Source: Microbispora sp. H13382 (GTDB lineage: Bacteria; Actinomycetota; Actinomycetes; Streptosporangiales; Streptosporangiaceae). Taken from it: a stretch of 64,000 nt of DNA. The DNA is taken from contig NZ_JABBXA010000001.1 in assembly GCF_014161445.1 (NCBI RefSeq), positions 620,001 to 684,000 of the forward strand, in the 5' to 3' direction. Made by a program: the position numbers and the translations under genes. Positions 1 to 64,000 of the stretch are shown here, one piece after another. Within the stretch, counting starts at the first letter, position 1, and each line of letters opens with the position of its first letter. The notes under the pieces are model-generated. The model was not told the DNA's origin. It did not search any database and saw nothing but the letters and a program-made list of their open reading frames with translations.

Positions 1-296
1 CCGACGCGCGGGCCGACGCGGTCTACGCGTGCGGGCCCATGGCGACGCTGCGCGGCGTCACGGCGGTCGCCGCCCAGTTCGGCATCCCCGTGCAGGTGGC
101 CGTGGAGGAGTCCATGGCCTGCGGCATCGGCGTCTGCATGACGTGCGTCGTGCCCGTCATCGGAGACGACGGCGTGACCCGCATGGTCCGCGCCTGCACC
201 GAGGGGCCGGTGTTCCGGGGCGAGCGGGTGCGGTTCGACGACGTCGGGACGATCCCGTTCGACGCGCTGGGCGCGCCCGGCGGGCGGCATGCCTGA
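1..296 (+). CDS. pyrK: Dihydroorotate dehydrogenase electron-transfer subunit (3' part)
   Basis: This is the C-terminal end of PyrK, the iron-sulfur flavoprotein that passes electrons from dihydroorotate dehydrogenase B to NAD+. The gene enters from the left edge, reading in the third frame from base 3. The text VYACGPMATLRGV is the end of the ferredoxin-reductase NAD-binding domain. It is followed by the 2Fe-2S cysteine cluster (CGIGVCMTC, then a fourth cysteine in RACTEGP). The catalytic subunit pyrD starts 21 bases downstream, so the pair forms a class 1B enzyme. The FAD and most of the NAD domain lie outside the window. Confidence 0.93.
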   Translation, partial: DARADAVYACGPMATLRGVTAVAAQFGIPVQVAVEESMACGIGVCMTCVVPVIGDDGVTRMVRACTEGPVFRGERVRFDDVGTIPFDALGAPGGRHA

Positions 297-317
297 GCCG
301 GGACGGGGGGACCGGCG

Positions 318-1292
318 GTGACGGCCGACCTCCGGACCTACCTGGCGCACGTGGAGCTGCCCAACCCGGTCCTGACCGCCTCCGGCTGCGGCGGGACCGG
401 CCGCGAGCTGGCCCACTTCTCCGACGTCCACCGGCTGGGCGCGTTCGTCACCCGGTCGATCACCATGGCCCCCCGCGCGGGACGGCCGACGCCGCGGATG
501 GCCGAGACCCCCTCGGGGCTGCTGAACGCCGTGGGCCTGCAGGGCCCGGGCGTCGACGGTTTCCTGGAGCGCGAGCTGCCCTGGCTGGTCGAGCGCGGGG
601 CCCGCACGGTGGTGTCGATCGGGGGCGGCACCGTGACCGAGTACACCGCGCTGGCGCGGCGCCTGGCCGGGGCCGACGGCATCACCGCCGTGGAGATCAA
701 CCTGTCGTGCCCGAACGTCGAGGACCGCGGCAGGGTGTTCGCCCGCGACGGGTCCGCCGCGGCGGAGGTCGTGGCCTCGGTGCGCGCGGCCACGCCGTAC
801 GAGGTGCCGGTCATCGCCAAGCTGTCCCCGGACGTGGCGGACATCGTCGCGGTCGCACGGGCGTGCGTGGACGGCGGCGCCGACGCCCTCGCGATGATCA
901 ACAACCCGGTCGGGATGAGCATCGACGTGGACACGATGCGTCCCGCGCTCGCGGCCGGCACCGGAGGCCTTTCCGGCCCCGCAGTACGGCCCCTGGCCGT
1001 GCGCTGCGTCTGGCAGGTCCACGCGGCGCTGCCCGGGGTGCCGATCGTGGGCATGGGCGGCGTGACGACCGGCAGGGACGCCCTTGAGCTCGTCCTGGCG
1101 GGCGCCTGTGCCGTCGCGGTGGGCACGGCCCTGTTCCACGACCCCTACGCCTGCCCGCGCGTCCTGAGGGAGCTCGAGGAGCTTCTGCAGGAGCGCGGGT
1201 TCGACCGGCTCGCCGACGCGGTGGGCCTGGCCCACCGGCCGGCGGGCGCGCAACCACGACCACGCACAGACCTCGAGGAGAGTTCGCTTTGA
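318..1292 (+). CDS. pyrD: Dihydroorotate dehydrogenase B, catalytic subunit
   Basis: Catalyses dihydroorotate to orotate in pyrimidine synthesis, in the cytosol. At 324 residues it is a normal-length FMN TIM barrel. The class 1B catalytic cysteine sits in NLSCPN (around residue 133), and the FMN phosphate site shows as GMGGV and GTALF near the C-terminus. The start is GTG, 21 bases after pyrK. Its stop overlaps the TTG start of pyrF (TTGA), so the two are translationally coupled. Pairing with pyrK supports NAD+ rather than quinone as the acceptor. The region usually written NTxxGMAID reads NNPVGMSID here, a mild variation. Confidence 0.95.
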   Translation: MTADLRTYLAHVELPNPVLTASGCGGTGRELAHFSDVHRLGAFVTRSITMAPRAGRPTPRMAETPSGLLNAVGLQGPGVDGFLERELPWLVERGARTVVSIGGGTVTEYTALARRLAGADGITAVEINLSCPNVEDRGRVFARDGSAAAEVVASVRAATPYEVPVIAKLSPDVADIVAVARACVDGGADALAMINNPVGMSIDVDTMRPALAAGTGGLSGPAVRPLAVRCVWQVHAALPGVPIVGMGGVTTGRDALELVLAGACAVAVGTALFHDPYACPRVLRELEELLQERGFDRLADAVGLAHRPAGAQPRPRTDLEESSL

Positions 1293-1987
1293 CCACGCCC
1301 GCTCCCATCGCCGTCGCCCTGGACGCGCCCGACCTGGAGACCGCGGCCCGCTGGGCCGGCCTGGTGACCCCGCACGTCTCCACGGTGAAGGTCGGCCTGG
1401 AGCTCTACCTGCGGTACGGGCCCGACGTGATCGCCTCGGTCCGCGGCGCCAGCGGCGTGCGGGTCTTCCTGGACCTCAAGCTGCACGACATCCCGAACAC
1501 GGTCGGCGCCGCCGCCCGGGCGGTCGCGCGGCTCAAGCCGACGTACCTCACCGTGCACGCCGCCGGGGGGGCGGCGATGGTCAGGGCGGCCGTCGAGGCG
1601 GCCCCCAGCACCCAGATCGCGGCCGTGACGCTCCTGACGTCGCTTTCCGAGGCCGATCTCCGCGAGATCGGCATCCAGGGACCCCCCGAGGACCTCGTGC
1701 GCCGTATGGCCGCCGTGGCCGTCGGGGCGGGCGCCCAGGCTCTCGTCTGCTCCCCCCGGGAGGTCGCCGCCGTACGCGCGGAGGTCGGCCCGGACGTGAC
1801 GCTCATCACCCCGGGCGTGCGGCTCGCCGGCGCCGACACCCAGGACCAGGCGCGGGTGGCCACCCCGGAGGAGGCGATCGCCCAGGGGGCCGACCTCCTC
1901 GTGATCGGACGGCCCATCACGGGGGCCCCCGACCCAGGCGCGGCGGCCGCCGGGATCGCCGCCGCGCTGCGCCGCGTGAGCCCCTGA
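1289..1987 (+). CDS. pyrF: Orotidine 5'-phosphate decarboxylase
   Basis: Decarboxylates OMP to UMP, the last step of de novo pyrimidine synthesis. The catalytic signature is LDLKLHDIPNT (around residues 60-70), which holds the Lys-Asp-Lys charge network. At 232 residues it is the short type 1 form, not the longer type 2 form found in mycobacteria and many streptomycetes (the family comparison is from memory). It starts at TTG inside the pyrD stop (TTGA overlap), with GAGGAG about 10 bases upstream. It is the last gene of the operon; an unrelated promoter region follows. Confidence 0.95.
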   Translation: MTTPAPIAVALDAPDLETAARWAGLVTPHVSTVKVGLELYLRYGPDVIASVRGASGVRVFLDLKLHDIPNTVGAAARAVARLKPTYLTVHAAGGAAMVRAAVEAAPSTQIAAVTLLTSLSEADLREIGIQGPPEDLVRRMAAVAVGAGAQALVCSPREVAAVRAEVGPDVTLITPGVRLAGADTQDQARVATPEEAIAQGADLLVIGRPITGAPDPGAAAAGIAAALRRVSP

Positions 1988-2118
1988 GCGCTCGCCCGAG
2001 GCACGCCAGGCCGGAGCCGCGAAGCCGCCCGGAGGCGACCGCGCCCGGCCGTTAGCGGCCCGTGAACGTCTCACGCGCCCGTCACCAAGCGTCATTCGGT
2101 TCCGGGCCTGCTGAGGCG

Positions 2119-2178
2119 GTTTTGATCTACGAAGAGTAACTTTTCGAATACCAAAAGTAGTAAAATCAATTTTGTCGT
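2119..2178 (+). promoter_or_regulatory. AT-rich dyad-containing promoter region of mihF
   Basis: A roughly 60-base island of low GC in an otherwise very GC-rich region, directly upstream of the mihF leader. It carries nested inverted repeats: TTGAT (2122-2126) with ATCAA (2165-2169), CTAC (2127-2130) with GTAG (2157-2160), and ACTTTT (2139-2144) with AAAAGT (2153-2158). The last two compete for bases 2157-2158. TAAAAT at 2161-2166 fits a -10 element. The rest of 1988-2273 shows no gene. Autoregulation by the nucleoid protein encoded next door is only a guess. Confidence 0.5.
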
Positions 2179-2273
2179 CGCAGAACCCGCCCTTGACGTT
2201 GCCGTTACGGCCAAGACCAGCTAGTTTCCCCCATCGTCCGAGTACATCGACAAGAAATTCGAGGTGACCCGGC

Positions 2274-2597
2274 GTGGCTCTTCCTCCCCTGACCCCCGAG
2301 CAGCGCGCCGCAGCTCTTGAGAAGGCTGCCAAGGCACGCAAGGAGCGTGCCGAGGTCAAGAACCGACTCAAGCACGGCGCGGTTTCTCTGGCTGAGGTGC
2401 TGAAGGATGGGCAGACCGATGACGTCATCGGCAAGATGAAGGTCTCGGCTCTGCTGGAGTCGCTCCCTGGCGTCGGCAAGGTCCGCGCCAAGCAGCTCAT
2501 GGAGCGCCTTGGTATCGCCGAATCCCGCCGCGTGCGGGGTCTCGGCGCCAACCAGCGCGCCTCCCTGGAGCGCGAGTTCGGCGGCGCCGAGAACTGA
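2274..2597 (+). CDS. mihF: Actinobacterial integration host factor
   Basis: A small basic nucleoid-associated protein of the mIHF/sIHF family, 107 residues, the usual size. These proteins bind and bend DNA and affect chromosome compaction and, in Streptomyces, sporulation and antibiotic production. The core [17 protein letters not shown] followed by RRVRGLG is a helix-two-turn-helix DNA-binding signature characteristic of the family. The N-terminus [18 protein letters not shown] is also family-typical. Start is GTG, with GAGG about 10 bases upstream. It precedes gmk and rpoZ, the conserved actinobacterial order. Confidence 0.95.
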
Positions 2598-2635
2598 TCT
2601 CGGCGGCGTACGAGCGAGTTTCACGGGGGTACGGA

Positions 2636-3280
2636 GTGACCGACACGTCCCGGTCCGCTGGAGATCGGGCCCACGAGGCAGTCGCGACCAGCGAGTTCCG
2701 GGCACGCGGCGGTGACTCCTTGCCTCGCCCGCGCCTGACGGTCCTTTCCGGTCCGTCGGGTGTGGGGAAGTCCACGGTCGTCGCCGAGCTCCGGCGGTCC
2801 CACCCCGAGGTGTGGCTGTCGGTCTCGGTGACAACCAGGAAGCCCCGCCCGGGGGAGCGGCACGGCGTGGAGTACTTCTTCGCCGCCGACGACGAGTTCG
2901 ACGAACTCATCGCCTCCGGCGAGCTTCTGGAGTGGGCCGAGTTCGCCGGCAACCGGTACGGCACGCCAAGGCGGCCGGTGCTGGAGAAGCTGGCGGCAGG
3001 CGTCCCCACCCTGCTGGAGATCGACCTGCAGGGCGCCAGGCAGGTGCGCACGACGATGCCCGAGGCCCTGCTCGTGTTCCTGGCCCCGCCGAGCTGGGAG
3101 GAGCTGGAGCGCCGGCTGCGCGGCCGCGGCACCGAGCCTCCCGACGTGATCGCCCGCCGTCTGGACGCGGGCCGGATCGAGCTGGCGGCGGAGAAGGAGT
3201 TCGACCTCACGATCGTCAACACGTCCGTCAAGGACGTGTGCCACCGGCTGATAGCCTTGATGGGAAACTCACCTAGCTAG
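2636..3280 (+). CDS. gmk: Guanylate kinase
   Basis: Phosphorylates GMP to GDP with ATP in the cytosol, feeding GTP and dGTP pools. The P-loop GPSGVGKST is at residues 39-47. It is followed by the GMP-binding region ([11 protein letters not shown], then YFF) and the lid and adenine-side motifs ([14 protein letters not shown]). The 214-residue protein carries an unconserved N-terminal extension of about 30 residues before PRLTVLSGP. Start GTG at 2636 follows GGAG closely, so a start nearer the P-loop is possible. It lies 38 bases after mihF and 13 bases before rpoZ, probably in one operon. Confidence 0.94.
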
Positions 3281-3293
3281 GGGAATCACTGAC

Positions 3294-3557
3294 GTGGCAA
3301 GCAGCTCCGCCTACGCGGAAGGCATCACCAACCCGCCGATCGACGCGCTTCTCGACATCGTCGACAGCAAGTACAGCCTTGTGATCATGGGTGCTAAGCG
3401 GGCGCGCCAGATCAACGCTTACTACTCTCAGCTCGGCGAGGGCCTGCTGGAGTACGTGGGGCCCCTCGTGGAGACCCACGCCCAGGAGAAGCCGCTGTCC
3501 ATCGCCCTGCGCGAGGTCTCCGAGGGTCTGCTCACCTCCGAGCCCATCGAGGGCTGA
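3294..3557 (+). CDS. rpoZ: RNA polymerase omega subunit
   Basis: The 87-residue omega subunit helps assembly and stability of RNA polymerase by holding the beta-prime C-terminus. The omega core is seen as [17 protein letters not shown] and the conserved [12 protein letters not shown] helix. Start is GTG at 3294, preceded by AGGGGA. It sits 13 bases after gmk and 16 bases before coaBC. The order gmk-rpoZ-coaBC is conserved across bacteria and supports all three calls. Confidence 0.95.
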
Positions 3558-3573
3558 GCACCGCCTCGATCCG

Positions 3574-4863
3574 ATGACCTCTGTCGTGCTGGGCGTGAGC
3601 GCCGGCATCGCGGTCTACAAGTCCTGCGAGCTGCTCCGCCTTTTCACCGAGTCGGGACACGACGTGCGTGTCGTGCCGACCCGGGACGCTCTGCGGTTCG
3701 TCGGCGAGCCGACCTGGGCGGCGCTGTCCGGCAATCCGGTGACCACCGAGGTGTGGCAGTCGGTGCACGAGGTGCCGCACGTGCGCATCGGGCAGTCGGC
3801 CGACCTGGTGGTCGTGGCCCCGGCGACGGCGGACGTGCTGGCCAGGGCCGCGCACGGCATGGCCGACGACCTGCTCACCAACACCCTGCTCACGGCGCGC
3901 TGCCCGGTGGTGTTCGCGCCCGCGATGCACACCGAGATGTGGGAGCACCCGGCCACGCGGGCGAACGTGGCGACTCTGCGCGAGCGCGGCGCGATCGTGA
4001 TCGAGCCCGCCGTCGGCAGGCTCACCGGCGCCGACACCGGTCCTGGGCGGCTGCCCGACCCCGCCGAGATCTTCGAGGTGTGCCGCCGCGTGCTGGCGGG
4101 CGGGCGCGAGGACCTGGCCGGGCGGCACGTCGTCGTCTCGGCGGGCGGCACCCGCGAGGCGATCGACCCGGTGCGCTTCATCGGCAACCGGTCCTCCGGG
4201 CTGCAGGGGTACGCCCTCGCCCGTACGGCCGTCGCCCGGGGCGCGGAGGTCACGCTCGTGGCGGCCAACGTGACGCTGCCCGATCCCGCGGGCGCGAAGG
4301 TCGTGCGGGTGGAGTCGGCACGGCAGCTGCGCGACGCGGTCCTCGCGGCGGCCGAGCACGCCGACGCGGTCGTGATGGCCGCCGCGGTCGCGGACTTCCG
4401 GCCCGTGCGGCAGAGCGACACCAAGATCAAGAAGTCGTCCGCCGAGCCCGATCCAATCCATCTGGTGAAAAATCCGGACATCCTGGCCGAGCTGGGTGAG
4501 ATCCGCCGGGCCAGGCGGGAGACGTACGTCGTGGGGGACGGGCCGTACGAGGCGCCCGGGCGCGGAGCCGGGAACGGCGCGGGCGCCCCGGGGGAGGCCG
4601 CGCCCGGCGGGCCCTGTCCCCGGGTGATCGTGGGTTTCGCGGCGGAGACCGACGACGTCCTGGCCAACGGCCGGGCCAAGCTGCGGCGCAAGGGCTGCGA
4701 CCTGCTCGTGGTGAACCAGGTCGGGGAGAACCTGGCGTTCGGCACGCCGGACAACGCGGCCGTCGTCCTCACGGCGGAGGGCGACTCCGTGGACATTCCG
4801 AGGGGTCCCAAAGAGGATCTCGCCGACGTAGTGTGGGATTTGGTGGCGCAGCGTCTCGCCTGA
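3574..4863 (+). CDS. coaBC: Bifunctional phosphopantothenoylcysteine decarboxylase/synthetase
   Basis: Makes 4'-phosphopantetheine for coenzyme A: CoaB joins cysteine to phosphopantothenate using CTP, and CoaC decarboxylates the product with FMN. The protein is 429 residues from ATG 3574, which begins MTSVVLGVSAGIAVYKS, the expected N-terminus. The FMN-side histidine lies in HVRIG (69). The PAMHTEMW motif is at 116-123, with His where many homologues have Asn. The CoaB motifs GNRSSGLQGYALA and KIKK follow. The CoaC substrate loop reads GADTGPGR, without the cysteine known from E. coli. A Gly/Pro/Ala-rich insert of about 25 residues interrupts the CoaB domain near residues 320-350. Confidence 0.94.
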   Translation: MTSVVLGVSAGIAVYKSCELLRLFTESGHDVRVVPTRDALRFVGEPTWAALSGNPVTTEVWQSVHEVPHVRIGQSADLVVVAPATADVLARAAHGMADDLLTNTLLTARCPVVFAPAMHTEMWEHPATRANVATLRERGAIVIEPAVGRLTGADTGPGRLPDPAEIFEVCRRVLAGGREDLAGRHVVVSAGGTREAIDPVRFIGNRSSGLQGYALARTAVARGAEVTLVAANVTLPDPAGAKVVRVESARQLRDAVLAAAEHADAVVMAAAVADFRPVRQSDTKIKKSSAEPDPIHLVKNPDILAELGEIRRARRETYVVGDGPYEAPGRGAGNGAGAPGEAAPGGPCPRVIVGFAAETDDVLANGRAKLRRKGCDLLVVNQVGENLAFGTPDNAAVVLTAEGDSVDIPRGPKEDLADVVWDLVAQRLA

Positions 4864-4932
4864 CCTTCGTGTGGTGCCGGCGCGGGCGCCCGCCCCGCCC
4901 CCCGCAGGCCCTGCATCGAGGGAGCGATCGTC

Positions 4933-5301
4933 ATGCCGGTGTCCGCCACGATCAGGGAGCGCTGCCGGGCGATGCTCGGCCCCGGCGAGGACATCCGCTA
5001 CGTGTTTCCCGCGGTGGCCCTGCCGCCCCCCGCCACGATCGGGTTCCTCGTCGTGGTGACGGACCGCTCGATCACTCTGCTGTCCACCAAGATGTTCAGC
5101 AGGGACGAGCCGTCCGGAGTGTGGGCCCGTTACCCCCGCCGCACCCGCCTCGGGCCGCTCGAGTTCGGGTCGGGCCCCCGGATCGAGATCGGCGGGATGA
5201 CCCTGGAGGTCGACGACGAGTACGCGGCCGTGGTCGCGGCGGCGGACGCGGAGGCCTTCTCGCCCGGTGACCTGCCCAGAGATCCCTTACCGGACCTCTG
5301 A
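4933..5301 (+). CDS. Conserved hypothetical protein, possibly PH-like fold
   Basis: A 122-residue protein between coaBC and metK, starting ATG 4933 with GAGGGAG 8 bases upstream. No signal peptide is visible, and there is one short hydrophobic strand (TIGFLVVVTDRSITLL). The pattern of a strand containing TDRSI, then RYPRRTRLG and a final IGGMTLEVDDEYAAVV, resembles small actinobacterial proteins with a PH-like beta-sandwich. That resemblance is from memory and the function is unknown. It is probably transcribed with coaBC, while metK has its own promoter further on. Confidence 0.7.
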   Translation: MPVSATIRERCRAMLGPGEDIRYVFPAVALPPPATIGFLVVVTDRSITLLSTKMFSRDEPSGVWARYPRRTRLGPLEFGSGPRIEIGGMTLEVDDEYAAVVAAADAEAFSPGDLPRDPLPDL

Positions 5302-5393
5302 CCCGACGTCCAGGGGAACGGCAGGCCTTCTCCCGGACTGCTGACCCTGCGACCGGAACCCGGACGGCTTCGCCGCTCCGCAGCGCCTGGGGC

Positions 5394-5488
5394 TAGACTC
5401 GCGTGAGCATCGAGTGGCCGCGGTAGGGCTCGGGCTCTACCGCCGGTCACTCATGGACGTCAGCAGCCGCTGCATGAGGAGCCCTGAG
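5394..5488 (+). promoter_or_regulatory. metK promoter and structured leader
   Basis: TAGACT at 5394-5399 fits an actinobacterial -10 element, so transcription would begin near 5406 and leave a leader of about 80 bases. The leader holds one long hairpin. GAGTG (5412-5416) pairs with CACTC (5448-5452), GCC (5417-5419) with GGT (5445-5447), and GCGGTAG (5420-5426) with CTACCGC (5437-5443). Only C5444 is bulged, and the loop is 10 bases or fewer. A second small hairpin, GCAG-CCG-CTGC, lies at about 5463-5473 just before GAGGAG (5477-5482). It does not match the SAM-I, SAM-II or SAM-IV consensus as I remember them. Confidence 0.55.
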
Positions 5489-6676
5489 TTGTCCCGTCGC
5501 CTGTTCACCTCCGAGTCGGTCACCGAGGGCCACCCGGACAAGATCGCCGACCAGATCAGTGACGCGATTCTCGACGCCATGCTCAAGGACGACCCCAAGA
5601 GCCGGGTCGCCGTCGAGACGCTGATCACCACTGGCCAGGTCCACGTCGCCGGCGAGGTGACGACGGAGACCTATGTCGACATCCCCGCCCTGATCCGCGA
5701 GAAGATCCTCGAGATCGGGTACGACGCCTCCCACAAGGGCTTCGACGGCGCCTCCTGTGGCGTGTCGGTGTCCATCGGCGCGCAGTCGCCGGACATCGCG
5801 CAGGGCGTGGACGACGCCTACGAGCACCGTGAGGGCGAGGGCGCCGACGACTTCGACCGCCAGGGCGCGGGCGACCAGGGCCTGATGTTCGGCTACGCCT
5901 GCCGTGAGACCCCCGAGCTGATGCCGCTGCCGATCATGCTCGCGCACCGGATGGCCCGGCGGCTGTCGGAGGTCCGCAAGAACGGCACGGTTCCCTACCT
6001 GCGCCCGGACGGCAAGACCCAGGTCACGATCGAGTACGACGGCGACCGGCCGGTCCGCCTCGACACCGTGGTCGTCTCCACCCAGCACGCCCCGGAGATC
6101 GACCTGCGGGAGATGCTGACCCCGGACATCCGCGAGCACGTGGTCGAGCCGATACTGGCCGACCTGGACATCGAGACCGAGGGCTACCGCCTGCTGGTCA
6201 ACCCGACCGGCCGCTTCGAGATCGGCGGTCCCATGGGCGACGCCGGGCTCACCGGCCGGAAGATCATCATCGACACCTACGGCGGCATGGCCCGCCACGG
6301 CGGCGGCGCGTTCTCCGGCAAGGACCCGTCCAAGGTCGACCGCTCGGCCGCCTACGCCATGCGCTGGGTCGCCAAGAACGTCGTCGCGGCCGGTCTGGCC
6401 GACCGCTGCGAGGTCCAGGTCGCCTACGCCATCGGCAAGGCCCAGCCGGTCGGCCTGTTCGTCGAGACGTTCGGCACCGAGAAGGTGCCGGTCAACGTGA
6501 TCCAGGAATCGGTGCTCCAGGTGTTCGACCTGCGTCCGGCCGCGATCATCCGCGACCTCGACCTGCTGCGCCCGATCTACTCCGAGACCGCCGCCTACGG
6601 CCACTTCGGCCGTGAGGGCTTCTCCTGGGAGTCCACCGACCGCGCCGACGCCCTGCGTACGGCCGCCGGCCTGTGA
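5489..6676 (+). CDS. metK: S-adenosylmethionine synthetase
   Basis: Makes S-adenosylmethionine from methionine and ATP in the cytosol. The 395-residue product has the family motifs: GHPDK near the N-terminus, [12 protein letters not shown], and the P-loop-like [20 protein letters not shown] chose TTG 5489 ([18 protein letters not shown]) because GAGGAG at 5477-5482 lies 6 bases before it and homologues begin with the same residues. ATG 5474, five codons upstream, is the alternative. The gene has its own promoter and a stable hairpin in its leader. A perfect GC hairpin follows the gene. Confidence 0.95.
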
Positions 6677-6714
6677 CCCGCTCCTGACGAGCACGGCGAC
6701 CACCGTCGCCCCCG

Positions 6715-6743
6715 GCGGCGCCCGCCCTGACGGCGGGCGCCGC
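6715..6743 (+). terminator. Hairpin terminator candidate after metK
   Basis: A perfect 12-bp stem, GCGGCGCCCGCC at 6715-6726 with its complement at 6732-6743, closes a 5-base loop (CTGAC). It begins 39 bases after the metK stop. There is no T-run, as is common for actinomycete terminators, so this is a structural call only. Confidence 0.6.
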
Positions 6744-6830
6744 TCGCGTGTGCGCGCCGCCGGGCCGGGCCGTCCACAGGCGGCGGGCGTACGTGTGATT
6801 GCGGCGCGCCGGGTCTGGTAGGACGTAGGA

Positions 6831-9494
6831 GTGACCGAGCCGACCCGCGTTCCGCACCCGCAGGAGGCGCTCCTCCCGGCGCCCCCCGCCGCCACCGAGC
6901 GGCAGCGGGGAAGCACCGAGCGGCAGCGGGGAAGCACCGAGCGGCAGCGTGGAGGCGCGGGAGGGGCGCGGGCGGGCGCGGCCAAGGGCGCGCGCGAGGC
7001 GGCGCACGAGTTGCCCGTCGCCCGGGTCGTGGTGGACACGCCGCTGCCGCACCTCGACCGGCCCTTCGACTATCTCGTCCCCTCCACGATGGACGCCGAG
7101 GCGGTGCCCGGCTGCCGGGTGCGCGTCCGCTTCGCCGGTCAGCTCGCCGACGGCTACCTCCTCGAACGGCTGGCCGAGAGCGAGCACGCGGGAAGGTTGT
7201 CCTTCCTGGAACGGGTGATCTCCCCGGAGCCCGTCCTCACCTTTGACATCGCCCGGCTGGCCCGCGCCGTGGCCGACCGGTACGCCGGGACGATGCCGGA
7301 CATCCTGCGGCTGGCCGTTCCGCCGCGTCACGCCCGGGTCGAGTCCGAGGCGAAGGCTCCCGCCCGCCGGGCGGCGTCCGCGGGGGAGGACGTTCCCGCG
7401 CCCGCCGGGCAGGAGCCGGTTCAGGGGGACACGGCGCACGCCCGCACGACCCACGGGGACACGATCCAGGCGGACACCGCGGACGCGGACACGGCGCGCG
7501 CGCAAGGGGTGCGGGAGGACACTGCGCGCGCGGACACCGCGGACACGGCTCGCGCACACGAGGGCGTGGCGCGGGAGGACACGGCGCGCGCACACGAGGA
7601 CACGGCGCGGGAGGACACGGCGCGGGAGGGTGCGGCGCGCGGTGAGGCCGTGACACGCGAGGACACGGCGGGCGAGACGGCGGGACGGCGGGCGGCGCGG
7701 GCGTACGGCGACGCCTGGATGGCCTACCCGGCGGGCACATCCTTCCTGGAGGCGCTGGCCGAGGGCAGGGCGCCGCGCGCCGTGTGGACGGCCCTGCCCG
7801 GCACGGACGCCGACGGGCCGACGTGGCCGCACGCCATCGCGGCCGCCGCGCGGGCGACCCTGGACGGCGGCCGGGGCGTCGTCGTGGTGGTGCCCGACGG
7901 CAAGGACGTGGCGCTGGTGACCGCGGCCCTGGGCGAGACGCCGCACGTGGCGATCACCGCGGACCTCGGGCCCGCGGAGCGCTACCGGCGCTGGCTCAAG
8001 GCGCTGCGCGGCGAGATCGGGATCGTGGTGGGCAACCGCCCCGCGGCGTACGCGCCGGTGGCCCGGCTGGGGCTGGCGGTCGTCTGGGACGACGGCGACG
8101 ACCTGCACGCCGAGCGCCACGCGCCCTATCCGCACACCCGGGAGGTGCTCGGCCTGCGTGCCCACCAGGCCGGGGCGGGCCTGCTGGTCGGCGGCTACGC
8201 GCGCACGGCCGAGGCCACGGCGCTCGTCGAGACGGGCTGGGCCGCCCCGCTCGTCCCGGACCGGGCGGTGGTCAGGGTCCGGGCGCCCAGGGTGCGCCCG
8301 GCGGGCGACGACGCGGAGCTGGCCCGCGACCAGGCGGCCAGGGCCGCCCGCCTGCCCAGCGTCGCCTGGCGGGCGCTGCGGGAGGGACTGGAGCACGGAC
8401 CGGTGCTCGTCCAGGTGCCGCGCAGGGGTTACCTGCCCGCGCTGGCGTGCCGGCACTGCCGCGCCCCGGCGCGCTGTTCCGGGCTGCCGCCGGCGCGCCC
8501 GGCCCCGGCGCCGCATGCCGCCCCGGGAGGCGCGGCGGCGCGCGGCGGCGACGCGCGGGGCCGCATCGGGACGGGCCCGGGCCGGGGATCAGGCGTCCAC
8601 CCGGCCGACGTCGGCGGCGCCGAAGTCCGCACTGACGTCCACCGCGCCGGGGGCGGGACGGGCCCGGCGGGCGGCAGGGCGAGGATGCTCGCGGAGCCGG
8701 TGCTCGCGGAGCCCCTGGCCACGGGACCGGTCTGCTCGGGCCCGCTCGCGCTGCGCGGCGGGCACGCCGTGCCGTACTGCCGCTGGTGCGGCCGGATCGC
8801 GGGCGACTGGCGCTGCCCGTCCTGCGGCGGGACCGGCGTGCGGGCCGTCATCGTCGGCGCGCGGCGCACGGCCGAGGAGCTGGGCCGGGCCTTCCCGTCG
8901 GTCGCCGTCCGCACCAGCGGGCGCGACGGCGTGCTCGCGACCGTGAGCGGCGCCCCGGCGCTGGTCGTGGCGACGCCCGGGGCCGAGCCCGTGCCGGACG
9001 GCGGCTACGCGGCCGCGGTGCTGCTCGACGGATGGGCGCTGCTGGGCCGCCCCGACCTGCGGGCGGCCGAGGAGGCGCTGCGCCGCTGGACCAACGCCGC
9101 CGCCCTGTTGCGGCCGGCGGGGGAGCTGGTGGTCCTGGCCGACGCCGCGGTGCCCGCCGTACAGGCCCTGCTGCGCTGGGACCCCGTCACCTTCTCCGAA
9201 CGCGAGCTCGACGAGCGGGCCGAGCTGGGTTTCCCCCCGGCCGTGCGGATGGCGACGCTGACGGGGCCGGCGGCGGCGATCAGGGAGACGCTCGCGGACG
9301 CCGTGCTGCCGCCGGGAGCGCAGGTTCTGGGGCCGGTGCCGGTGGAGGGCGGGCCGGAGCGGGCCATGGTCCGGGTGCCGCGCCACCTCGGGTCCGCGCT
9401 GGCCCGCGCGCTCAAAGGCGCCTCCGGTGTGCGCTCCGCGCGCAAGGCGCCGGACGTGGTACGTGTGAACATTGATCCTCTCGACCTCATCTGA
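6831..9494 (+). CDS. priA: Primosomal protein N' (PriA), probably helicase-inactive
   Basis: PriA restarts stalled replication forks. The N-terminal DNA-binding domain is clear (residues 58-165, VARVVVDTPLPHLDRPFDYLVP), as are the zinc-binding pairs (CRHC, CRWC, CPSC) and the C-terminal domain with FPPAVRM. The helicase core has lost both NTPase motifs: where Walker A should be the text reads ALPGTDADGP, and the DEEH box reads DDGDD. Actinobacterial PriA proteins are known for this, so the role is probably structural. Odd features are three copies of TERQRGS (residues 22-42), an EDTARA-rich insert (about 197-283), and an unconserved insert of roughly 85 residues between the zinc pairs. Start GTG 6831. 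Confidence 0.87.
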   Translation: MTEPTRVPHPQEALLPAPPAATERQRGSTERQRGSTERQRGGAGGARAGAAKGAREAAHELPVARVVVDTPLPHLDRPFDYLVPSTMDAEAVPGCRVRVRFAGQLADGYLLERLAESEHAGRLSFLERVISPEPVLTFDIARLARAVADRYAGTMPDILRLAVPPRHARVESEAKAPARRAASAGEDVPAPAGQEPVQGDTAHARTTHGDTIQADTADADTARAQGVREDTARADTADTARAHEGVAREDTARAHEDTAREDTAREGAARGEAVTREDTAGETAGRRAARAYGDAWMAYPAGTSFLEALAEGRAPRAVWTALPGTDADGPTWPHAIAAAARATLDGGRGVVVVVPDGKDVALVTAALGETPHVAITADLGPAERYRRWLKALRGEIGIVVGNRPAAYAPVARLGLAVVWDDGDDLHAERHAPYPHTREVLGLRAHQAGAGLLVGGYARTAEATALVETGWAAPLVPDRAVVRVRAPRVRPAGDDAELARDQAARAARLPSVAWRALREGLEHGPVLVQVPRRGYLPALACRHCRAPARCSGLPPARPAPAPHAAPGGAAARGGDARGRIGTGPGRGSGVHPADVGGAEVRTDVHRAGGGTGPAGGRARMLAEPVLAEPLATGPVCSGPLALRGGHAVPYCRWCGRIAGDWRCPSCGGTGVRAVIVGARRTAEELGRAFPSVAVRTSGRDGVLATVSGAPALVVATPGAEPVPDGGYAAAVLLDGWALLGRPDLRAAEEALRRWTNAAALLRPAGELVVLADAAVPAVQALLRWDPVTFSERELDERAELGFPPAVRMATLTGPAAAIRETLADAVLPPGAQVLGPVPVEGGPERAMVRVPRHLGSALARALKGASGVRSARKAPDVVRVNIDPLDLI
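6894..6953 (+). repeat. 21-bp coding tandem repeat in priA
   Basis: Three in-frame copies of a 21-base unit starting ACCGAGCGGCAGCGGGGAAG, at 6894, 6915 and 6936; the last is incomplete. They encode TERQRGS, TERQRGS and TERQRGG in the disordered N-terminus of PriA. The near-identical bases point to recent slippage or unequal crossing-over. Confidence 0.9.
7425..7670 (+). repeat. Degenerate GGACAC-type minisatellite in priA
   Basis: About 245 bases with irregular copies of GGACACGGCGCG and GGACACCGCG. They encode acidic-basic text with repeated DTAR, EDTARA and GDT. The block lies between the N-terminal DNA-binding domain and the degenerate helicase core, so it is an interdomain linker expansion. 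The opposite strand is also open, an effect of GC bias and repeat composition, and I do not call a gene there. Confidence 0.75.
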
Positions 9495-9522
9495 CCGATT
9501 CGCCTCGCACAAAGCGAGCCGT

Positions 9523-9528
9523 TAGCGT
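9523..9528 (+). promoter_or_regulatory. Leaderless-type -10 element
   Basis: TAGCGT (TANNNT class) ends exactly six bases before the GTG start at 9535, and there is no ribosome binding site. That spacing is typical for leaderless actinobacterial mRNAs. Confidence 0.6.
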
Positions 9529-9534
9529 GCCTGT

Positions 9535-11199
9535 GTGTCGATCGAATGGGTTAACCGGGCCATCGACGGCCTCCGCGCCTGGGGACGCGAGCGGAGCGTC
9601 GAGGTCGACGTCGACGAGGTACGTCTGCTGTGCGACTACGCCAGCGACTACCTGGAGGTGAACGAACTGGGTGATTTCCGGCCGGGCACCTTCGAGGAGC
9701 TCCTGCTGGAGATCTATCCGCGCAAGGTCATCGCGCCGCCGGAGAGCGCCCCGGAGACGGTCGCCGCGGCGCGGACACTGGTCGAGTTCCTGCTGGACAC
9801 GGGCGAGATCGGCAGCAAGACGGCCATCCGGATGCGGGAGACCATCGACCGCATCGAGCCGGAGATGCCGCGGGCGCTCGCCGACACGTCCAAGTTCGGC
9901 ATGGCCAAGAGCCTGTTCAGTGCCATCGGGCCCGACTCGCTGGAGCTCGACGCGGCCCAGGGCGCGTCGGAGGGCGGCGCGGAGGGCGGCGAGTGCGACT
10001 GCCCCGGCTGCGCGCCCCTGCCGCCCGTACGGCTCGCGCCGCGCGAGGAGGTGGTGCGCGCCGTGCACGAGGTGCCGCTGCTGCGCGACGCCCACCGGGT
10101 GGTGACGTGGCTGGTGGAGGGCGGCCGGACCGTGACGACGCGCCGGTCCCTGCGGGTCAGGGACGCCCGCGCGTGCACGGCCGAGCTCGGCGTCGAGCGT
10201 CCCGAGCCGGCCTGGCGCCTCGCGCTCGACCTGGGCCTCGCCCGGCTCGACGGCACGGCCGTCGCGACCGGGGAGGTGTTCCGCGAGCTGAGCTCCCGTG
10301 GGGACGAGGAACTGCTCGGCCTGTGGCGGGGGACGCTGGAGTTCCTCGTCGAAAGATGCGGGCCGTTCACCGGGGAGGCGGTGGTGGACGAGGGGATGTC
10401 CCAGATCCACGACCTGCTCTACCGGCTGCAGTCGCCCGTCCCGGTGGACGCGCTCGCCGACTACCTGCGCGAGGTGGCCGCCGGGCGGCCGGTGGGCAGG
10501 CTCGACGAGGCGCTGACGGCTCTGACGTACGCGGGAACGGTCCAGCCCACCGAGGACGGCCTGGCCCTGACCCCGCACGCGCTGTGGGGCCTGCGTGAGC
10601 TGTACGCCGGCATGGGCCTGGACGCGCCGCTCGCGCCCGCGCCGGCCGAGGGGGACGCGAGCGGGCTGATCGCCGGCCTCATCGGCGACGGCACGGCGGA
10701 CGAGGCGGCCGAGCGGGACATCGCCGAGTGGCTGTCGCGGCGCACCCCCGAGCAGGCGGCGGCGGAGCTGCTGGCCGCCGTGGCCGGGGCCCCGGCGGAG
10801 GTGCGCGGGGTCGCGGTGACCATCGTGGACCGGCTGGGCGTGGAGGCGGCGGCGGTCGTGCGGTCCTACCTGGACGACGCCGAGCTCCGCCCGCACGCCA
10901 TCCACTGGCTGTCCTCGCGCGGCCTCGATGCGCCCGCGCTCACCCCCGAGGAGGTCCTGTGGGTGAGCGTCGACATGCTCGCGCTGGCGCTGCCCGCCGC
11001 CGAGGCCGACCCGGAGGGCTTCGCGGAGAACATCGCGGCATCGGGGCCGCCCGCGCACCTGATCGAGGACATGTGGCGGGTGGACCACCCCGACGTGGTC
11101 GAGGTTCTCGAACTGCTCGGCAGCACGCTGGCGGACCAGGCGGCGGCCAAGGCCGCCCGGAAAGCGGCTTTCAAGGCTCGTTCGCGGGGCATCAGGTGA
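9535..11199 (+). CDS. Protein of unknown function, tandem paralogue 1
   Basis: A soluble 554-residue protein without signal peptide or membrane segment. I do not recognise the family. An N-terminal region (residues 1-150) with a helical segment around FEELLLEIYPRKV is unique to this copy and ends in a possible metal-binding ECDCPGC. The following part (about 165-554) matches the next gene: HEVPLLRDAHR against REVPLVRDAHR, TGEAVVDE against TGSAVVDE, GLDAPAL against DLDAPAL, DHPDVVEVLELLG against DHPDALAVLEMLG, and a basic tail. The C-terminal half is helical and alanine-rich, HEAT-like in look. It begins at GTG 9535 behind a leaderless-type promoter. Confidence 0.75.
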   Translation: MSIEWVNRAIDGLRAWGRERSVEVDVDEVRLLCDYASDYLEVNELGDFRPGTFEELLLEIYPRKVIAPPESAPETVAAARTLVEFLLDTGEIGSKTAIRMRETIDRIEPEMPRALADTSKFGMAKSLFSAIGPDSLELDAAQGASEGGAEGGECDCPGCAPLPPVRLAPREEVVRAVHEVPLLRDAHRVVTWLVEGGRTVTTRRSLRVRDARACTAELGVERPEPAWRLALDLGLARLDGTAVATGEVFRELSSRGDEELLGLWRGTLEFLVERCGPFTGEAVVDEGMSQIHDLLYRLQSPVPVDALADYLREVAAGRPVGRLDEALTALTYAGTVQPTEDGLALTPHALWGLRELYAGMGLDAPLAPAPAEGDASGLIAGLIGDGTADEAAERDIAEWLSRRTPEQAAAELLAAVAGAPAEVRGVAVTIVDRLGVEAAAVVRSYLDDAELRPHAIHWLSSRGLDAPALTPEEVLWVSVDMLALALPAAEADPEGFAENIAASGPPAHLIEDMWRVDHPDVVEVLELLGSTLADQAAAKAARKAAFKARSRGIR

Positions 11200-11210
11200 C
11201 TGCTGTGCAG

Positions 11211-11216
11211 TAAGTT
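11211..11216 (+). promoter_or_regulatory. Leaderless-type -10 element
   Basis: TAAGTT ends six bases before the ATG at 11223 and no Shine-Dalgarno is present. This is the same arrangement as in front of the paralogue at 9535, so both copies keep separate leaderless starts although only 23 bases lie between the genes. Confidence 0.6.
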
Positions 11217-11222
11217 GCTGGA

Positions 11223-12464
11223 ATGGCCGACAGCGACGTGCTCACCTTCCCGCCGGTCGACATCGTCCCCGACGAGCAGCTCGTCCACGCGGTGCGGGAG
11301 GTCCCGCTCGTGCGGGACGCCCACCGCCTCGCCGAGTGGGTCGGGGGCCGCTGCGACGCCTCGGCACGGGGCGTCTGCGAGGTGACCGAGCTGGGGATGC
11401 CGCACCCGGCCGAGGCCGAGGCGGCGGTCGCCGAGCTGGGCCTGGAGGCCCCCAGGCTGCGCCTGCTGTGGGTGGTCGCGGTCAACGGCCGTCTGGTGGA
11501 GGTCACCCGGCAGGGCGCCCGCCCCGGGCCCGGCGTGCCCGACCCGATGGAGTTCTGGGACGGCGTGGTCATGGACGTGCTCGACCGGACCGAGGAGGGC
11601 CTGACCGGCTCGGCCGTCGTCGACGAGCACCTCACCGAGATCCTCGCGACGATCTACTCGGTGCGTGAGGGGATGCCGCTCGCGGCCCTGGCCGGCGGCA
11701 TCCTCCAGGCCCACGAGGTGGGCTGTGAGGCGCGGCCGGCCGACCTGCGGCGGCTGCGGATGACCCTGCCGGGGGAGCTGGCGGCGGCCATGGCGCTGCT
11801 GGAGTACTGCGGGCTGATCGAGCTGACCGGCGAGCTGGTCCGGCTCACCCAGCCGGGCGTGTGGGCCGTACGCCGCGACCTGCTCAGGGAGGGGCACGAC
11901 GCGCCGTCTCTCGGGGAGGTGGCCGCGCTCGCCGAGCTGGGGGCAGCCGAGCTCATCGACGCCATGCTGACCGGCCGGGCCTCGGCCAGCGCCGCCACGC
12001 TCTGGCTGGAGCGCCGGGTGCCGGAGGACGCGGCGCGCGAGCTCATCAAGATCGCCGCGTCCGGGAACGCCGCCCAGCGCGGCACCGCCGGGACCGTGCT
12101 GGAGGAGCTGGGCCCGGAGGCCGAGCAGGCCGTACGGGAGGCCCTGGACGAGCCGATGATGTGGCGCTACGCCGCGGCCTGGCTGGGCGTGCGTGACCTG
12201 GACGCGCCGGCCCTCGGCGAGGGCGACGGCGCCTGGGTCGCGGTGGACACCCTCGCCGCCCTGCTCTACATCGGCGCCCCGGTGGACTCGGTGGCCCATT
12301 TCGACCTCCTCGGGGAGGATCTGCTCACGCTGGTGCCCGAGATGGGCCGGGCCGATCACCCCGACGCCCTGGCCGTGCTGGAGATGCTCGGCAGGCACCA
12401 CCCCGATCCGCTGATCGCGAAGACCGCCAGGAAGACGGCGATGAAGGTGCGCTCACGCCCGTAG
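11223..12464 (+). CDS. Protein of unknown function, tandem paralogue 2
   Basis: A 413-residue soluble protein related to the preceding gene over most of its length but lacking the first 150 or so residues of that gene. Shared blocks run in the same order: REVPLVRDAHRLAEWV, TGSAVVDEHLTEIL, DLDAPALGEGDGAWVAVDTLAALL and DHPDALAVLEMLGRH, then a basic C-terminal end (KTARKTAMKVRSR). This indicates tandem duplication followed by divergence. No catalytic motif is apparent, and an Ala/Leu-rich helical C-terminal half suggests protein-protein contacts. It starts at ATG 11223 without a leader. Its stop overlaps TAGACT, a likely -10 for def. Confidence 0.75.
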   Translation: MADSDVLTFPPVDIVPDEQLVHAVREVPLVRDAHRLAEWVGGRCDASARGVCEVTELGMPHPAEAEAAVAELGLEAPRLRLLWVVAVNGRLVEVTRQGARPGPGVPDPMEFWDGVVMDVLDRTEEGLTGSAVVDEHLTEILATIYSVREGMPLAALAGGILQAHEVGCEARPADLRRLRMTLPGELAAAMALLEYCGLIELTGELVRLTQPGVWAVRRDLLREGHDAPSLGEVAALAELGAAELIDAMLTGRASASAATLWLERRVPEDAARELIKIAASGNAAQRGTAGTVLEELGPEAEQAVREALDEPMMWRYAAAWLGVRDLDAPALGEGDGAWVAVDTLAALLYIGAPVDSVAHFDLLGEDLLTLVPEMGRADHPDALAVLEMLGRHHPDPLIAKTARKTAMKVRSRP

Positions 12465-12467
12465 ACT
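12462..12467 (+). promoter_or_regulatory. def promoter -10 candidate
   Basis: TAGACT overlaps the stop codon of the preceding gene. Transcription would start near 12474, giving def a short leader with CGGAG at 12499-12503 before the TTG start. Confidence 0.5.
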
Positions 12468-12510
12468 GAGGTGATCCTCCTCGTGTACGTGACGTGAACG
12501 GAGCCAACCC

Positions 12511-13059
12511 TTGGCCATTCAGCCGATCCGCCTGTTCGGCGACCCGGTGCTGCGCACCCCGGCCGAGCCGGTGGTCGACTTCGACAAGGAACTGCGCAAG
12601 CTCGTCAAGGACCTGACCGACACGATGATGGACGCGCCGGGTGCCGGCCTGGCCGCGCCGCAGATCGGCGTCGGCCTTCGCGTGTTCACCTACTACGTGG
12701 ACGAGCAGCTCGGGCACCTCATCAACCCCGATCTCGACCTCGGCGGTGAGATGGACGAGGAGGGCGAGGAGGGCTGCCTGTCCTTCCCCGGCCTGACCTT
12801 CCCGACGCCCCGCGCGATCAGGGCGGTGGCCAAGGGCTTCAACATGCACGGCGAGCCGGTGACGATCGACGGCACCGACCTCATGGCGCGCTGCTTCCAG
12901 CACGAGACCGACCACCTCGACGGCGTGCTGTTCATCGACCGGCTGGACCCCAAGCAGCGCAAGCTCGCCATGAAGGCGATCCGCGAGGCCGAGTGGAGCG
13001 GCCTGTCGGCTCCGGTGGTGAAGATCTCGCCGCACGTCACGCAGGGAAGGGCGCTGTAG
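12511..13059 (+). CDS. def: Peptide deformylase
   Basis: Removes the formyl group from the N-terminal methionine of new proteins. All three family motifs are intact in the 182-residue product: [10 protein letters not shown] (about 46-55), EEGCLSFPG with the metal-binding cysteine, and QHETDHLDG with the two metal histidines and catalytic glutamate. Start is TTG at 12511, with CGGAG 7 bases upstream. Its stop overlaps the fmt start by one base (TAGTG), coupling the enzyme that removes formyl groups to the one that supplies them. Confidence 0.96.
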
Positions 13060-13988
13060 TGCGGCTGGTCTTCGCCGGCACTCCCGACACCGCGCTTGCG
13101 TCGCTGCGCGCCCTGCTGGACTCGCCCCGCCACGAGGTGGCGGCCGTGGTGACCCGGCCGGACGCGCAGTCAGGCCGGGGGCGCAAGGTCCACCCCAGCC
13201 CCGTGGCCCAGCTCGCGGAGGAGTCGGGGATCGAGGTGCTCAAACCGGCCAAGGCCGGGGACCCGGAGTTCCTCGGCCGGCTGAGGGAGATCGGCCCCGA
13301 CTGCTGCCCGGTCGTCGCGTACGGCGCCCTGCTGCCGCAGGCGGCGCTCGACATCCCCCCGCAGGGGTGGATCAACTTGCATTTCTCGGTGCTTCCGGCC
13401 TGGCGCGGAGCGGCGCCCGTGCAGCATGCCGTGCTGCACGGGGACGACGTCACCGGCGCCTCGACCTTCCGCATCGTGAAGGAGCTGGACGCGGGGCCGG
13501 TCTTCGGCGTGCTCACCGAGGCGATCCGCTCCGACGACACCAGCGGCGCGCTGCTGGCCCGGCTCGCGGAGGCCGGCGCGGGCCTGCTGCTGGCCACGCT
13601 CGACGGCGTCGAGGACGGCACGCTGGAGGCGCGTCCGCAGCCCGCCGACGGCGTCAGCCTGGCCCCCAAGATCACGGTCGAGGACGCCAGGATCGACTGG
13701 GCCGCCCCCGCCATGCGGGTGGACCGGCTGGTGCGGGCCTGCACGCCGGGTCCCGGCGCGTGGGCCGAGTTCCGCGGCCAGCGGGTCAAGATCGGCCCGG
13801 TACGGCTCGCGCCCGACGCCGGCAAGCTCGCCCCCGGGGAGATCGCGGCCACGCGGAAGACCGTCCTCGTCGGGACCGGCACCCACCCCGTCGAGCTCGG
13901 CGAGGTGCAGCCGCAGGGCAAGCGGCAGATGACGGCGGCCGAGTGGGGCCGCGGCGTCCGGTTCGCGGACGGTGAGACCCTGGTCTGA
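13059..13988 (+). CDS. fmt: Methionyl-tRNA formyltransferase
   Basis: Formylates Met-tRNAfMet for translation initiation, using 10-formyltetrahydrofolate. GTG 13059 gives 309 residues beginning [16 protein letters not shown], the normal N-terminus; longer in-frame starts would run back into def. The formyl-donor site is seen as [19 protein letters not shown]. The C-terminal tRNA-binding domain begins around residue 205 ([14 protein letters not shown]). The usual SLLP is SVLP here, a common variant. The gene is coupled to def by a one-base overlap. Confidence 0.95.
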
Positions 13989-14191
13989 AGGACCGTCCCG
14001 CGGGGCCCGGCGCCGCGCGGGGAGGACGAGTGCGCGGGCGACGACAGGCCCGCCGGGCGTCGGCGCCGCCGGGGCGGCGGGCAGCGGGGAGAAGGCCGCG
14101 GAGCCGGAGACGGCGGATCAGTGGTGGCGGAGCCGAAAGCGGCGCATGGGCAAGTGGCAGGGTCGAAGGCGGCAGGGTCGAAGGTGACACC

Positions 14192-15688
14192 GTGAAGCAG
14201 GGCAAAGGTCAGGGCGGCGGCGCGCGGCGCGGTCAGGGGAGCGGCCAAGGCGGGGGCCAAGGCGGGGGCGCCGGGCAGGCCCGCCCCGGGCACGGCGGCA
14301 GGGCGGGCCACGGCGGGCCGTCCGCGCACGCGGCGAAGGCCGGTCAGAGGCAGGGCCGCGGACGCCCGCCCCGCGACGAGGCGCGCAATGCCGCCTATGA
14401 CCTGATGCGGGCCGTCGACGAGCGCGACGCGTACGCCAACCTGCTCATGCCGACGCTGCTGCGGCAGCGGCGGATCACCGGCCGCGACGCGGCCCTCGCC
14501 ACCGAACTCGCCTACGGCACGCTGCGCGGCCTCGGGACCTACGACGAGGTCATCGCCGCGTGCAGCGACCGGCCGCCGGAGGAGGTGGACCCGCCGCTGC
14601 TCGACGCGGTGCGGCTCGGCGTCCACCAGCTTCTGCGCACGCGGATCCCGCCGCACGCGGCGGTCAGCGCCACCATCGACCTCGTACGGCTGCGCGTGGG
14701 GGCCGGGCCCTCCCGTTACGCCAACGCCGTGCTGCGCAAGGTGGCGGGCCGCACGCTGGAGCAGTGGCTGGAGATCGTCGCCCCGCCGCGCGCGCAGGAT
14801 CCGGTCGGCAACCTGTCGGTCACCTACAGCCACCCGCGCTGGATCGTCTCCGCCCTGCGGGACGCGGTCGGCGGGGACCTGGACGAGACGGCCGCGCTGC
14901 TCGAGGCCGACAACGAGCGGCCCCGGGTGGCGCTGGTGGCGCGGCCGGGGCGGGCCACGGTGGAGGAGCTGGTCGCGGCCGGGGCCGAGCGGGCCGCCTA
15001 CTCGCCGTACGCCGTGTATCTGCCGGAGGGCGACCCGGGCGCCATCCCCGCGGTGGGGGAGGCGCGCGCCGCGGTGCAGGACGAGGCCAGCCAGCTCGTC
15101 GCGCTCGCGCTGACCCGCGTGCCGCTCGACCGCGACGCCACGTGGCTGGACATGTGCGCGGGCCCTGGTGGGAAGGCCGGGCTGCTCGACGCGGTGGCGA
15201 TGCGGCAGGGCGCCCGGCTGCTCGGCGCCGACGTGCAGTATCACCGTGCCCGGCTGGTGTGGGGCACCACCCGTGAGGCGAAGGTGATCACGGCCGACGG
15301 CACCCGGCCCGCCTGGCGGCCCGGCGCGTTCGACCGGGTGATGCTCGACGCACCCTGCACCGGGCTCGGCGCCCTGCGCAGGCGGCCGGAGGCGCGGTGG
15401 CGGCGCGACCCCCGCAGCGTCCCCGAGCTCACCGCGCTGCAGCGGCGGCTGCTGGACTCGGCGCTCGAGGCCGTCCGGCCGGGCGGCGTGGTGGCGTACG
15501 TGACCTGCTCGCCGCACCTGGCCGAGACCCGTGCGGTGGTGGAGGACGTGCGCGACCGGGCCGAGGTGCTGGACGCGCGCGCGTTCCTGCCGGAGGTGCC
15601 CGGCCTCGGTGACGGGCCGTACGCGCAGTTCTGGCCGCATCGGCACGGCACCGACGCGATGTTCCTGGCGCTGTTGCGCCGTCCTTAG
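14192..15688 (+). CDS. rsmB: 16S rRNA (cytosine-967-C5) methyltransferase
   Basis: Methylates C967 of 16S rRNA using SAM. The 498-residue product starts at GTG 14192, with AAGGTG just upstream. A long Gly/Gln/Arg-rich N-terminus (residues 1-65, GQGSGQGGGQGGG-like) precedes a NusB-like RNA-binding domain (about 65-190) and the Rossmann methyltransferase domain. SAM motif I is CAGPGGKAG (usually CAAPGGKT). The catalytic motifs DAPCTGLG and TCSPHLAETRAVVEDV are intact, with the two cysteines. Upstream in-frame starts add only low-complexity basic text. It follows fmt, as in many bacteria. The bases just before the start hold two copies of GGCAGGGTCGAAGG. Confidence 0.92.
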   Translation: MKQGKGQGGGARRGQGSGQGGGQGGGAGQARPGHGGRAGHGGPSAHAAKAGQRQGRGRPPRDEARNAAYDLMRAVDERDAYANLLMPTLLRQRRITGRDAALATELAYGTLRGLGTYDEVIAACSDRPPEEVDPPLLDAVRLGVHQLLRTRIPPHAAVSATIDLVRLRVGAGPSRYANAVLRKVAGRTLEQWLEIVAPPRAQDPVGNLSVTYSHPRWIVSALRDAVGGDLDETAALLEADNERPRVALVARPGRATVEELVAAGAERAAYSPYAVYLPEGDPGAIPAVGEARAAVQDEASQLVALALTRVPLDRDATWLDMCAGPGGKAGLLDAVAMRQGARLLGADVQYHRARLVWGTTREAKVITADGTRPAWRPGAFDRVMLDAPCTGLGALRRRPEARWRRDPRSVPELTALQRRLLDSALEAVRPGGVVAYVTCSPHLAETRAVVEDVRDRAEVLDARAFLPEVPGLGDGPYAQFWPHRHGTDAMFLALLRRP

Positions 15689-15719
15689 CCGGTGCCACCG
15701 GCGCCCGTCGTTCGTCCTC

Positions 15720-15748
15720 GGATGTCGTGGACATCACGACGTCCTTCT
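15720..15748 (+). terminator. Hairpin terminator candidate after rsmB
   Basis: GGATGTCGTG (15720-15729) and CACGACGTCC (15735-15744) form a 10-bp stem with one G-T wobble around a 5-base loop, followed by TTCT. It lies 32 bases after the rsmB stop. The rest of 15749-15915 holds a -10-like TAACGT at 15860-15865 and no gene. Confidence 0.55.
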
Positions 15749-15915
15749 CGCCGGGGGGTGACGTCCGCGCCCGGCGCACCGGTCCGACCGGCGGCGACGA
15801 GTTTCGCCCGCGAAGGCGTTTTCGCGGCTGTTCCCGGGGCGCGGAGAGATCTTGGTTGGTAACGTTCGGGCCGTGCCGCCGCCCGGAGGCACCCTGGTGA
15901 GCATGAGGCAGGCCC

Positions 15916-16803
15916 ATGACCACGACCGACTTCGACCGCGCCCGGCTGACCAGCCCGCCGCGCATCCGCTCGCTGCGCCTGGGGGAGCTCACGGTCAGCT
16001 TCGTCCCGGACGGGGCGGGGCGGCTGAAGCGCGGATGGCTGCCCGCCGCCACCGCCGCCGACTGGGAGACCCTCCACGACTATCTCGACGAGGACGGCTT
16101 CCTGACCGGAGGCTTCGGCGCGCTGCTGGTGGAGCGGGGCGACCGGGCGCTGCTCATCGACACCGGTCTGGGGCCCGCGTCACAGCCCGACGACCCGGCC
16201 AACCCGCTGATGGGCAGCCTGTCCGCCGGTGAACTGCTCGACAATCTGCGGCGGCTGGGCCGCGAGCCGGGGCAGATCGAGGCCGTCGCCATCACCCACC
16301 TGCACATCGACCACCTGGGCTGGGCCTGGAGCGCCGCCCCCGGCACCGACGCTCCGCCGTTCGCGCACGCCCCTCACCTCGTCGCGGCGCCCGAATGGGA
16401 GCGGCGCGATCTGGCCGCCCACAGCGGCGCGACCGCGGAGCGCCTGGCCGCCTTCGCCTCCCGCGTCCGCACGGTCGACGACGGCGAGGAGATCTTCCCC
16501 GGCGTCCGGGCGTCGTTCGTCACCGGGCACACCGTCGGCCACACCACCTACGTCATCACCGGCGGCGACCAGAGGCTCATCGCCTTCGGCGACGCTCTCC
16601 ATTCGCCGGTCCAGGTCATCCATCCCGAGTGGTCCTGCGCGATCGACCACGACCCCGCGGAATCGGCGGAACGCCGCCGCCGCCTGGTCGAGGAGCTGAG
16701 CGGTCCCGGCACCATCGGCTACGGCGGCCACTTCGCCGACGTGGTCTTCGGCCGGGCCGAGCACCGCCCCGACGGCCGGTTCACCTGGGTTCCCGTCGCC
16801 TGA
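15916..16803 (+). CDS. Metallo-beta-lactamase-fold hydrolase
   Basis: A 295-residue cytosolic enzyme with the zinc motif THLHIDHLG (HxHxDH, about residues 122-130). Further metal ligands are likely in VTGHTVGHT and FGDALHSP. It has no signal peptide, so it is not a secreted beta-lactamase. The overall order resembles the lactonase/AttM-like branch of the family, but the substrate is not readable from sequence. Start is ATG 15916 with GAGGCAGG upstream; TAACGT at 15860-15865 is a possible -10. It sits between rsmB and rpe with its own promoter, so no pathway link follows from position. Confidence 0.85.
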   Translation: MTTTDFDRARLTSPPRIRSLRLGELTVSFVPDGAGRLKRGWLPAATAADWETLHDYLDEDGFLTGGFGALLVERGDRALLIDTGLGPASQPDDPANPLMGSLSAGELLDNLRRLGREPGQIEAVAITHLHIDHLGWAWSAAPGTDAPPFAHAPHLVAAPEWERRDLAAHSGATAERLAAFASRVRTVDDGEEIFPGVRASFVTGHTVGHTTYVITGGDQRLIAFGDALHSPVQVIHPEWSCAIDHDPAESAERRRRLVEELSGPGTIGYGGHFADVVFGRAEHRPDGRFTWVPVA

Positions 16804-16847
16804 CCGTCCGGGCGCCGGGGCGGGGCGGGCGGGGCGCCCGGGCGAAA

Positions 16848-16853
16848 TAGACT
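16848..16853 (+). promoter_or_regulatory. rpe promoter -10 candidate
   Basis: TAGACT ends nine bases before the rpe ATG, so the transcript would begin at or within a few bases of the start codon. Confidence 0.5.
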
Positions 16854-16862
16854 GCAGGGACT

Positions 16863-17534
16863 ATGGCCGTTCAGATCTCGCCCAGCATCCTGTCCGCTGA
16901 CTTCGCCCGCCTCGCCGACGAGGCCGCACGGGTGGAGAACGTCGCCGACTGGCTCCACGTCGACGTGATGGACTACCAATTCGTGCCCAACCTCACGCTC
17001 GGTCTGCCGGTCGTCGAGTCGCTGCTGAAGACCACCTCGACGCCGATCGACTGCCACCTGATGATCCAGGACCCGGACCGGTGGGCGCCGGACTACGCGG
17101 AGGCGGGAGCGGCAAGCGTCACCATCCACGCCGAGGCGGCCAAGGCCGCCGTGCGAACGCTGCGGGCGATCCGTGCCGCCGGGGCGAGGGCCGGCCTGGC
17201 GCTGAACCCGGCGACCGCCGTCGAGGGATACGAGGACCTGCTGCCCGAGATCGACATGCTGCTCGTCATGACCGTCGAGCCGGGCTTCGGGGGGCAGCGC
17301 TTCCTCGACATCGTGCTGCCCAAGGTGTCCCGGGCGAGGGCGCTGATCGACAAGCACGGCGGCGAGGTGTGGCTCCAGGTCGACGGCGGCGTCTCCACGG
17401 AGACGATCGAGCGCTGCGCCGAGGCCGGGGCCGACGTGTTCGTGGCGGGCAACGCCGTCTACGGCGCCGACGACCCCGCCCGCGCCGTCGCGGAGCTCAG
17501 GAGCCTGGCCGAGCGGGCCACCCCGCCCGCCTGA
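16863..17534 (+). CDS. rpe: Ribulose-phosphate 3-epimerase
   Basis: Interconverts ribulose 5-phosphate and xylulose 5-phosphate in the pentose phosphate pathway. The 223-residue TIM barrel has all signatures: [12 protein letters not shown] at the N-terminus, [15 protein letters not shown] with the metal-binding histidine and catalytic aspartate, [15 protein letters not shown], and VDGGVS with the second catalytic aspartate. It starts at ATG 16863 immediately behind a TAGACT promoter element. The importer operon faces it from the other strand; 138 very GC-rich bases between them contain palindromic GGCCGGCC runs that may act as a two-way terminator. Confidence 0.95.
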
Positions 17535-17672
17535 TCAGCCCGCCTCGTCGGCCCGGCCGGCCCGGCTGCGCGCATGGCGGCGCGGGGCCGGCCGCCAGTC
17601 GGCCGGGGCCCGTCGCAGGGTCGCCACGCTGCGCGGTGCCGCCGCTCGTCCACTTGTCGCCTATGGTCCGCG

Positions 17673-18700
<1,028 letters not shown>

Positions 18701-18704
<4 letters not shown>

Positions 18705-19873
18705 GCGTCGTCCCCGGTCTGCGCGGTGTCCTTGTCCTGCGGGGTGTCCCCGGATTGCACGGTGTCCCCGCACTGCACGGTGTCCCCGGACTGCGTGGTG
18801 TCATCGGCACTCGCCGTGCCGGCGGCCCGTGCGGTGCGGAGTTCCCTCTTCTGCCCGAGGGTGAGGTAGCAGGCGTCCCCGTGCCCGGTCTCCGGCGAGA
18901 GGGACGGCCGCTGGGCGAAGCACAATTCCGGCCCGGCGAGCCGCGGGTAGTCGCAGCGCGGATGGAACGGGCAGCCGGACGGCGGGTTGAGCAGGCTCGG
19001 GGGAGTGCCGCGCACCGGCATCAGCGGCACGTCCACCGACGAGTTCAGGCGTGGCATGGACGACAGCAGCCCCCACGTGTAGGGGTGCTGCGGCTCGCGC
19101 AGCACCTCGCGTACGGTGCCGCGCTCGGCCGCCCGTCCCGCGTACATGACCAGGACGTTGTCGGCGGTGTTGGCCACCACGCCGAGGTCGTGGGTGATCA
19201 GGATGATCGAGGTGCCGAACTGCTGCTGGAGCTCCTTGAGCAGGTCGAGGATCTGCGCCTGCACCGTCACGTCGAGCGCGGTCGTCGGCTCGTCGGCGAT
19301 GAGCAGGTCGGGGTCGCACACCAGCGCCATCGCGATCATCGCGCGCTGCCGCATGCCGCCGGAGAACTCGTGCGGGTAGCTGTCCACGCGGCGCTCCGGC
19401 TGGGGGATGCCCACGCGGCGCAGCATCTCGATCGCCCGCTCGCGGGCGTCCTTCTTGTTCGCGCCCTTGTGCTTGCGGTAGACCTCGCCGATCTGCCGGC
19501 CGATCGTGTGGAACGGCGACAGCGCGGTCAGCGGATCCTGGAAGATCATCGCGACGCGGTTGCCGCGGAGCTTCTCCATCGTGCCGGCGCCCGCCGAGAT
19601 CAGCTCCTCGCCCTCCAGCCAGATCTCGCCGCCGATCTTCGTGTGGGCGGGATCGTGCAGGCCGAGGATGGCGAGGTTGGTCACCGACTTGCCCGATCCG
19701 GACTCGCCGACGATGCCGAGCGTGGTGCCCTTCTCCAGATCGAAGGACAGGCCGTCGACGGCGTGCACGATGCCGTCCTCGGTGCTGAACTCGACGCTCA
19801 AATCGCGGACGGACAGGAACGGCCCGGGGCCGCGCGAGGTCCCCGGCTCGCCGCTCCACGACACGGTGGTCAC
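18701..19873 (-). CDS. Peptide/nickel ABC importer ATPase (DppD/OppD-type)
   Basis: First ATPase of the importer, 390 residues. Walker A is GESGSGKS, the signature SGGMRQR, and Walker B LLIADEP. The family C-terminal block with cysteines ([11 protein letters not shown] and two more) follows. An unusual acidic tail after residue 350 holds repeats of SGDTVQ-type units (codons 362-390), encoded by an 18-base minisatellite absent from the usual family ending. The ATG at 19873 lies 40 bases downstream of the permease stop. Cytosolic face of the membrane complex. Confidence 0.92.
18719..18805 (-). repeat. 18-bp coding repeat at the end of the DppD-type gene
   Basis: Four to five copies of an 18-base unit. 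On the plus strand it reads roughly GTGTCCCCGGACTGCACG. It encodes the Gly-Asp-Thr-rich tail of the ATPase. The GGACA core resembles the repeats in priA and ssuB. Confidence 0.8.
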
Positions 19874-19913
19874 TTGCTGCTCCAGTTCCAGGTTCGACTC
19901 GGTGGGGCGGGGC

Positions 19914-20894
19914 TCAGCCCAGGCGGACCCGCGGATCGATGAACGCGTAGAGCACGTCCACGACGATGTTCAGCAGAACGATCGCCGCCGCGCCCACGAT
20001 GGTCACGCCGAGCAGCATCGGCAGGTCGGTGTTCTGCACCGCCCGTACGGCGAGCTCGCCGATGCCGTGCAGGCTGAACGTCTGCTCGGTGATGATCGCG
20101 CCGCCCAGGAGCGTGGCCAGGTCGACGCCGAAGATCGTGACGATGGGGATCATCGCGCCACGCCAGGCGAAGCGGAAGAAGACCGCACGGTTCGACATGC
20201 CCTTGGCGCGCGCCGTGCGCACGTAGTCCTCGGCGAGCTGTTCGACCATCTGCGACCGGGTCATGCGCGTGTAGTTGGCGGTGAAGATGATCGACAGCAC
20301 CACCCACGGCAGCAGGAGGTGGGTGAACCACTCCAGCGGGCTCTCGGTGATCGGCACGTAGGACGGGCGCGGGATCAGCTGCATGGTGTCCACGAGGTAG
20401 AACGCCAGCAGCGGCCCGACGAAGTAGATCTGCAGCGAGGCGCCGATGACCGACGACGCGCTGGCGACCTTGTCGAGCGGCTGCCCGACCTTCCAGGCCG
20501 CGATCATGCCGGTGAGGATGCCGAACGCCAGGATGACCACGGACGCGCCGACGGTGAGCGACAGCGTCACCGGGAAGCGGTCGACGATGGCGCCGAAGAC
20601 GGGCTCCTGGGTGGCGAAGGAGTAGCCGAGGCACGGCGCGGGACACTCGCCGAACTGGACGAACTCACGGCCCACGAAGATGCCGACGAGCCAGTGCCAG
20701 TACTGCACGAACAGCGGCTCGTCCATGCCGAGGTTGTGGCGGATCAGCGCCAGCGTCTCCGGCTGGCAGATCTTGCCGCAGAACGCCCGGGCGGGGTCAC
20801 GCGGGATCGCGTAGAAGAGGTAGAACGTGATCGCGCTGATGATCAGCAGGATCACGAGGGCGCCGGCGACGCGGCGTACCAGAAAGCTGGTCAT
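19914..20894 (-). CDS. Peptide/nickel ABC importer permease (DppB-type)
   Basis: Membrane-spanning permease of 326 residues with about six hydrophobic segments, beginning RVAGALVILLIISAITFYLFY. The binding-protein-dependent transport (EAA) loop is seen as YVRTARAKGMSNRAVFFRFAWR before the last two helices. A periplasmic-side loop between the first two helices contains three to four cysteines (FCGKICQ and ECPAPCLGY), unusual for this family and possibly disulfide-forming or metal-sensing. It sits between the binding protein and the first ATPase gene. Confidence 0.92.
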   Translation of the reverse strand: MTSFLVRRVAGALVILLIISAITFYLFYAIPRDPARAFCGKICQPETLALIRHNLGMDEPLFVQYWHWLVGIFVGREFVQFGECPAPCLGYSFATQEPVFGAIVDRFPVTLSLTVGASVVILAFGILTGMIAAWKVGQPLDKVASASSVIGASLQIYFVGPLLAFYLVDTMQLIPRPSYVPITESPLEWFTHLLLPWVVLSIIFTANYTRMTRSQMVEQLAEDYVRTARAKGMSNRAVFFRFAWRGAMIPIVTIFGVDLATLLGGAIITEQTFSLHGIGELAVRAVQNTDLPMLLGVTIVGAAAIVLLNIVVDVLYAFIDPRVRLG

Positions 20895-20969
20895 GATCTC
20901 GCACTTGCTCCTGCGGGCGGGCCGGAGGTCCGCCGCCCCCCGCGACGGGGACGGCGGACCGGGTTGCTG

Positions 20970-22763
20970 CTACTTGACCCAGATGTCGAGCGCCGACTGC
21001 TCGCCCTCGATCGGGTCCATCTTCACCCCGCCGAGACCCGAGCCGTACAGACCGAAGTAGGTCTGGTAGTACTCGGGCACGATCGCGGCCTGCTCCATGA
21101 TCATCCTGTCGATCGCGGCCCAGGCCTTGCCCGCCTCGGCGGCGTCGGTGATCGCGTTGGCCTTATCGATGGCCTCGTTGATCTCCGGCACGTTGATGTG
21201 GGTGTAGTTCGGCGCGTTGTCCGCGATCTGGCGGCCGTCGAACTGCGGCTGGATCGCGGTCGAACCGGTCGGCCAGTCAGCCGCCCAGCCGCCCCAGTAG
21301 ATGTCGAACTTGTTGTCCACCGGACCGATGGCGTCGTAGTACGTCGTCGGGTTGAGCGGCTTGGCCACCACCTTGAAGCCGGCCTTGGTCAGCGCCTCCT
21401 TGATGGCGACGGTGACCTTCTCCTGCGTCGGCGTCTGGTTGTAGGCGTAGACGACGGTCGGGTTCGGGTTGCCCGAGTCGGCCAGCAGCTTCTTGGCCGC
21501 CTCGGGGTCGCCCTCGGGCTTGGCCAGCTTGCCGTACAGGTCGAACGCCTCGTAACCGAGGACGGTCGGGCTCATCACGGTCGTGGCGATCTTGCCGGTG
21601 TTCACCTCGCCGCCCGAGATCTGCTGGATCTGCTTGGCGGGCCAGGCGGTGATGATCGCCTTGCGGACGTTGACGTCGGTGATCCGCTTGGTGTTGATGT
21701 TGTAGAAGGTGGTGAACGGCGTCAGGCCCTGCACCGACCGCTTCATCAGCTCGGCGTTGCCCAGCACCTCCTGGACCCGCTCGGCCGCGACCGCGTTGTG
21801 GAAGGTGAACGCGTTCTTGTCGTTGCCGGTGTCGGCCATGAAGCGCTCGGTGGTCTGCTGGGCCTGGACTCCGAACTCCATGTGGAACTTGTCCGGGTAG
21901 GCGTGCCGGATCGGGTCGGTCTTCGGGTCCCAGTGCTCGTTGCGCTCCAGGTCCATCGACTTGTCCGTGATGTGGCTCACGATCTTGTACGGACCGGACG
22001 AGAACGGCTGCTTGTCGTACTTCTGCTTGGTGTCCTGCGCCTTGGGCACGGCGCCGTAGCCGGTCATGGCCACGGTGAAGTTGAAGTCCGGGTGCTCCCC
22101 GTTGAGGTGGAAGACCACCGTCTTGTCGTCCGGAGTCTCGATCGTGTCGAGCTCCTTGCCGTCGTACGGGCCCTTGTACTGGTCGCGGAACGGCTTGTTC
22201 GGGTCCGGGACCAGCCAGGTCTCGGCGTAGTCCGGGCCCTCGGTGATGAAGTCGGCGAACAGGCGCTCGAAGCTGTACTTGATGTCAGCGGAGGTGATCG
22301 GCGAGCCGTCCTGCCACTTCAGGCCGTCCTTGAGCGCGAACTTCCACGTCTTGCCGCCGTCGTCGGTGGTGCCGGTGTCGGTGGCGAGGTCGCCGACGAG
22401 CTTGATGTTGCCCGACTCGTCGTGCTTGTACGCCGTCAGCGTCCGGGTGAACAGCTTGGACACCGAGGAGTTGTAGTTCACGTAGACGCGGCCCGGGTCC
22501 AGGTGGCTGAAGTCGTCGCGGTCGATCATGTAGACCGTGCCGCCGGACTTGGCGCCCTGGATCTCCGGGGCGGGGCCCGTGGAGTCCTGGGCGGTGCCGA
22601 CCGTGATCGCGCTGACCGCCTTGTTCTCGAGCGGCTTCTGGGAGGTGCTCGCGGCGCCCTGGGGCGCCCCGCCGCCACCGCCCTTGGCGCAGCCGGCGAG
22701 GGCGAGCGCCCCCGCCGCGAGCACGGCCGTCATCGAGGCGATCCGCCTGCTATGCGATCTCAT
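20970..22763 (-). CDS. ABC importer substrate-binding lipoprotein (DppA/OppA-type)
   Basis: Family 5 extracellular solute-binding protein, 597 residues from ATG 22763, with AGGAAGGA just upstream. The lipoprotein signal ends at LALAGC, so the mature protein is anchored at the outer face of the membrane. Family landmarks include the ERLFADF/WKFALKDGLKWQDGSPITSAD region and the C-terminal Trp-Gly-rich segment (YWGGWAADWPTGS). The gene lies between the two permease genes, an order (C-A-B-D-F) different from the common A-B-C-D-F. Ligand specificity is not evident. Confidence 0.93.
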   Translation of the reverse strand: MRSHSRRIASMTAVLAAGALALAGCAKGGGGGAPQGAASTSQKPLENKAVSAITVGTAQDSTGPAPEIQGAKSGGTVYMIDRDDFSHLDPGRVYVNYNSSVSKLFTRTLTAYKHDESGNIKLVGDLATDTGTTDDGGKTWKFALKDGLKWQDGSPITSADIKYSFERLFADFITEGPDYAETWLVPDPNKPFRDQYKGPYDGKELDTIETPDDKTVVFHLNGEHPDFNFTVAMTGYGAVPKAQDTKQKYDKQPFSSGPYKIVSHITDKSMDLERNEHWDPKTDPIRHAYPDKFHMEFGVQAQQTTERFMADTGNDKNAFTFHNAVAAERVQEVLGNAELMKRSVQGLTPFTTFYNINTKRITDVNVRKAIITAWPAKQIQQISGGEVNTGKIATTVMSPTVLGYEAFDLYGKLAKPEGDPEAAKKLLADSGNPNPTVVYAYNQTPTQEKVTVAIKEALTKAGFKVVAKPLNPTTYYDAIGPVDNKFDIYWGGWAADWPTGSTAIQPQFDGRQIADNAPNYTHINVPEINEAIDKANAITDAAEAGKAWAAIDRMIMEQAAIVPEYYQTYFGLYGSGLGGVKMDPIEGEQSALDIWVK

Positions 22764-22795
22764 ATGGTCCTTCCTATGGGGGAGAGCGCGTGTGG

Positions 22796-23818
22796 TCAGC
22801 GCTTGGTCTTGGGGTCGAAGGCGTCGCGGATGGAGTCCCCGAGCAGGTTGAAGGCGACGACGAAGATCAGCATCGACACGCCCGGGAAGATCAGATACGT
22901 CACGTCGGAGTGGTAGACGTTGGCGCCCACCTGGAACATCCGGCCCCAGTCGGGGGTGGGCTCGGTCATGCCGACGCCCAGGAAGCCGAGGCCCGCCTCG
23001 GCGCCCACGTACAGCGGCAGCGCGAGGGTGGCCTGGATGATGATCGGCGTCCAGAGATTCGGCAGCAGTTCCTTGAAGATGACGCGGCCCGGAGAGGCGC
23101 CCGTGACGCGGGCGGCCTCGACGAACTCGCGCGTCCGCAGCGACAGCACCTGGGCGCGCAGCAGGCGGGCGATCGTGGCCCAGCCGAGGACGGTCAGGAC
23201 GACGCAGATCGACACGTACCTGAGCCAGACCGGCGTCTCCTCCTCCGGCAGCACGATCGCGGCCTCGACGACCGGCAGGAAGACGATCAGGAAGAGCTGC
23301 GAGGGGAAGGCCAGCAGCGTGTCGATGACACGGCCGATCACGTAGTCGGTCTTGCCGCCGAGGTAGCCCGAGGTGATGCCCATCACGACGCCGATGACCG
23401 TCGTGATCACGGTCACGATGACCGCGATGCTCAGCGACGTGCGAATGCCGTACACGAGCTGCATGAATACGTCGCGGCCCAGGCCCGGCTCCAGGCCGAA
23501 CCAGAATTCGCCGCTCATGCCGCCGTTCGGGGCGATGGGATAGCCGTACTCGTTGAGCAGGCCCGGCTGGTTCTGCCCGTATGTGGTGTACGGGTCCTTG
23601 CCGTACAAGGCGGAGATCACGGGTGCCAGGAGCGCGATCAGGAAGAACGCGAGCACGATGATCGCCGAGACCACGCCGGTCTTGTCGCGCCGGAACCGGC
23701 GCCACATGAGCTGACCGGGCGAACGGCCGACGATGGCGGGACCGGACCCGGACGATGCCGTCGTCTCCACGGAGTCCGCGGCGGTGTCGTCGGTCGTGGT
23801 CGAGGAGGGGAACGTCAT
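22796..23818 (-). CDS. Peptide/nickel ABC importer permease (DppC-type)
   Basis: First gene of the importer operon, a 340-residue permease. A hydrophilic Ser/Thr-rich N-terminus (1-45) precedes the first helix (GVVSAIIVLAFFLIALLAPVI). The second permease half carries the EAA loop FVEAARVTGASPGRVIFKELLPN. ATG 23818 follows GGGAGCACCGCACC. TATAGT on the minus strand at 23864-23869 is a likely -10, placing the transcript start about 40 bases before the gene. The divergent upstream region also serves the riboflavin operon. Confidence 0.92.
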   Translation of the reverse strand: MTFPSSTTTDDTAADSVETTASSGSGPAIVGRSPGQLMWRRFRRDKTGVVSAIIVLAFFLIALLAPVISALYGKDPYTTYGQNQPGLLNEYGYPIAPNGGMSGEFWFGLEPGLGRDVFMQLVYGIRTSLSIAVIVTVITTVIGVVMGITSGYLGGKTDYVIGRVIDTLLAFPSQLFLIVFLPVVEAAIVLPEEETPVWLRYVSICVVLTVLGWATIARLLRAQVLSLRTREFVEAARVTGASPGRVIFKELLPNLWTPIIIQATLALPLYVGAEAGLGFLGVGMTEPTPDWGRMFQVGANVYHSDVTYLIFPGVSMLIFVVAFNLLGDSIRDAFDPKTKR

Positions 23819-23863
23819 GGTGCGGTGCTCCCGGATGGACCATTAACGATCGGAAGAGATCCG

Positions 23864-23869
23864 ACTATA
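23864..23869 (-). promoter_or_regulatory. Importer operon -10 candidate
   Basis: TATAGT on the minus strand, 45 bases before the permease ATG at 23818. No clear -35 hexamer is visible at the expected distance. Confidence 0.45.
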
Positions 23870-24025
23870 GGGAACCCTGGCAACTAATTTTGCGCGGGTC
23901 AATCACTTGAGGCGGGTAGTTCGCCACTTGCTTGCTTCGTTGTGCAAAGTAAATCACCTTGTGTCCTGCGACCGCATTGACCTCGGTATACGCGGCACGG
24001 GAGACTGTTTATTACATAAATGCCG

Positions 24026-24049
24026 TTGTGTCACAACTTTGTGACACAA
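24026..24049. promoter_or_regulatory. Perfect 11-bp inverted repeat, operator candidate
   Basis: TTGTGTCACAA at 24026-24036 is followed by CT and then by its exact reverse complement, TTGTGACACAA, at 24039-24049. It lies in an AT-richer stretch between the importer operon (208 bases away) and the riboflavin leader (114 bases away). The symmetry and the TGTG/CACA cores are what a dimeric helix-turn-helix or CRP/FNR-type regulator would bind. Which flank it controls is open. The rest of 23870-24135 shows no gene. Confidence 0.6.
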
Positions 24050-24137
24050 ACCGCACATGCCTGAGACTGAGCGCATCCGATAAGCATGTGCCGCAGATCA
24101 CCGCAATCCCGCGCTAGGGCAACGAGCCGGGCATCGC

Positions 24138-24143
24138 TACACT
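24138..24143 (+). promoter_or_regulatory. Riboflavin operon -10 candidate
   Basis: TACACT lies about 20 bases upstream of the first conserved base of the FMN riboswitch, the distance expected if the RNA starts with the aptamer. Confidence 0.5.
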
Positions 24144-24163
24144 GACGGGTAGCAGAGCAGCGT

Positions 24164-24304
24164 GCTCCGGGGTCGGTGTAATTCCGAACCGGCGGTGACA
24201 CCCCTGTCCCCAGGGGTGACAGTCCGCGACCCGGCCGAAGCCATCGGCCGGTGGACCTGGTGAGATTCCAGGACCGACGGTGAAAGTCCGGATGGGAGGA
24301 AGCG
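24164..24304 (+). promoter_or_regulatory. FMN riboswitch (RFN element)
   Basis: The conserved FMN aptamer blocks occur in order: GGGGTCGGTGTAATTCCGAA (from 24169), CCGGCGGTGAC, a stem with CCCCTG and CAGGGG, AGTCCGCGACCC, a stem with GGCC arms, GGTGAGATTCCAGGACCGAC, and GGTGAAAGTCCGGATGGGAG ending near 24300. FMN binding would reduce expression of the rib genes that follow. Bases 24305-24441 form the expression platform. They contain several GGCGGCC/GGCCGCC palindromes able to form terminator or sequestering stems before the ribD ribosome binding site. Confidence 0.96.
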
Positions 24305-24441
24305 CGCGAACGGGCGGCCGTGGTGCCGCCGGGCGGCCGTGTGGCCGCGCCGGCAGCGATGCCGCCCGTGCGGGTGATGCGAGGCCGCATCTCCGACCAC
24401 CCCCGGGGCCCGCCGTAGACAACGGCGAGAGGAAGACCGGG

Positions 24442-25584
<1,143 letters not shown>

Positions 25585-26181
25585 ATGTTCACCGGAATCG
25601 TCGAGGAACTCGGCGAGGTCGTGGCACTAGAGCCGCGGGGCGACTCCGCGCGCCTCACGGTGCGCGGCGCGGTCGTCACCGGCGACGCCGGGCACGGCGA
25701 CTCGATCGCCGTCAACGGCGTCTGCCTCACGGTGGCCGAGGTAGAGGGGGACTCCTTCACCGCCGACGTGATGAGGGAGACCCTCGACCGGTCCTCGCTC
25801 GGGGCCCTGCGTCCCGGCGCGCGGGTCAACCTGGAGCGCGCCGTACGGGCCGACCAGCGCCTCGGCGGGCACATCGTGCAGGGCCACGTGGACGGGACCG
25901 GGGAGGTGCTGTCACGCGAGCCCGGGGAGCACTGGGAGGTCGTACGGCTCTCGCTGCCCGCGAACCTCGCCCGGTACGTCGTGGAGAAGGGCTCGATCGC
26001 GGTGGACGGCGTCAGCCTCACCGTGGCCGGTGTGGCGGAGGACTCCTTCGCCGTCAGCCTGATCCCCACCACCCTCGGCCTCACCACGCTGGGCCGCAAG
26101 CAGCCCGGCGAGCCGGTCAACCTCGAGGTGGACGTGATCGCCAAGTACGTCGAGAAGCTCACCCTGGGAACGCGGGCATGA
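25585..26181 (+). CDS. ribE: Riboflavin synthase, alpha chain
   Basis: Dismutates two molecules of 6,7-dimethyl-8-ribityllumazine to riboflavin. The 198-residue protein has the expected two lumazine-binding barrels: [10 protein letters not shown] begins the first, and [13 protein letters not shown] begins the second near residue 92. NGVCLTV and DGVSLTV occupy equivalent places in each half. ATG 25585 follows the ribD stop without a gap, and the end overlaps the transporter gene by four bases (ATGA). Controlled with the operon by the FMN riboswitch. Confidence 0.95.
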
Positions 26182-26813
26182 GCTGGACGGACGCGGCGGC
26201 GTTCTACGTTTTCGGCAAGCCCGTGCTGTGGACCGACCTGGTCGGCAACGTGTGCGCGCTCGGCACGGTCTGGCTCGCGATCAGGAGAACGATCTGGACC
26301 TGGCCGGTGCAGCTGCTCGGGTCGGTGCTGCTGTTCGTGGCGTCGGTCAGCGCGCACATCACCGGCAACGCGCTCAAGCAGGCGTTGTTCGGCGTCCTCG
26401 CCGTCTACGGCTGGGTGAAGTGGTCGCGCGGCACCCGTGGCGGCGCCGAACTGCCGATCCGCTCGGCACGCGTCAGGGAGCGGGCGGCGCTCGTGGGCGT
26501 CATGGCCGCCGGGACGGTCGCGGTCGCCCTGCTGTTCACCTATCTCAACGCGCGGGGCCTGAACATCTCCTGGGCGCCCTGGCCCGACGCGTACATCTTC
26601 GTCGGCAGCGCGGTCGCGACGTGGGCGCAGGGCAGGGCCCTGGTCGACTTCTGGATCGTCTGGGTGGCGGTGGACCTCGTCGGTGTGCCGCTGGCGTTCA
26701 GCTCCGGACTGGTGGTCTCCGGCCTGGTCTACGGGGTGTTCTTCGTGATGGTCATGATCGGTTTCCGCGGCTGGCTGCGGCAGTCGCGCGAGTTGCGGGC
26801 GGTGGTCGCATGA
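26178..26813 (+). CDS. ribM: PnuC-family transporter, probably riboflavin uptake (RibM/PnuX-like)
   Basis: A 211-residue membrane protein with about six to seven hydrophobic helices and the PnuC-family pattern ([48 protein letters not shown]). Most PnuC proteins carry nicotinamide riboside. However, the actinobacterial members in FMN-riboswitch operons (RibM of Streptomyces davaonensis, PnuX of Corynebacterium glutamicum) import riboflavin by facilitated diffusion. Its place between ribE and ribBA, with ATGA overlaps on both sides, supports that function. Specificity is therefore inferred from context. Confidence 0.87.
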
Positions 26814-28069
26814 GTGGGATAAGGCTGGACCCGATCGAACGGGCCGTCAACGACATCAGGGACGGGCGGCCCGTCGTGGTCGTGGACAACGAGAACCGCG
26901 AGAACGAGGGCGACCTCATCTTCGCGGCGTCCAAGGCGACGCCGGAGCTGGTCGCCTTCATGATCCGTTACACCAGCGGTGTGATCTGCGTGGGCATGGA
27001 GGGCGCCACGCTCGACCGGCTCGGCCTGCCGCTGATGGTGCAGGACAACCGCGAGCGCCTGCGCACCGCGTACACGATCAGCGTCGACGCCAGGGACGGG
27101 GTGACGACGGGCATCTCCGCCGCCGACCGGGCCAAGACGATCAGGACGCTGTGCGACTCGGCCACCGAGCCGTACGAGCTGGTCCGGCCGGGGCACATCT
27201 TCCCCCTGCGGTACCGCGAGGGCGGCGTGCTGGTGCGGCCCGGGCACACCGAGGCGTCGGTGGACCTGGCCAGGCTCGCCGGGCTCTCCCCGGCCGGCGC
27301 GCTCGCCGAGATCGTCAACGACGACGGCACGATGGCCCGCCTGCCCCGCCTGCGCGAGTTCGCCGACGAGCACGACCTCGCGCTGGTGTCGATCGAGCAG
27401 CTCATCGAGCACCGCCGCAGGTCCGAGCGGATGGTCACCCGGGTCGCCGAGACGCGCATCCCCAACCGGTACGGCGTCTGGCGCGCGTACGGCTACGCCA
27501 GCGCGCTCGACGGCGGCGAGCACGTCGCGCTGGTGTACGGCGACATCGAGGACGGCGAGAACGTGCTCGTCCGGGCGCACTCGGAGTGCCTCACGGGCGA
27601 CGTGTTCGGCTCGCTGCGCTGTGACTGCGGCGTGCAGCTCGACACCGCGATGCGCGTGATCGCGGAGAACGGGCGCGGCGTGATCGTGTACCTGCGCGGC
27701 CACGAGGGTCGGGGCATCGGCCTGCTGGCCAAGCTGCGGGCCTACAGCCTGCAGGACGACGGCAGCGACACGGTCGACGCGAACCTGGAGCTGGGGCTGC
27801 CGGTGGACGCCAGGGAGTTCTCCAACGCCGGGCAGATGCTCGCCGACCTCGGTGTGAAGTCGGTGCGGCTGCTCACCAACAACCCGGCCAAGGTGCGGGG
27901 GATGGACGGGTACGGCATCAAGGTCCTGGGCCGCGAGCCCATGCCGGTGGCGATGAACCCGTACAACGAGAGGTACCTGACGGCCAAGCGCGACCGGCTC
28001 GGCCACGAGATCTCCGGCGGCGTCCCGCGCGACATCCACGGCGAACACTTCGGCAGGGAGGCCTCATGA
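26810..28069 (+). CDS. ribBA: Bifunctional DHBP synthase/GTP cyclohydrolase II
   Basis: Starts both branches of riboflavin synthesis: RibB makes 3,4-dihydroxy-2-butanone 4-phosphate from ribulose 5-phosphate, and RibA opens GTP. In the 419-residue protein the RibB half (1-205) has [15 protein letters not shown] and RPGHIFPL. The RibA half has the zinc triad [17 protein letters not shown] and the catalytic [16 protein letters not shown] 26810 overlaps the transporter stop. Its own stop overlaps the ATG of a tiny ORF (ATGA at 28066-28069), the first of two linking it to ribH. Confidence 0.95.
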
Positions 28070-28103
28070 ACGGGCGGACCGGCTCTGAGCGTGAGGAGGG
28101 CGT

Positions 28104-28107
<4 letters not shown>
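28066..28107 (+). CDS. Tiny ORF 1 between ribBA and ribH (13 codons)
   Basis: ATG 28066 overlaps the ribBA stop (ATGA), and the ORF ([13 protein letters not shown]) ends at a TGA that overlaps the ATG of the next tiny ORF. The peptide is probably not functional itself. The overlaps would let ribosomes carry on from ribBA toward ribH. GAGGAGGG at 28092-28099, inside this ORF, is the ribosome binding site for the next one. Confidence 0.4.
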
Positions 28108-28654
<547 letters not shown>

Positions 28655-28800
28655 CCTCGCCCGAACCTCGTAGCCGCAGCGCTCGCATCCGCAGCGCCGA
28701 GCCGGGAAGACTTGACTGGTGATCACGCAGCATCCGCCCGCGGCCCCGCCGGCCGGGCACGCCGTACGCCGCCGTGCAGTGCCCACGCACGGGGGTGGTC

Positions 28801-29250
28801 ATGTCTGAGAGCGCGCCGCCGCTGCCCGTCACCTGGCGGCCCCGCATCACGACGATCATCGCGTACGGCCTGGCGGCGGTGATGGTGATCGGCTCGATCC
28901 TGATGGCGGTCGGCCTGCCGGAGCAGTTCAAGATCCCGGACCGGCTGGGCATGGTCGCCTTCGGCGTCGCGGTGGCGTGCGTGCTGCACCTGCTCGGCCG
29001 CCTGCGGGTGCGGGCGGACGAGAAGGGCATCACCGTGGTGAACCCGATACGGGTGCACCGCTTCGAGTGGGCCGAGGTGCTCGACGTCACGATGGCGGAG
29101 GGCGACCCCTGGCCCAAGCTGGACCTCGCCGACGGCAACAGCCTAGGCGCGATGGGCATCCAGAGCACCGAGCGGGAACGCTCGCGCCGGGCGGTGGCAC
29201 AGCTCACCGCCCTCATCCGCGAACGCGGCGAGGCCCCCGACCGCCCGTGA
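28801..29250 (+). CDS. PH-domain membrane protein
   Basis: A 149-residue protein with two hydrophobic helices (TIIAYGLAAVMVIGSILMAV and MVAFGVAVACVLHLLG). A bacterial pleckstrin-homology-like region follows (VRADEKGITVVNPIRVHRFEWAEVLDVTM). Small proteins of this type are common next to ribH in actinomycetes, but their function is unknown. I start it at ATG 28801 (MSESAPP); GTG 28774 is an in-frame alternative. It converges with the sulfonate operon 25 bases downstream, with a shared hairpin at the two stop codons. Confidence 0.82.
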   Translation: MSESAPPLPVTWRPRITTIIAYGLAAVMVIGSILMAVGLPEQFKIPDRLGMVAFGVAVACVLHLLGRLRVRADEKGITVVNPIRVHRFEWAEVLDVTMAEGDPWPKLDLADGNSLGAMGIQSTERERSRRAVAQLTALIRERGEAPDRP

Positions 29251-29278
29251 CGGCGGCGGGGGCCCCGGCGGGCCGTCA
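29248..29278. terminator. Bidirectional terminator candidate spanning two stop codons
   Basis: TGACGGC at 29248-29254 contains the stop of the PH-domain gene and pairs with GCCGTCA at 29272-29278, which contains the complement of the ssuD stop. The interior is GC-palindromic (GGGGCCCC). A short symmetric stem between convergent genes suits termination in both directions. Confidence 0.5.
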
Positions 29279-30421
29279 GGCGCTCAGCCGTACGGGCGCG
29301 GGCGCGCCGAGCAGGCCGCGCCGGCGCAGCTCGGGCAGCACGCCCTCGCCGAACCAGAATGCCTCCTCCAGGTGCGGGTAGCCCGACAGGACGAACTCCT
29401 CGACGCCGAGCGAGGCGTACTCCTCGACGAGGTCGGCGACCTCCGCGTGGCTGCCGACGAGCGCGGTGCCGGCGCCGCCGCGCACCAGGCCGACCCCGGC
29501 CCAGAGGCCGGGGTGGATCTCCAGGTCCCGGACCCTGCCGCCGTGTGAGCCCGCCCGGTAGCCCTCGTGGAGCGCGAGCATCCGCTGCTGCCCGACCGAC
29601 TCGCTGCGGGACAGGACGGCCCGCGCCGACGCGATGTCCTCGGGGGAGATCTGGTCGAGCAGCCGCTTCGCCTCCGCCCACGCCTCCTTGGAGGTGTCCC
29701 TCGTGATCACGTGCAGGCGTATGCCGAAGCGCAGCGTGCGGCCTTCGGCGGCGGCCAGTTCGCGCATCCAGTCGAGCTTGGCCGCGACCTGGGACGGCGG
29801 CTCGCCCCAGGTGAGGTAGACGTCGACGTGCCGGGCCGCCACCGGGCCCGCGGCGGCCGAGGAACCGCCGAAGTACAGCTCGGGCACCGGGTCGGGGCGC
29901 TCGGCGACCGCCGCACCCTCGACCTCGTAGTAGTTCCCCCTGAAGTCGAACGGGCCGTCCCACGCGCCGCGGACGATCGACAGGAACTCGTCGGTCCGCG
30001 CGTACCGCTCGTCCTTGCCCAGGTGGTCGCCGAACCGCCGCTGCTCGGCCGCCTCCCCGCCGGTCACCACGTTCAGCAGCAGCCGGCCGCCGGAGATCCG
30101 CTGGTAGGTGGCGGCCATCTGCGCCGCGAGCGTCGGGGACAACGCCCCGGGCCGGAACGCGACCAGGAACTTCAGCCGGGTCGTCACCTGGGTCAGCGCG
30201 GCGGTGACCAGCCAGGCGTCCTCGCAGTAGGTGCCCGTGGGGGTGAGCACGGCCTCGAACCCGGCCTGTTCGGCCGCGCGGGCCACCTGCGCGAGGTAGT
30301 CGATCGTGGGCGGCCGGGACGCGGAGGCCGCCGCCTGCCCGTGCCGGCGCGCCAGACCGTGCCCGCCGCCGGTGATCGCCCTGCCGTCGCCCGAGGTGGG
30401 CAGGAACCAGTGGAATCTCAT
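29276..30421 (-). CDS. ssuD: FMNH2-dependent alkanesulfonate monooxygenase
   Basis: Releases sulfite from alkanesulfonates using reduced flavin, giving the cell sulfur when sulfate is scarce. The 381-residue length equals E. coli SsuD. Landmarks are the N-terminal MRFHWFLPTSGDGR, GFEAVLTPTGTYCEDAWL with the active-site cysteine region, and FLVAFRPGALSPTLAAQM. ATG 30421 overlaps the ssuA stop by four bases. It is last in the operon. No NADPH-FMN reductase (SsuE) lies nearby, so the reduced flavin must come from elsewhere. Confidence 0.93.
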   Translation of the reverse strand: MRFHWFLPTSGDGRAITGGGHGLARRHGQAAASASRPPTIDYLAQVARAAEQAGFEAVLTPTGTYCEDAWLVTAALTQVTTRLKFLVAFRPGALSPTLAAQMAATYQRISGGRLLLNVVTGGEAAEQRRFGDHLGKDERYARTDEFLSIVRGAWDGPFDFRGNYYEVEGAAVAERPDPVPELYFGGSSAAAGPVAARHVDVYLTWGEPPSQVAAKLDWMRELAAAEGRTLRFGIRLHVITRDTSKEAWAEAKRLLDQISPEDIASARAVLSRSESVGQQRMLALHEGYRAGSHGGRVRDLEIHPGLWAGVGLVRGGAGTALVGSHAEVADLVEEYASLGVEEFVLSGYPHLEEAFWFGEGVLPELRRRGLLGAPAPVRLSA

Positions 30422-31410
30422 TGCTGCGCCTTTCCGACGACGTCGTTGAAGCGGTCGTCCACGAACTGGGAGAACGTGACGGTGCCCGGGATGAGGCCAC
30501 CGGCGGTGAACGCGTCGGCGATCTCCTGCTCGGAGGAGACGACCGCGTCGTCGATAACGACAGGGGTGGCCACGGCGTTGGCGACGGCCGCGTCCGCCAC
30601 CTCGACCGGCAGGCCGGTCTCCTGCGCCCACACCTTCGCCCACTCGTCCAGGTGGGTCGCGGCCCAAATCCGCGCCTTGGCCAGCCGGGTGAGGAAGTCG
30701 CCGACGGCGGCGCGCCTGCCCGCGTCGCCGAGCGCGGCGGGAGCGGCGACCTGGAAGCCCAGGCCGTTGACGACGCCCTCGCCGTCGACCAGCAGCCGGG
30801 CCTGGTGCTGGATTCTGGCCTGGGAGGTGAAGGGGTCCCAGATGGCCCAGGCGTCCACCGTGCCGGACGAGAAGGCCGCCAGGGCGTCGGCGGGCTGCAG
30901 ATACTGCGGCTGGATGTCCGCGAAGGACAGGCCCTCCTTCTTGAGGACCGCCAGCAGGTGGTAGTGGGCCGAGCTGCCCTTCGCCACCGCGATCTTCTTC
31001 CCCCTGAGCTGGGCCGCCGAGGTGATCGCGGATCCGGTGGGGACGAGGATCGCCGATCCCTTGGCGCTCTGCCGGTACGCCGCCACGATTTTGATCTTCG
31101 AGCCGGAGGCGGCCGCGAAGACGGGCGGGGTGTTGCCCACGCCGCCGATGTCGACGGCCCCGGCGTTCACCGCCTCCAGCAGCGGCGGGCCGGAGGTGAA
31201 CTGCGACCACGTGATCGCGTACGAGGTGCCGTCGAGCAGCCCGGCGGCCTTGAGAAGGGCCTGCGATCCGGCCTTCTGGTCGCCGACCCGCAGCGTGACG
31301 CGGCCGGGGGCCTGTCCGTCCCGCCCTCCTGGCGCGCTCTGTCCCGTCGAGGCGCAGGCCGTGCCGGCCGTCAACACGATCAGCAGCGCGGCGAGGAGTC
31401 TCCTGGTCAT
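30418..31410 (-). CDS. ssuA: Aliphatic sulfonate-binding lipoprotein
   Basis: Periplasmic-type binding protein, 330 residues from ATG 31410. The signal MTRRLLAALLIVLTAGTAC ends in a lipobox (GTAC). The SsuA/NMT1-like fold is visible in VTLRVGDQKAGSQALLKAAGLL, FTSGPPLLEAVNAGAVDIGGVGNTPPVFA, and VDAWAIWDPFTSQA. It delivers sulfonates to SsuBC. Start and stop overlap ssuB and ssuD by four bases each. Confidence 0.93.
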   Translation of the reverse strand: MTRRLLAALLIVLTAGTACASTGQSAPGGRDGQAPGRVTLRVGDQKAGSQALLKAAGLLDGTSYAITWSQFTSGPPLLEAVNAGAVDIGGVGNTPPVFAAASGSKIKIVAAYRQSAKGSAILVPTGSAITSAAQLRGKKIAVAKGSSAHYHLLAVLKKEGLSFADIQPQYLQPADALAAFSSGTVDAWAIWDPFTSQARIQHQARLLVDGEGVVNGLGFQVAAPAALGDAGRRAAVGDFLTRLAKARIWAATHLDEWAKVWAQETGLPVEVADAAVANAVATPVVIDDAVVSSEQEIADAFTAGGLIPGTVTFSQFVDDRFNDVVGKAQQ

Positions 31411-32192
31411 GCCGGTCCCTCCGGGGTGACGCCCAGCGCGGTCAGCAGCGCCGCGCGCAGGGTGAGCAGGTCGGGGTGGTCGCGGTGCCGGGGGCGCGGG
31501 GCGGCGACGGTCCACTCGTGCGCCACGCGCCCGCCGTCGAGGACCAGGATCCGGTCGGCCAGCAGCAGCGCCTCGTCCACGTCGTGGGTCACCAGCAGCA
31601 CGGCCGGGCCGTGCGCCGCCCACAGGTCGAGCACCAGGCGGTGCACGGTGATCCGGGTCAGCGCGTCGAGCGCGCTGAACGGCTCGTCGAGCAGCAGCAG
31701 CCCCGGCTCGCGGACGAGGGCGCGGGCCAGGCTCGCCCGCTGCGCCTCGCCGCCGGACAGCGTCAGCGGCCACGCCTCGGCCCGCTCGGTCAGGCCCACC
31801 TCGGCCAGCGCCGCCTCCGCTCTGCTGACCGGGTCGGGCGCGGTCAGGCCGAGCGTGAGGTTGTCACGCACCCGCTTCCACGGCACCAGCCGGGGCTCCT
31901 GGAAGGCCACGGCCACCGAGCCCTCCACTTCCAGGCCGCCCTCGACCTCCTCGTCCAGGCCGGCGAGCGCGCGCAGCAGCGTCGACTTGCCCGAGCCGCT
32001 GCGGCCGAGGAGCGCGACGAACTCGCCGCGCCCGATCGTCAGGTCGAGGCCGTCGAGCACCGTGCGGTCGCCGAACCGGCGGGTGAGGCCGCGCACGGTT
32101 GCCTGCGCTGTGACGCTCGCAGGGACACTCACCGGGACACTGACCGGGACACTGACCGGGACACTCACCGGGACAGGAACTCGCGCCGCCAT
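31407..32192 (-). CDS. ssuB: Sulfonate ABC importer ATPase
   Basis: ATPase of the sulfonate importer, 261 residues from ATG 32192, with GGAGGG upstream. Walker A is GRSGSGKST, the signature LSGGEAQR, and Walker B LLLLDEP. Oddly, the first 24 residues are a run of PVSV units encoded by a 12-base tandem repeat. The conserved protein really starts around residue 28 (ATVRGLTRRFGDRTVL). A GTG inside this N-terminus could be an alternative start. The 5' end overlaps the end of ssuC by 28 bases, so the repeat also contains the ssuC stop codon. Confidence 0.9.
   Translation of the reverse strand: MAARVPVPVSVPVSVPVSVPVSVPASVTAQATVRGLTRRFGDRTVLDGLDLTIGRGEFVALLGRSGSGKSTLLRALAGLDEEVEGGLEVEGSVAVAFQEPRLVPWKRVRDNLTLGLTAPDPVSRAEAALAEVGLTERAEAWPLTLSGGEAQRASLARALVREPGLLLLDEPFSALDALTRITVHRLVLDLWAAHGPAVLLVTHDVDEALLLADRILVLDGGRVAHEWTVAAPRPRHRDHPDLLTLRAALLTALGVTPEGPA
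32122..32177 (-). repeat. 12-bp tandem repeat over the ssuC/ssuB junction
   Basis: Four full units alternating GGGACACTCACC and GGGACACTGACC, then a partial fifth, on the plus strand. They encode the Pro-Val-Ser-Val run at the N-terminus of SsuB and include the TGA of ssuC. Changes in copy number would lengthen SsuB by four residues per unit without changing its frame. Confidence 0.9.
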
Positions 32193-33013
32193 ACCAGTGC
32201 CCTCCTCTCCAGGAGCCGGACCAGGGCGTCGGTGAGCAGGCCGAGCGCGCTGTAGACCAGCAGGCCGACCACGATCACGTCGGTGCGCAGGAACTCCCGC
32301 GCGTCGTTGATCATGTAGCCGAGCCCGGCGTCGGCGTTGACCTGCTCGGCCACGATCAGCGCCAGCCAGGCCACGCCGAGGCTCTGCCGCAGCCCGACGA
32401 GCGTCTGGGGGAGCGCGCCGGGCAGCACGATGTGCCGCACGAGCGCGGCCCTGCCGAGCCTGAGCGTCCGGGCGACCTCGGCGAGCTTGCCGTCCACGCC
32501 CCGGATCCCCGCGAACGTGTTGAGGTAGAGCGGGAAGGAGACGGCGAGCGCCACCAGCAGCACCTTGGGCGTCTCCCCGATCCCGAACCAGAGGATGAAC
32601 AGCGGGATCAGCCCGAAGAACGGCAGCGCCCGGAGCATCTGCATGATCGGGTCGACGGCGTTCTCGCCGGCCCGGCTCAGCCCGGCGACCAGCGCGAGGC
32701 CGACGCCGGCGACCGCTCCGGCGGCGAAGCCGAGCAGCACCCGTTCGAGGGACACCGCGATCGCCGTGGGCAGCGTCCCGGTGCGCACGAGGTCGAGAGC
32801 GGTCGCGGCGATCTGCGACGGGGCGGCGAGCAGCCGGGCGGGCAGCAGCCCGGACGCGCTGGCGGCCTGCCACAGCAGCACGACGACGAGAGGGCTGACC
32901 CACCTCCTGTGCCACCCCTTGCCAGGGCCGCGGGCCGTGGCGGAGCGGGGGCGGGGCCGGGGATCGGCCCGGACCGCACCCCCGAATTCGCCCTCGAGTT
33001 CGGCGACGGACAT
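32165..33013 (-). CDS. ssuC: Sulfonate ABC importer permease
   Basis: Membrane permease of 282 residues and first gene of the operon. A hydrophilic, Arg/Pro-rich N-terminus precedes about six helices (first around WVSPLVVVLLWQAA). The EAA loop reads EVARTLRLGRAALVRHIVLPGALP. Start ATG 33013 (MSVAELEGEFG) follows GCGAGGTGTCTC; an in-frame ATG 12 codons upstream lacks support. Promoter elements lie about 60 bases before it. Confidence 0.9.
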   Translation of the reverse strand: MSVAELEGEFGGAVRADPRPRPRSATARGPGKGWHRRWVSPLVVVLLWQAASASGLLPARLLAAPSQIAATALDLVRTGTLPTAIAVSLERVLLGFAAGAVAGVGLALVAGLSRAGENAVDPIMQMLRALPFFGLIPLFILWFGIGETPKVLLVALAVSFPLYLNTFAGIRGVDGKLAEVARTLRLGRAALVRHIVLPGALPQTLVGLRQSLGVAWLALIVAEQVNADAGLGYMINDAREFLRTDVIVVGLLVYSALGLLTDALVRLLERRALVWRREFLSR

Positions 33014-33055
33014 GAGACACCTCGCAGACGACGAAGAAGGATTCGTCATCAGAGT

Positions 33056-33092
33056 TGCCTATATTTCCTACCAAGTCAATAGGTTTATCCGC
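33056..33092 (-). promoter_or_regulatory. Sulfonate operon promoter region
   Basis: On the minus strand TTGACT (33079 to 33074) is a good -35 element, followed about 17 bases on by AACTCT; TATAGG lies between. The sequence around it (CCTATTGACTTGGTAGGAAA) is AT-rich against its surroundings. A sulfur-status regulator is expected from the genes controlled, but none is encoded next door; the neighbouring WYL gene is a candidate only by position. Confidence 0.45.
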
Positions 33093-34050
33093 TGACGGCG
33101 CCGGCGCGGGTGGCACGGGCGCCCAGCGCACGCAGATACGCCCGCAGCTCAGGCGGCTCGTGCACCTCGAACTCGCAGCCGAGCATGAGCAGACGTGACG
33201 CGAGCCACTCCAGCGTGTCGGCCGGTCCGCGCAGGCGGCAGCTGTGGTCGTCGATCGGCTCCACGTGCCCCGCGGCGGCGCCGAGCCGGCCTGCCGCCTG
33301 ACCGGCCGGAAGGCGCAGGGTCGCCACCACCTCGTAAACGGGCGCGGACGAGTACAGCCTGGCGGCGACGAACGCGGCCGGGTCCTGTTCCGGCGGCACC
33401 CGAGCCGGGACCCGTACGCCGGTCGGGTGAGGGGCGCCGATCCGGTCGGCGCGGAAGATCCGCCAGTCGTCGCGGTCGTTGTCGTATGCCAGCAGGTACC
33501 ACCGGCGTCCGGCCGTGACCAGGCGGTACGGCTCGGTCAGCCGCTTGGTCTCGGTGCCGTCGCCGGATCGGTAGGCGAAGCGCAGGCGTTCGCGGTTGGC
33601 GGCGGCTCCGGCGAGCACCACCAGGGTCCGCGGGTCCACGGGCGGCTCGGCTCCGGCGAGCATCGGCACGGTCGCGGCGGCGAGCGCGCCCACCCGGTGC
33701 CGCAGCCGGGACGGCAGCACCTGCTCCAGCTTGGCCAGGGCGCGCACGGACGCCTCCTCGATGCCGTCCACCGGATGCGCGGCGGCCGTGCGCAGGCCGA
33801 CGGCGATGGCCACCGCCTCCTCGTCGTCCAGCAGCAGCGGCGGCATGGCCGTGCCCGCGGCGAGCCGGTAACCGCCCACCGCGCCCATCGTCGCCTGGAC
33901 CGGATATCCCAGCTCGCGCAGGCGGTCGATGTCGCGGCGGATGGTCCGGGGGCTGACCTCCAGACGCTCGGCCAGCTCGCTTCCCGGCCACTCGCGCGGC
34001 GTCTGCAGCAGCGACAGCAGAGCGAGCAACCGTGCGGACATGTCACCCAT
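33085..34050 (-). CDS. YafY-family WYL-domain transcriptional regulator
   Basis: A 321-residue regulator with an N-terminal DeoR-like helix-turn-helix (SELAERLEVSPRTIRRDIDRL, about residues 22-42). A WYL ligand-sensing domain follows (GRRWYLLAYDNDRDDWRIFRADRI), then the WCX C-terminal extension. ATG 34050 (MGDMSARLL) matches the usual N-terminus; ATG 34041 is three codons in. It is divergent from the epoxide hydrolase with 88 bases between, the usual layout for a regulator of its neighbour, and it converges on the sulfonate operon start. The ligand is unknown. Confidence 0.88.
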   Translation of the reverse strand: MGDMSARLLALLSLLQTPREWPGSELAERLEVSPRTIRRDIDRLRELGYPVQATMGAVGGYRLAAGTAMPPLLLDDEEAVAIAVGLRTAAAHPVDGIEEASVRALAKLEQVLPSRLRHRVGALAAATVPMLAGAEPPVDPRTLVVLAGAAANRERLRFAYRSGDGTETKRLTEPYRLVTAGRRWYLLAYDNDRDDWRIFRADRIGAPHPTGVRVPARVPPEQDPAAFVAARLYSSAPVYEVVATLRLPAGQAAGRLGAAAGHVEPIDDHSCRLRGPADTLEWLASRLLMLGCEFEVHEPPELRAYLRALGARATRAGAVSG

Positions 34051-34138
34051 GGGCCAAGCATGCCCGGTCATATAGGACAGATCGCGACCTACATGGCCCC
34101 TAACGTCGGTCCCGTCATCACGACGCATCGGGAGAGAC

Positions 34139-35272
34139 ATGAGCACCGAGATCCGCCCATTCCGCATTGAGATCGCTTCGGCCGACCTGGACGACCTGAA
34201 CGACCGGCTGGACCGTGCCCGTTGGCCCCGTGAGCTGCCCGGCGACGGATGGAGCCGCGGCGTCCCCCACGCCTTCCTCCGGGAGCTCGCCCGCTACTGG
34301 CGCCAGGAGTACGACTGGCGCGCGCACGAGGCGCGGCTGAACGAGTTCCCGCAGTTCATGACCGAGATCGACGGTCAGGACATCCACTTCCTGCACGTAC
34401 GCTCGGCCGAGCCCGATGCTCTGCCGCTCGTCCTCACGCACGGCTGGCCGAACTCGTTCCTGGAGTTCACCGAGCTCATCGGCCGCCTCACCGACCCCCG
34501 TACGCACGGTGGCGACCCCGCCCGGGCGTTCCACGTCGTGGCGCCCTCCCTTCCGGGCTTCGGCTTCTCCGCGCCGCCTCGCGGCGCCGGCTGGACCGCG
34601 GCGCGCGTGGCGCGGACCTGGGCCGAGCTGATGCGCCGCCTCGGCTACGAGCGGTACGGCGCGCAGGGCGGGGACTTCGGGGCCTACGTCGCCCCGGAGG
34701 TGGCCAAGGCGGCGCCGGGCAACGTGACCGGCGTCTACATCGTCAGCGGTCTCGGGTTCCCCACGGAGAAGGACCTTCCGGAGATGACCGAGGACGAGCG
34801 GGCGGCCTACGCCCGGTTGATGGAACAGGACTGGATGAACGGCGTCGACCACCACGCGCTGCTGCGCGCGGCGCCGCAGACCTTCACGTACGGATGGCAC
34901 GACTCGCCGCTCGCGGCACTGGCCTGGATGACCCAGAAGTTCCACGAGTTCAACGCCTCGGGCAGGCCTCTAGAGAAGGCGATCGACCGGGACCTGTTCC
35001 TGACCAATGTGAGCCTGTACTGGTTCACCGGGACGTTCGGGACGTCGGCGTGGCCGTACTACGAGAGCACCGGCTTCGGCTGGCCGGAGGGCCAGACGGT
35101 CGCGCCGACCGGCGTGTACAGCGGCCCGCCCGGCATCCGCCGGCTCGCCGAACGCCACAACACCATCCTCCACTGGCCCGAGGACAACCCGGGTGGCCAC
35201 CACTTCATCGCGATGGACCAGCCGGATCGCCTCGCCGCCGACATCGGCGCGTTCTTCTCCAAGGTGGGCTGA
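34139..35272 (+). CDS. Epoxide hydrolase (EHN-type alpha/beta hydrolase)
   Basis: A 377-residue cytosolic enzyme with the N-terminal epoxide-hydrolase domain ([23 protein letters not shown]) and an alpha/beta hydrolase fold. The oxyanion motif is HGWPNSF, the nucleophile aspartate is in AQGGDFGAY, and the base histidine lies in GGHHFIAM near the end. It would open epoxides to diols; whether this is detoxification or a catabolic step cannot be told. ATG 34139 follows GGGAGAG. It is divergently transcribed from the WYL regulator, which probably controls it. Confidence 0.9.
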
Positions 35273-35305
35273 CCGGGGCGGCCCGGCCGCGTCCCGTGGC
35301 GGAGG

Positions 35306-35893
35306 TCAGCTCGTGCCCGGGATGGTGACGTTCTGCTCCTTGAACCCGTAGCCGGTCTTCGACGCGTCGCGCTGCAGGCCCTCCATCGAGCTCTTGCCGG
35401 CGTCGACGTCGGACGCCGTCGCGGTGCCGTTCTGCAGCTTGCCGGTCAGCGCGGAGAACTGGTCGCTCACGCCCTGGACGGCCCTGCACAACGTCGGATT
35501 GGCCGCGGCGAAGCCCTTGGCGACCTTCAGCTGGTGCAGGGCGAAGGCGCCGGCGATCGCGGCCTTGGCGATCGTACGCTTGCGTTTCTCCGCTCCGGCC
35601 TTGAAACCGCCGCTGCGCAGTGGTTTGTAGATGTAGCGGTGGAAGGCGCCGAGGGCGAGACCCGCGTGCAGCGCGAACCGGGTCTTGGCGAACCGCTTGG
35701 CGTTGCCGCCGGCCGGGCACGGCGAGTTGTACTCGGTCTCGGCCGCGGTCGGCGTGACGAGCGCCGCGGGGCCGGCCACGGCGGCGTGCTCTGGCGCCGG
35801 GGCGGTGGTGCCGCCGCAGCCGACGAGCAGCGCCATCGTCAGCGCGGCCGCCGCCGCGAGTGCGGTAACGGATCGGACAGTTCGTGCGTTCAT
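35306..35893 (-). CDS. Lipoprotein of unknown function
   Basis: A 195-residue protein whose signal peptide ends in a lipobox (LLVGC, cysteine about 26), so it is a surface lipoprotein. The mature part has an Ala/Pro-rich linker, then a basic helical domain with FHRYIYKPLRSGGFKAG and AIAGAFALHQLKVAKGF, and two further cysteines (in NSPCPAG and NPTLCRAV) that could form a disulfide. I recall similar lipoproteins in streptomycetes but no function. It is divergent from the cysteine-rich peptide gene across about 340 bases, which hints at but does not prove a link. Confidence 0.75.
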   Translation of the reverse strand: MNARTVRSVTALAAAAALTMALLVGCGGTTAPAPEHAAVAGPAALVTPTAAETEYNSPCPAGGNAKRFAKTRFALHAGLALGAFHRYIYKPLRSGGFKAGAEKRKRTIAKAAIAGAFALHQLKVAKGFAAANPTLCRAVQGVSDQFSALTGKLQNGTATASDVDAGKSSMEGLQRDASKTGYGFKEQNVTIPGTS

Positions 35894-36230
35894 CGTTTCC
35901 CCCCCGTGGACGCTGTGGACACCGGACGCTGTGGTCGCGGCGAGTGCGCGTCCCGGGCGACGGTTGCCGCCCTGCTGCCGACTATGCGGGCTTTTGCCGG
36001 GTTGAGGCGCTTTTCATGCCGTGGTCGGACGGACATTTGGCCGCCGCCTCACGGTTCGCGAAGGGACCGGGCCGCCATTCACCGATCCATGCCAATGGCG
36101 GGATGGGGATTCACATCGAATTTTTCCGGCGGTGGGCGATGGGCTGGACGCATCCCCGAAGCGATTCGGACAATGGGGGAGGAACCACTCGATCCGCCGC
36201 ATCGCGGCCTGATCGGAGAGGAGAAAGGCC
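35894..36230. other. Gene-free divergent region, lipoprotein / cysteine-rich peptide
   Basis: About 337 bases without a supportable gene. The half nearest the peptide gene (36010-36200) is less GC-rich than the surroundings, with short AT patches such as ATCGAATTTTTCC near 36115-36128. I see no consensus promoter hexamers with correct spacing. It must contain the promoters of both divergent genes. Confidence 0.5.
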
Positions 36231-36470
36231 ATGCGAGGTGGGCGATTCAGCATGGTCATCGGTTCGGCGCTGCTCGGCACGGTCGCGCTCTGGCCGGCGG
36301 CGTCGCCGTCGGTGTCGGCGTCCACGGGCGCCGCCGGCGCCGCGGTCGCGCAGGCGGCTCCCGGCGATTCATACGCGAAGCCGAAGCCGCCCAAGTGCAC
36401 CTACCGATGCACGAACCACCGTAAGTACAAATGCTGTCCCAAGTGCACGCGAGTAAAGGGGAAGTGCTGA
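36231..36470 (+). CDS. Secreted cysteine-rich cationic mini-protein
   Basis: A 79-residue precursor starting ATG 36231 behind a strong AGGAGAAAGG. A signal peptide (residues 1-42) runs to a clear AxA site (AQA before APGDS). The predicted mature part, about 37 residues, has six cysteines in the pattern C-x3-C-x7-C-C-x2-C-x6-C ending on the last residue. It has roughly eight lysines and three arginines against one acidic residue. This looks like a disulfide-stabilised cationic peptide (defensin or toxin-like); metal binding is the main alternative. I do not recognise the family. Codons such as AAA, AAG and GTA make its end less GC-rich than its neighbours, hinting at different ancestry. No modification or export genes adjoin it. 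Confidence 0.72.
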   Translation: MRGGRFSMVIGSALLGTVALWPAASPSVSASTGAAGAAVAQAAPGDSYAKPKPPKCTYRCTNHRKYKCCPKCTRVKGKC

Positions 36471-36571
36471 GGGACGTCCGGCCATGACGGCCCGGAGGGA
36501 CGCCAGGCGTTTCTCCGGCCGCCGTGGCGCCGGGGGCGGGCGGCGACGAGGTCGTGGCCCGCGCCCCGGGT

Positions 36572-36598
36572 TATGCTCGCTCCCGGACACGGGAGGGG
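36572..36598 (+). promoter_or_regulatory. DUF4031 gene promoter and ribosome binding site
   Basis: TATGCT at 36572-36577 is a good -10 element, and GGGAGGGG at 36591-36598 is the ribosome binding site 3 bases before ATG 36602. The transcript would start near 36584. Confidence 0.5.
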
Positions 36599-36601
36599 TG
36601 C

Positions 36602-36880
36602 ATGGCGGTGCTGATCGACCGGCCGAACTGGCCGGGGCCCCGGGGGCTGCTGTGGTCCCACCTGGTCAGCGACTCCTCGCTGGAGGAGTTGCACGATTTC
36701 GCCCGTCTGCTCGGCGTGCCCGTGCGGGCCTTCGACCGGGACCACTACGACGTGCCGGAGACGGTCTACGACCGGGCCGTGGTCCTCGGGGCCGAGCCCG
36801 TCGGCAGTCAGGAACTGGTGCGCCGCCTGCGGGAGGCCGGCCTGCGACGGCCGAAGACCCGTTCGAGATCTACGCTGTAA
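36602..36880 (+). CDS. DUF4031 domain protein
   Basis: A 92-residue protein matching the DUF4031 pattern as I remember it: MAVLIDRPNWPGPRG near the start, LWSHLVSDSSLEELHDFA, then HYDVPE and the end RRLREAGL. The function of the family is unknown, although conserved Asp, His and Trp residues suggest a small enzyme. ATG 36602 is set by GGGAGGGG just upstream. It converges with an HD-domain gene 28 bases downstream. From memory, these two families are often neighbours, which suggests a shared nucleotide- or phosphate-related job. Confidence 0.82.
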   Translation: MAVLIDRPNWPGPRGLLWSHLVSDSSLEELHDFARLLGVPVRAFDRDHYDVPETVYDRAVVLGAEPVGSQELVRRLREAGLRRPKTRSRSTL

Positions 36881-36908
36881 AGGCGTGCGGCCGGTCATCG
36901 GACGAGGT

Positions 36909-37541
36909 TCACGCCGCGCCTCGGTCGCAGAGGCGGGCCAGCTCCCCGGCGAGGTTCTCGCGCGCCCGCCGCTCCCACAGGTCGCGGCCCACGGGAGTGC
37001 CGAACAGGCGGGGCTTGCCGAGCAGCCCCCGAAGCACCGCGGCCCGTCCGGCCCGGAAGGCGTCGTCCGGCACGTGCCGGTACTCCTCGCGTACGGCCCT
37101 CGTGTACGCCCCGTACGCCCCGGGCGGCGCCGCGAGGATCGCCAGGTCGGCGTCGCACAGTACGGCCGCGTTCACGTCGCCGGGCTCGTAGGCGTGCCCC
37201 GCCGTCAGCCGCACGAGCCGGGCGACCTCCCGCACCCGCTCCGCCGGCAGGCCGCAGGCGGGCAGCCGGGCCTGGGCGAGCTGGGCGCTGCGCTCCTCGT
37301 CCCACCCCGGCCGCCCGTCGTAGACGGCGTCGTGGAACCACGCGGCCAGCCGTACGGCGCCGGGGTCCTCCGCCTGGGCGCCGAGCGGCTCGATCGCGGT
37401 GAGGACCGCCCGCAGGTGAGCGGTCGTGTGGTAGCGCCGGTGCGGCTCCGCCCAGCGGGCGGCCAGTTCGGCGGCGAGGGCCCGCCCGGCCGGCGAGCGC
37501 GTGAGGCGGGCGGGCGGCGCCGGAGTCTGATCGTCGCTCAC
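36909..37541 (-). CDS. HD-domain metal-dependent phosphohydrolase
   Basis: A 210-residue soluble protein of the predicted HD phosphohydrolase type. Metal-binding positions are seen as RYHTTAHL (about residues 36-43), WFHDAVYDG with the HD pair (about 68-76), and DADLAIL further on. Substrate unknown; relatives act on nucleotides or other phosphates. ATG 37541. It is convergent to the DUF4031 gene and lies 35 bases from the end of the exporter gene on the same strand. Confidence 0.82.
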   Translation of the reverse strand: MSDDQTPAPPARLTRSPAGRALAAELAARWAEPHRRYHTTAHLRAVLTAIEPLGAQAEDPGAVRLAAWFHDAVYDGRPGWDEERSAQLAQARLPACGLPAERVREVARLVRLTAGHAYEPGDVNAAVLCDADLAILAAPPGAYGAYTRAVREEYRHVPDDAFRAGRAAVLRGLLGKPRLFGTPVGRDLWERRARENLAGELARLCDRGAA

Positions 37542-37576
37542 GCTCCGACCCTAAGCGCCCGGGCACGGCGTGGGCT

Positions 37577-38923
37577 TCAGGCCGTGCGGGCCGCGCGCTC
37601 GCGGACGAGGCCGGAAGCCGCCGCGACGAGCGCGAGGACGGCGACCGCGCAGCCGTACACGGTGGCCGTGGCCCGCAGGCCGAGCGACGGCACCGCGAGC
37701 CCCGCCGCGACCGCGGGCAGGCTGAAGGCGAGGTAGCTGACGACGTAGACGGACGCGAACAGCCCGGCCCGCTCGGCGGGCCCCGCCAGCGCCGCGAGCG
37801 AGCGGAACGCGCCGAGGGAGGCGCTGCCGAACCCGCAGCCCGCGACGACCGTGCCGGCGAAGAACAGCGGCGTGGACGCGGCCTCGAGCGCCGCCAGGGT
37901 GAGGCCGGCGCCGGCGGCGAGCACGAGCGACCCGCCCGCCATGACCCGTGGCGCCGGCAGGTCGCGCACGACCAGTGACGCCACGGCCCCGGCGGCGGTG
38001 AGCGCGGTGACGACGAGCCCGCCGACCAGGTGGTCGGGAATGCGCAGGACGCCCGCCGTGAGCGAGCCGCCCAGCGACAGGTAGAGCCCGCCCATCGCCC
38101 ACGTGGCGACCAGGCAGGGGGCGGCCGCCGCGAACGCGCCGCGGGCGGGCCGTGGCACGGCCACCCGCGGGCGCAGTGACACGAGCGCGTCCCGGCCCCT
38201 GCCGGGACGGGGCGCGACCGGCTCGGGCAGCAGCGTCGTCGCGGCCGCGAGCAGCGCGAAGACGGCCGTGAGCAGGACGAAGATCGCCGTCGTCGGGGTC
38301 GCGGTGTAACGCACGAACAGTCCCGCGCCGAGCGCCCCCGCGGCCAGGCCGCCGGCCGGCGTGACGCTGTTGACCAGCGCGCCCAGTTGACGGACGCGGT
38401 GCGATCCCGGCTGCAGGTCCACCAGGCCCGCGCTGATCGCGCCCATCGCCGCGCCGGTGGCCAGGCCCTGCACGGCCCTGGCCAGCAGCAGCGGCCCGAC
38501 GCCGTCCGCGGTCAGGAACGCGACCATGGCGGCCGCCTCGGCCAGCAGGGCCGCGATCAGCACGGGCCGCCTGCCGACGTGGTCGGACAGCCCGCCGACG
38601 GTGAGCAGCGCGATCAGCAGCGCGAGGGCGTAGACCGCGAAGACGGCGGTCAGCGTGGCCGCCGAGAACCCCCAGCGCTGCTGGTAGATCACGTACAGGG
38701 GAGAGGGGGCGCTCGCGGCGACCATGAAGGCCACCAAGGTCCCGGCGAGCAGCCAGAAGCCGGCCCTGCCCGACATCCGGCCACGAGACCTCGTCCCCGC
38801 CGCGGCCGGCACACCGCCGGTCGCGTCGTCGCCCCGCCCGGGTGCGGGGCCCGGCGTTCGCGGGTCCTGATCCGCCTCCAGGATGTTCGCCGGCGTCGCG
38901 CGGTCCCCCGATGTCGTCATCAC
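37577..38923 (-). CDS. Major facilitator superfamily exporter
   Basis: A 448-residue membrane protein with about 12 hydrophobic helices after a hydrophilic N-terminus of 50 residues. The MFS loop motif GGLSDHVGRRPVLI is between helices 2 and 3, and the antiporter-like motif GLATGAAMGAISAG is present. It probably exports a small molecule or drug; the substrate is unknown. It is divergent from an ArsR regulator gene, and the intervening 103 bases carry repeated operator-like sites, so the regulator very likely represses this gene. Confidence 0.88.
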   Translation of the reverse strand: MMTTSGDRATPANILEADQDPRTPGPAPGRGDDATGGVPAAAGTRSRGRMSGRAGFWLLAGTLVAFMVAASAPSPLYVIYQQRWGFSAATLTAVFAVYALALLIALLTVGGLSDHVGRRPVLIAALLAEAAAMVAFLTADGVGPLLLARAVQGLATGAAMGAISAGLVDLQPGSHRVRQLGALVNSVTPAGGLAAGALGAGLFVRYTATPTTAIFVLLTAVFALLAAATTLLPEPVAPRPGRGRDALVSLRPRVAVPRPARGAFAAAAPCLVATWAMGGLYLSLGGSLTAGVLRIPDHLVGGLVVTALTAAGAVASLVVRDLPAPRVMAGGSLVLAAGAGLTLAALEAASTPLFFAGTVVAGCGFGSASLGAFRSLAALAGPAERAGLFASVYVVSYLAFSLPAVAAGLAVPSLGLRATATVYGCAVAVLALVAAASGLVRERAARTA

Positions 38924-38933
38924 GGCACTCCCT

Positions 38934-39020
38934 TGGTCAATGGTTCCGGCGTGGTCAATGGTTCCAAAATTCTCGAACCGTCACACCGTACGACGAGGCG
39001 CCGAATAGTTCAACTATTAT
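38934..39020. promoter_or_regulatory. ArsR/MFS divergent operator region
   Basis: TGGTCAATGGTTCC occurs twice as a direct repeat, at 38934-38947 and 38952-38965, 18 bases apart. GGTTC (38960-38964) and GAACC just downstream form an inverted pair, and ATAGT-TCA-ACTAT is a palindrome over the promoter of the regulator. TATTAT at 39015-39020 is a -10 placed exactly six bases before the regulator ATG, giving a leaderless mRNA. The layout fits repression of both genes by the ArsR protein. Confidence 0.6.
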
Positions 39021-39026
39021 CGAACC

Positions 39027-39347
39027 ATGTCTGGAGCCCGGGACCTGCCGCACCCCGACACCGCGACCCTGCTGCTGACCGACGTGCTGTTCGCGCTCAG
39101 CGACCCCTCGCGGCTGGCGCTCGTACGGCGGCTCGCGCAGGGCCCGCTGGAGGTGGCGGCGTGCCAGCCCACCGGGGGAGAAGTGCCGAAGTCGACGCTG
39201 TCGCACCACCTGAAGACCCTCCGCGAGGCCGGTGTGATCCGCAACGTCCCGGAGGGCCGGCAGCGGTACGTGAGCCTGCGCAGGCAGGACCTGGACGAGC
39301 GCTTCCCCGGCCTGCTGGACGCCGTGCTCGCCGCCCCCTCGCAGTGA
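39027..39347 (+). CDS. ArsR-family transcriptional repressor
   Basis: A 106-residue winged-helix regulator. The helix-turn-helix is PKSTLSHHLKTLREAGVI (about 54-71), followed by the wing NVPEGRQRYVSL. The metal-sensing ELCVCDL motif of classical ArsR is absent: the matching region reads LEVAACQPTGGE, with a single cysteine. It may therefore sense an organic ligand or a thiol state rather than a metal. It begins at ATG 39027 without leader, divergent from the MFS exporter it probably controls. Confidence 0.88.
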   Translation: MSGARDLPHPDTATLLLTDVLFALSDPSRLALVRRLAQGPLEVAACQPTGGEVPKSTLSHHLKTLREAGVIRNVPEGRQRYVSLRRQDLDERFPGLLDAVLAAPSQ

Positions 39348-39442
39348 GGACGGGGAGATCTGTGCGATCGTGGCGACGCGGCGCCGTGCGACGCGCCCGG
39401 CTTTGGCGGATTCGGCCAGAGCCTCGCCGGACGCCCCCCGCG

Positions 39443-39448
39443 TAGCCT
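39443..39448 (+). promoter_or_regulatory. Leaderless-type -10 element
   Basis: TAGCCT ends six bases before GTG 39455, the start of the AAA ATPase gene. It is probably the promoter of the four-gene maturation operon. Confidence 0.55.
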
Positions 39449-39454
39449 GTCCGT

Positions 39455-40357
39455 GTGCTGCGGCGGACGACCACCATCTCGGGCATCGACGCGCCGGCGA
39501 GGCTGGCGGAGCTGCTCGACCACCACGACTACCTGGCCGACGAGGGCGTGACGACCGCGGCCTACCTCGCCCTGAAGATGGGACGGCCGCTGTTCCTGGA
39601 GGGCGAGGCGGGCGTCGGCAAGACCGAGCTGGCCAAGACGCTGGCGGCGATCCTGGACGCGCCGCTGATCAGGCTGCAGTGCCACGAGGGCCTCGACGCC
39701 GCGCAGGCCATGTACGACTGGGACTTCCCGCGCCAGCTCCTGCACCTCAAGGCGGCCGAGGCGGCCGGAGTGGCCGACGTCGCGGCTCTGGAGGGCGAGA
39801 TCTACGACCGGCGGTTCCTCATCGCCAGGCCGCTGCTGCGGGCCCTGGAGACGCAGCCCAGCGTGCTGCTCGTCGACGAGATCGACCGGGCCGACGACGA
39901 GTTCGAGGCGTTCCTGCTCGAAGTGCTCTCCGACTTCACGATCTCGGTGCCGGAGATCGGGACGATCAGCGCGGCGACCCCGCCGGTCGTCGTCCTGACC
40001 TCCAACCGCACCCGTGAGGTGCACGACGCGCTCAAACGGCGCTGCCTCTACCACTGGCTGGAGCACCCGGGGTTCGACCGGGAGGTGGCGATCCTGCGGC
40101 GGCGCCTGCCCGGCTGCGCCGAGCGGCTGGCGGCGGACGTGGCGCGGGCGGCGGGCCGGATGCGCGAGGCCGGCCTGCTCAAGCCGCCCGGCGTCGCCGA
40201 GTCCCTCGACTGGACCGAGGCCCTGCTCACGCTCGGCGCGGCGGAGCTCGACCCCGCCCTGGCGGCCGCCACGCTGGGCGCGGTGCTCAAGCACCGGGAG
40301 GACCAGGAGACCGTACGGGCGATGGGGCTGCTCACGCCGGGCGGCGGCCGTGGCTGA
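39455..40357 (+). CDS. MoxR-type AAA ATPase, CoxD-like
   Basis: A 300-residue AAA+ protein with Walker A GEAGVGKTE (about 49-57), Walker B LLVDEIDRAD and sensor SNRTREVHDALKRRC. CoxD-type ATPases help insert the sulfur and copper of the carbon monoxide dehydrogenase active site or otherwise mature molybdenum hydroxylases. It precedes a VWA-domain partner, XdhC-like and MobA-like genes, all overlapping, which supports that role. Start GTG 39455 behind a leaderless-type -10. Confidence 0.87.
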   Translation: MLRRTTTISGIDAPARLAELLDHHDYLADEGVTTAAYLALKMGRPLFLEGEAGVGKTELAKTLAAILDAPLIRLQCHEGLDAAQAMYDWDFPRQLLHLKAAEAAGVADVAALEGEIYDRRFLIARPLLRALETQPSVLLVDEIDRADDEFEAFLLEVLSDFTISVPEIGTISAATPPVVVLTSNRTREVHDALKRRCLYHWLEHPGFDREVAILRRRLPGCAERLAADVARAAGRMREAGLLKPPGVAESLDWTEALLTLGAAELDPALAAATLGAVLKHREDQETVRAMGLLTPGGGRG

Positions 40358-41525
40358 CGGCGTCGCCGTGGCCCGCCGGGCCGGGGACGGCCCCGGGCCG
40401 GTCGCCGTGCTGGCCGGTTTCGCCCGCGCGCTGCGGGCGGCCGGGGTGGCGGCCGACCACCACCGCACCCAGAGCTTCCTCGCGGCGCTCGGCCATCTCG
40501 ACGCCGCCGACGGGCGGGACGTCTACTGGGCGGGACGCCTCACGCTGTGCGCCGGGCCCGACGACCTGCCGCGGTACGACCGCTGCTTCGCCGCCTACTT
40601 CTCCGCCTCCTCCGCGGTGCGCCGCGTGCGGGGGACGACCGTGTCCGTGACCCGCCCGGTGGCCACGCCGTACGGCGGCGGAGAACAGGAACCGGCGGGC
40701 GAGCCCGGCGCGCCTCCGGCCACGGCGAGCGAGATCGAGGTGCTGCGGCACCGGGACGTGGCGCGGATGAGCGAGGCGGAGCGGCGGGAGGCGCACCGCC
40801 TGCTCGCGCTGCTGCGCGGCACGCGGCAGCCGCGCAGGTCGCGGCGGTACCGCCCGTCGCCCCACGGCGGTGCGACCGACGCCCGGCGCACGGTCAGGGA
40901 GATCCTGCGGCACGGCGGCGCGCCGGCCCGGCTGCGCCGGCGCGTGCGCGGGACGCGCCCCCGGCGGGTCGTCATGCTGGTGGACGTCAGCGGCTCGATG
41001 GCCGCGTACGCCGACACGCTGCTGCGCTTCGCCCACGCCCTGGTACGCGCGGAGCCGAGGGCGACCGAGGTGTTCAGCGTGGGAACGCGGCTCACCAGGA
41101 TCACCCCCGCGCTCCGTCACCGCGACCCCGGTCTCGCCATGGACGCCTGCTCGGCGGCCATCCCCGACTGGAGCGGCGGCACCCGGCTGGGGGAGGAGGT
41201 GCGGGCGCTGCTGCGCCTGCCCGATCCGCGGGGCGCCATCGTCGTGATCGCGTCCGACGGGTGGGAGCGGGGCCCGGCCGACCTGCTGGGCGCGCAGATG
41301 GCCCGGCTGTCCCGGCTGGCCCGCCGCGTCGTGTGGGTCAACCCCCACAAGGGCGACCCGGCGTACCGGCCGATGACCGCCGGGATCCGCGCGGCGCTGC
41401 CGTACGTCACGGACTTCGTCGCCGGGCACAGCCTGGCCGCGTACGAGGCACTGGCCGCGCTGCTGGCCGGCGACCGGCCCGTACGGAGGGCCGGGACGGC
41501 ACGGAAGGAGGGCGCCGATGCGTGA
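40350..41525 (+). CDS. VWA-domain protein, CoxE-like
   Basis: A 391-residue soluble protein with a C-terminal von Willebrand A domain. The metal-ion site is DVSGSM (about residues 212-217), with later threonine and aspartate positions in SGGTRLGEE and ASDGWERG. The N-terminal half has the CoxE-like helical text (LAGFARALRAAGVAADHHRTQSFLAAL). MoxR and VWA proteins act as chaperone pairs; here both precede XdhC and MobA-like genes. GTG 40350 overlaps the AAA gene by eight bases, and the stop overlaps the next gene by eight. Confidence 0.87.
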   Translation: MADGVAVARRAGDGPGPVAVLAGFARALRAAGVAADHHRTQSFLAALGHLDAADGRDVYWAGRLTLCAGPDDLPRYDRCFAAYFSASSAVRRVRGTTVSVTRPVATPYGGGEQEPAGEPGAPPATASEIEVLRHRDVARMSEAERREAHRLLALLRGTRQPRRSRRYRPSPHGGATDARRTVREILRHGGAPARLRRRVRGTRPRRVVMLVDVSGSMAAYADTLLRFAHALVRAEPRATEVFSVGTRLTRITPALRHRDPGLAMDACSAAIPDWSGGTRLGEEVRALLRLPDPRGAIVVIASDGWERGPADLLGAQMARLSRLARRVVWVNPHKGDPAYRPMTAGIRAALPYVTDFVAGHSLAAYEALAALLAGDRPVRRAGTARKEGADA

Positions 41526-42618
41526 CGTGCTCGACCAGGTGCTGCGCTGGTGGGAGGAGGGGCGGCGGTTCGGGCTCGCCACCGTCGTCGGCACCTTCCG
41601 CAGCGCGCCGCGCCCGCCCGGGGCGGCCATGGCCGTCCTCGACGGCGAGGCGGTGGGCAGCGTCTCGGGCGGGTGTGTCGAGGGAGCGGTCTACGAACTC
41701 GCCGCGCAGGTCGTCGCCACCGGGACGCCGGTGCTGCAGCGGTACGGCGTGAGCGACGACGACGCCTTCGCGGTCGGCCTGACCTGCGGCGGGATCATCG
41801 ACGTGTTCGTGGAGCCGGTCTCGATAGAGGACTATCCGGAGCTGGGGAAGCTCGCCGCCGACGTCGCCGCGCGTCGCCCGGTCGCCGTGGCCACGATCGT
41901 CGCGGGCCCCGGCCGTGTGGGGGCGCGCCGCGTGGTCTGGCCGGACCGGGCGGCCGGCTCGCTCGGCTCGGCCCGGCTCGACGACGCCGTGGACGACGAC
42001 GTGCGCGGCATGCTCGCGCAGGGCCTGACCGGCGTGCGGCGCTACGGCCCCGAGGGGGAGCGGCGCCTGGACGACCTGCGGGTGTTCGTGCGGTCGTTCG
42101 CGCCGCCGCCGCGCATGCTGGTCTTCGGCGCGATCGACTTCGCCGCGGCCGTCGCGCGGATCGGGCGCTTCCTCGGCTACCACGTGGTGGTGTGCGACGC
42201 GCGGCCGGTCTTCGCCACCGCCAAGCGGTTCCCCGAGGCCGACGAGGTCGTGGTCGCCTGGCCGCACGACTACCTGGCCGCCGCCGAGGTCGACGAGCGC
42301 ACCGCGATCTGCGTGCTCACCCACGACCCGAAGTTCGACGTGCCGCTGCTGGAGGTGGCCCTGCGCACCCCCGCGGCGTACGTCGGGGCCATGGGGTCGC
42401 GGCGCACGCACGCGGACCGGCTGGCGCGGCTGCGCGAGGCCGGCCTGACCGGGGACGAACTGGCCCGGCTGCGGTCGCCGATCGGGCTCGACCTCGGGGC
42501 GCGCACGCCGGAGGAGACGGCCGTGTCGATCGCGGCCGAGCTGATCCAGCTCCGCTGGGGCGGCAGCGGCAGGCCGCTGACCGAGACGTCGGGACGCATC
42601 CACGGTGATCTCCCGTGA
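41518..42618 (+). CDS. XdhC/CoxF-family molybdenum-cofactor maturation protein
   Basis: A 366-residue protein with the N-terminal XdhC/CoxI domain (FGLATVVGTFRSAPRPPGAAMAV, SVSGGCVEGAVYE, GLTCGGIIDVFVEP) and a C-terminal Rossmann-like domain (PRMLVFGAIDFAAAVARIGRFLGYHVVVCDARP, YVGAMGSRRTH). XdhC binds molybdenum cofactor and supports its sulfuration before insertion into xanthine dehydrogenase-type enzymes. The cysteines in SGGCVEG and LTCGG are the likely functional ones. ATG 41518 overlaps the VWA gene; the stop overlaps the next start (GTGA). Confidence 0.92.
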   Translation: MRDVLDQVLRWWEEGRRFGLATVVGTFRSAPRPPGAAMAVLDGEAVGSVSGGCVEGAVYELAAQVVATGTPVLQRYGVSDDDAFAVGLTCGGIIDVFVEPVSIEDYPELGKLAADVAARRPVAVATIVAGPGRVGARRVVWPDRAAGSLGSARLDDAVDDDVRGMLAQGLTGVRRYGPEGERRLDDLRVFVRSFAPPPRMLVFGAIDFAAAVARIGRFLGYHVVVCDARPVFATAKRFPEADEVVVAWPHDYLAAAEVDERTAICVLTHDPKFDVPLLEVALRTPAAYVGAMGSRRTHADRLARLREAGLTGDELARLRSPIGLDLGARTPEETAVSIAAELIQLRWGGSGRPLTETSGRIHGDLP

Positions 42619-43202
42619 ACGGCGGGGTGGTCGCCGGGCTGCTGCTGGCCGCGGGGGGCGGCAGCCGGTTCGGCGGGCCGAAGGCGCTGGTGGAGTTCGA
42701 GGGGGAGCGGCTGGCCGACCGCGGCGCGCGGGTGCTCGCCGAGGGCGGGTGCCGGCCGGTGCTCATCGTCCTCGGGGCCGCCGACGTGCCGGTCGCCGGC
42801 GCGGTCGTCGTGCGCAACCCCGGCTGGGCGGCCGGGATGGGGTCGTCGCTGCGGGCCGGGCTGCGCGCGCTCCCGCCGGCCGCCCCCGCGGTGGTGATCG
42901 CGCTGGCCGACCAGCCGCTGGTGCGGCCCGAGGCGGTGCGCCGGCTGATCGCCGCGTTCGAGGCAGGCGCCCGCGTCGCCGTCGCGGCGTACGGCGGAGC
43001 GCCCCGCAACCCGGTGCTCATCGCGCGCGAGCACCTGGCGGAGGTGGCCGCGCTCGCCGAGGGCGACGTCGGCGCGCGTCCCTTCCTGCGCGCGCACCCG
43101 GAGCTGGTGACGCCCGTGCCCTGCGACGACGCGGGCGACCCGGCGGACGTCGACACCCCCGCCGACCTGTGTCGACTCCGTAAGGGGCGACTCCATAAGT
43201 AG
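42615..43202 (+). CDS. MobA-like nucleotidyltransferase (MocA-type)
   Basis: A 195-residue protein with the nucleotidyltransferase signature LLLAAGGGSRFGGPKAL at the N-terminus, and LADQPLVRPEAVRRL with the metal-binding aspartate in the middle. By context with XdhC it is probably the MocA type, which attaches CMP to molybdopterin to make the cytosine dinucleotide cofactor used by carbon monoxide dehydrogenase-type enzymes. MobA (GMP) is the alternative. GTG 42615 overlaps the xdhC-like stop by four bases. Last gene of the set. Confidence 0.87.
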   Translation: MNGGVVAGLLLAAGGGSRFGGPKALVEFEGERLADRGARVLAEGGCRPVLIVLGAADVPVAGAVVVRNPGWAAGMGSSLRAGLRALPPAAPAVVIALADQPLVRPEAVRRLIAAFEAGARVAVAAYGGAPRNPVLIAREHLAEVAALAEGDVGARPFLRAHPELVTPVPCDDAGDPADVDTPADLCRLRKGRLHK

Positions 43203-43227
43203 CGATTCGCCCGATTCGCCGTCATTT

Positions 43228-43704
43228 ATGGGCTCCGCCACAATGATCACGAAGAACCGCGCCTTCCTCGGCCGGGCCGTGCGCTACCTGGCGGCCGAGT
43301 GCGGCATCCGCGGGTTCCTCGACCTCGGCGCGGGGCTGCCGACGCAGGGCAACGTCCACGAGATCGCGCTGGAGGAGGCCCCCGACTCGTTCGTGACGTA
43401 CGTGGACGACGACGCGGTGGTGGCGGCGCACGGGCGGGCGCTGCTGGAGGGCGACCCGCGGGTGCGCTTCCTGCGGGGCGACCTGCGGCGGCCGGAGGAG
43501 ATGGCCCGGGCGGGCGACGTCTACGGCAACGCGAACGCGCCCTTCGAGGCCAGGCCTGGCGCGCGGATCGCCCGTTTCTTCGACGGGTTCGACCTGGTCG
43601 AGCCCGGCCTGGTCCCGCTGAACGAGTGGCGGCCCGGCGACGACGCGCCGCCGCCGCGCGGCGGCTTCGTGCCGGTGCTCGGCGGTGTCGCGCGCCGCCC
43701 CTGA
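43228..43704 (+). pseudogene. DUF574 (SAV2177-type) methyltransferase, internally deleted
   Basis: The 158-residue reading frame matches the actinobacterial DUF574 SAM-methyltransferase family but only in two pieces. NRAFLGRAVRYLAAECGIRGFLDLGAGLPTQGNVHE and the following VTYVDDD (SAM motif I and acidic strand) run to FLRGDLRRPEE. The text then jumps to DVYGNANAPFEARPGARIARFFDGFDLVEPGLVPLNEWRP, the normal C-terminal part. Missing are the N-terminal 50 or so residues (the RIYDYLLGG block) and roughly 60 middle residues with the later catalytic core. The family comparison is from memory. The reading frame is kept, so a short product is possible, but methyltransferase activity is unlikely. Confidence 0.7.
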
Positions 43705-43797
43705 CGGTGGTCACGGCCCTTCCATCTCGTTAGCCTTGGCATCCGGATACGGAACATCATTCGGTTACCGACGGGTTCACGCGGAAGGACGAGGCGG

Positions 43798-44832
43798 ATG
43801 CGGATCGGAATGGCCCTCAACTACTCGGGGGGCTTCAAGGAGACCGTCGCCGAGCTGGCCGACTACGAGAAGGCCGGGCTCGACATCGTGTTCGTGGCGG
43901 AGGCGTACAGCTTCGACGCCGTCAGCCAGCTGGGCTACATCGCGGCGAGGACCGAGCGGCTGCAGATCGCCTCGGGCATCCTGCCGATCTACTCCCGCAC
44001 GCCGGCCCTGCTGGCCATGACGGCCGCCGGCCTCGACTACGTCTCCGACGGGCGGTTCACGCTCGGCCTCGGCGCCTCCGGCCCGCAGGTCATCGAGGGC
44101 TTCCACGGCGTGCCGTACACCGCGCCGCTCGGCCGCACCCGCGAGGTGATCGAGATCTGCCGCAAGGTCTGGCGGCGCGAGCGGCTCGAGTACTCCGGCA
44201 AGCACTACACGCTGCCCCTGGAGGGTGGCACCGGCCTCGGCAAGCCGCTCAAGCTGATCAACCACCCCGTGCGCGAGCGCATCCCGATCGTGGTCGCGGC
44301 CATCGGGCCCAAGAACGTGGAGCTCGCCGCCGAGCTGGCCGAGGGCTGGGAGCCGATCTTCTTCATGCCGGAGAAGGCCGGCGAGGTGTGGGGCCCCTCG
44401 CTGGCCGCCGGCCGCGAGCGCAGGGATCCCGTTCTCGGCGAGCTGGACGTGATCGCGCAGGCCGTGCTCGCGATCGGCGACGACGTCGACGGCGTGCTGG
44501 AGCTTGGCCGTTCCATGGCCGCCCTCTACATCGGCGGCATGGGCGCCAAGGGCAGGAACTTCTACAACGACCTCGCTCGGCGCTACGGCTACGAGAAGGA
44601 GGCCGAGCAGATCCAGGACCTCTACCTGGAGGGCAAGAAGAAGGACGCCGAGGCGCTGGTGCCCAGGGAGCTGCTGGAGCGCATGTCCCTGGTCGGCTCG
44701 GAGGGCCATGTCAGGGAGCGGCTGGCCGCGCTGCGCGAGGCCGGGGTCACCACGCTCAACGTCGCCCCCGTGGCCCGCACCCACGAGGAGCGCGTCGCGC
44801 TCATCGAGAAGATCCGCGACCTGGCCTCCTGA
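43798..44832 (+). CDS. F420-type luciferase-like oxidoreductase
   Basis: A 344-residue TIM-barrel oxidoreductase of the luciferase-like superfamily. The N-terminus MRIGMALNYSGGFKETVAELADYEKAGLDIVFVAE, then SGILPIYSRTPALLAMTAAGLDYVSDGRFTLGLGASGPQVIEGFHG, is the pattern of the F420-dependent branch (tetrahydromethanopterin-reductase-like). Substrate unknown. ATG 43798 follows GGAAGGACGAGG. Its own promoter probably lies in 43730-43780. A perfect GC hairpin terminates it. Confidence 0.88.
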   Translation: MRIGMALNYSGGFKETVAELADYEKAGLDIVFVAEAYSFDAVSQLGYIAARTERLQIASGILPIYSRTPALLAMTAAGLDYVSDGRFTLGLGASGPQVIEGFHGVPYTAPLGRTREVIEICRKVWRRERLEYSGKHYTLPLEGGTGLGKPLKLINHPVRERIPIVVAAIGPKNVELAAELAEGWEPIFFMPEKAGEVWGPSLAAGRERRDPVLGELDVIAQAVLAIGDDVDGVLELGRSMAALYIGGMGAKGRNFYNDLARRYGYEKEAEQIQDLYLEGKKKDAEALVPRELLERMSLVGSEGHVRERLAALREAGVTTLNVAPVARTHEERVALIEKIRDLAS

Positions 44833-44839
44833 GCCGTAA

Positions 44840-44872
44840 GGCGGCGCGGGGAACCGACTGCCCCGCGCCGCC
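44840..44872 (+). terminator. Hairpin terminator after the F420-type oxidoreductase
   Basis: GGCGGCGCGGGG (44840-44851) pairs perfectly over 12 bp with CCCCGCGCCGCC (44861-44872) around a 9-base loop. It begins 8 bases after the stop codon. No T-run follows. Confidence 0.65.
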
Positions 44873-44927
44873 GTGGATCATCCCTCAGCCGGCGGTGGGT
44901 CGGTCCGGGCCATCGCCGTAGTGGCGT

Positions 44928-44971
44928 TTGACACTTCCTATAGGTAACGGCTATCTATTGCCTAACCGTTA
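44928..44971 (+). promoter_or_regulatory. PadR operon promoter and operator
   Basis: A near-consensus promoter: TTGACA at 44928-44933 and TATCTA at 44952-44957, 18 bases apart. An inverted repeat TAACGG (44945-44950) and CCGTTA (44966-44971) brackets the -10 and the start point. AGGGGG at 44971-44976 is the ribosome binding site. A PadR protein bound to the inverted repeat would block its own operon. Confidence 0.65.
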
Positions 44972-44980
44972 GGGGGTGAC

Positions 44981-45514
44981 ATGCAGGACGCGGTGCTGGC
45001 GATGCTCGCCAAGGAGCCCTCGCACGGATACCACCTGCACGCCCGGCTGCGGCGTGTTCTCGGCCCCCTGGGCGAGTCGATGAACCGCGGTCAGATCTAC
45101 GTGACGCTGGCCCGGCTGGAGCGCGCGGGGCTGGTCGTCTGCGAGCGGGCGGACGGCCTGCCCGAGCGGCCGGAGCGCAAGGTCTATGCGCTGACGCCGG
45201 CGGGGCAGCAACGCGTGGCCGCCTGGCTGGCCGAGGTGGGCTGGCCGAAACCGGACCTGGCGGAGTTCCATCTCAAGCTCGCCGCCGCCGCGGCGGCCAG
45301 GCTGGCCGACCCGGTGGAGCTGGTGGCGGCGCAGCGCCGGGAGCTGCTGCGCCACCTGCGTGAGGCGCAGCAGGCGGCGCTGGCCGAGCCGGCGGGCTCG
45401 GGCGCCGGCCTGCTGCTGGAAGGGGTCGCGCTGCGGTTGCAGGCGGACCTGCGCTGGCTGGACGCCTGTGAGCGCGCCTGGTCCGGGGCCGATGACGAAG
45501 TCGAGGGCGGATGA
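44981..45514 (+). CDS. PadR-family transcriptional regulator
   Basis: A 177-residue regulator with the PadR winged helix at the N-terminus (MQDAVLAMLAKEPSHGYHLHARL, then NRGQIYVTLARLERAGLV with the recognition helix) and a C-terminal dimerisation helix pair. It starts at ATG 44981 behind a strong promoter containing an inverted repeat, which suggests autoregulation. Its stop overlaps the ABC ATPase start (ATGA), so regulator and transporter are one operon. In such operons PadR usually senses the compound the transporter handles. Confidence 0.92.
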   Translation: MQDAVLAMLAKEPSHGYHLHARLRRVLGPLGESMNRGQIYVTLARLERAGLVVCERADGLPERPERKVYALTPAGQQRVAAWLAEVGWPKPDLAEFHLKLAAAAAARLADPVELVAAQRRELLRHLREAQQAALAEPAGSGAGLLLEGVALRLQADLRWLDACERAWSGADDEVEGG

Positions 45515-46296
45515 ACGTGTCAAGCGCCGTGGTCCGGGCCCGCGGCCTGGTGAGGACGCACGGCCGGGGGCCAGGCCGGGTCCGCGCGGTGGACGAGGTC
45601 GACCTGGAGGTGCCTCAGGGACAGACGCTGGCGGTGATGGGCCCCAGCGGCTGCGGCAAATCGACTCTGCTGCACCTCCTGGGTGGCCTGGAGCGGCCCA
45701 CCGGCGGAGAGGTGTGGATGGACGGGCGGCGCATCGACACGCTGAGCGAGCGGGCTCTGGCGCGCATGCGGCGACGGTCGGTGGGGTTCGTCTTCCAGGC
45801 CTTCCATCTGGTGGAGGAGCTGACGGCGGCCGAGAACGTGGAGCTGCCCGCGCTGCTGGCCGGGCGCTCGCGCCGCCAGGCCAGGCGCCGCGCGAGCCTG
45901 CTGCTGGAACGGGTCGGGCTCGCCGACCGCGCCCGGCACCTGCCGTCGCGACTGTCGGGCGGGCAGCGTCAGCGGGTCGCCGTCGCCCGCGCGCTGGTCA
46001 ACGATCCGCTGGTCGTTTTCGCCGACGAGCCGACCGGCAACCTCGACACCGCGGCGACCCTCGACGTGCTGAGGATCTTCGAAGATCTACGGGCCGCCGG
46101 GCAGACTCTCGTGATCGTCACGCACGACGAACGGGTCGCGGCCACCGCGGACCGGCTGATCTCGATGCGTGACGGGATGTTCGTCGACGACACCCGGCTG
46201 GCCGGCACCGGCACCGGCACCGGCACCGGCACCGGCACCGGCACCGGCACCGGGTGGCTCGGCGGGCTCGGCGGGCTGATCGGGCTGGAGGGCTGA
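45511..46296 (+). CDS. ABC transporter ATPase (MacB/LolD-type)
   Basis: A 261-residue ATPase with Walker A GPSGCGKST (about 48-56), Q-loop VFQAFHLV, signature LSGGQRQR, Walker B VVFADEP and the TGNLDTA text typical of the MacB/LolD/FtsE group that pairs with FtsX-like permeases. The C-terminus after residue 228 is unusual: eight Gly-Thr pairs encoded by a perfect 6-base repeat, then a Gly/Leu-rich tail. It overlaps padR by four bases and the permease starts five bases after its stop. Confidence 0.92.
   Translation: MNVSSAVVRARGLVRTHGRGPGRVRAVDEVDLEVPQGQTLAVMGPSGCGKSTLLHLLGGLERPTGGEVWMDGRRIDTLSERALARMRRRSVGFVFQAFHLVEELTAAENVELPALLAGRSRRQARRRASLLLERVGLADRARHLPSRLSGGQRQRVAVARALVNDPLVVFADEPTGNLDTAATLDVLRIFEDLRAAGQTLVIVTHDERVAATADRLISMRDGMFVDDTRLAGTGTGTGTGTGTGTGTGWLGGLGGLIGLEG
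46204..46251 (+). repeat. GGCACC hexanucleotide repeat in the ABC ATPase gene
   Basis: Eight perfect copies of GGCACC encode (GT)8 near the C-terminus of the ATPase. Copy changes would keep the frame, so the tail length is expected to vary between strains. Confidence 0.93.
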
Positions 46297-46301
46297 AGGC
46301 C

Positions 46302-48092
46302 GTGGGCTCCGTCGTGCTCGTCGTGCGTCTGGTGCTGGCCGACCTGCGCCGGCACAAGGCCCAGGCCGCGATGCTCCTGCTCGCGGTGACCGTGGCCACC
46401 GCCACGATGGCCCTGGGCCTGTCCCTGCGCGGCGTGAGCGACGCGCTGTACGAGCAGACCCGCGCGGCCACCGCCGGGCCGGACGTGGTGGCGCTGTCCG
46501 GCGACACCGGGCCCGCCGTGACCGCGGCCCTGGCCTCGCTGGCGGACGCTCCCGAGGTGATCGCCCACCACGGTCCCTATCGCATCGTCTACGCCACCCT
46601 CAGCACACGCGATTCCATCTCGTCCCCCGTGGTGGTGCAGGGGTTCGCCGAGACGCCCGGCGCGGTCAACCGGCCGCTGGTGACCTCGGGCCGGTGGGTC
46701 CGCTCCGGCGGCACCGTCCTCGAACGCGGCTTCGCCACCGCGCTGGGCGTCGGCGTCGGCGACCACGTCACCATCGCCGGCCGGTCGTACCCCGTCGTCG
46801 GAATCGCCGTCACCGCGGCCACCTCCATCTACCCCTGGGCGGCGCAGGTCGGCCCGGGCGGCGGCCCCAGCGACTACAGCGGCCTGGCCTGGATGACCCG
46901 AGCGGACGCGCGGACGCTGGCGTCGTCCAAGGACCTCCCGGTGACCTCGGCCCTGGACCTCAAGCTGCGCGACCCCGCCGCCGCCGACGCCTTCCGCCAC
47001 GCCCATCGTGCCTCCGACATCAGGATCAACTTCCACTCCTGGCAGTTCACCGCCGTACAGGACATGGTCATCCTCGGAGACAGCCAGCCGATCCTGGTCG
47101 TCGGCAGCTGGCTGCTCGGCTTCCTGGCCATCACCGGAGTCGCGGCGCTGGCCGCAGGACGCGCCGTCGAGCAGACACGCCGCGCCGGGCTGCTCAAGGC
47201 CGTCGGCGCCGCCCCGGGTCTGATCGCCGCCGTCCTTCTCACCGAGTACCTGGCGCTGGCGCTGGCCGGCGACGCGCTGGGGCTGGTGATCGCCCGCCTG
47301 ACCGTGCCCGCCATCGCCAGCCCCACCGCCAGCCGGATCGGCGACGCGCCCGGGCCCGGCGGCGCCACCGTCGCCACGGCGACCGTCCTCGCCGTGGCGG
47401 TGGCGGTGCTGTCCACGCTGCGTCCCACGCTGCGGGCCATGCGCACGGCGACCGTCACGGCGCTGTCCGCCACCGCGCACCAGCCCCGTCACCGGCCCTG
47501 GCTCACCGCGTTGTCCGCTCTGCTGCCCACGCCGCTGCTGCTCGGGCTGCGGCTGACCGCCCGCCGGCCGGGCCGCGCCGTGCTGCAGGCGTGCTCCACC
47601 GCCACCACGGTGATCGCGCTCGTCGCCCTGCTGACCATCAACGCCCAGCCGGAGAGGGGCTACGGCCTGGACGGCTCCTTCGCCCTGCCCAACCTGCGCG
47701 GCGAGCACGACCGCCGGCTGATGCTCGCCGTCACCGTCCTGCTGGTCGCACTCGCCGTCGTGAACACCATCACGTTCACCTGGACCACCGCCATGGAAGC
47801 GCGGGCGAACATGGCCGTCGCGCGTACGCTCGGCGCCACCCCCGGACAGATCTCCGCGGGGCTGTCCGCCGCCCAGCTCCTGCCCAGCCTGCCCGGCGCC
47901 GTCCTCGGAGTCCCTCTGGGCGTCGGCCTGCTCTCGCTGTTCGCGGCCAGGAACGCGGCGGAAGCACCCTCCGCCTCGCTGCTCGGCGCCGTACTGGCGA
48001 CTCTCGTGGCGACGGCGGCACTCACCGCCCTGCCCGCACGCCTGGCGGCCCGCCGGCCCGTGGCGCGGATCCTCAGCGCCGAAGCGGCGTGA
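46302..48092 (+). CDS. FtsX-type ABC transporter permease
   Basis: A 596-residue permease with about eight hydrophobic segments in two FtsX-like units. The N-terminal helix (QAAMLLLAVTVATATMALGLS) is followed by a large extracytoplasmic MacB-like domain (about 45-250), three helices (from LVVGSWLLGFLAITGVAALAAG), and a second set after residue 400 ending in ALVATLVATAALTALPARLA. It lacks the second large extracellular domain seen in some relatives. Start GTG 46302 has GAAGG upstream. With its ATPase it probably exports or extracts a hydrophobic compound or peptide; the substrate is unknown. Confidence 0.88.
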   Translation: MGSVVLVVRLVLADLRRHKAQAAMLLLAVTVATATMALGLSLRGVSDALYEQTRAATAGPDVVALSGDTGPAVTAALASLADAPEVIAHHGPYRIVYATLSTRDSISSPVVVQGFAETPGAVNRPLVTSGRWVRSGGTVLERGFATALGVGVGDHVTIAGRSYPVVGIAVTAATSIYPWAAQVGPGGGPSDYSGLAWMTRADARTLASSKDLPVTSALDLKLRDPAAADAFRHAHRASDIRINFHSWQFTAVQDMVILGDSQPILVVGSWLLGFLAITGVAALAAGRAVEQTRRAGLLKAVGAAPGLIAAVLLTEYLALALAGDALGLVIARLTVPAIASPTASRIGDAPGPGGATVATATVLAVAVAVLSTLRPTLRAMRTATVTALSATAHQPRHRPWLTALSALLPTPLLLGLRLTARRPGRAVLQACSTATTVIALVALLTINAQPERGYGLDGSFALPNLRGEHDRRLMLAVTVLLVALAVVNTITFTWTTAMEARANMAVARTLGATPGQISAGLSAAQLLPSLPGAVLGVPLGVGLLSLFAARNAAEAPSASLLGAVLATLVATAALTALPARLAARRPVARILSAEAA

Positions 48093-48125
48093 CCGGCCGG
48101 CGCATGAGGAGCGCCCGGGCGGGCG

Positions 48126-48131
48126 TAGAGT
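48126..48131 (+). promoter_or_regulatory. Leaderless-type -10 element
   Basis: TAGAGT ends seven bases before GTG 48139, the start of the aminopeptidase gene; no ribosome binding site is present. Confidence 0.55.
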
Positions 48132-48138
48132 CCGGGGC

Positions 48139-49200
48139 GTGACGCACGCATCTCGCCGCGCGCGGCTGGCCGCGGCACTCCCCGAGCACGACACGGCCGC
48201 CGTTCTGGTCAACTGGCCGGTCAACGTCCGTTACCTGACCGGTCTGACCAGCTCCAACGCCGCCGTGCTCGTCACCGCGACGGGCCAGGCCGCGCTCGCC
48301 ACCGACTCGCGCTACCTGGAGACGGCCGAGGCCGTGTGCGAGGGCGTGGAGGTGATCGAGGGCCGTGACGTCGCGGGGGCCCTGCTCGGTCGCGTGCCGG
48401 ACACGGCGCGGGTCGCGGTGGAGGCCGACCACATGTCCGTGGGACAGTTCGGGCGGCTCGCCGCCGCGCATCCCGGTCTCACGCCGGTGGAGGGCCTCGT
48501 GGAGGCCGTCAGAGCCGTGAAGGACGAGGGGGAGATCGCGGCGCTGCGCCGCGCCTGCGCGATCACCGACGAGGCGTTCTCCCTGGTCGTGGAGCGCATC
48601 GCCCCCGGCGTCACCGAGCGGCGGGTCGCCCGGTGGCTGGAGGCCGCCATGGTCGAGCTCGGCGCGGACAAGCCGGCCTTCGACTCCATCGTGGCGAGCG
48701 GCCCCAACGGATCGATCCCGCACCACTCGCCCTCCGATCGGCCGATCGAGCGGGGAGACCTGGTGACCATGGACTTCGGCGCCCGCTACGACGGCTACCA
48801 CGCCGACATGACCCGCACGGTCGCCGTGGGCCCGCCCGCACCGTGGCAGCGCGACCTCTACGACCTCGTACGGCGGGCCCAGCGCGCGGGCCGCCACGCC
48901 GTACGGCCGGGGGCGACGGCGGACGAGGTGGACGCCGCGGCGCGCGGGGTCATCGCCGAAGCGGGTCAGGCCGAGCGGTTCGGCCACGGGCTCGGCCACG
49001 GAGTCGGGCTGGAGATCCACGAGCTGCCGTTCCTGGGCCCTGGCAGGACCGGTAGACTAGAGGATCGAGTTCCGATCACTGTCGAGCCGGGGGTCTATCT
49101 CCCGGGCAGGGGCGGTGTGCGCATCGAGGACACGCTGATCACGCGTGGTGACGGGCCGGAGCTTCTCACACTGACCACCAAGGAGCTGCTCGTCCTGTAG
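48139..49200 (+). CDS. pepQ: M24-family Xaa-Pro aminopeptidase/dipeptidase
   Basis: A 353-residue cytosolic metallopeptidase releasing residues next to proline. The N-terminal creatinase-like domain (1-125) precedes the pita-bread domain. The five metal ligands are visible: two aspartates in [15 protein letters not shown], histidine in [14 protein letters not shown], and glutamates in TVEPGVYL and VRIEDT. It starts at GTG 48139 behind a leaderless-type -10. It lies 25 bases upstream of efp, a widely conserved neighbourhood. TAGACT near 49054, inside its end, may be an extra promoter for efp. Confidence 0.92.
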
Positions 49201-49225
49201 GGCAGCCGCACGCGGGAGACGCTAC

Positions 49226-49786
49226 GTGGCGACGACGAACGACCTGAAGAACGGACTCGTGCTCAAGCTCGACGATGGGCAGCTGTGGGCCGTTGTCGAG
49301 TTCCAGCACGTCAAGCCGGGTAAGGGCGGCGCGTTCGTCCGCACCAAGCTCAAGAACGTCCTGTCCGGGAAGGTCGTCGACAAGACCTTCAACGCCGGCG
49401 TGAAGGTCGACGTGGCGAACGTCGACAAGCGGGACATGCAGTACTCCTACCTCGACGGCGACGACTTCGTCTTCATGGACACCGAGACCTACGACATGGT
49501 CAACATCGCGCGCTCGGTCGTCGGCACCGCCGCCAACTACATGCTGGAGAACACGACGGCGACCGTCGCCTTCAACGAGGGCAACCCGCTGTACGTCGAC
49601 CTCCCGGCGGCCGTCGAGCTGACGATCTCGCACACCGACCCGGGCCTGCAGGGCGACCGCTCCACCGGCGGCACCAAGCCCGCCACGCTGGAGACCGGCG
49701 CGGAGATCAAGGTCCCGCTCTTCATCACCACCGGCGAGAAGGTCAAGGTCGACACTCGCACCGGCGAATACCTCGGTCGGGCCTGA
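49226..49786 (+). CDS. efp: Elongation factor P
   Basis: Rescues ribosomes stalled on polyproline. The 186-residue protein has the three expected barrels, and the tip loop reads KPGKGGAF, with Lys32 at the modification site. No EpmA, YmfI or EarP-type modification gene is visible in the window, and actinobacterial EF-P is thought to work unmodified. GTG 49226 has GGGAG upstream. nusB begins one base after its stop. Confidence 0.95.
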
Positions 49787-49787
49787 C

Positions 49788-50198
49788 GTGTCGGCTCGGG
49801 GGAAGGCCCGCCGCCGCGCGCTGGACATCCTCTTCGAGGCAGAGGCCCGGCAGGTGAGCCCGCTCAGCGTGCTCGCCGAGCGGGTGGAGCGGTCGGACCC
49901 TCCGGTCAACGAGTACACCTCCTTCCTCGTCGAGGGCGTGGTCCGGCACCTGGAGCGCATCGACGAGCTCATCTCGACGTACGCCGAAGGCTGGACGCTG
50001 GAGCGCATGCCGGCCGTCGACCGCAACGTCCTGCGCGGCGGGACGTACGAGATGCTGTGGTCGGAGGAGGTCCCGGAGGGCGTCGTCATCAGCGAGTGGG
50101 TGCACCTGGCCGCGGAGCTGTCGACCGACGAGTCGCCGCAGTTCGTCAACGGCCTGCTGGCCCGCTTCAAGCAGCTCAAGCCCTCGCTTTCGCTCTGA
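49788..50198 (+). CDS. nusB: Transcription antitermination factor NusB
   Basis: RNA-binding all-helical protein that joins NusE, NusA and NusG on boxA during rRNA transcription. The 136-residue product shows ARGKARRRALDILFEAEAR at the N-terminus and the C-terminal VHLAAELSTDESPQFVNGLL, both diagnostic. Start GTG 49788 follows the efp stop by one base. The efp-nusB pair is widely conserved. Confidence 0.95.
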   Translation: MSARGKARRRALDILFEAEARQVSPLSVLAERVERSDPPVNEYTSFLVEGVVRHLERIDELISTYAEGWTLERMPAVDRNVLRGGTYEMLWSEEVPEGVVISEWVHLAAELSTDESPQFVNGLLARFKQLKPSLSL

Positions 50199-50255
50199 AC
50201 CCCACCGCCCTCGGCACCGCCCGGCGGACCGACAGCCCCGACAGGGAGGCCGCAA

Positions 50256-50978
50256 GTGCGTGACGCCACACGCCGCGCCGTCGTCTGGGAGGCGTTGCGC
50301 GCGCTCCTGGCCGAGCGGACGGCCGCCACCGGGCGCGACACGCTCGACATCGTGGACGCCGGCGGCGGCACCGGCGGCTTCGCCGTGCCGCTGGCCACGC
50401 TCGGGCACGTCGTGACCGTGGTCGACCCGACGCCCGACTCGCTGGCCGCGCTGGAGCGCCGCGCCGCCGAGACGGGAGTCGGCGTGAAGGGCCTGCAGGG
50501 CGACGCCGCCGATCTCGGCGACCTGCTCGAACCCGGCAGCGCCGACCTCGTGCTGTGCCACAGCGTGCTGGAGTACGTCGAGGACCCGGCGGGCGCGCTG
50601 GGCGCGGTCCGCGGCATCCTGCGGCCGGGCGGCGTGGTGAGCGTGCTGGCCGCCAACTCGGTCGCCGCGGCCGTCCACCGCTCGCTGGCCGGCCACTTCG
50701 ACGAGGCGCGCCGGGTGCTGTCGGACCCGGCCGGCCGCTGGGGCGACCGCGACCCCACGCCGCGCCGCTTCTCCCGGGAGACGCTGGGGGCGCTGCTGGA
50801 GGCGGCCGGGTTCGCCGTCGGCGACGTGCACGGCGTGCGGATCTTCGCCGACCTCGTCCCGGGCATGCTCGCCGAGAGTGACCCCGACGGCCTGGTCGCG
50901 CTGGAACGGGCGGCGGCGACCCACCCCGTGCTCCGCGACGTCGCCACCCAGATCCACGTCATCGCGTACCGCGAGTAG
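50256..50978 (+). CDS. SAM-dependent class I methyltransferase
   Basis: A 240-residue cytosolic protein with the Rossmann SAM-binding motif IVDAGGGTGGFAVPLA (about 31-46), the acidic end of strand 2 in VVDPTP, and VLCHSVLEYVEDP as the motif IV/post region. The C-terminal part resembles SmtA/CmoM-like enzymes, but the methyl acceptor cannot be deduced. GTG 50256 follows GGGAGG. It lies 57 bases after nusB and may share its transcript. Confidence 0.87.
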   Translation: MRDATRRAVVWEALRALLAERTAATGRDTLDIVDAGGGTGGFAVPLATLGHVVTVVDPTPDSLAALERRAAETGVGVKGLQGDAADLGDLLEPGSADLVLCHSVLEYVEDPAGALGAVRGILRPGGVVSVLAANSVAAAVHRSLAGHFDEARRVLSDPAGRWGDRDPTPRRFSRETLGALLEAAGFAVGDVHGVRIFADLVPGMLAESDPDGLVALERAAATHPVLRDVATQIHVIAYRE

Positions 50979-51008
50979 AAACCATGTTCGGGTAGCGCGG
51001 TGCTCGGG

Positions 51009-51014
51009 TAGGGT
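51009..51014 (+). promoter_or_regulatory. Leaderless-type -10 element of dinB
   Basis: TAGGGT ends exactly six bases before the dinB ATG at 51021, without a ribosome binding site. Confidence 0.6.
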
Positions 51015-51020
51015 GACCTC

Positions 51021-52265
51021 ATGTCCCGGAACCAGCTGCTGCCTCGGGATCCCACGCCTCCGCCGGACGGGCCGGTCGACGACAGCGGCTGCCCGATCCT
51101 GCACGTGGACATGGACGCCTTCTACGCCAGCGTCGAGCTGCTCGACCGGCCGGAGCTGCGGGGCGCCCCGGTCATCGTCGGCGCCACGGGCGCGCGCGGC
51201 GTCGTGCTCAGCGCCACCTACGAGGCGCGCCGGTTCGGGGTCCACTCGGCGATGCCGATGACCCGGGCCCGGCGCATCTGCCCGCAGGCCACGGTCATCC
51301 CGCCCCGCCACGCCAAGTACGCCGAGGTGTCCCGGGGCGTCATGGAGATCTTCCAGTCGATCACCCCCGAGGTGGAGCCGATCGCCTCCGACGAGGCGTT
51401 CCTCGACGTCGGCGGGGCCCGCCGCAGGCTGGGCAGCCCCGCGGCCATCGCCCGGATGATCCGCGCCCAGGTCGCCGAGCGGTACGGCATCACCTGCTCG
51501 GTGGGGGTGGCGAGCACGAAGTTCGTGGCCAAGCTCGCCTCGCGCCAGTGCAAGCCCGACGGCCTGCTCGTGGTCCCGGCCGGCAGGGTCGTGGAGTTCC
51601 TGCACCCGCTGCCCGTGGCCGCCCTGTGGGGGGTGGGGGAGCGCACCGAGCAGGCACTCGTACGGCTCGGCATCCGCACCGTGGGGGACCTGGCCCAGGT
51701 GCCGGTGGCGACGCTCCAGCGTGAGTTCGGCGCCGTCGGCGCGCACCTGGCGGCCCTGGCGTGGGGACGCGACGAGCGACGGGTGGTGCCGCACGCGCCC
51801 GACAAGAGCATCGGCAACGAGGAGACGTTCCCGCACGACGTCGACGACCCTGAAACGATCAGGCGCGAGCTGCTGCGGCTGTCGGAACGGGTCGCCGCGC
51901 GGCTGCGGGCCGGCGGGCACGTCGGCCGCACGGTCAGCGTGAAACTCCGCCGATCCGACTTCACGACCATCACCAGGTCGCGTACGCTGCGCGAGGCGAC
52001 CGACGTCGCGAAGGAGATTTTCGACACATCATGCGAGCTCTACGAGGCTGCGGGGCTGGAGCGGGTACGGCTGCGCCTGGTCGGCGTACGCGTGGAGAAT
52101 CTGGTCCCGGCCGCCGCGGCGACCCGCCAGATAAGCCTGGGAGAGCGGGAGACCGGCTGGCGGGAGGCCGAACAGGCCATGGACCGGGCGGCCCGCAGGT
52201 TCGGTCCGGACGCGGTGAAGCCGGCGTCGCTTGTTCGCCGTCCATTTGGTCCAATAGGTCTATGA
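51021..52265 (+). CDS. dinB: DNA polymerase IV
   Basis: Y-family translesion polymerase, 414 residues. The catalytic motif HVDMDAFYASVELLDRPEL is at about 28-46, and the second acidic pair is in IASDEAFLDVGG (about 120). Two helix-hairpin-helix thumb regions and the little-finger domain follow (VSVKLRRSDFTTITRS). No clear beta-clamp peptide of the QLxLF type is seen at the C-terminus, which ends RRPFGPIGL. A leaderless-type promoter element sits in front. I see no SOS box (LexA site) upstream, so damage control is not apparent. Confidence 0.93.
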   Translation: MSRNQLLPRDPTPPPDGPVDDSGCPILHVDMDAFYASVELLDRPELRGAPVIVGATGARGVVLSATYEARRFGVHSAMPMTRARRICPQATVIPPRHAKYAEVSRGVMEIFQSITPEVEPIASDEAFLDVGGARRRLGSPAAIARMIRAQVAERYGITCSVGVASTKFVAKLASRQCKPDGLLVVPAGRVVEFLHPLPVAALWGVGERTEQALVRLGIRTVGDLAQVPVATLQREFGAVGAHLAALAWGRDERRVVPHAPDKSIGNEETFPHDVDDPETIRRELLRLSERVAARLRAGGHVGRTVSVKLRRSDFTTITRSRTLREATDVAKEIFDTSCELYEAAGLERVRLRLVGVRVENLVPAAAATRQISLGERETGWREAEQAMDRAARRFGPDAVKPASLVRRPFGPIGL

Positions 52266-52323
52266 CGTCACCTCCGGTTTGGACCGCGTTGGACGTTTTC
52301 TTTCGCCTACGTCTGAGGCCTCG

Positions 52324-52329
52324 TATTCT
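52324..52329 (+). promoter_or_regulatory. DUF3040 gene -10 candidate
   Basis: TATTCT in an AT-richer patch after dinB. The transcript would start near 52336, about 77 bases before the GTG of the DUF3040 gene. No good -35 is seen. Confidence 0.45.
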
Positions 52330-52412
52330 GGGGATAACCGACCGCGAGGTTCGGACACCCCGTGTCGTCCGTTGCCGTCTTCCCCTGAATGGGGCCGTCC
52401 TTGGGAGGCGCC

Positions 52413-52796
52413 GTGCCGCTGTCTGAGCACGAGCAGCGCTTGCTCGACCAGATCGAGCAGGCCCTCTATGCCGAGGACCCGAAGTGGGCGAACACCGTAC
52501 GGATCAGCAATCCGCGCAGCCACTACAAGCGCCGCCTGGTGAAGGCCTCCATAGGCTTCGCACTCGGCGTGGTCCTGCTGATGGTCGGCGTCGTCGCGGC
52601 CCAGATCTGGCTCGGTGCCGCCGGCTTCGTGGTCATGCTGGCCACCTGTCTGTGGGGCCTGTCGAGCTGGAAACGCATGAGCGGGTTCGGTGACTCCCCG
52701 CCGTCCCGCGACCGCGAGCGCGGCCGCCGCCCCCAGCGGCAGAGCTTCATGGAGCGCATGGAAGAGCGCTGGCGCCGCCGCCACGACGAGCACTGA
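52413..52796 (+). CDS. DUF3040 membrane protein
   Basis: A 127-residue actinobacterial protein. GTG 52413 gives the family N-terminus MPLSEHEQRLLDQIEQALYAEDPKWANTVR and is preceded by GGGAGG. Two adjacent hydrophobic helices (about 47-85) form a hairpin, and both ends lie in the cytosol. The basic C-terminus (RERGRRPQRQSFMERMEERWRRR) probably contacts membrane or nucleic acid. DUF3040 genes commonly lie between dinB and the division cluster in actinobacteria, and the function is unknown. Confidence 0.88.
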   Translation: MPLSEHEQRLLDQIEQALYAEDPKWANTVRISNPRSHYKRRLVKASIGFALGVVLLMVGVVAAQIWLGAAGFVVMLATCLWGLSSWKRMSGFGDSPPSRDRERGRRPQRQSFMERMEERWRRRHDEH

Positions 52797-52815
52797 TCCC
52801 CATCTGAGCCACCGC

Positions 52816-52842
52816 CGGTGGGCCCGCGAAGCGGGCCCACCG
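52816..52842. terminator. Perfect hairpin between convergent genes
   Basis: CGGTGGGCCCGC (52816-52827) pairs over 12 bp with GCGGGCCCACCG (52831-52842) around a GAA triloop. It lies 20 bases after the DUF3040 stop and serves as a terminator there. As a symmetric stem it could also stop transcription arriving from the minus strand. Confidence 0.7.
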
Positions 52843-52924
52843 AGTCGTCTGCGGCGAGCGATCCTCTCCCTGTGCGGCCGCCCGTCACCCGGACGCGGCC
52901 ACGCGCCGCAATGCCGGACCGGCC

Positions 52925-53008
52925 GGGTAACAGGTCAGCCGGGGTACCCAGATCGGCCGGGGTGCCGGATGGGCCGGTTAACAGAACAGCGGGGGGTAAC
53001 AGGTCAGC
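52925..53008. repeat. Direct repeat at the 3' end of the transglutaminase gene
   Basis: GGGTAACAGGTCAGC occurs at 52925-52939 and again at 52994-53008, the second copy covering the transglutaminase gene stop. A third, diverged copy (GGTTAACAGAACAGC) lies at about 52976-52990. No gene is seen in 52843-53003. Confidence 0.75.
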
Positions 53009-55463
53009 GGCGGGCGCCGGTCAGAGTCCGGTCCTGTCCGGAGCCGGCGGGGCGCTCGGGCGTCGTGGCGGTCCCGTGTCCCGGCGACGTCCCCCCGGTC
53101 CGCCGCAGCTCCATCCGCCGCAGACCCGTCCGCCAGAGCCGGGGCCGTAGTCCCTCCAGCCGGTCGAACACGTCGAGCACGCCTTCGCCGGCCGCCCGCA
53201 GCCGCAGCAGGACGGACATCGGGACCAGCGCGGCGCCCAGCCGCCGCCACCGTGAGGTCTTCGACGCCAGATCGCGCCTGATGCGGCGCAGGTCCGCGGG
53301 AACGGGGCCCGACGCCGAGGGCGCGGGGGCGTACCTGAGCCGTTCCTCCGACGTGACGACGCGGGCGAGCGACTCGGCGGCCTGCGGCCCGGGGGCGTAC
53401 CGCTCGGCGATACGGCGGCCGAGCGCGCGCGGCGTCTCGCTCGGCTCCCCGGCCATGCCGAGGTCGGTGAGGATGTCGCGCAGCTCCGCCCAGGCGGCGT
53501 GGCCTCCCGCGGCCGACCGCGTCAGCCGGCGCAGACGCCGGCGGCGCACCAGGAGCCGCGCGGCCGCGGGCAGCAACAGCAGGGCGAGCACGGCGGCGGC
53601 GCCGATGCCGAACTTGACCGCCGCGGGCGTACCCGGGTCGGCCGCGATGGCCGTGCCGTCGAGGTCGCGGTCGAGCTGGCGCGGGTTGGGCCGGGCCGGC
53701 CCCGCGCTCTGGCCGGTGTCCTCGTCGCCCGACGACGGCCCCTCGGACGCGCCCGAGGTGGGCTCGGCCGTCGGCGTGACGGGCAGCGAGTACGACGGCA
53801 CCTGGGCCGTGCCCTGTCCGCCCGCACCGGCGGGGGTGGGCTCGAACCGCAGCCAGCCGATGCCGTCGAAGAACAGCTCGGGCCAGGCGTGCGCGTCATG
53901 GGTGCGGACCGTCCACGCGTCACCGATCTTGGTGCCGCCCGTGTAGCCGATCGACACCCGTGCCGGGATGCCGAGCAGACGCGCCATCACGGCCATCGCC
54001 CCGGCGAACTGCTCGCAGTAGCCCCTGCGGTCGCGCAGCAGGAAGCGGGACAGCGCCTGCGCGCCCGACCCGGACGCGCGCAGGTCGTAGGTGAACCGGC
54101 CGTTGCGGGTGAACCACTCCTGGAGCTCGACCGCGCTCTCGTACGGCGTGGCGGCGTCGGCGGCGACCCGGCGCGCGAGCGCCTCCACCCGGGGGTCGAG
54201 CCCGTCGGGCAGCTGCAGGTAGCGCTCGCTGTCGGGCAGCGTCACCGCCGTGCGCAGCTCGGTCGTGGTGGGCTCGGGCTCCTCGGTCACCACCCGATAC
54301 TCCAGCCCGGCCGCCTCGTCCTCGGTGGAGAAGACCATCAGCGAGGACCGGTCGGCGCGCCAGTCGCCGTCGGCGTCCACCTGCCGGGCCGGATACGGCA
54401 GCGGCAGGAAGTTGAGCTCGTCGATGTCCTCGCTCATCGTGACCCGCATCTCGGCCCGCTTCAGCGACACCCCGGGACGCAGGCCGGGAGCGGGCGGCAG
54501 CGGCCCCTCCGACACGCGGTCCTCCGGGCGCCCGCGCAGCGGGGCCAGCGTCCACTTCGTCCCGTCGAAGATGTCGAGGGAGTAGATCCTCAGGTAACGC
54601 GGCACGTCGTCGCTGCTGGTGTAGGTGAGCACGGTGCCGTTGCTCTGCTGCCTGAGCTGGCCGCCGAGCTTGGCGATGGCGTCGGGGATGCCGATGTTGC
54701 CGCCGCCCCCGCCGAGGCCGTTGCCCACGCCGAAGCCGAACAGCGGGTCGGGGGAGAGCGCCGGCAGCACCGCGGGTACCAGGATCGCCAGCGCGATCGC
54801 CGTGACGCCGATGCGCTTGCCCGACAGGGCGAGCCGCTCGGTGTCGGGGGCGGCGCCGCGCGCCGAGCCGCCGGAACGGCGCACCACCACGGCGCGGCCC
54901 CAGCGGCTCAGGCGCTCCCGCCCGTCGGTAACGAGCAGGCCGATGTAACCGAAGGCCGCGACGACGAACGCGGGCCACCCGATCGGCTCGGTCATCACCG
55001 CGGCGGGCACGGTGAACAGGGCGAGCAGCGGCAGTCCGGCCAGCGCCGCCCGGCGCAGCCGTACCGCGAAGACGTCCACGAGGAGGGCGATCAGTGCCAC
55101 GCCCGCCGCGGTGAGCAGCGTGATGCCGGGCTGGTCCGGCACCGGGGCGGCGAACCGCTGGATGTCGTCGAACCCGGAGCCGAGCAGCTCGGCGAGCCGG
55201 ACGACCGAGTCCCTGGTGGGGACGGCCCGCAGCCACGCCTCCTCCGGCGTGAAGACGGCCGTCAGGTACAGCAGGACCGCGACGGGCGTCACCGCCGGCG
55301 CCACCCATGGACGGGCGCCCAGGCGGGAGGCCGCCGCCCCGGCCAGCGTGGTGACGAGGACCGCCCCCACACAGGACCAGAACCAGGACCCGCCCTCGAA
55401 GAGGGGGTAGAGCGTGACCGTGACGGCCGCCGTGGCCAGCCCCGCCGCAACCGGCAGTTTCAT
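53004..55463 (-). CDS. Membrane-anchored transglutaminase-like protein (TgpA-type)
   Basis: An 819-residue membrane protein. An N-terminal block of about six helices (1-240) is followed by a large extracytoplasmic domain with a transglutaminase core: catalytic cysteine at about 483 (GYCEQFAGAMA) and histidine at about 525 (HDAHAWPELFF), then the aspartate region of GIGWLRFEP. A Ser/Pro/Gly-rich linker, one more helix near 640 and a cytosolic Arg-rich DUF4129-like tail complete it. Proteins of this type sit in operons with MoxR and DUF58, as here, and are thought to act on or sense cell-envelope proteins. Last gene of the operon. Confidence 0.88.
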   Translation of the reverse strand: MKLPVAAGLATAAVTVTLYPLFEGGSWFWSCVGAVLVTTLAGAAASRLGARPWVAPAVTPVAVLLYLTAVFTPEEAWLRAVPTRDSVVRLAELLGSGFDDIQRFAAPVPDQPGITLLTAAGVALIALLVDVFAVRLRRAALAGLPLLALFTVPAAVMTEPIGWPAFVVAAFGYIGLLVTDGRERLSRWGRAVVVRRSGGSARGAAPDTERLALSGKRIGVTAIALAILVPAVLPALSPDPLFGFGVGNGLGGGGGNIGIPDAIAKLGGQLRQQSNGTVLTYTSSDDVPRYLRIYSLDIFDGTKWTLAPLRGRPEDRVSEGPLPPAPGLRPGVSLKRAEMRVTMSEDIDELNFLPLPYPARQVDADGDWRADRSSLMVFSTEDEAAGLEYRVVTEEPEPTTTELRTAVTLPDSERYLQLPDGLDPRVEALARRVAADAATPYESAVELQEWFTRNGRFTYDLRASGSGAQALSRFLLRDRRGYCEQFAGAMAVMARLLGIPARVSIGYTGGTKIGDAWTVRTHDAHAWPELFFDGIGWLRFEPTPAGAGGQGTAQVPSYSLPVTPTAEPTSGASEGPSSGDEDTGQSAGPARPNPRQLDRDLDGTAIAADPGTPAAVKFGIGAAAVLALLLLPAAARLLVRRRRLRRLTRSAAGGHAAWAELRDILTDLGMAGEPSETPRALGRRIAERYAPGPQAAESLARVVTSEERLRYAPAPSASGPVPADLRRIRRDLASKTSRWRRLGAALVPMSVLLRLRAAGEGVLDVFDRLEGLRPRLWRTGLRRMELRRTGGTSPGHGTATTPERPAGSGQDRTLTGARR

Positions 55464-55498
55464 TGCTTCTTACCTTCCGTCCCGCCGGACCGGCCGGT

Positions 55499-56755
55499 TC
55501 AGGCCGCGCTCCGCTTGCTGCCGGCCTCCGGCCACACGCCGGCGAGCGATGCGCCGGCGGGCAGGTCGAGCACCCGCCACCCGCCGCCGGTCAGCACCGA
55601 CCGCGCGGTCCGCGCGTTCTCGGCGGCGACGCCGTCCCAGGAGGCCCCGTTCCCGGAGGCGCGGTCCCAGGACGCGAGGTCGAGCAGGACCGCGACGGCG
55701 GTCACGCCCGAGTGCCTGAGCTGGGCGAGGGTCCGGGCCTCCTCCGGGTCGAGCGCGCCGAGGACCGCGATGATCAGACCCTCCCCGCCGCCCTGGCGCA
55801 GCGCGCCGACGCCGTGCTCCAGCGACCGCGCCGTGCTCTGCCGGACGACGGCGAGCGTGTCGAGCAGGGACCACGACTGGCCGCTGTCCACCACGTGCCG
55901 CGCGCCCTGGTCGGTGACCAGGCGCAGGGCGAGTCCCTCGGCGGACAGGTGCACGCCGATGGACGCGGCGGCCGAGACCGCCACCTCGAACGACGAGCGC
56001 GGCCCCTCGCCCCGGTGCGCGTGCCTGCGGGTGTCGAGCAGCAGCGCGCCCCGGCTCTGCCACTCCTGCTCCTCGCGCCTGACCATCAGCTCGCCGCGCC
56101 GCGCGGTCGAGCGCCAGTGGACCCGGCGCAGGTCGTCGCCCTGGCGATACTCGCGCGGCGCCACGTCGTCGTCGCCCGCCGCCGCGACCGACCGCGTACG
56201 GCTGTCGCCGCCGCCGCTGTACTCGCCCGCCAGACGCACCGGTGGCAGCGGCACCACTTCGGGGGTGACCACGAGCGTGTCGGTGACGGTGAACGAGCGG
56301 GTCAGCTCGACCAGCCCGAACGGGTCGGCGATCCGCACGGACAGCGGTCCGATGGGGAACCGCCCGCGCAGGTCCGAGCCCACCTTGTAATCGATCTCCC
56401 GGACGCCGCGCGGCTCCATCCGGTCGAGGACGAACCTCGGCCGGGTGCCCAGCGCGTACTGCAGGGTGTCCTCCACCAGGAGCAGCCCGGTGGGCAGCCG
56501 GGTGACGTTCTCCAGGCGCAGCGTGACCGTGCTCTCCTCGCCGGTCTGCACCCGCGCCGGGCTGAGCCGCCGGGCGGAGGCCAGCCGGTATCGCGTACGC
56601 GCCACGACCATCGAGGCGAGCAGCGGCATCGCGATGATCAGCACGGCCACGCGGAGCAGGTCCTGCTCCCCGAGCACGAGGGCGCACAGCAGGGCCGCCA
56701 CGCCGGATGCGAGGAACGACCGTCCCCGCGGAGTCAGAGCCTTCAGCCCGGTCAT
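55499..56755 (-). CDS. DUF58 domain protein
   Basis: A 418-residue protein with two hydrophobic helices at the N-terminus (about 13-48), then the DUF58 core: PLSVRIADPFGLVEL, and PREYRQGDDLRRVHWRSTARRGELMVRREEQ, the family signature, before a degenerate VWA-like C-terminal half. DUF58 proteins partner with MoxR ATPases in a chaperone-like system. ATG 56755. It lies between the MoxR and transglutaminase genes, all in one direction with short gaps. Confidence 0.9.
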   Translation of the reverse strand: MTGLKALTPRGRSFLASGVAALLCALVLGEQDLLRVAVLIIAMPLLASMVVARTRYRLASARRLSPARVQTGEESTVTLRLENVTRLPTGLLLVEDTLQYALGTRPRFVLDRMEPRGVREIDYKVGSDLRGRFPIGPLSVRIADPFGLVELTRSFTVTDTLVVTPEVVPLPPVRLAGEYSGGGDSRTRSVAAAGDDDVAPREYRQGDDLRRVHWRSTARRGELMVRREEQEWQSRGALLLDTRRHAHRGEGPRSSFEVAVSAAASIGVHLSAEGLALRLVTDQGARHVVDSGQSWSLLDTLAVVRQSTARSLEHGVGALRQGGGEGLIIAVLGALDPEEARTLAQLRHSGVTAVAVLLDLASWDRASGNGASWDGVAAENARTARSVLTGGGWRVLDLPAGASLAGVWPEAGSKRSAA

Positions 56756-56817
56756 GGGCCCTCCGTCAGTTGCTCACTGTCACTGCGCCGGGCGCGCGCC
56801 CGGCTCACTTGCGTCCG

Positions 56818-57798
<981 letters not shown>

Positions 57799-58236
57799 CA
57801 GGCCTCCATGAGGGTGCGTCCCCGAGAATGGGGCGTTAAACGTTCCTTTTCCATTCTGTGCACTGACCCTATGTCCCCTGTGCTTCTAGGGCGACTTTGT
57901 CCGGAAATCCGGGTGAACTGCCCACAGTGTTGTGGCCTCTCTTCACGGTCGCGTTCCACGCTCGTCCGAATCCCGTGACATCCAGCGACATCCAGCGACA
58001 TCCAGCGACATCCAGCGACATCCCGCGACACGCGAACCCCGGGCCGCCACCCGCGCGCTCCACTTCCCTCCACCGGCCCCCGGCCCGGCGCCGCGAACCC
58101 CGTGCGCGCCGGGGTTTCCGGCGGTGCCGACACGCCCGCGCGCGGGCCGGGGGGCGCCGCCGCGCCCCACTCCGACCCACCCCATTTCACCTGCGAAAAC
58201 GCCGCGCATTTTGAATGCGGACACGCTCAGAATCAG
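57799..58236. other. Divergent region between moxR and mraZ
   Basis: No gene is supportable here. It holds the moxR promoter (TAGGGT on the minus strand at 57866-57871), a 10-bp tandem repeat at 57977-58030, a very GC-rich run to about 58190, and a small hairpin (GCATT-TTG-AATGC at about 58206-58218). The mraZ promoter follows. Apparent open frames on both strands come from composition and the repeats. Confidence 0.6.
57977..58030. repeat. 10-bp tandem repeat upstream of mraZ
   Basis: Four perfect copies of GACATCCAGC (57977, 57987, 57997, 58007), one with a single change (GACATCCCGC at 58017), then a degenerate GACA start at 58027. The period is one DNA helical turn. It lies about 210 bases upstream of the mraZ -35 and 110 bases from the moxR promoter. 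Confidence 0.92.
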
Positions 58237-58278
58237 TTGACGGTGGGGAGAAGTGGAGTATGGTGGTGCGCAGTGGAG
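58237..58278 (+). promoter_or_regulatory. mraZ promoter with four MraZ-type operator boxes
   Basis: TTGACG (58237-58242) and TATGGT (58259-58264), 16 bases apart, form the promoter. Over and after it lie four boxes of the form GTGGNG at 58243, 58253, 58263 and 58273, each exactly 10 bases from the next: GTGGGG, GTGGAG, GTGGTG, GTGGAG. MraZ is known to bind short direct TGGGN-like repeats with 10-base spacing in front of its own gene, so autorepression of the division cluster is likely. Confidence 0.8.
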
Positions 58279-58328
58279 GGCAGGGGCTATAGCGCTGAGC
58301 GCTCCACAAGGCACAGGAGGTGGGTCCG

Positions 58329-58760
58329 GTGTTCCTCGGCACCCACCACCCGCGCCTCGACGACAAAGGACGGCTGTTCCTGCCGGCGAAGTATCGCGAG
58401 GAGCTGGCGGAGGGTCTGGTGATCACCAAAGGCCAGGAGCGCTGCCTCTACGTCTTCCCCGTAGAGGAGTTCCAGCGCATCACCGAGGCCCTGCGTACCG
58501 CTCCGGTTACGGCGAAGGCGGTCCGCGACTACAGCCGTGTCTTCTTCGCCAGTGCGTCCGACGAGGTGCCGGACAAGCAGGGGCGCATCACGATTCCCCA
58601 GACGCTGCGGCGCTACGCCGGGCTGGAACGTGACTGCGTCGTGATCGGCGCCAACACGCGACTGGAGATTTGGGACGCCCAGGCATGGGACACCTACCTG
58701 GAAGCCCAGGAGCAGGCCTTCTCCGACCTGTCGGAGGAGGTGTTGCCCGGGATTCTGTAG
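58329..58760 (+). CDS. mraZ: Transcriptional regulator MraZ
   Basis: A 143-residue DNA-binding protein at the head of the division and cell-wall cluster. It carries two AbrB-like swapped-hairpin halves: [23 protein letters not shown] and later [24 protein letters not shown] start it at GTG 58329 ([15 protein letters not shown]), 8 bases after AGGAGG; GTG 58320 overlaps that site. It forms rings that bind repeated boxes upstream of mraZ, four of which are visible here at 10-base spacing. Confidence 0.95.
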
Positions 58761-59002
58761 ACCGGTCCTTATCTTTTCGATCGATCGACCCGTCGGTGAC
58801 GTTCGGCGAGGTCTCCACCCGCTCCCATGTGGCAGCTGATGCACCTTCCCCGGTGTCAGACGCCATGGCCGGCGACGCGGATGGGGACCTGGCCGGACGG
58901 GTCGGTTCCCAGGGAACCGGCATGGGTGGGGGTCCGTTGGGTAGTCACCGGCGGCACAGCCGCGAATCCGCGAGTACTGCGGCGTAATGGGGGTTGGAAG
59001 CG

Positions 59003-59968
59003 TTGTCGTACGAGCCCGGTCAGCCGGGTGGTCACGTTCCGGTCATGCTCGATCGCGTGCTGGAGTTGCTCGCTCCGGCGCTGTCCGGACCGGAGCCGGT
59101 GGTCGTGGACGCCAACCTCGGTCTCGGCGGGCACGCCGAGGCGCTCCTGGCCGCACACCCCTCCCTCCACCTCGTCGGCATCGACCGCGACCCCACCGCC
59201 ATCGAGCGTTCCACCGCCAGGCTCGCGCCGTACGCGGACCGGATCACCCTGGTGCGCGCCGTCTCCGACGAACTGGCCGACGTGCTCCGTGACGCCGGAC
59301 GGCCCCGCGTGGACGCCGCGCTGTTCGACCTCGGCGTGTCCTCCCCTCAGCTCGACGAGGCCGAGCGCGGTTTCGCCTACTCCTACGACGCCCCCCTCGA
59401 CATGCGGATGGACCGCGAGCAGGAGCTCACCGCGGAGCGTGTGGTGAACACCTACTCCGCCGCGGATCTCACCCGCATCCTGCGCGACTACGGCGAGGAG
59501 CGTTTCGCGGCACGCGTCGCGAGCCTCATCGTCAAGGAGCGCGCCAAGGACCCCATCACCAGCACGAAACGACTTGCCGACCTGGTCCGCGCGGCGATCC
59601 CCGCCGCGACGAGGCGGACCGGGGGAAACCCGGCGAAGAGAACGTTCCAGGCGCTGCGCATCGAGGTGAACGGAGAGCTGTCGGCGCTCGAGCGCGCGCT
59701 CCCCGCCGCGCTCGACGCGCTGACGCTGGGCGGGCGCGTGGTCGTGCTCGCCTACCACTCCCTGGAGGACCGGCTCACCAAGCAGGTCCTCGTGGCGCGA
59801 ACCAGGGACACCAGCCCTCTCGGGCTGCCGGTCCCCCTGGAGGCTCACCAGCCCCGGTTCCGCCTTCTGACGAGGGGAGCGGAGCTCCCGGACGAAGAGG
59901 AGGTGGCCCGCAACCCGCGGGCGGCCTCGGCCCGCTTGCGGGCGGCAGAGAGGATCCGCGAGGGATGA
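59003..59968 (+). CDS. rsmH: 16S rRNA (cytosine-1402-N4) methyltransferase
   Basis: Methylates N4 of C1402 in the ribosomal decoding centre. The 321-residue product begins [23 protein letters not shown] from TTG 59003, with GGGGG nine bases upstream; TTG 58994 adds three residues but has no ribosome binding site. The SAM site is [16 protein letters not shown] (usually DxTxGxGGH, here with Asn for Thr), and the catalytic region is [30 protein letters not shown]. The last codons overlap the ftsL-like start (ATGA). The 242 bases before it show no gene. Confidence 0.94.
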
Positions 59969-60861
59969 GGACAGAGCAGGAGAGCAGGAGGGCGGCGGGT
60001 CGCACGGCCGCGCCGCCCCGCGTGCCGGGCCGGACCGCCGCGGCGGCGGGCGAGGCCGTCACCACTCCCGAGGAGCGCCGCGTCCGCCCCGGCGCGCCCA
60101 CGGCCGGTGACGACCGCCGGCGCGAGGCCGTCCCGGCCCCCCGGGCAGGCGGTACGGAGAGCCGTCGCCGTGAGGCCGTCCCGGCTTCCCGTCAGGGCGC
60201 GGACGGCAGGCGCCGGCGTGAGGCGGTTCCGGCCGCCGGGCAGGGCGGCGCGCCGGCGGCGTCCACCGGATCCGTCGCGGCCCCGAAGCGTGACGGCTCC
60301 CGGACGCGTACGGCCGCCCGCACCGCCTCCGGCACGACCGTTCCCCGCACGACCGTTCCCCGCACGACCGCTCCCCGCATTGCAGCATCCCGCACTGCCG
60401 CATCCCGCACGGCCACCCGTCCCGCGCCGCCCGATGAGGCCCACGGCCTCACCGAGGTCGCGCCCGCTCAGCGGCGCGTCCGGCGCGGTGGTTCGGAAAC
60501 CCGGCCTGCGGCGTCCGCGCGTGCCACAATGGCGCGGCGGGCGTTCCGGCGGCCGCCGCGTGCGCCGTTCGTGCTGCTCGTCGTGGGCCTCATGTGCGGC
60601 GGCCTGGTGACCCTCCTGCTGCTCAACACGGTCCTCGCGCAGGACTCGTTCCGGCTGACCGACCTGCGGTCGAGCATCGACGAACTGCACGAGCAGGCCG
60701 CGGAGCAGGAGAACCAGCTCCGCCGGTGGACGCAGCCGGACGTGGTGGACGAGCAGGCCAGGGCGCAGGGCCTCGAGCGGGACAAGACGGCGCCCGACTT
60801 CATCCGCACCGACGACGCGACGGCGCAGGAGCAGGCCCAGAAGGAGGGCACGGACCGGTGA
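59965..60861 (+). CDS. ftsL: FtsL-like division protein with a long basic repeat tail
   Basis: A 298-residue protein at the ftsL position between rsmH and ftsI. A single membrane helix (about 201-223) is followed by a short coiled coil ([19 protein letters not shown]) and an extracytoplasmic end, the FtsL/DivIC pattern. FtsL links FtsQ, FtsB and the FtsW-FtsI synthase. The 200-residue cytoplasmic N-terminus is exceptional: disordered and strongly basic, with three RRREAVPA units (51-58, 67-74, 83-90) and three [10 protein letters not shown] units (124-138). ATG 59965 overlaps the rsmH stop; an internal start nearer the helix is possible but less likely given that overlap. Confidence 0.82.
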
Positions 60862-63500
60862 GAGAAAGCGGCCGGAACCCGGGTCCCGGCCGCGGGGGTC
60901 CCAGCGGGCGAGGCGGTGGCCAGGGCCCGGGCGGTGACAGGAGGAGCCCGGGCTCCCCGGGGCGGCCCTCCCGCCAGGACGGGCCGCCGAGGCCGGGCCG
61001 TCCCGGCCGGCCGTCCGACCCCGGGCGTGACGAGGCGACGGGCGGCCCGGTACGGCGCGGCCGGAACGACGGCGCCCCGGAAGGCGGCGGCAGGCAGGGC
61101 GGCGCCGGACAGGGCGGGCGGACGGACGGCGCACGTACGCCGCGAAAGGGTGAGCCCGGCGTGTCCGGCGGCGGCTCGCGCCGCGCCGGCGCGCAGCATA
61201 CCGGCGCAGGTGAGGGGCGTCCGCGTGGCGGGCGCGTGAGCGGGCCGGGCGAGGCCGGCGACAGGCCGCGCGGTGCCGCCGCATCGGGCGGCGACAAGCG
61301 GTCTCCGGCGGAATCGCCGGGGAGACCGGCGAGCGGCGCGAGATCGGGGCAGCCGCGGGCGGGCGCGCCCGGCACCCCCGACCGGCCGCGTGGCGGCGTG
61401 CCGGGTCACGGCACGCGGGGAGCCGCGCCCGGCGTTCCCGGAAGGCCGGGCGCCAACGGCAAGTCCGGTGCCACGGGCAGGCCCGGTGTCACTGGAAAGC
61501 CGGGTGTCACTGGAAAGCCGGGTGTCACTGGAAAGCCCGGTGCCACTGGAAAGCCGGGTGTCACTGGAAAGCCGGGCGCCGCGGGAAAGGGCGCTCCGGG
61601 AAACAGCGCTTCCCTGACCGGTGCCTCCGGGCAGGGCGGAGCCCCCGGCAGGGCCGGCGCGGGCCGTCCACGTCCCCGTCCCGGTGGCGCCCCGTCCGGT
61701 CCGCAGGGCCCGAATCCGCAGCGTTCGGCGGGACCGCCAGGACCGCCGGGCCCGCCGCGTCCGCCCGCCGTGCTCCGGCTGGGCAACCCCGCCCGCCGGC
61801 TGAGGGCGGCGCTGGTGGTGATGGCGATCGTGCTGTCGCTGTTCGCCGGACGGCTGGTCCAGCTGCAGGGCTTCGACTCCAAGGTGCTCCAGGCGAAGGC
61901 CGCCCAGCAGCGCGTGCAGCCGGAGACGCTGCCGGCGCGCCGCGGCTCGATCACCGACGCCGGGGGACACGACCTCGCCGTGACGGTCGAGGCCAGGGAG
62001 GTCTACGTCGACCCCAAGGACGTCGATCCGGCCAAGCGCGACCTGGTCGCCACCACGCTGGCACGGGAGCTGAACAAGCCCAAGGAGGAGATCGCCGCCG
62101 CGCTGGCCAAGACCGAGCAGCGGTACATCCCGCTGGCCCGCGACGTCGAGCCGCCGCGGGCCAAGCGCATCATGGGCTTCGAGCTCAGGGGCGTCGGCGT
62201 GAAGGAGACCTACCGCCGTCTCTACCCCGGCAACTCGCTCGCGGGCGGCCTGCTCGGCTTCGTCGGCGTCGACGGCAGGGGCCTGGAGGGCCTGGAGAGC
62301 GCGTACGACGACATCCTGGCGGGCAAGGACGGCAAGCAGAGCATCGAGCTCGGCGCCAACCGGCAGCGCATTCCGATGACGCGCAGCCAGCGCGAGGCGC
62401 CGGTGCCCGGGCGCGACGTGCGCCTGACCATCGACAGGGACATCCAGTGGGCCGCGGAGGAGTCGCTGGCCCGGCAGGTCCGCGAGACGGGGGCGCGCAG
62501 CGGCAGCGTGATCGTCATGGACGTGCCGACCGGTCAGATCCTGGCCATGGCGAACGCGCCCCAGGCCAACCTCAACGCCTGGCAGTCCGCCCCGGCGGAG
62601 GACCGCGCCAACCGCGCCGCGTCGGAGATCTTCGAGCCGGGCAGCACCAACAAGGTCATCACGGCGGCGGCGGCGATGGAGGCCGGCGTGGTCGCTCCCG
62701 ACACCGCCTTCCGCGTGCCCGACCACATCCAGTGCGCCGACCGGCAGCTCAGGGACGCCCACCCGCATGAACCCGAGTTGCTGACGTTCACCGGAATCCT
62801 CGCCGAGTCGAGCAACGTCGGCACGATCATGGTAGCGGACAAGATCTCCAGCCAGCGGCTGTACGACATGTTCCGGTCGTTCGGATTCGGCGCGCGCAGC
62901 GGGGCGGGGATCCCGGGTGATCAGGCCGGTCTGCTGCCCCAGTGGCAGACGTGGTCGGGCAGCCAGCGCTGTACCATCGCCTACGGTCAGGGCATCTCGG
63001 TCACGGCGCTGCAGATGGCAGGCGTCTACCAGACGATCGCCAACGGCGGAGTGCGGGTGACCCCCTCGATCGTGGCGGGCACCACCGACGCGCACGGGGC
63101 GTTCGTGCCCAGCCCGGCCGCCAAGAGCACACGCGTGATCAGCGAGACGACCGCCCGGCGGATCGCGCTGATGCTGGAGGCCGCGGTGGGCCACGAGGGC
63201 ACGGGGAAGGAGGCCTCGATCGAGGGCTACCGTGTCGCCGGCAAGACGGGCACCGCCATGCGGTACGACGAGAAGTGCGCGGGATACTGCGGATACACCG
63301 CCACGTTCGTCGGCTTCACTCCCGCGGACCAGCCCCGGCTGATGGCCCTGGCGGTCATCCAGGATCCGAAGAAAGGCCACTACGGCGGCGCCATCGCCGC
63401 CCCGGTGTTCAAGGACGTCATGACTTTCGCGTTGAAGAGCAGGAAGATCCCCCCGACCGGCACGAAGGCGCCCGAGATGCTCCTTCGCCCGGCGGAGTGA
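60858..63500 (+). CDS. ftsI: Penicillin-binding protein 3 / FtsI with collagen-like N-terminus
   Basis: Septal peptidoglycan transpeptidase. From GTG 60858 (GTGA overlap with the ftsL-like gene) it has 880 residues. The membrane helix is at 315-337 ([21 protein letters not shown]), followed by the dimerisation domain (about 350-530) and the transpeptidase domain, with Ser596 in STNK (SxxK), SSN at 651-653 and KTG at 796-798. Relatives have cytoplasmic tails of tens of residues; here it is about 310 residues, disordered, Gly/Pro/Arg-rich, with 16 uninterrupted Gly-X-Y triplets (192-239). The transpeptidase motifs are intact, so the enzyme should be active. Confidence 0.93.
61485..61574 (+). 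repeat. 18-bp coding repeat giving collagen-like GVTGKP units in ftsI
   Basis: Five tandem copies of an 18-base unit close to GGTGTCACTGGAAAGCCG, differing at one or two bases (the fourth reads GGTGCC). Each encodes GVTGKP or GATGKP. The repeat extends a Gly-X-Y run that begins at 61431. Confidence 0.93.
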
Positions 63501-63549
63501 CCGCGGAGTGACGGGAGTCGGAGTGGCCGGGACGAGCGACGGAGGGGGG

Positions 63550-63555
63550 TACGCT
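63550..63555 (+). promoter_or_regulatory. Leaderless-type -10 element of murE
   Basis: TACGCT ends exactly six bases before GTG 63562. An extra promoter here would allow murE to be transcribed without the upstream division genes. Confidence 0.5.
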
Positions 63556-63561
63556 CTCGCC

Positions 63562-64000
63562 GTGCGTTCCCCGTCGTCCATGCGTCCCGAGACCGTCCAG
63601 GCCCGCCCGCTGTCCGCGCTGGCGTCCCTGCTCGGCACGTCGTCGGCCGTCCCGTCGCCCGGCGCGCGTGCGGTCCGCGGCACGGTCACCGGCATCACCC
63701 TCGACTCGCGCCGGGTGCGGCGCGGTGACCTTTACGTGGCCGCACCGGGCAACGCCCGGCACGGCGCGGAGTTCGCCGGAGACGCGCTGGCGGCGGGCGC
63801 GACGGCGATCCTGACCGACCCCGACGGCCGCGACCGTGCCGCCGCCACCGGGCTGCCGGTGCTCGTCGTGCCCGACCCGAGGGCGGTGCTGGGGCAGGTC
63901 GCCGCCTGGGTGTACGGCAGGCCGGCGGCCGGCATCACGCTCATCGGCGTCACGGGCACCAGCGGCAAGTCCACCAGCACGTACCTGCTGGAGGCGGGAC
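63562..64000 (+). CDS. murE: UDP-N-acetylmuramyl-tripeptide synthetase (5' part)
   Basis: Adds the third amino acid to the peptidoglycan precursor UDP-MurNAc-dipeptide. Only the first 146 codons are in the window. The N-terminal substrate domain is visible in GTVTGITLDSRRVRRGDLYVAAPG, and the ATP-binding loop starts as GVTGTSGKSTSTYLLEAG close to the right edge. GTG 63562 follows a leaderless-type -10, and the reading frame from it is open to the edge. The next in-frame ATG, six codons on, is an alternative start. It follows ftsI, as in the standard division cluster order. Confidence 0.93.
   Translation, partial: MRSPSSMRPETVQARPLSALASLLGTSSAVPSPGARAVRGTVTGITLDSRRVRRGDLYVAAPGNARHGAEFAGDALAAGATAILTDPDGRDRAAATGLPVLVVPDPRAVLGQVAAWVYGRPAAGITLIGVTGTSGKSTSTYLLEAG

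Follow-up and report, generated by a model that had tools for sequence, protein, structure and literature searches.

A conserved six-cysteine peptide gene of Microbispora shares its promoter-like block, leader and predicted signal peptide with genes for unrelated mature proteins

What might a small, strongly cationic, cysteine-rich protein do in Microbispora, and is the short open reading frame that would encode it a gene at all? The frame lies in the window, by which we mean the whole stretch of 64,000 nucleotides that was analysed, part of the 8.7-Mb genome of Microbispora sp. H13382 (G000). It starts with ATG on the forward strand (36231..36470) and encodes a 79-residue precursor, assigned as a six-Cys cationic secreted peptide from the frame itself, its orthologues and their alignment. 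As a preliminary description had claimed, a Shine-Dalgarno sequence, GGAGAGGAG (36215-36223), precedes the frame, and the precursor ends in a six-Cys core, C-x3-C-x7-CC-x2-C-x6-C (36396..36467, forward strand), with spacings of 3, 7, 0, 2 and 6 residues and Cys as the final residue. The net charge of about +10 given there agrees with the ~+9.8 computed at pH 7 for the last 37 residues of the precursor.

The frame is a genuine gene, conserved far beyond chance. The homologue search that had been proposed for the precursor, run on 149 relatives with the window's genome included, returned full-length orthologues in 14 of the 15 Microbispora genomes; G004, the one left, gave no six-Cys peptide match. 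Matches at E <= 0.1 came from 103 of the 149 genomes, and those left unread are mostly partial and weak and were taken as low-complexity noise. A 15-row profile matched at E <= 0.001 in 42 of 341 genomes of the family, beyond the genus mostly through the signal peptide only; full six-Cys members outside Microbispora are those of G036, G287 and G288, all from one genus (g23), the G288 copy being frame-shifted (L030, L087). The peptide is found in 17 genomes in total, 14 from Microbispora and three from g23, and G014 has a second, divergent copy (L044). All six Cys, along with one Pro, one His and one Gly, stay the same in every one of 17 aligned mature sequences, among them row L030, for which the mature frame of the frame-shifted gene was used. 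A mature-only profile run on 296 genomes from the class matched eight at E <= 0.01; five are Microbispora, with E below 1e-16, and the other three matches (E 0.0016-0.0091) are short, partial, from other families and taken as noise. Absences in these searches, which score a limited number of candidates per genome, are provisional. In an rpoB tree of 13 genomes, G004 branches outside the other Microbispora, of which five were included; the lack of both the peptide and the VTESRPVT-repeat protein described below in G004 may therefore be ancestral rather than a joint loss. Two rpoB copies are present in G004, G010, G071, G287, G288, G298 and G374, and in G000 contig ends fall within rpoB.

The mature part is under purifying selection, conserved and not diversifying. 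In a comparison of 12 Microbispora orthologues, pS is 0.46 and pN 0.07 for the last 28 codons (pN/pS 0.15), no amino-acid change falls in codons -21 to -15 counted from the end, and the first 22 codons have pN/pS 1.05 with pS 0.11. The low pS of those first codons is not taken for an RNA signal: their codon bias is different (GC3 0.83 versus 0.75 in the mature part) and neighbouring genes are also low, at ~0.2 (0.22 for a stretch of the lipoprotein gene and 0.20 for the DUF4031 gene, nine orthologues). Such strong constraint suggests a housekeeping rather than an arms-race pattern. The coding end had been described as using A/T-rich codons unlike its neighbours, which is only mildly true: GC3 of the mature part is 0.78, against 0.92 for the lipoprotein, 0.93 for an epoxide hydrolase and 0.94 for both a 210-residue neighbour and the DUF4031 gene, and the orthologues have the same lowered level (0.75), so recent import is not indicated. 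A mobile origin was considered and set aside, with no match to the peptide in 72,556 plasmid records or 50,697 phage records. The mature end (36396-36467) combines lower GC3 with higher pS (0.46 over the last 28 codons) than the two neighbouring genes.

The export signal that had been proposed stands, but its AxA cleavage site and 37-residue mature part probably do not. From conservation, the signal peptide would comprise residues 1-30 (36231..36320, forward strand), with cleavage proposed at SVSA|ST. Signal-peptide cleavage usually follows the -3/-1 rule, and the residues preceding Ala30 fit it in most rows of the 15-row alignment. Since Ala30 is at least 90% conserved in that alignment and a later VAQA|APGD site varies more among the orthologues, cleavage after Ala30 is more likely, which would give a mature peptide of ~49 rather than 37 residues, probably a flexible arm followed by the 24-residue Cys core.

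The new finding here, overlooked by the preliminary description, lies in the 5' part of the gene: its predicted promoter, leader and signal peptide are common to putatively secreted proteins with unrelated mature parts. On the forward strand, a promoter-like block, TGGACG-N18-GACAAT (36145..36174), is followed by an inverted repeat in the presumed 5' UTR, GCCGC-ATC-GCGGC (36196..36208), and by TGATCGGAGAGGAG (36210..36223), which includes the Shine-Dalgarno sequence and is conserved in large part. An RNA element upstream of the peptide was rejected, as there is no Rfam match in 35000-37600 and the inverted repeat shows no excess folding energy (z 0.96). With a 19-row profile of the signal peptide, 73 of 341 family genomes, from 18 of 68 genera, have matches at E <= 0.001, a count that includes the weakest, unread matches. 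In each of the 14 peptide-bearing Microbispora genomes it finds the peptide gene and a second gene with a long open frame, g23 genomes have four to seven matches each, and G004 yields no match at all, neither the peptide nor the repeat protein described below. The leader-sharing proteins that were read belong to six types: six-Cys, four-Cys, VTESRPVT, His/Arg, RERF/MRDRH and YRDGYR.

The promoter-like block accompanies most, though not all, of these types. Its relaxed form, T[GA]GA[CT]G-N16..19-VACNAT, lies 70-104 nt before the ATG in 38 of 54 classed genes, where shuffles predict 0.06 of 54; the 54 leave out L034, L155 and the false pick L024 (230 aa) and include the false pick L018 (164 aa, a lipoprotein fragment), and with both false picks included the count is 40 of all 57 genes. 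It is present in the six-Cys (16/16), VTESRPVT (11/12), RERF/MRDRH (7/7) and His/Arg (4/4) genes and absent from the YRDGYR (0/8, one a false pick) and four-Cys (0/7) genes. The pattern was derived from the upstream regions of the six-Cys and VTESRPVT genes and L034, so that the RERF/MRDRH and His/Arg genes (11/11) are out of sample, though from one genus. Four of seven further genes have it as well (three of six VTESRPVT genes and a Gly-rich one), which brings the VTESRPVT genes to 14 of 18; the four misses (L139, L210, L213, L214) read CAAGGAT versus CAACGAT or GAACGAT elsewhere in the genus. A strict form, TGGACG-N18-RACRAT, has two sites in the G000 genome, before the peptide gene and before the repeat-protein gene, and its backwards control has one match there. 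The strict form has no site in G001 or G004, and its single site in G036 and five in G287 are off-target, none at leader genes. A longer pattern running from promoter to Shine-Dalgarno sequence has a single match in G000, the peptide gene.

The VTESRPVT-repeat protein, 348-384 residues long, was found in all 14 peptide-bearing Microbispora genomes. In G000 it has 353 residues and a sole Cys third from the C-terminus, and is encoded outside the window on the reverse strand (L002:571-1629; contig C20 near 68,805), sharing promoter block, leader and signal peptide with the six-Cys gene. The sole Cys lies within the last three residues in 16 of 18 such proteins (14 from Microbispora, g1, and two from g35), and those of G285 and G073 have theirs mid-chain; the terminal Cys makes a disulfide link to the peptide imaginable, no more. 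Many leader-sharing relatives are low-complexity, charged proteins, and His-rich proteins are among those with the shared 5' module. In g23, L046, L154, L160 and others encode secreted RERF/MRDRH and His/Arg repeat proteins with the module; in a Pfam scan of L046, L154 and L034, only L046 matched, far below the cut-off. The Gly-rich gene, L216 (G013 contig C15), is a third leader-sharing gene with the promoter block present.

The shared 5' module may reflect common descent or functional constraint. A broader proposition, which we consider possible but put forward with some doubt, is that Streptosporangiaceae couple one promoter-leader-signal-peptide cassette to many unrelated mature parts, so that cassette reuse would yield a co-expressed extracellular kit in the manner of venom-type precursors. 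The mature parts so coupled would be the six-Cys, VTESRPVT, His/Arg and RERF/MRDRH repeat types, with the four-Cys and YRDGYR types joined by signal peptide only.

Facing the peptide gene is a gene for a lipoprotein of 195 residues (35306..35893, reverse strand), a conserved neighbour with a predicted helical bundle and conserved Cys59 and Cys136. Its linkage to the peptide, which had been left for checking, is genuine: the two occur together in 14 of the 17 peptide genomes, side by side in two contexts and two orientations, divergent in 12 Microbispora genomes and convergent in two of g23. The g23 loci have no other DNA match over 250 nt to the window's 26-48 kb, and the DNA around the G287 pair matches that of G075 (g62), where the lipoprotein stands without a peptide, so the pair sits together in two genomic contexts. 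The three exceptions differ. In G014, which also has no detected epoxide hydrolase, ~0.7 kb replaces 3.1 kb of the window; in G002 the peptide is located elsewhere; in G288 the peptide gene is the frame-shifted one. The lipoprotein was, however, also suggested to be an immunity partner, and a dedicated role of that kind is rejected on its distribution, since 54 of the 68 family genomes that encode it (of 341; 15 genera) have no detected six-Cys peptide and only 14 do. A scripted filter found no six-Cys ORF within 1.5 kb of 16 lipoprotein loci outside the two genera. The two extra Cys ascribed to it are well founded, aligning together with the lipobox in all 29 homologues read (30 loci fetched). 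Its model has pLDDT 76 overall and at least 90 in 119 of 195 residues, and no PDB structure matched at E <= 0.001. These proteins form an uncatalogued family, marked by a FAKTRFALHAGLALGAFHRYIYKPL stretch of high conservation and, outside the lipobox, by two conserved Cys.

The peptide is likewise uncatalogued, belonging, as had been thought, to no recognised family. In Pfam, NCBIfam, PADLOC and PHROGs nothing came close to a curated cut-off for the peptide (the best Pfam E was 0.14 with the window protein and 0.07 with one of 15 orthologues), Pfam found no chaplin domain in it or in the leader-sharing proteins scanned, the best PDB hit (E 0.38) fell on the Ala-rich arm, the mature profile had no PDB match at E up to 10, and no title listed in searches of the open-licence PubMed Central library pointed to this peptide. 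Structure prediction, another check that had been suggested, gave a partial answer: two strands and no helix in the AlphaFold model, at a low pLDDT of 61.

The best explanation, which we hold tentatively, is a cationic, disulfide-locked peptide of the extracellular surface or matrix, co-exported with the repeat protein. The strongly cationic peptide would be exported by Sec, stabilised by disulfides and active outside the cell, most likely attached to anionic polymers on the producer's own envelope or on the surface of its aerial hyphae, where it would belong to an extracellular coat or matrix. Its promoter, 5' leader and signal-peptide module would be the ones that serve the VTESRPVT-repeat protein, and peptide and repeat protein are probably exported together; secretion, cleavage at Ala30, disulfides, co-expression and surface binding are all inferred. 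At the membrane, the lipoprotein might act on the peptide as an anchor or as a folding or trafficking aid, but this is a guess. Constraint, near genus-wide presence and charged, repetitive secreted company point to a structural or surface role. Against it stand the hydrophilic character of the peptide, unlike chaplins, its weak AlphaFold model, the two genomes (G002, G014) in which the peptide occurs and the lipoprotein does not, the possibly ancestral absence of peptide and repeat protein from G004, and the off-target sites and misses of the promoter patterns.

Antimicrobial activity is common among cationic, Cys-rich secreted peptides; a surface role is at least as likely as a toxic one. The peptide could be a defensin-like bacteriocin directed at the membranes or cell-wall precursors of competing bacteria, against which the lipoprotein would help to protect the producer; we regard this main rival as possible but less likely. 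The charge, the six Cys and the linked lipoprotein fit it, as does G288, which lacks a detected lipoprotein and has the frame-shifted peptide gene. The defensin reading first proposed is not supported. Cis-defensins of the CS-alpha-beta type have an exact pattern of C-x3-C plus CxC; C-x3-C is present in the window peptide, but CxC is not, and L020, L021, L028 and L044 fail the pattern too, and membership of the bacterial cis-defensins was rejected on these grounds. The fold of that family combines an alpha-helix with two strands, and the low-confidence AlphaFold model of our peptide (pLDDT 61) shows two strands and no helix. Work on that family describes a CSH motif and a GXC gamma-core between two strands (PMC11561630). 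The sole GXC within our Cys core is the terminal GKC, with no residue after it. That such peptides exist in actinobacteria is shown by actifensin, a defensin-like bacteriocin of 37 residues from another member of the group, whose description places ABC transporter genes directly beside the peptide gene and a protease gene nearby (PMC6989792). The Microbispora gene is instead flanked by those for the lipoprotein and the DUF4031 protein, with the epoxide hydrolase and the 210-residue protein, which has no Pfam match, next out. Among eight neighbours scanned there is no protease, and no transporter directly beside the peptide gene; an ABC permease (32165-33049) lies 3.2 kb upstream, past a WYL regulator and the epoxide hydrolase, and an MFS transporter at 37577-38923. 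Mature parts that are near-identical across the genus rather than variable copies, the 54 genomes with lipoprotein alone and the two with peptide alone also argue against an antimicrobial.

It is improbable that the peptide inhibits a protease or another secreted enzyme in the manner of a knottin. Knottins and conotoxins of framework VI-VII have the Cys order C-C-CC-C-C; knottins pair C1-C4, C2-C5 and C3-C6 and follow the spacing C-x3..7-C-x3..8-C-x0..7-C-x1..4-C-x4..13-C. The order is that of our peptide and the spacing fits the window protein, L020 and L021, but the 8-residue C4-C5 loop of L028 (g23) and the paralogue L044 falls outside the rule, and the mature profile's lack of any PDB match also speaks against it. 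The four-Cys relatives L024, L048, L049 and L053 align at C2, C3, C4 and C5 and jointly lack C1 and C6, hinting, if the alignment is right, at a C1-C6 disulfide plus two among C2-C5, which argues against cystine-knot pairing. A serious caveat is that the hhalign match between the mature parts of the two types is weak (E 0.012, probability 3.6%, 11 columns), leaving the signal peptide and a similar C-x6..7-CC spacing as the grounds for their kinship. Still less probable is a metal-binding extracellular peptide with CxxxC, the invariant His and CCxxC as ligands: His63 is invariant in 15 six-Cys rows and His-rich proteins have the same module, but exported thiols are expected to oxidise and His63 has no counterpart in the four-Cys relatives. 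That the frame is a chance or decaying one, for which the frame-shifted G288 member might be cited, is already refuted by its conservation (14 of 15 genus genomes, pN/pS 0.15, invariant Cys) and has next to no probability left.

From these results, a bacterial group noted for its antibiotics and complex development gains a conserved family of disulfide-rich peptides, and the genes that have one 5' module in common form a short list. Like actifensin and the cis-defensins, the Microbispora peptide is small, cationic, predicted to be secreted, has six Cys and comes from an actinobacterium; it differs from them in its Cys order, with an internal CC and no CxC, in having no adjoining ABC transporter and in a signal peptide common to unrelated proteins. 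With knottins and conotoxins of framework VI-VII it has Cys order and, in the Microbispora members tested (the window protein, L020 and L021), spacing in common, but the long C4-C5 loop of L028 and L044, the C1-C6 bond suggested by Cys loss and the missing PDB sequence match set it apart. The chaplins and rodlins of Streptomyces are families of small secreted proteins of mycelial actinomycetes (PMC4255298). The Microbispora set resembles them in this, and in the surface role guessed here, whereas its leader-sharing proteins are charged, Cys-rich or repeat-rich. Conotoxin-type precursor superfamilies combine a conserved signal peptide with a variable mature part. The leader-sharing set likewise has one conserved signal peptide on mature parts unrelated in sequence, but it is bacterial, its orthologous mature parts are constrained rather than hypervariable, and promoter and leader are common too; if cassette reuse is true, bacteria too assemble sets of secreted proteins from one start module and unrelated products.
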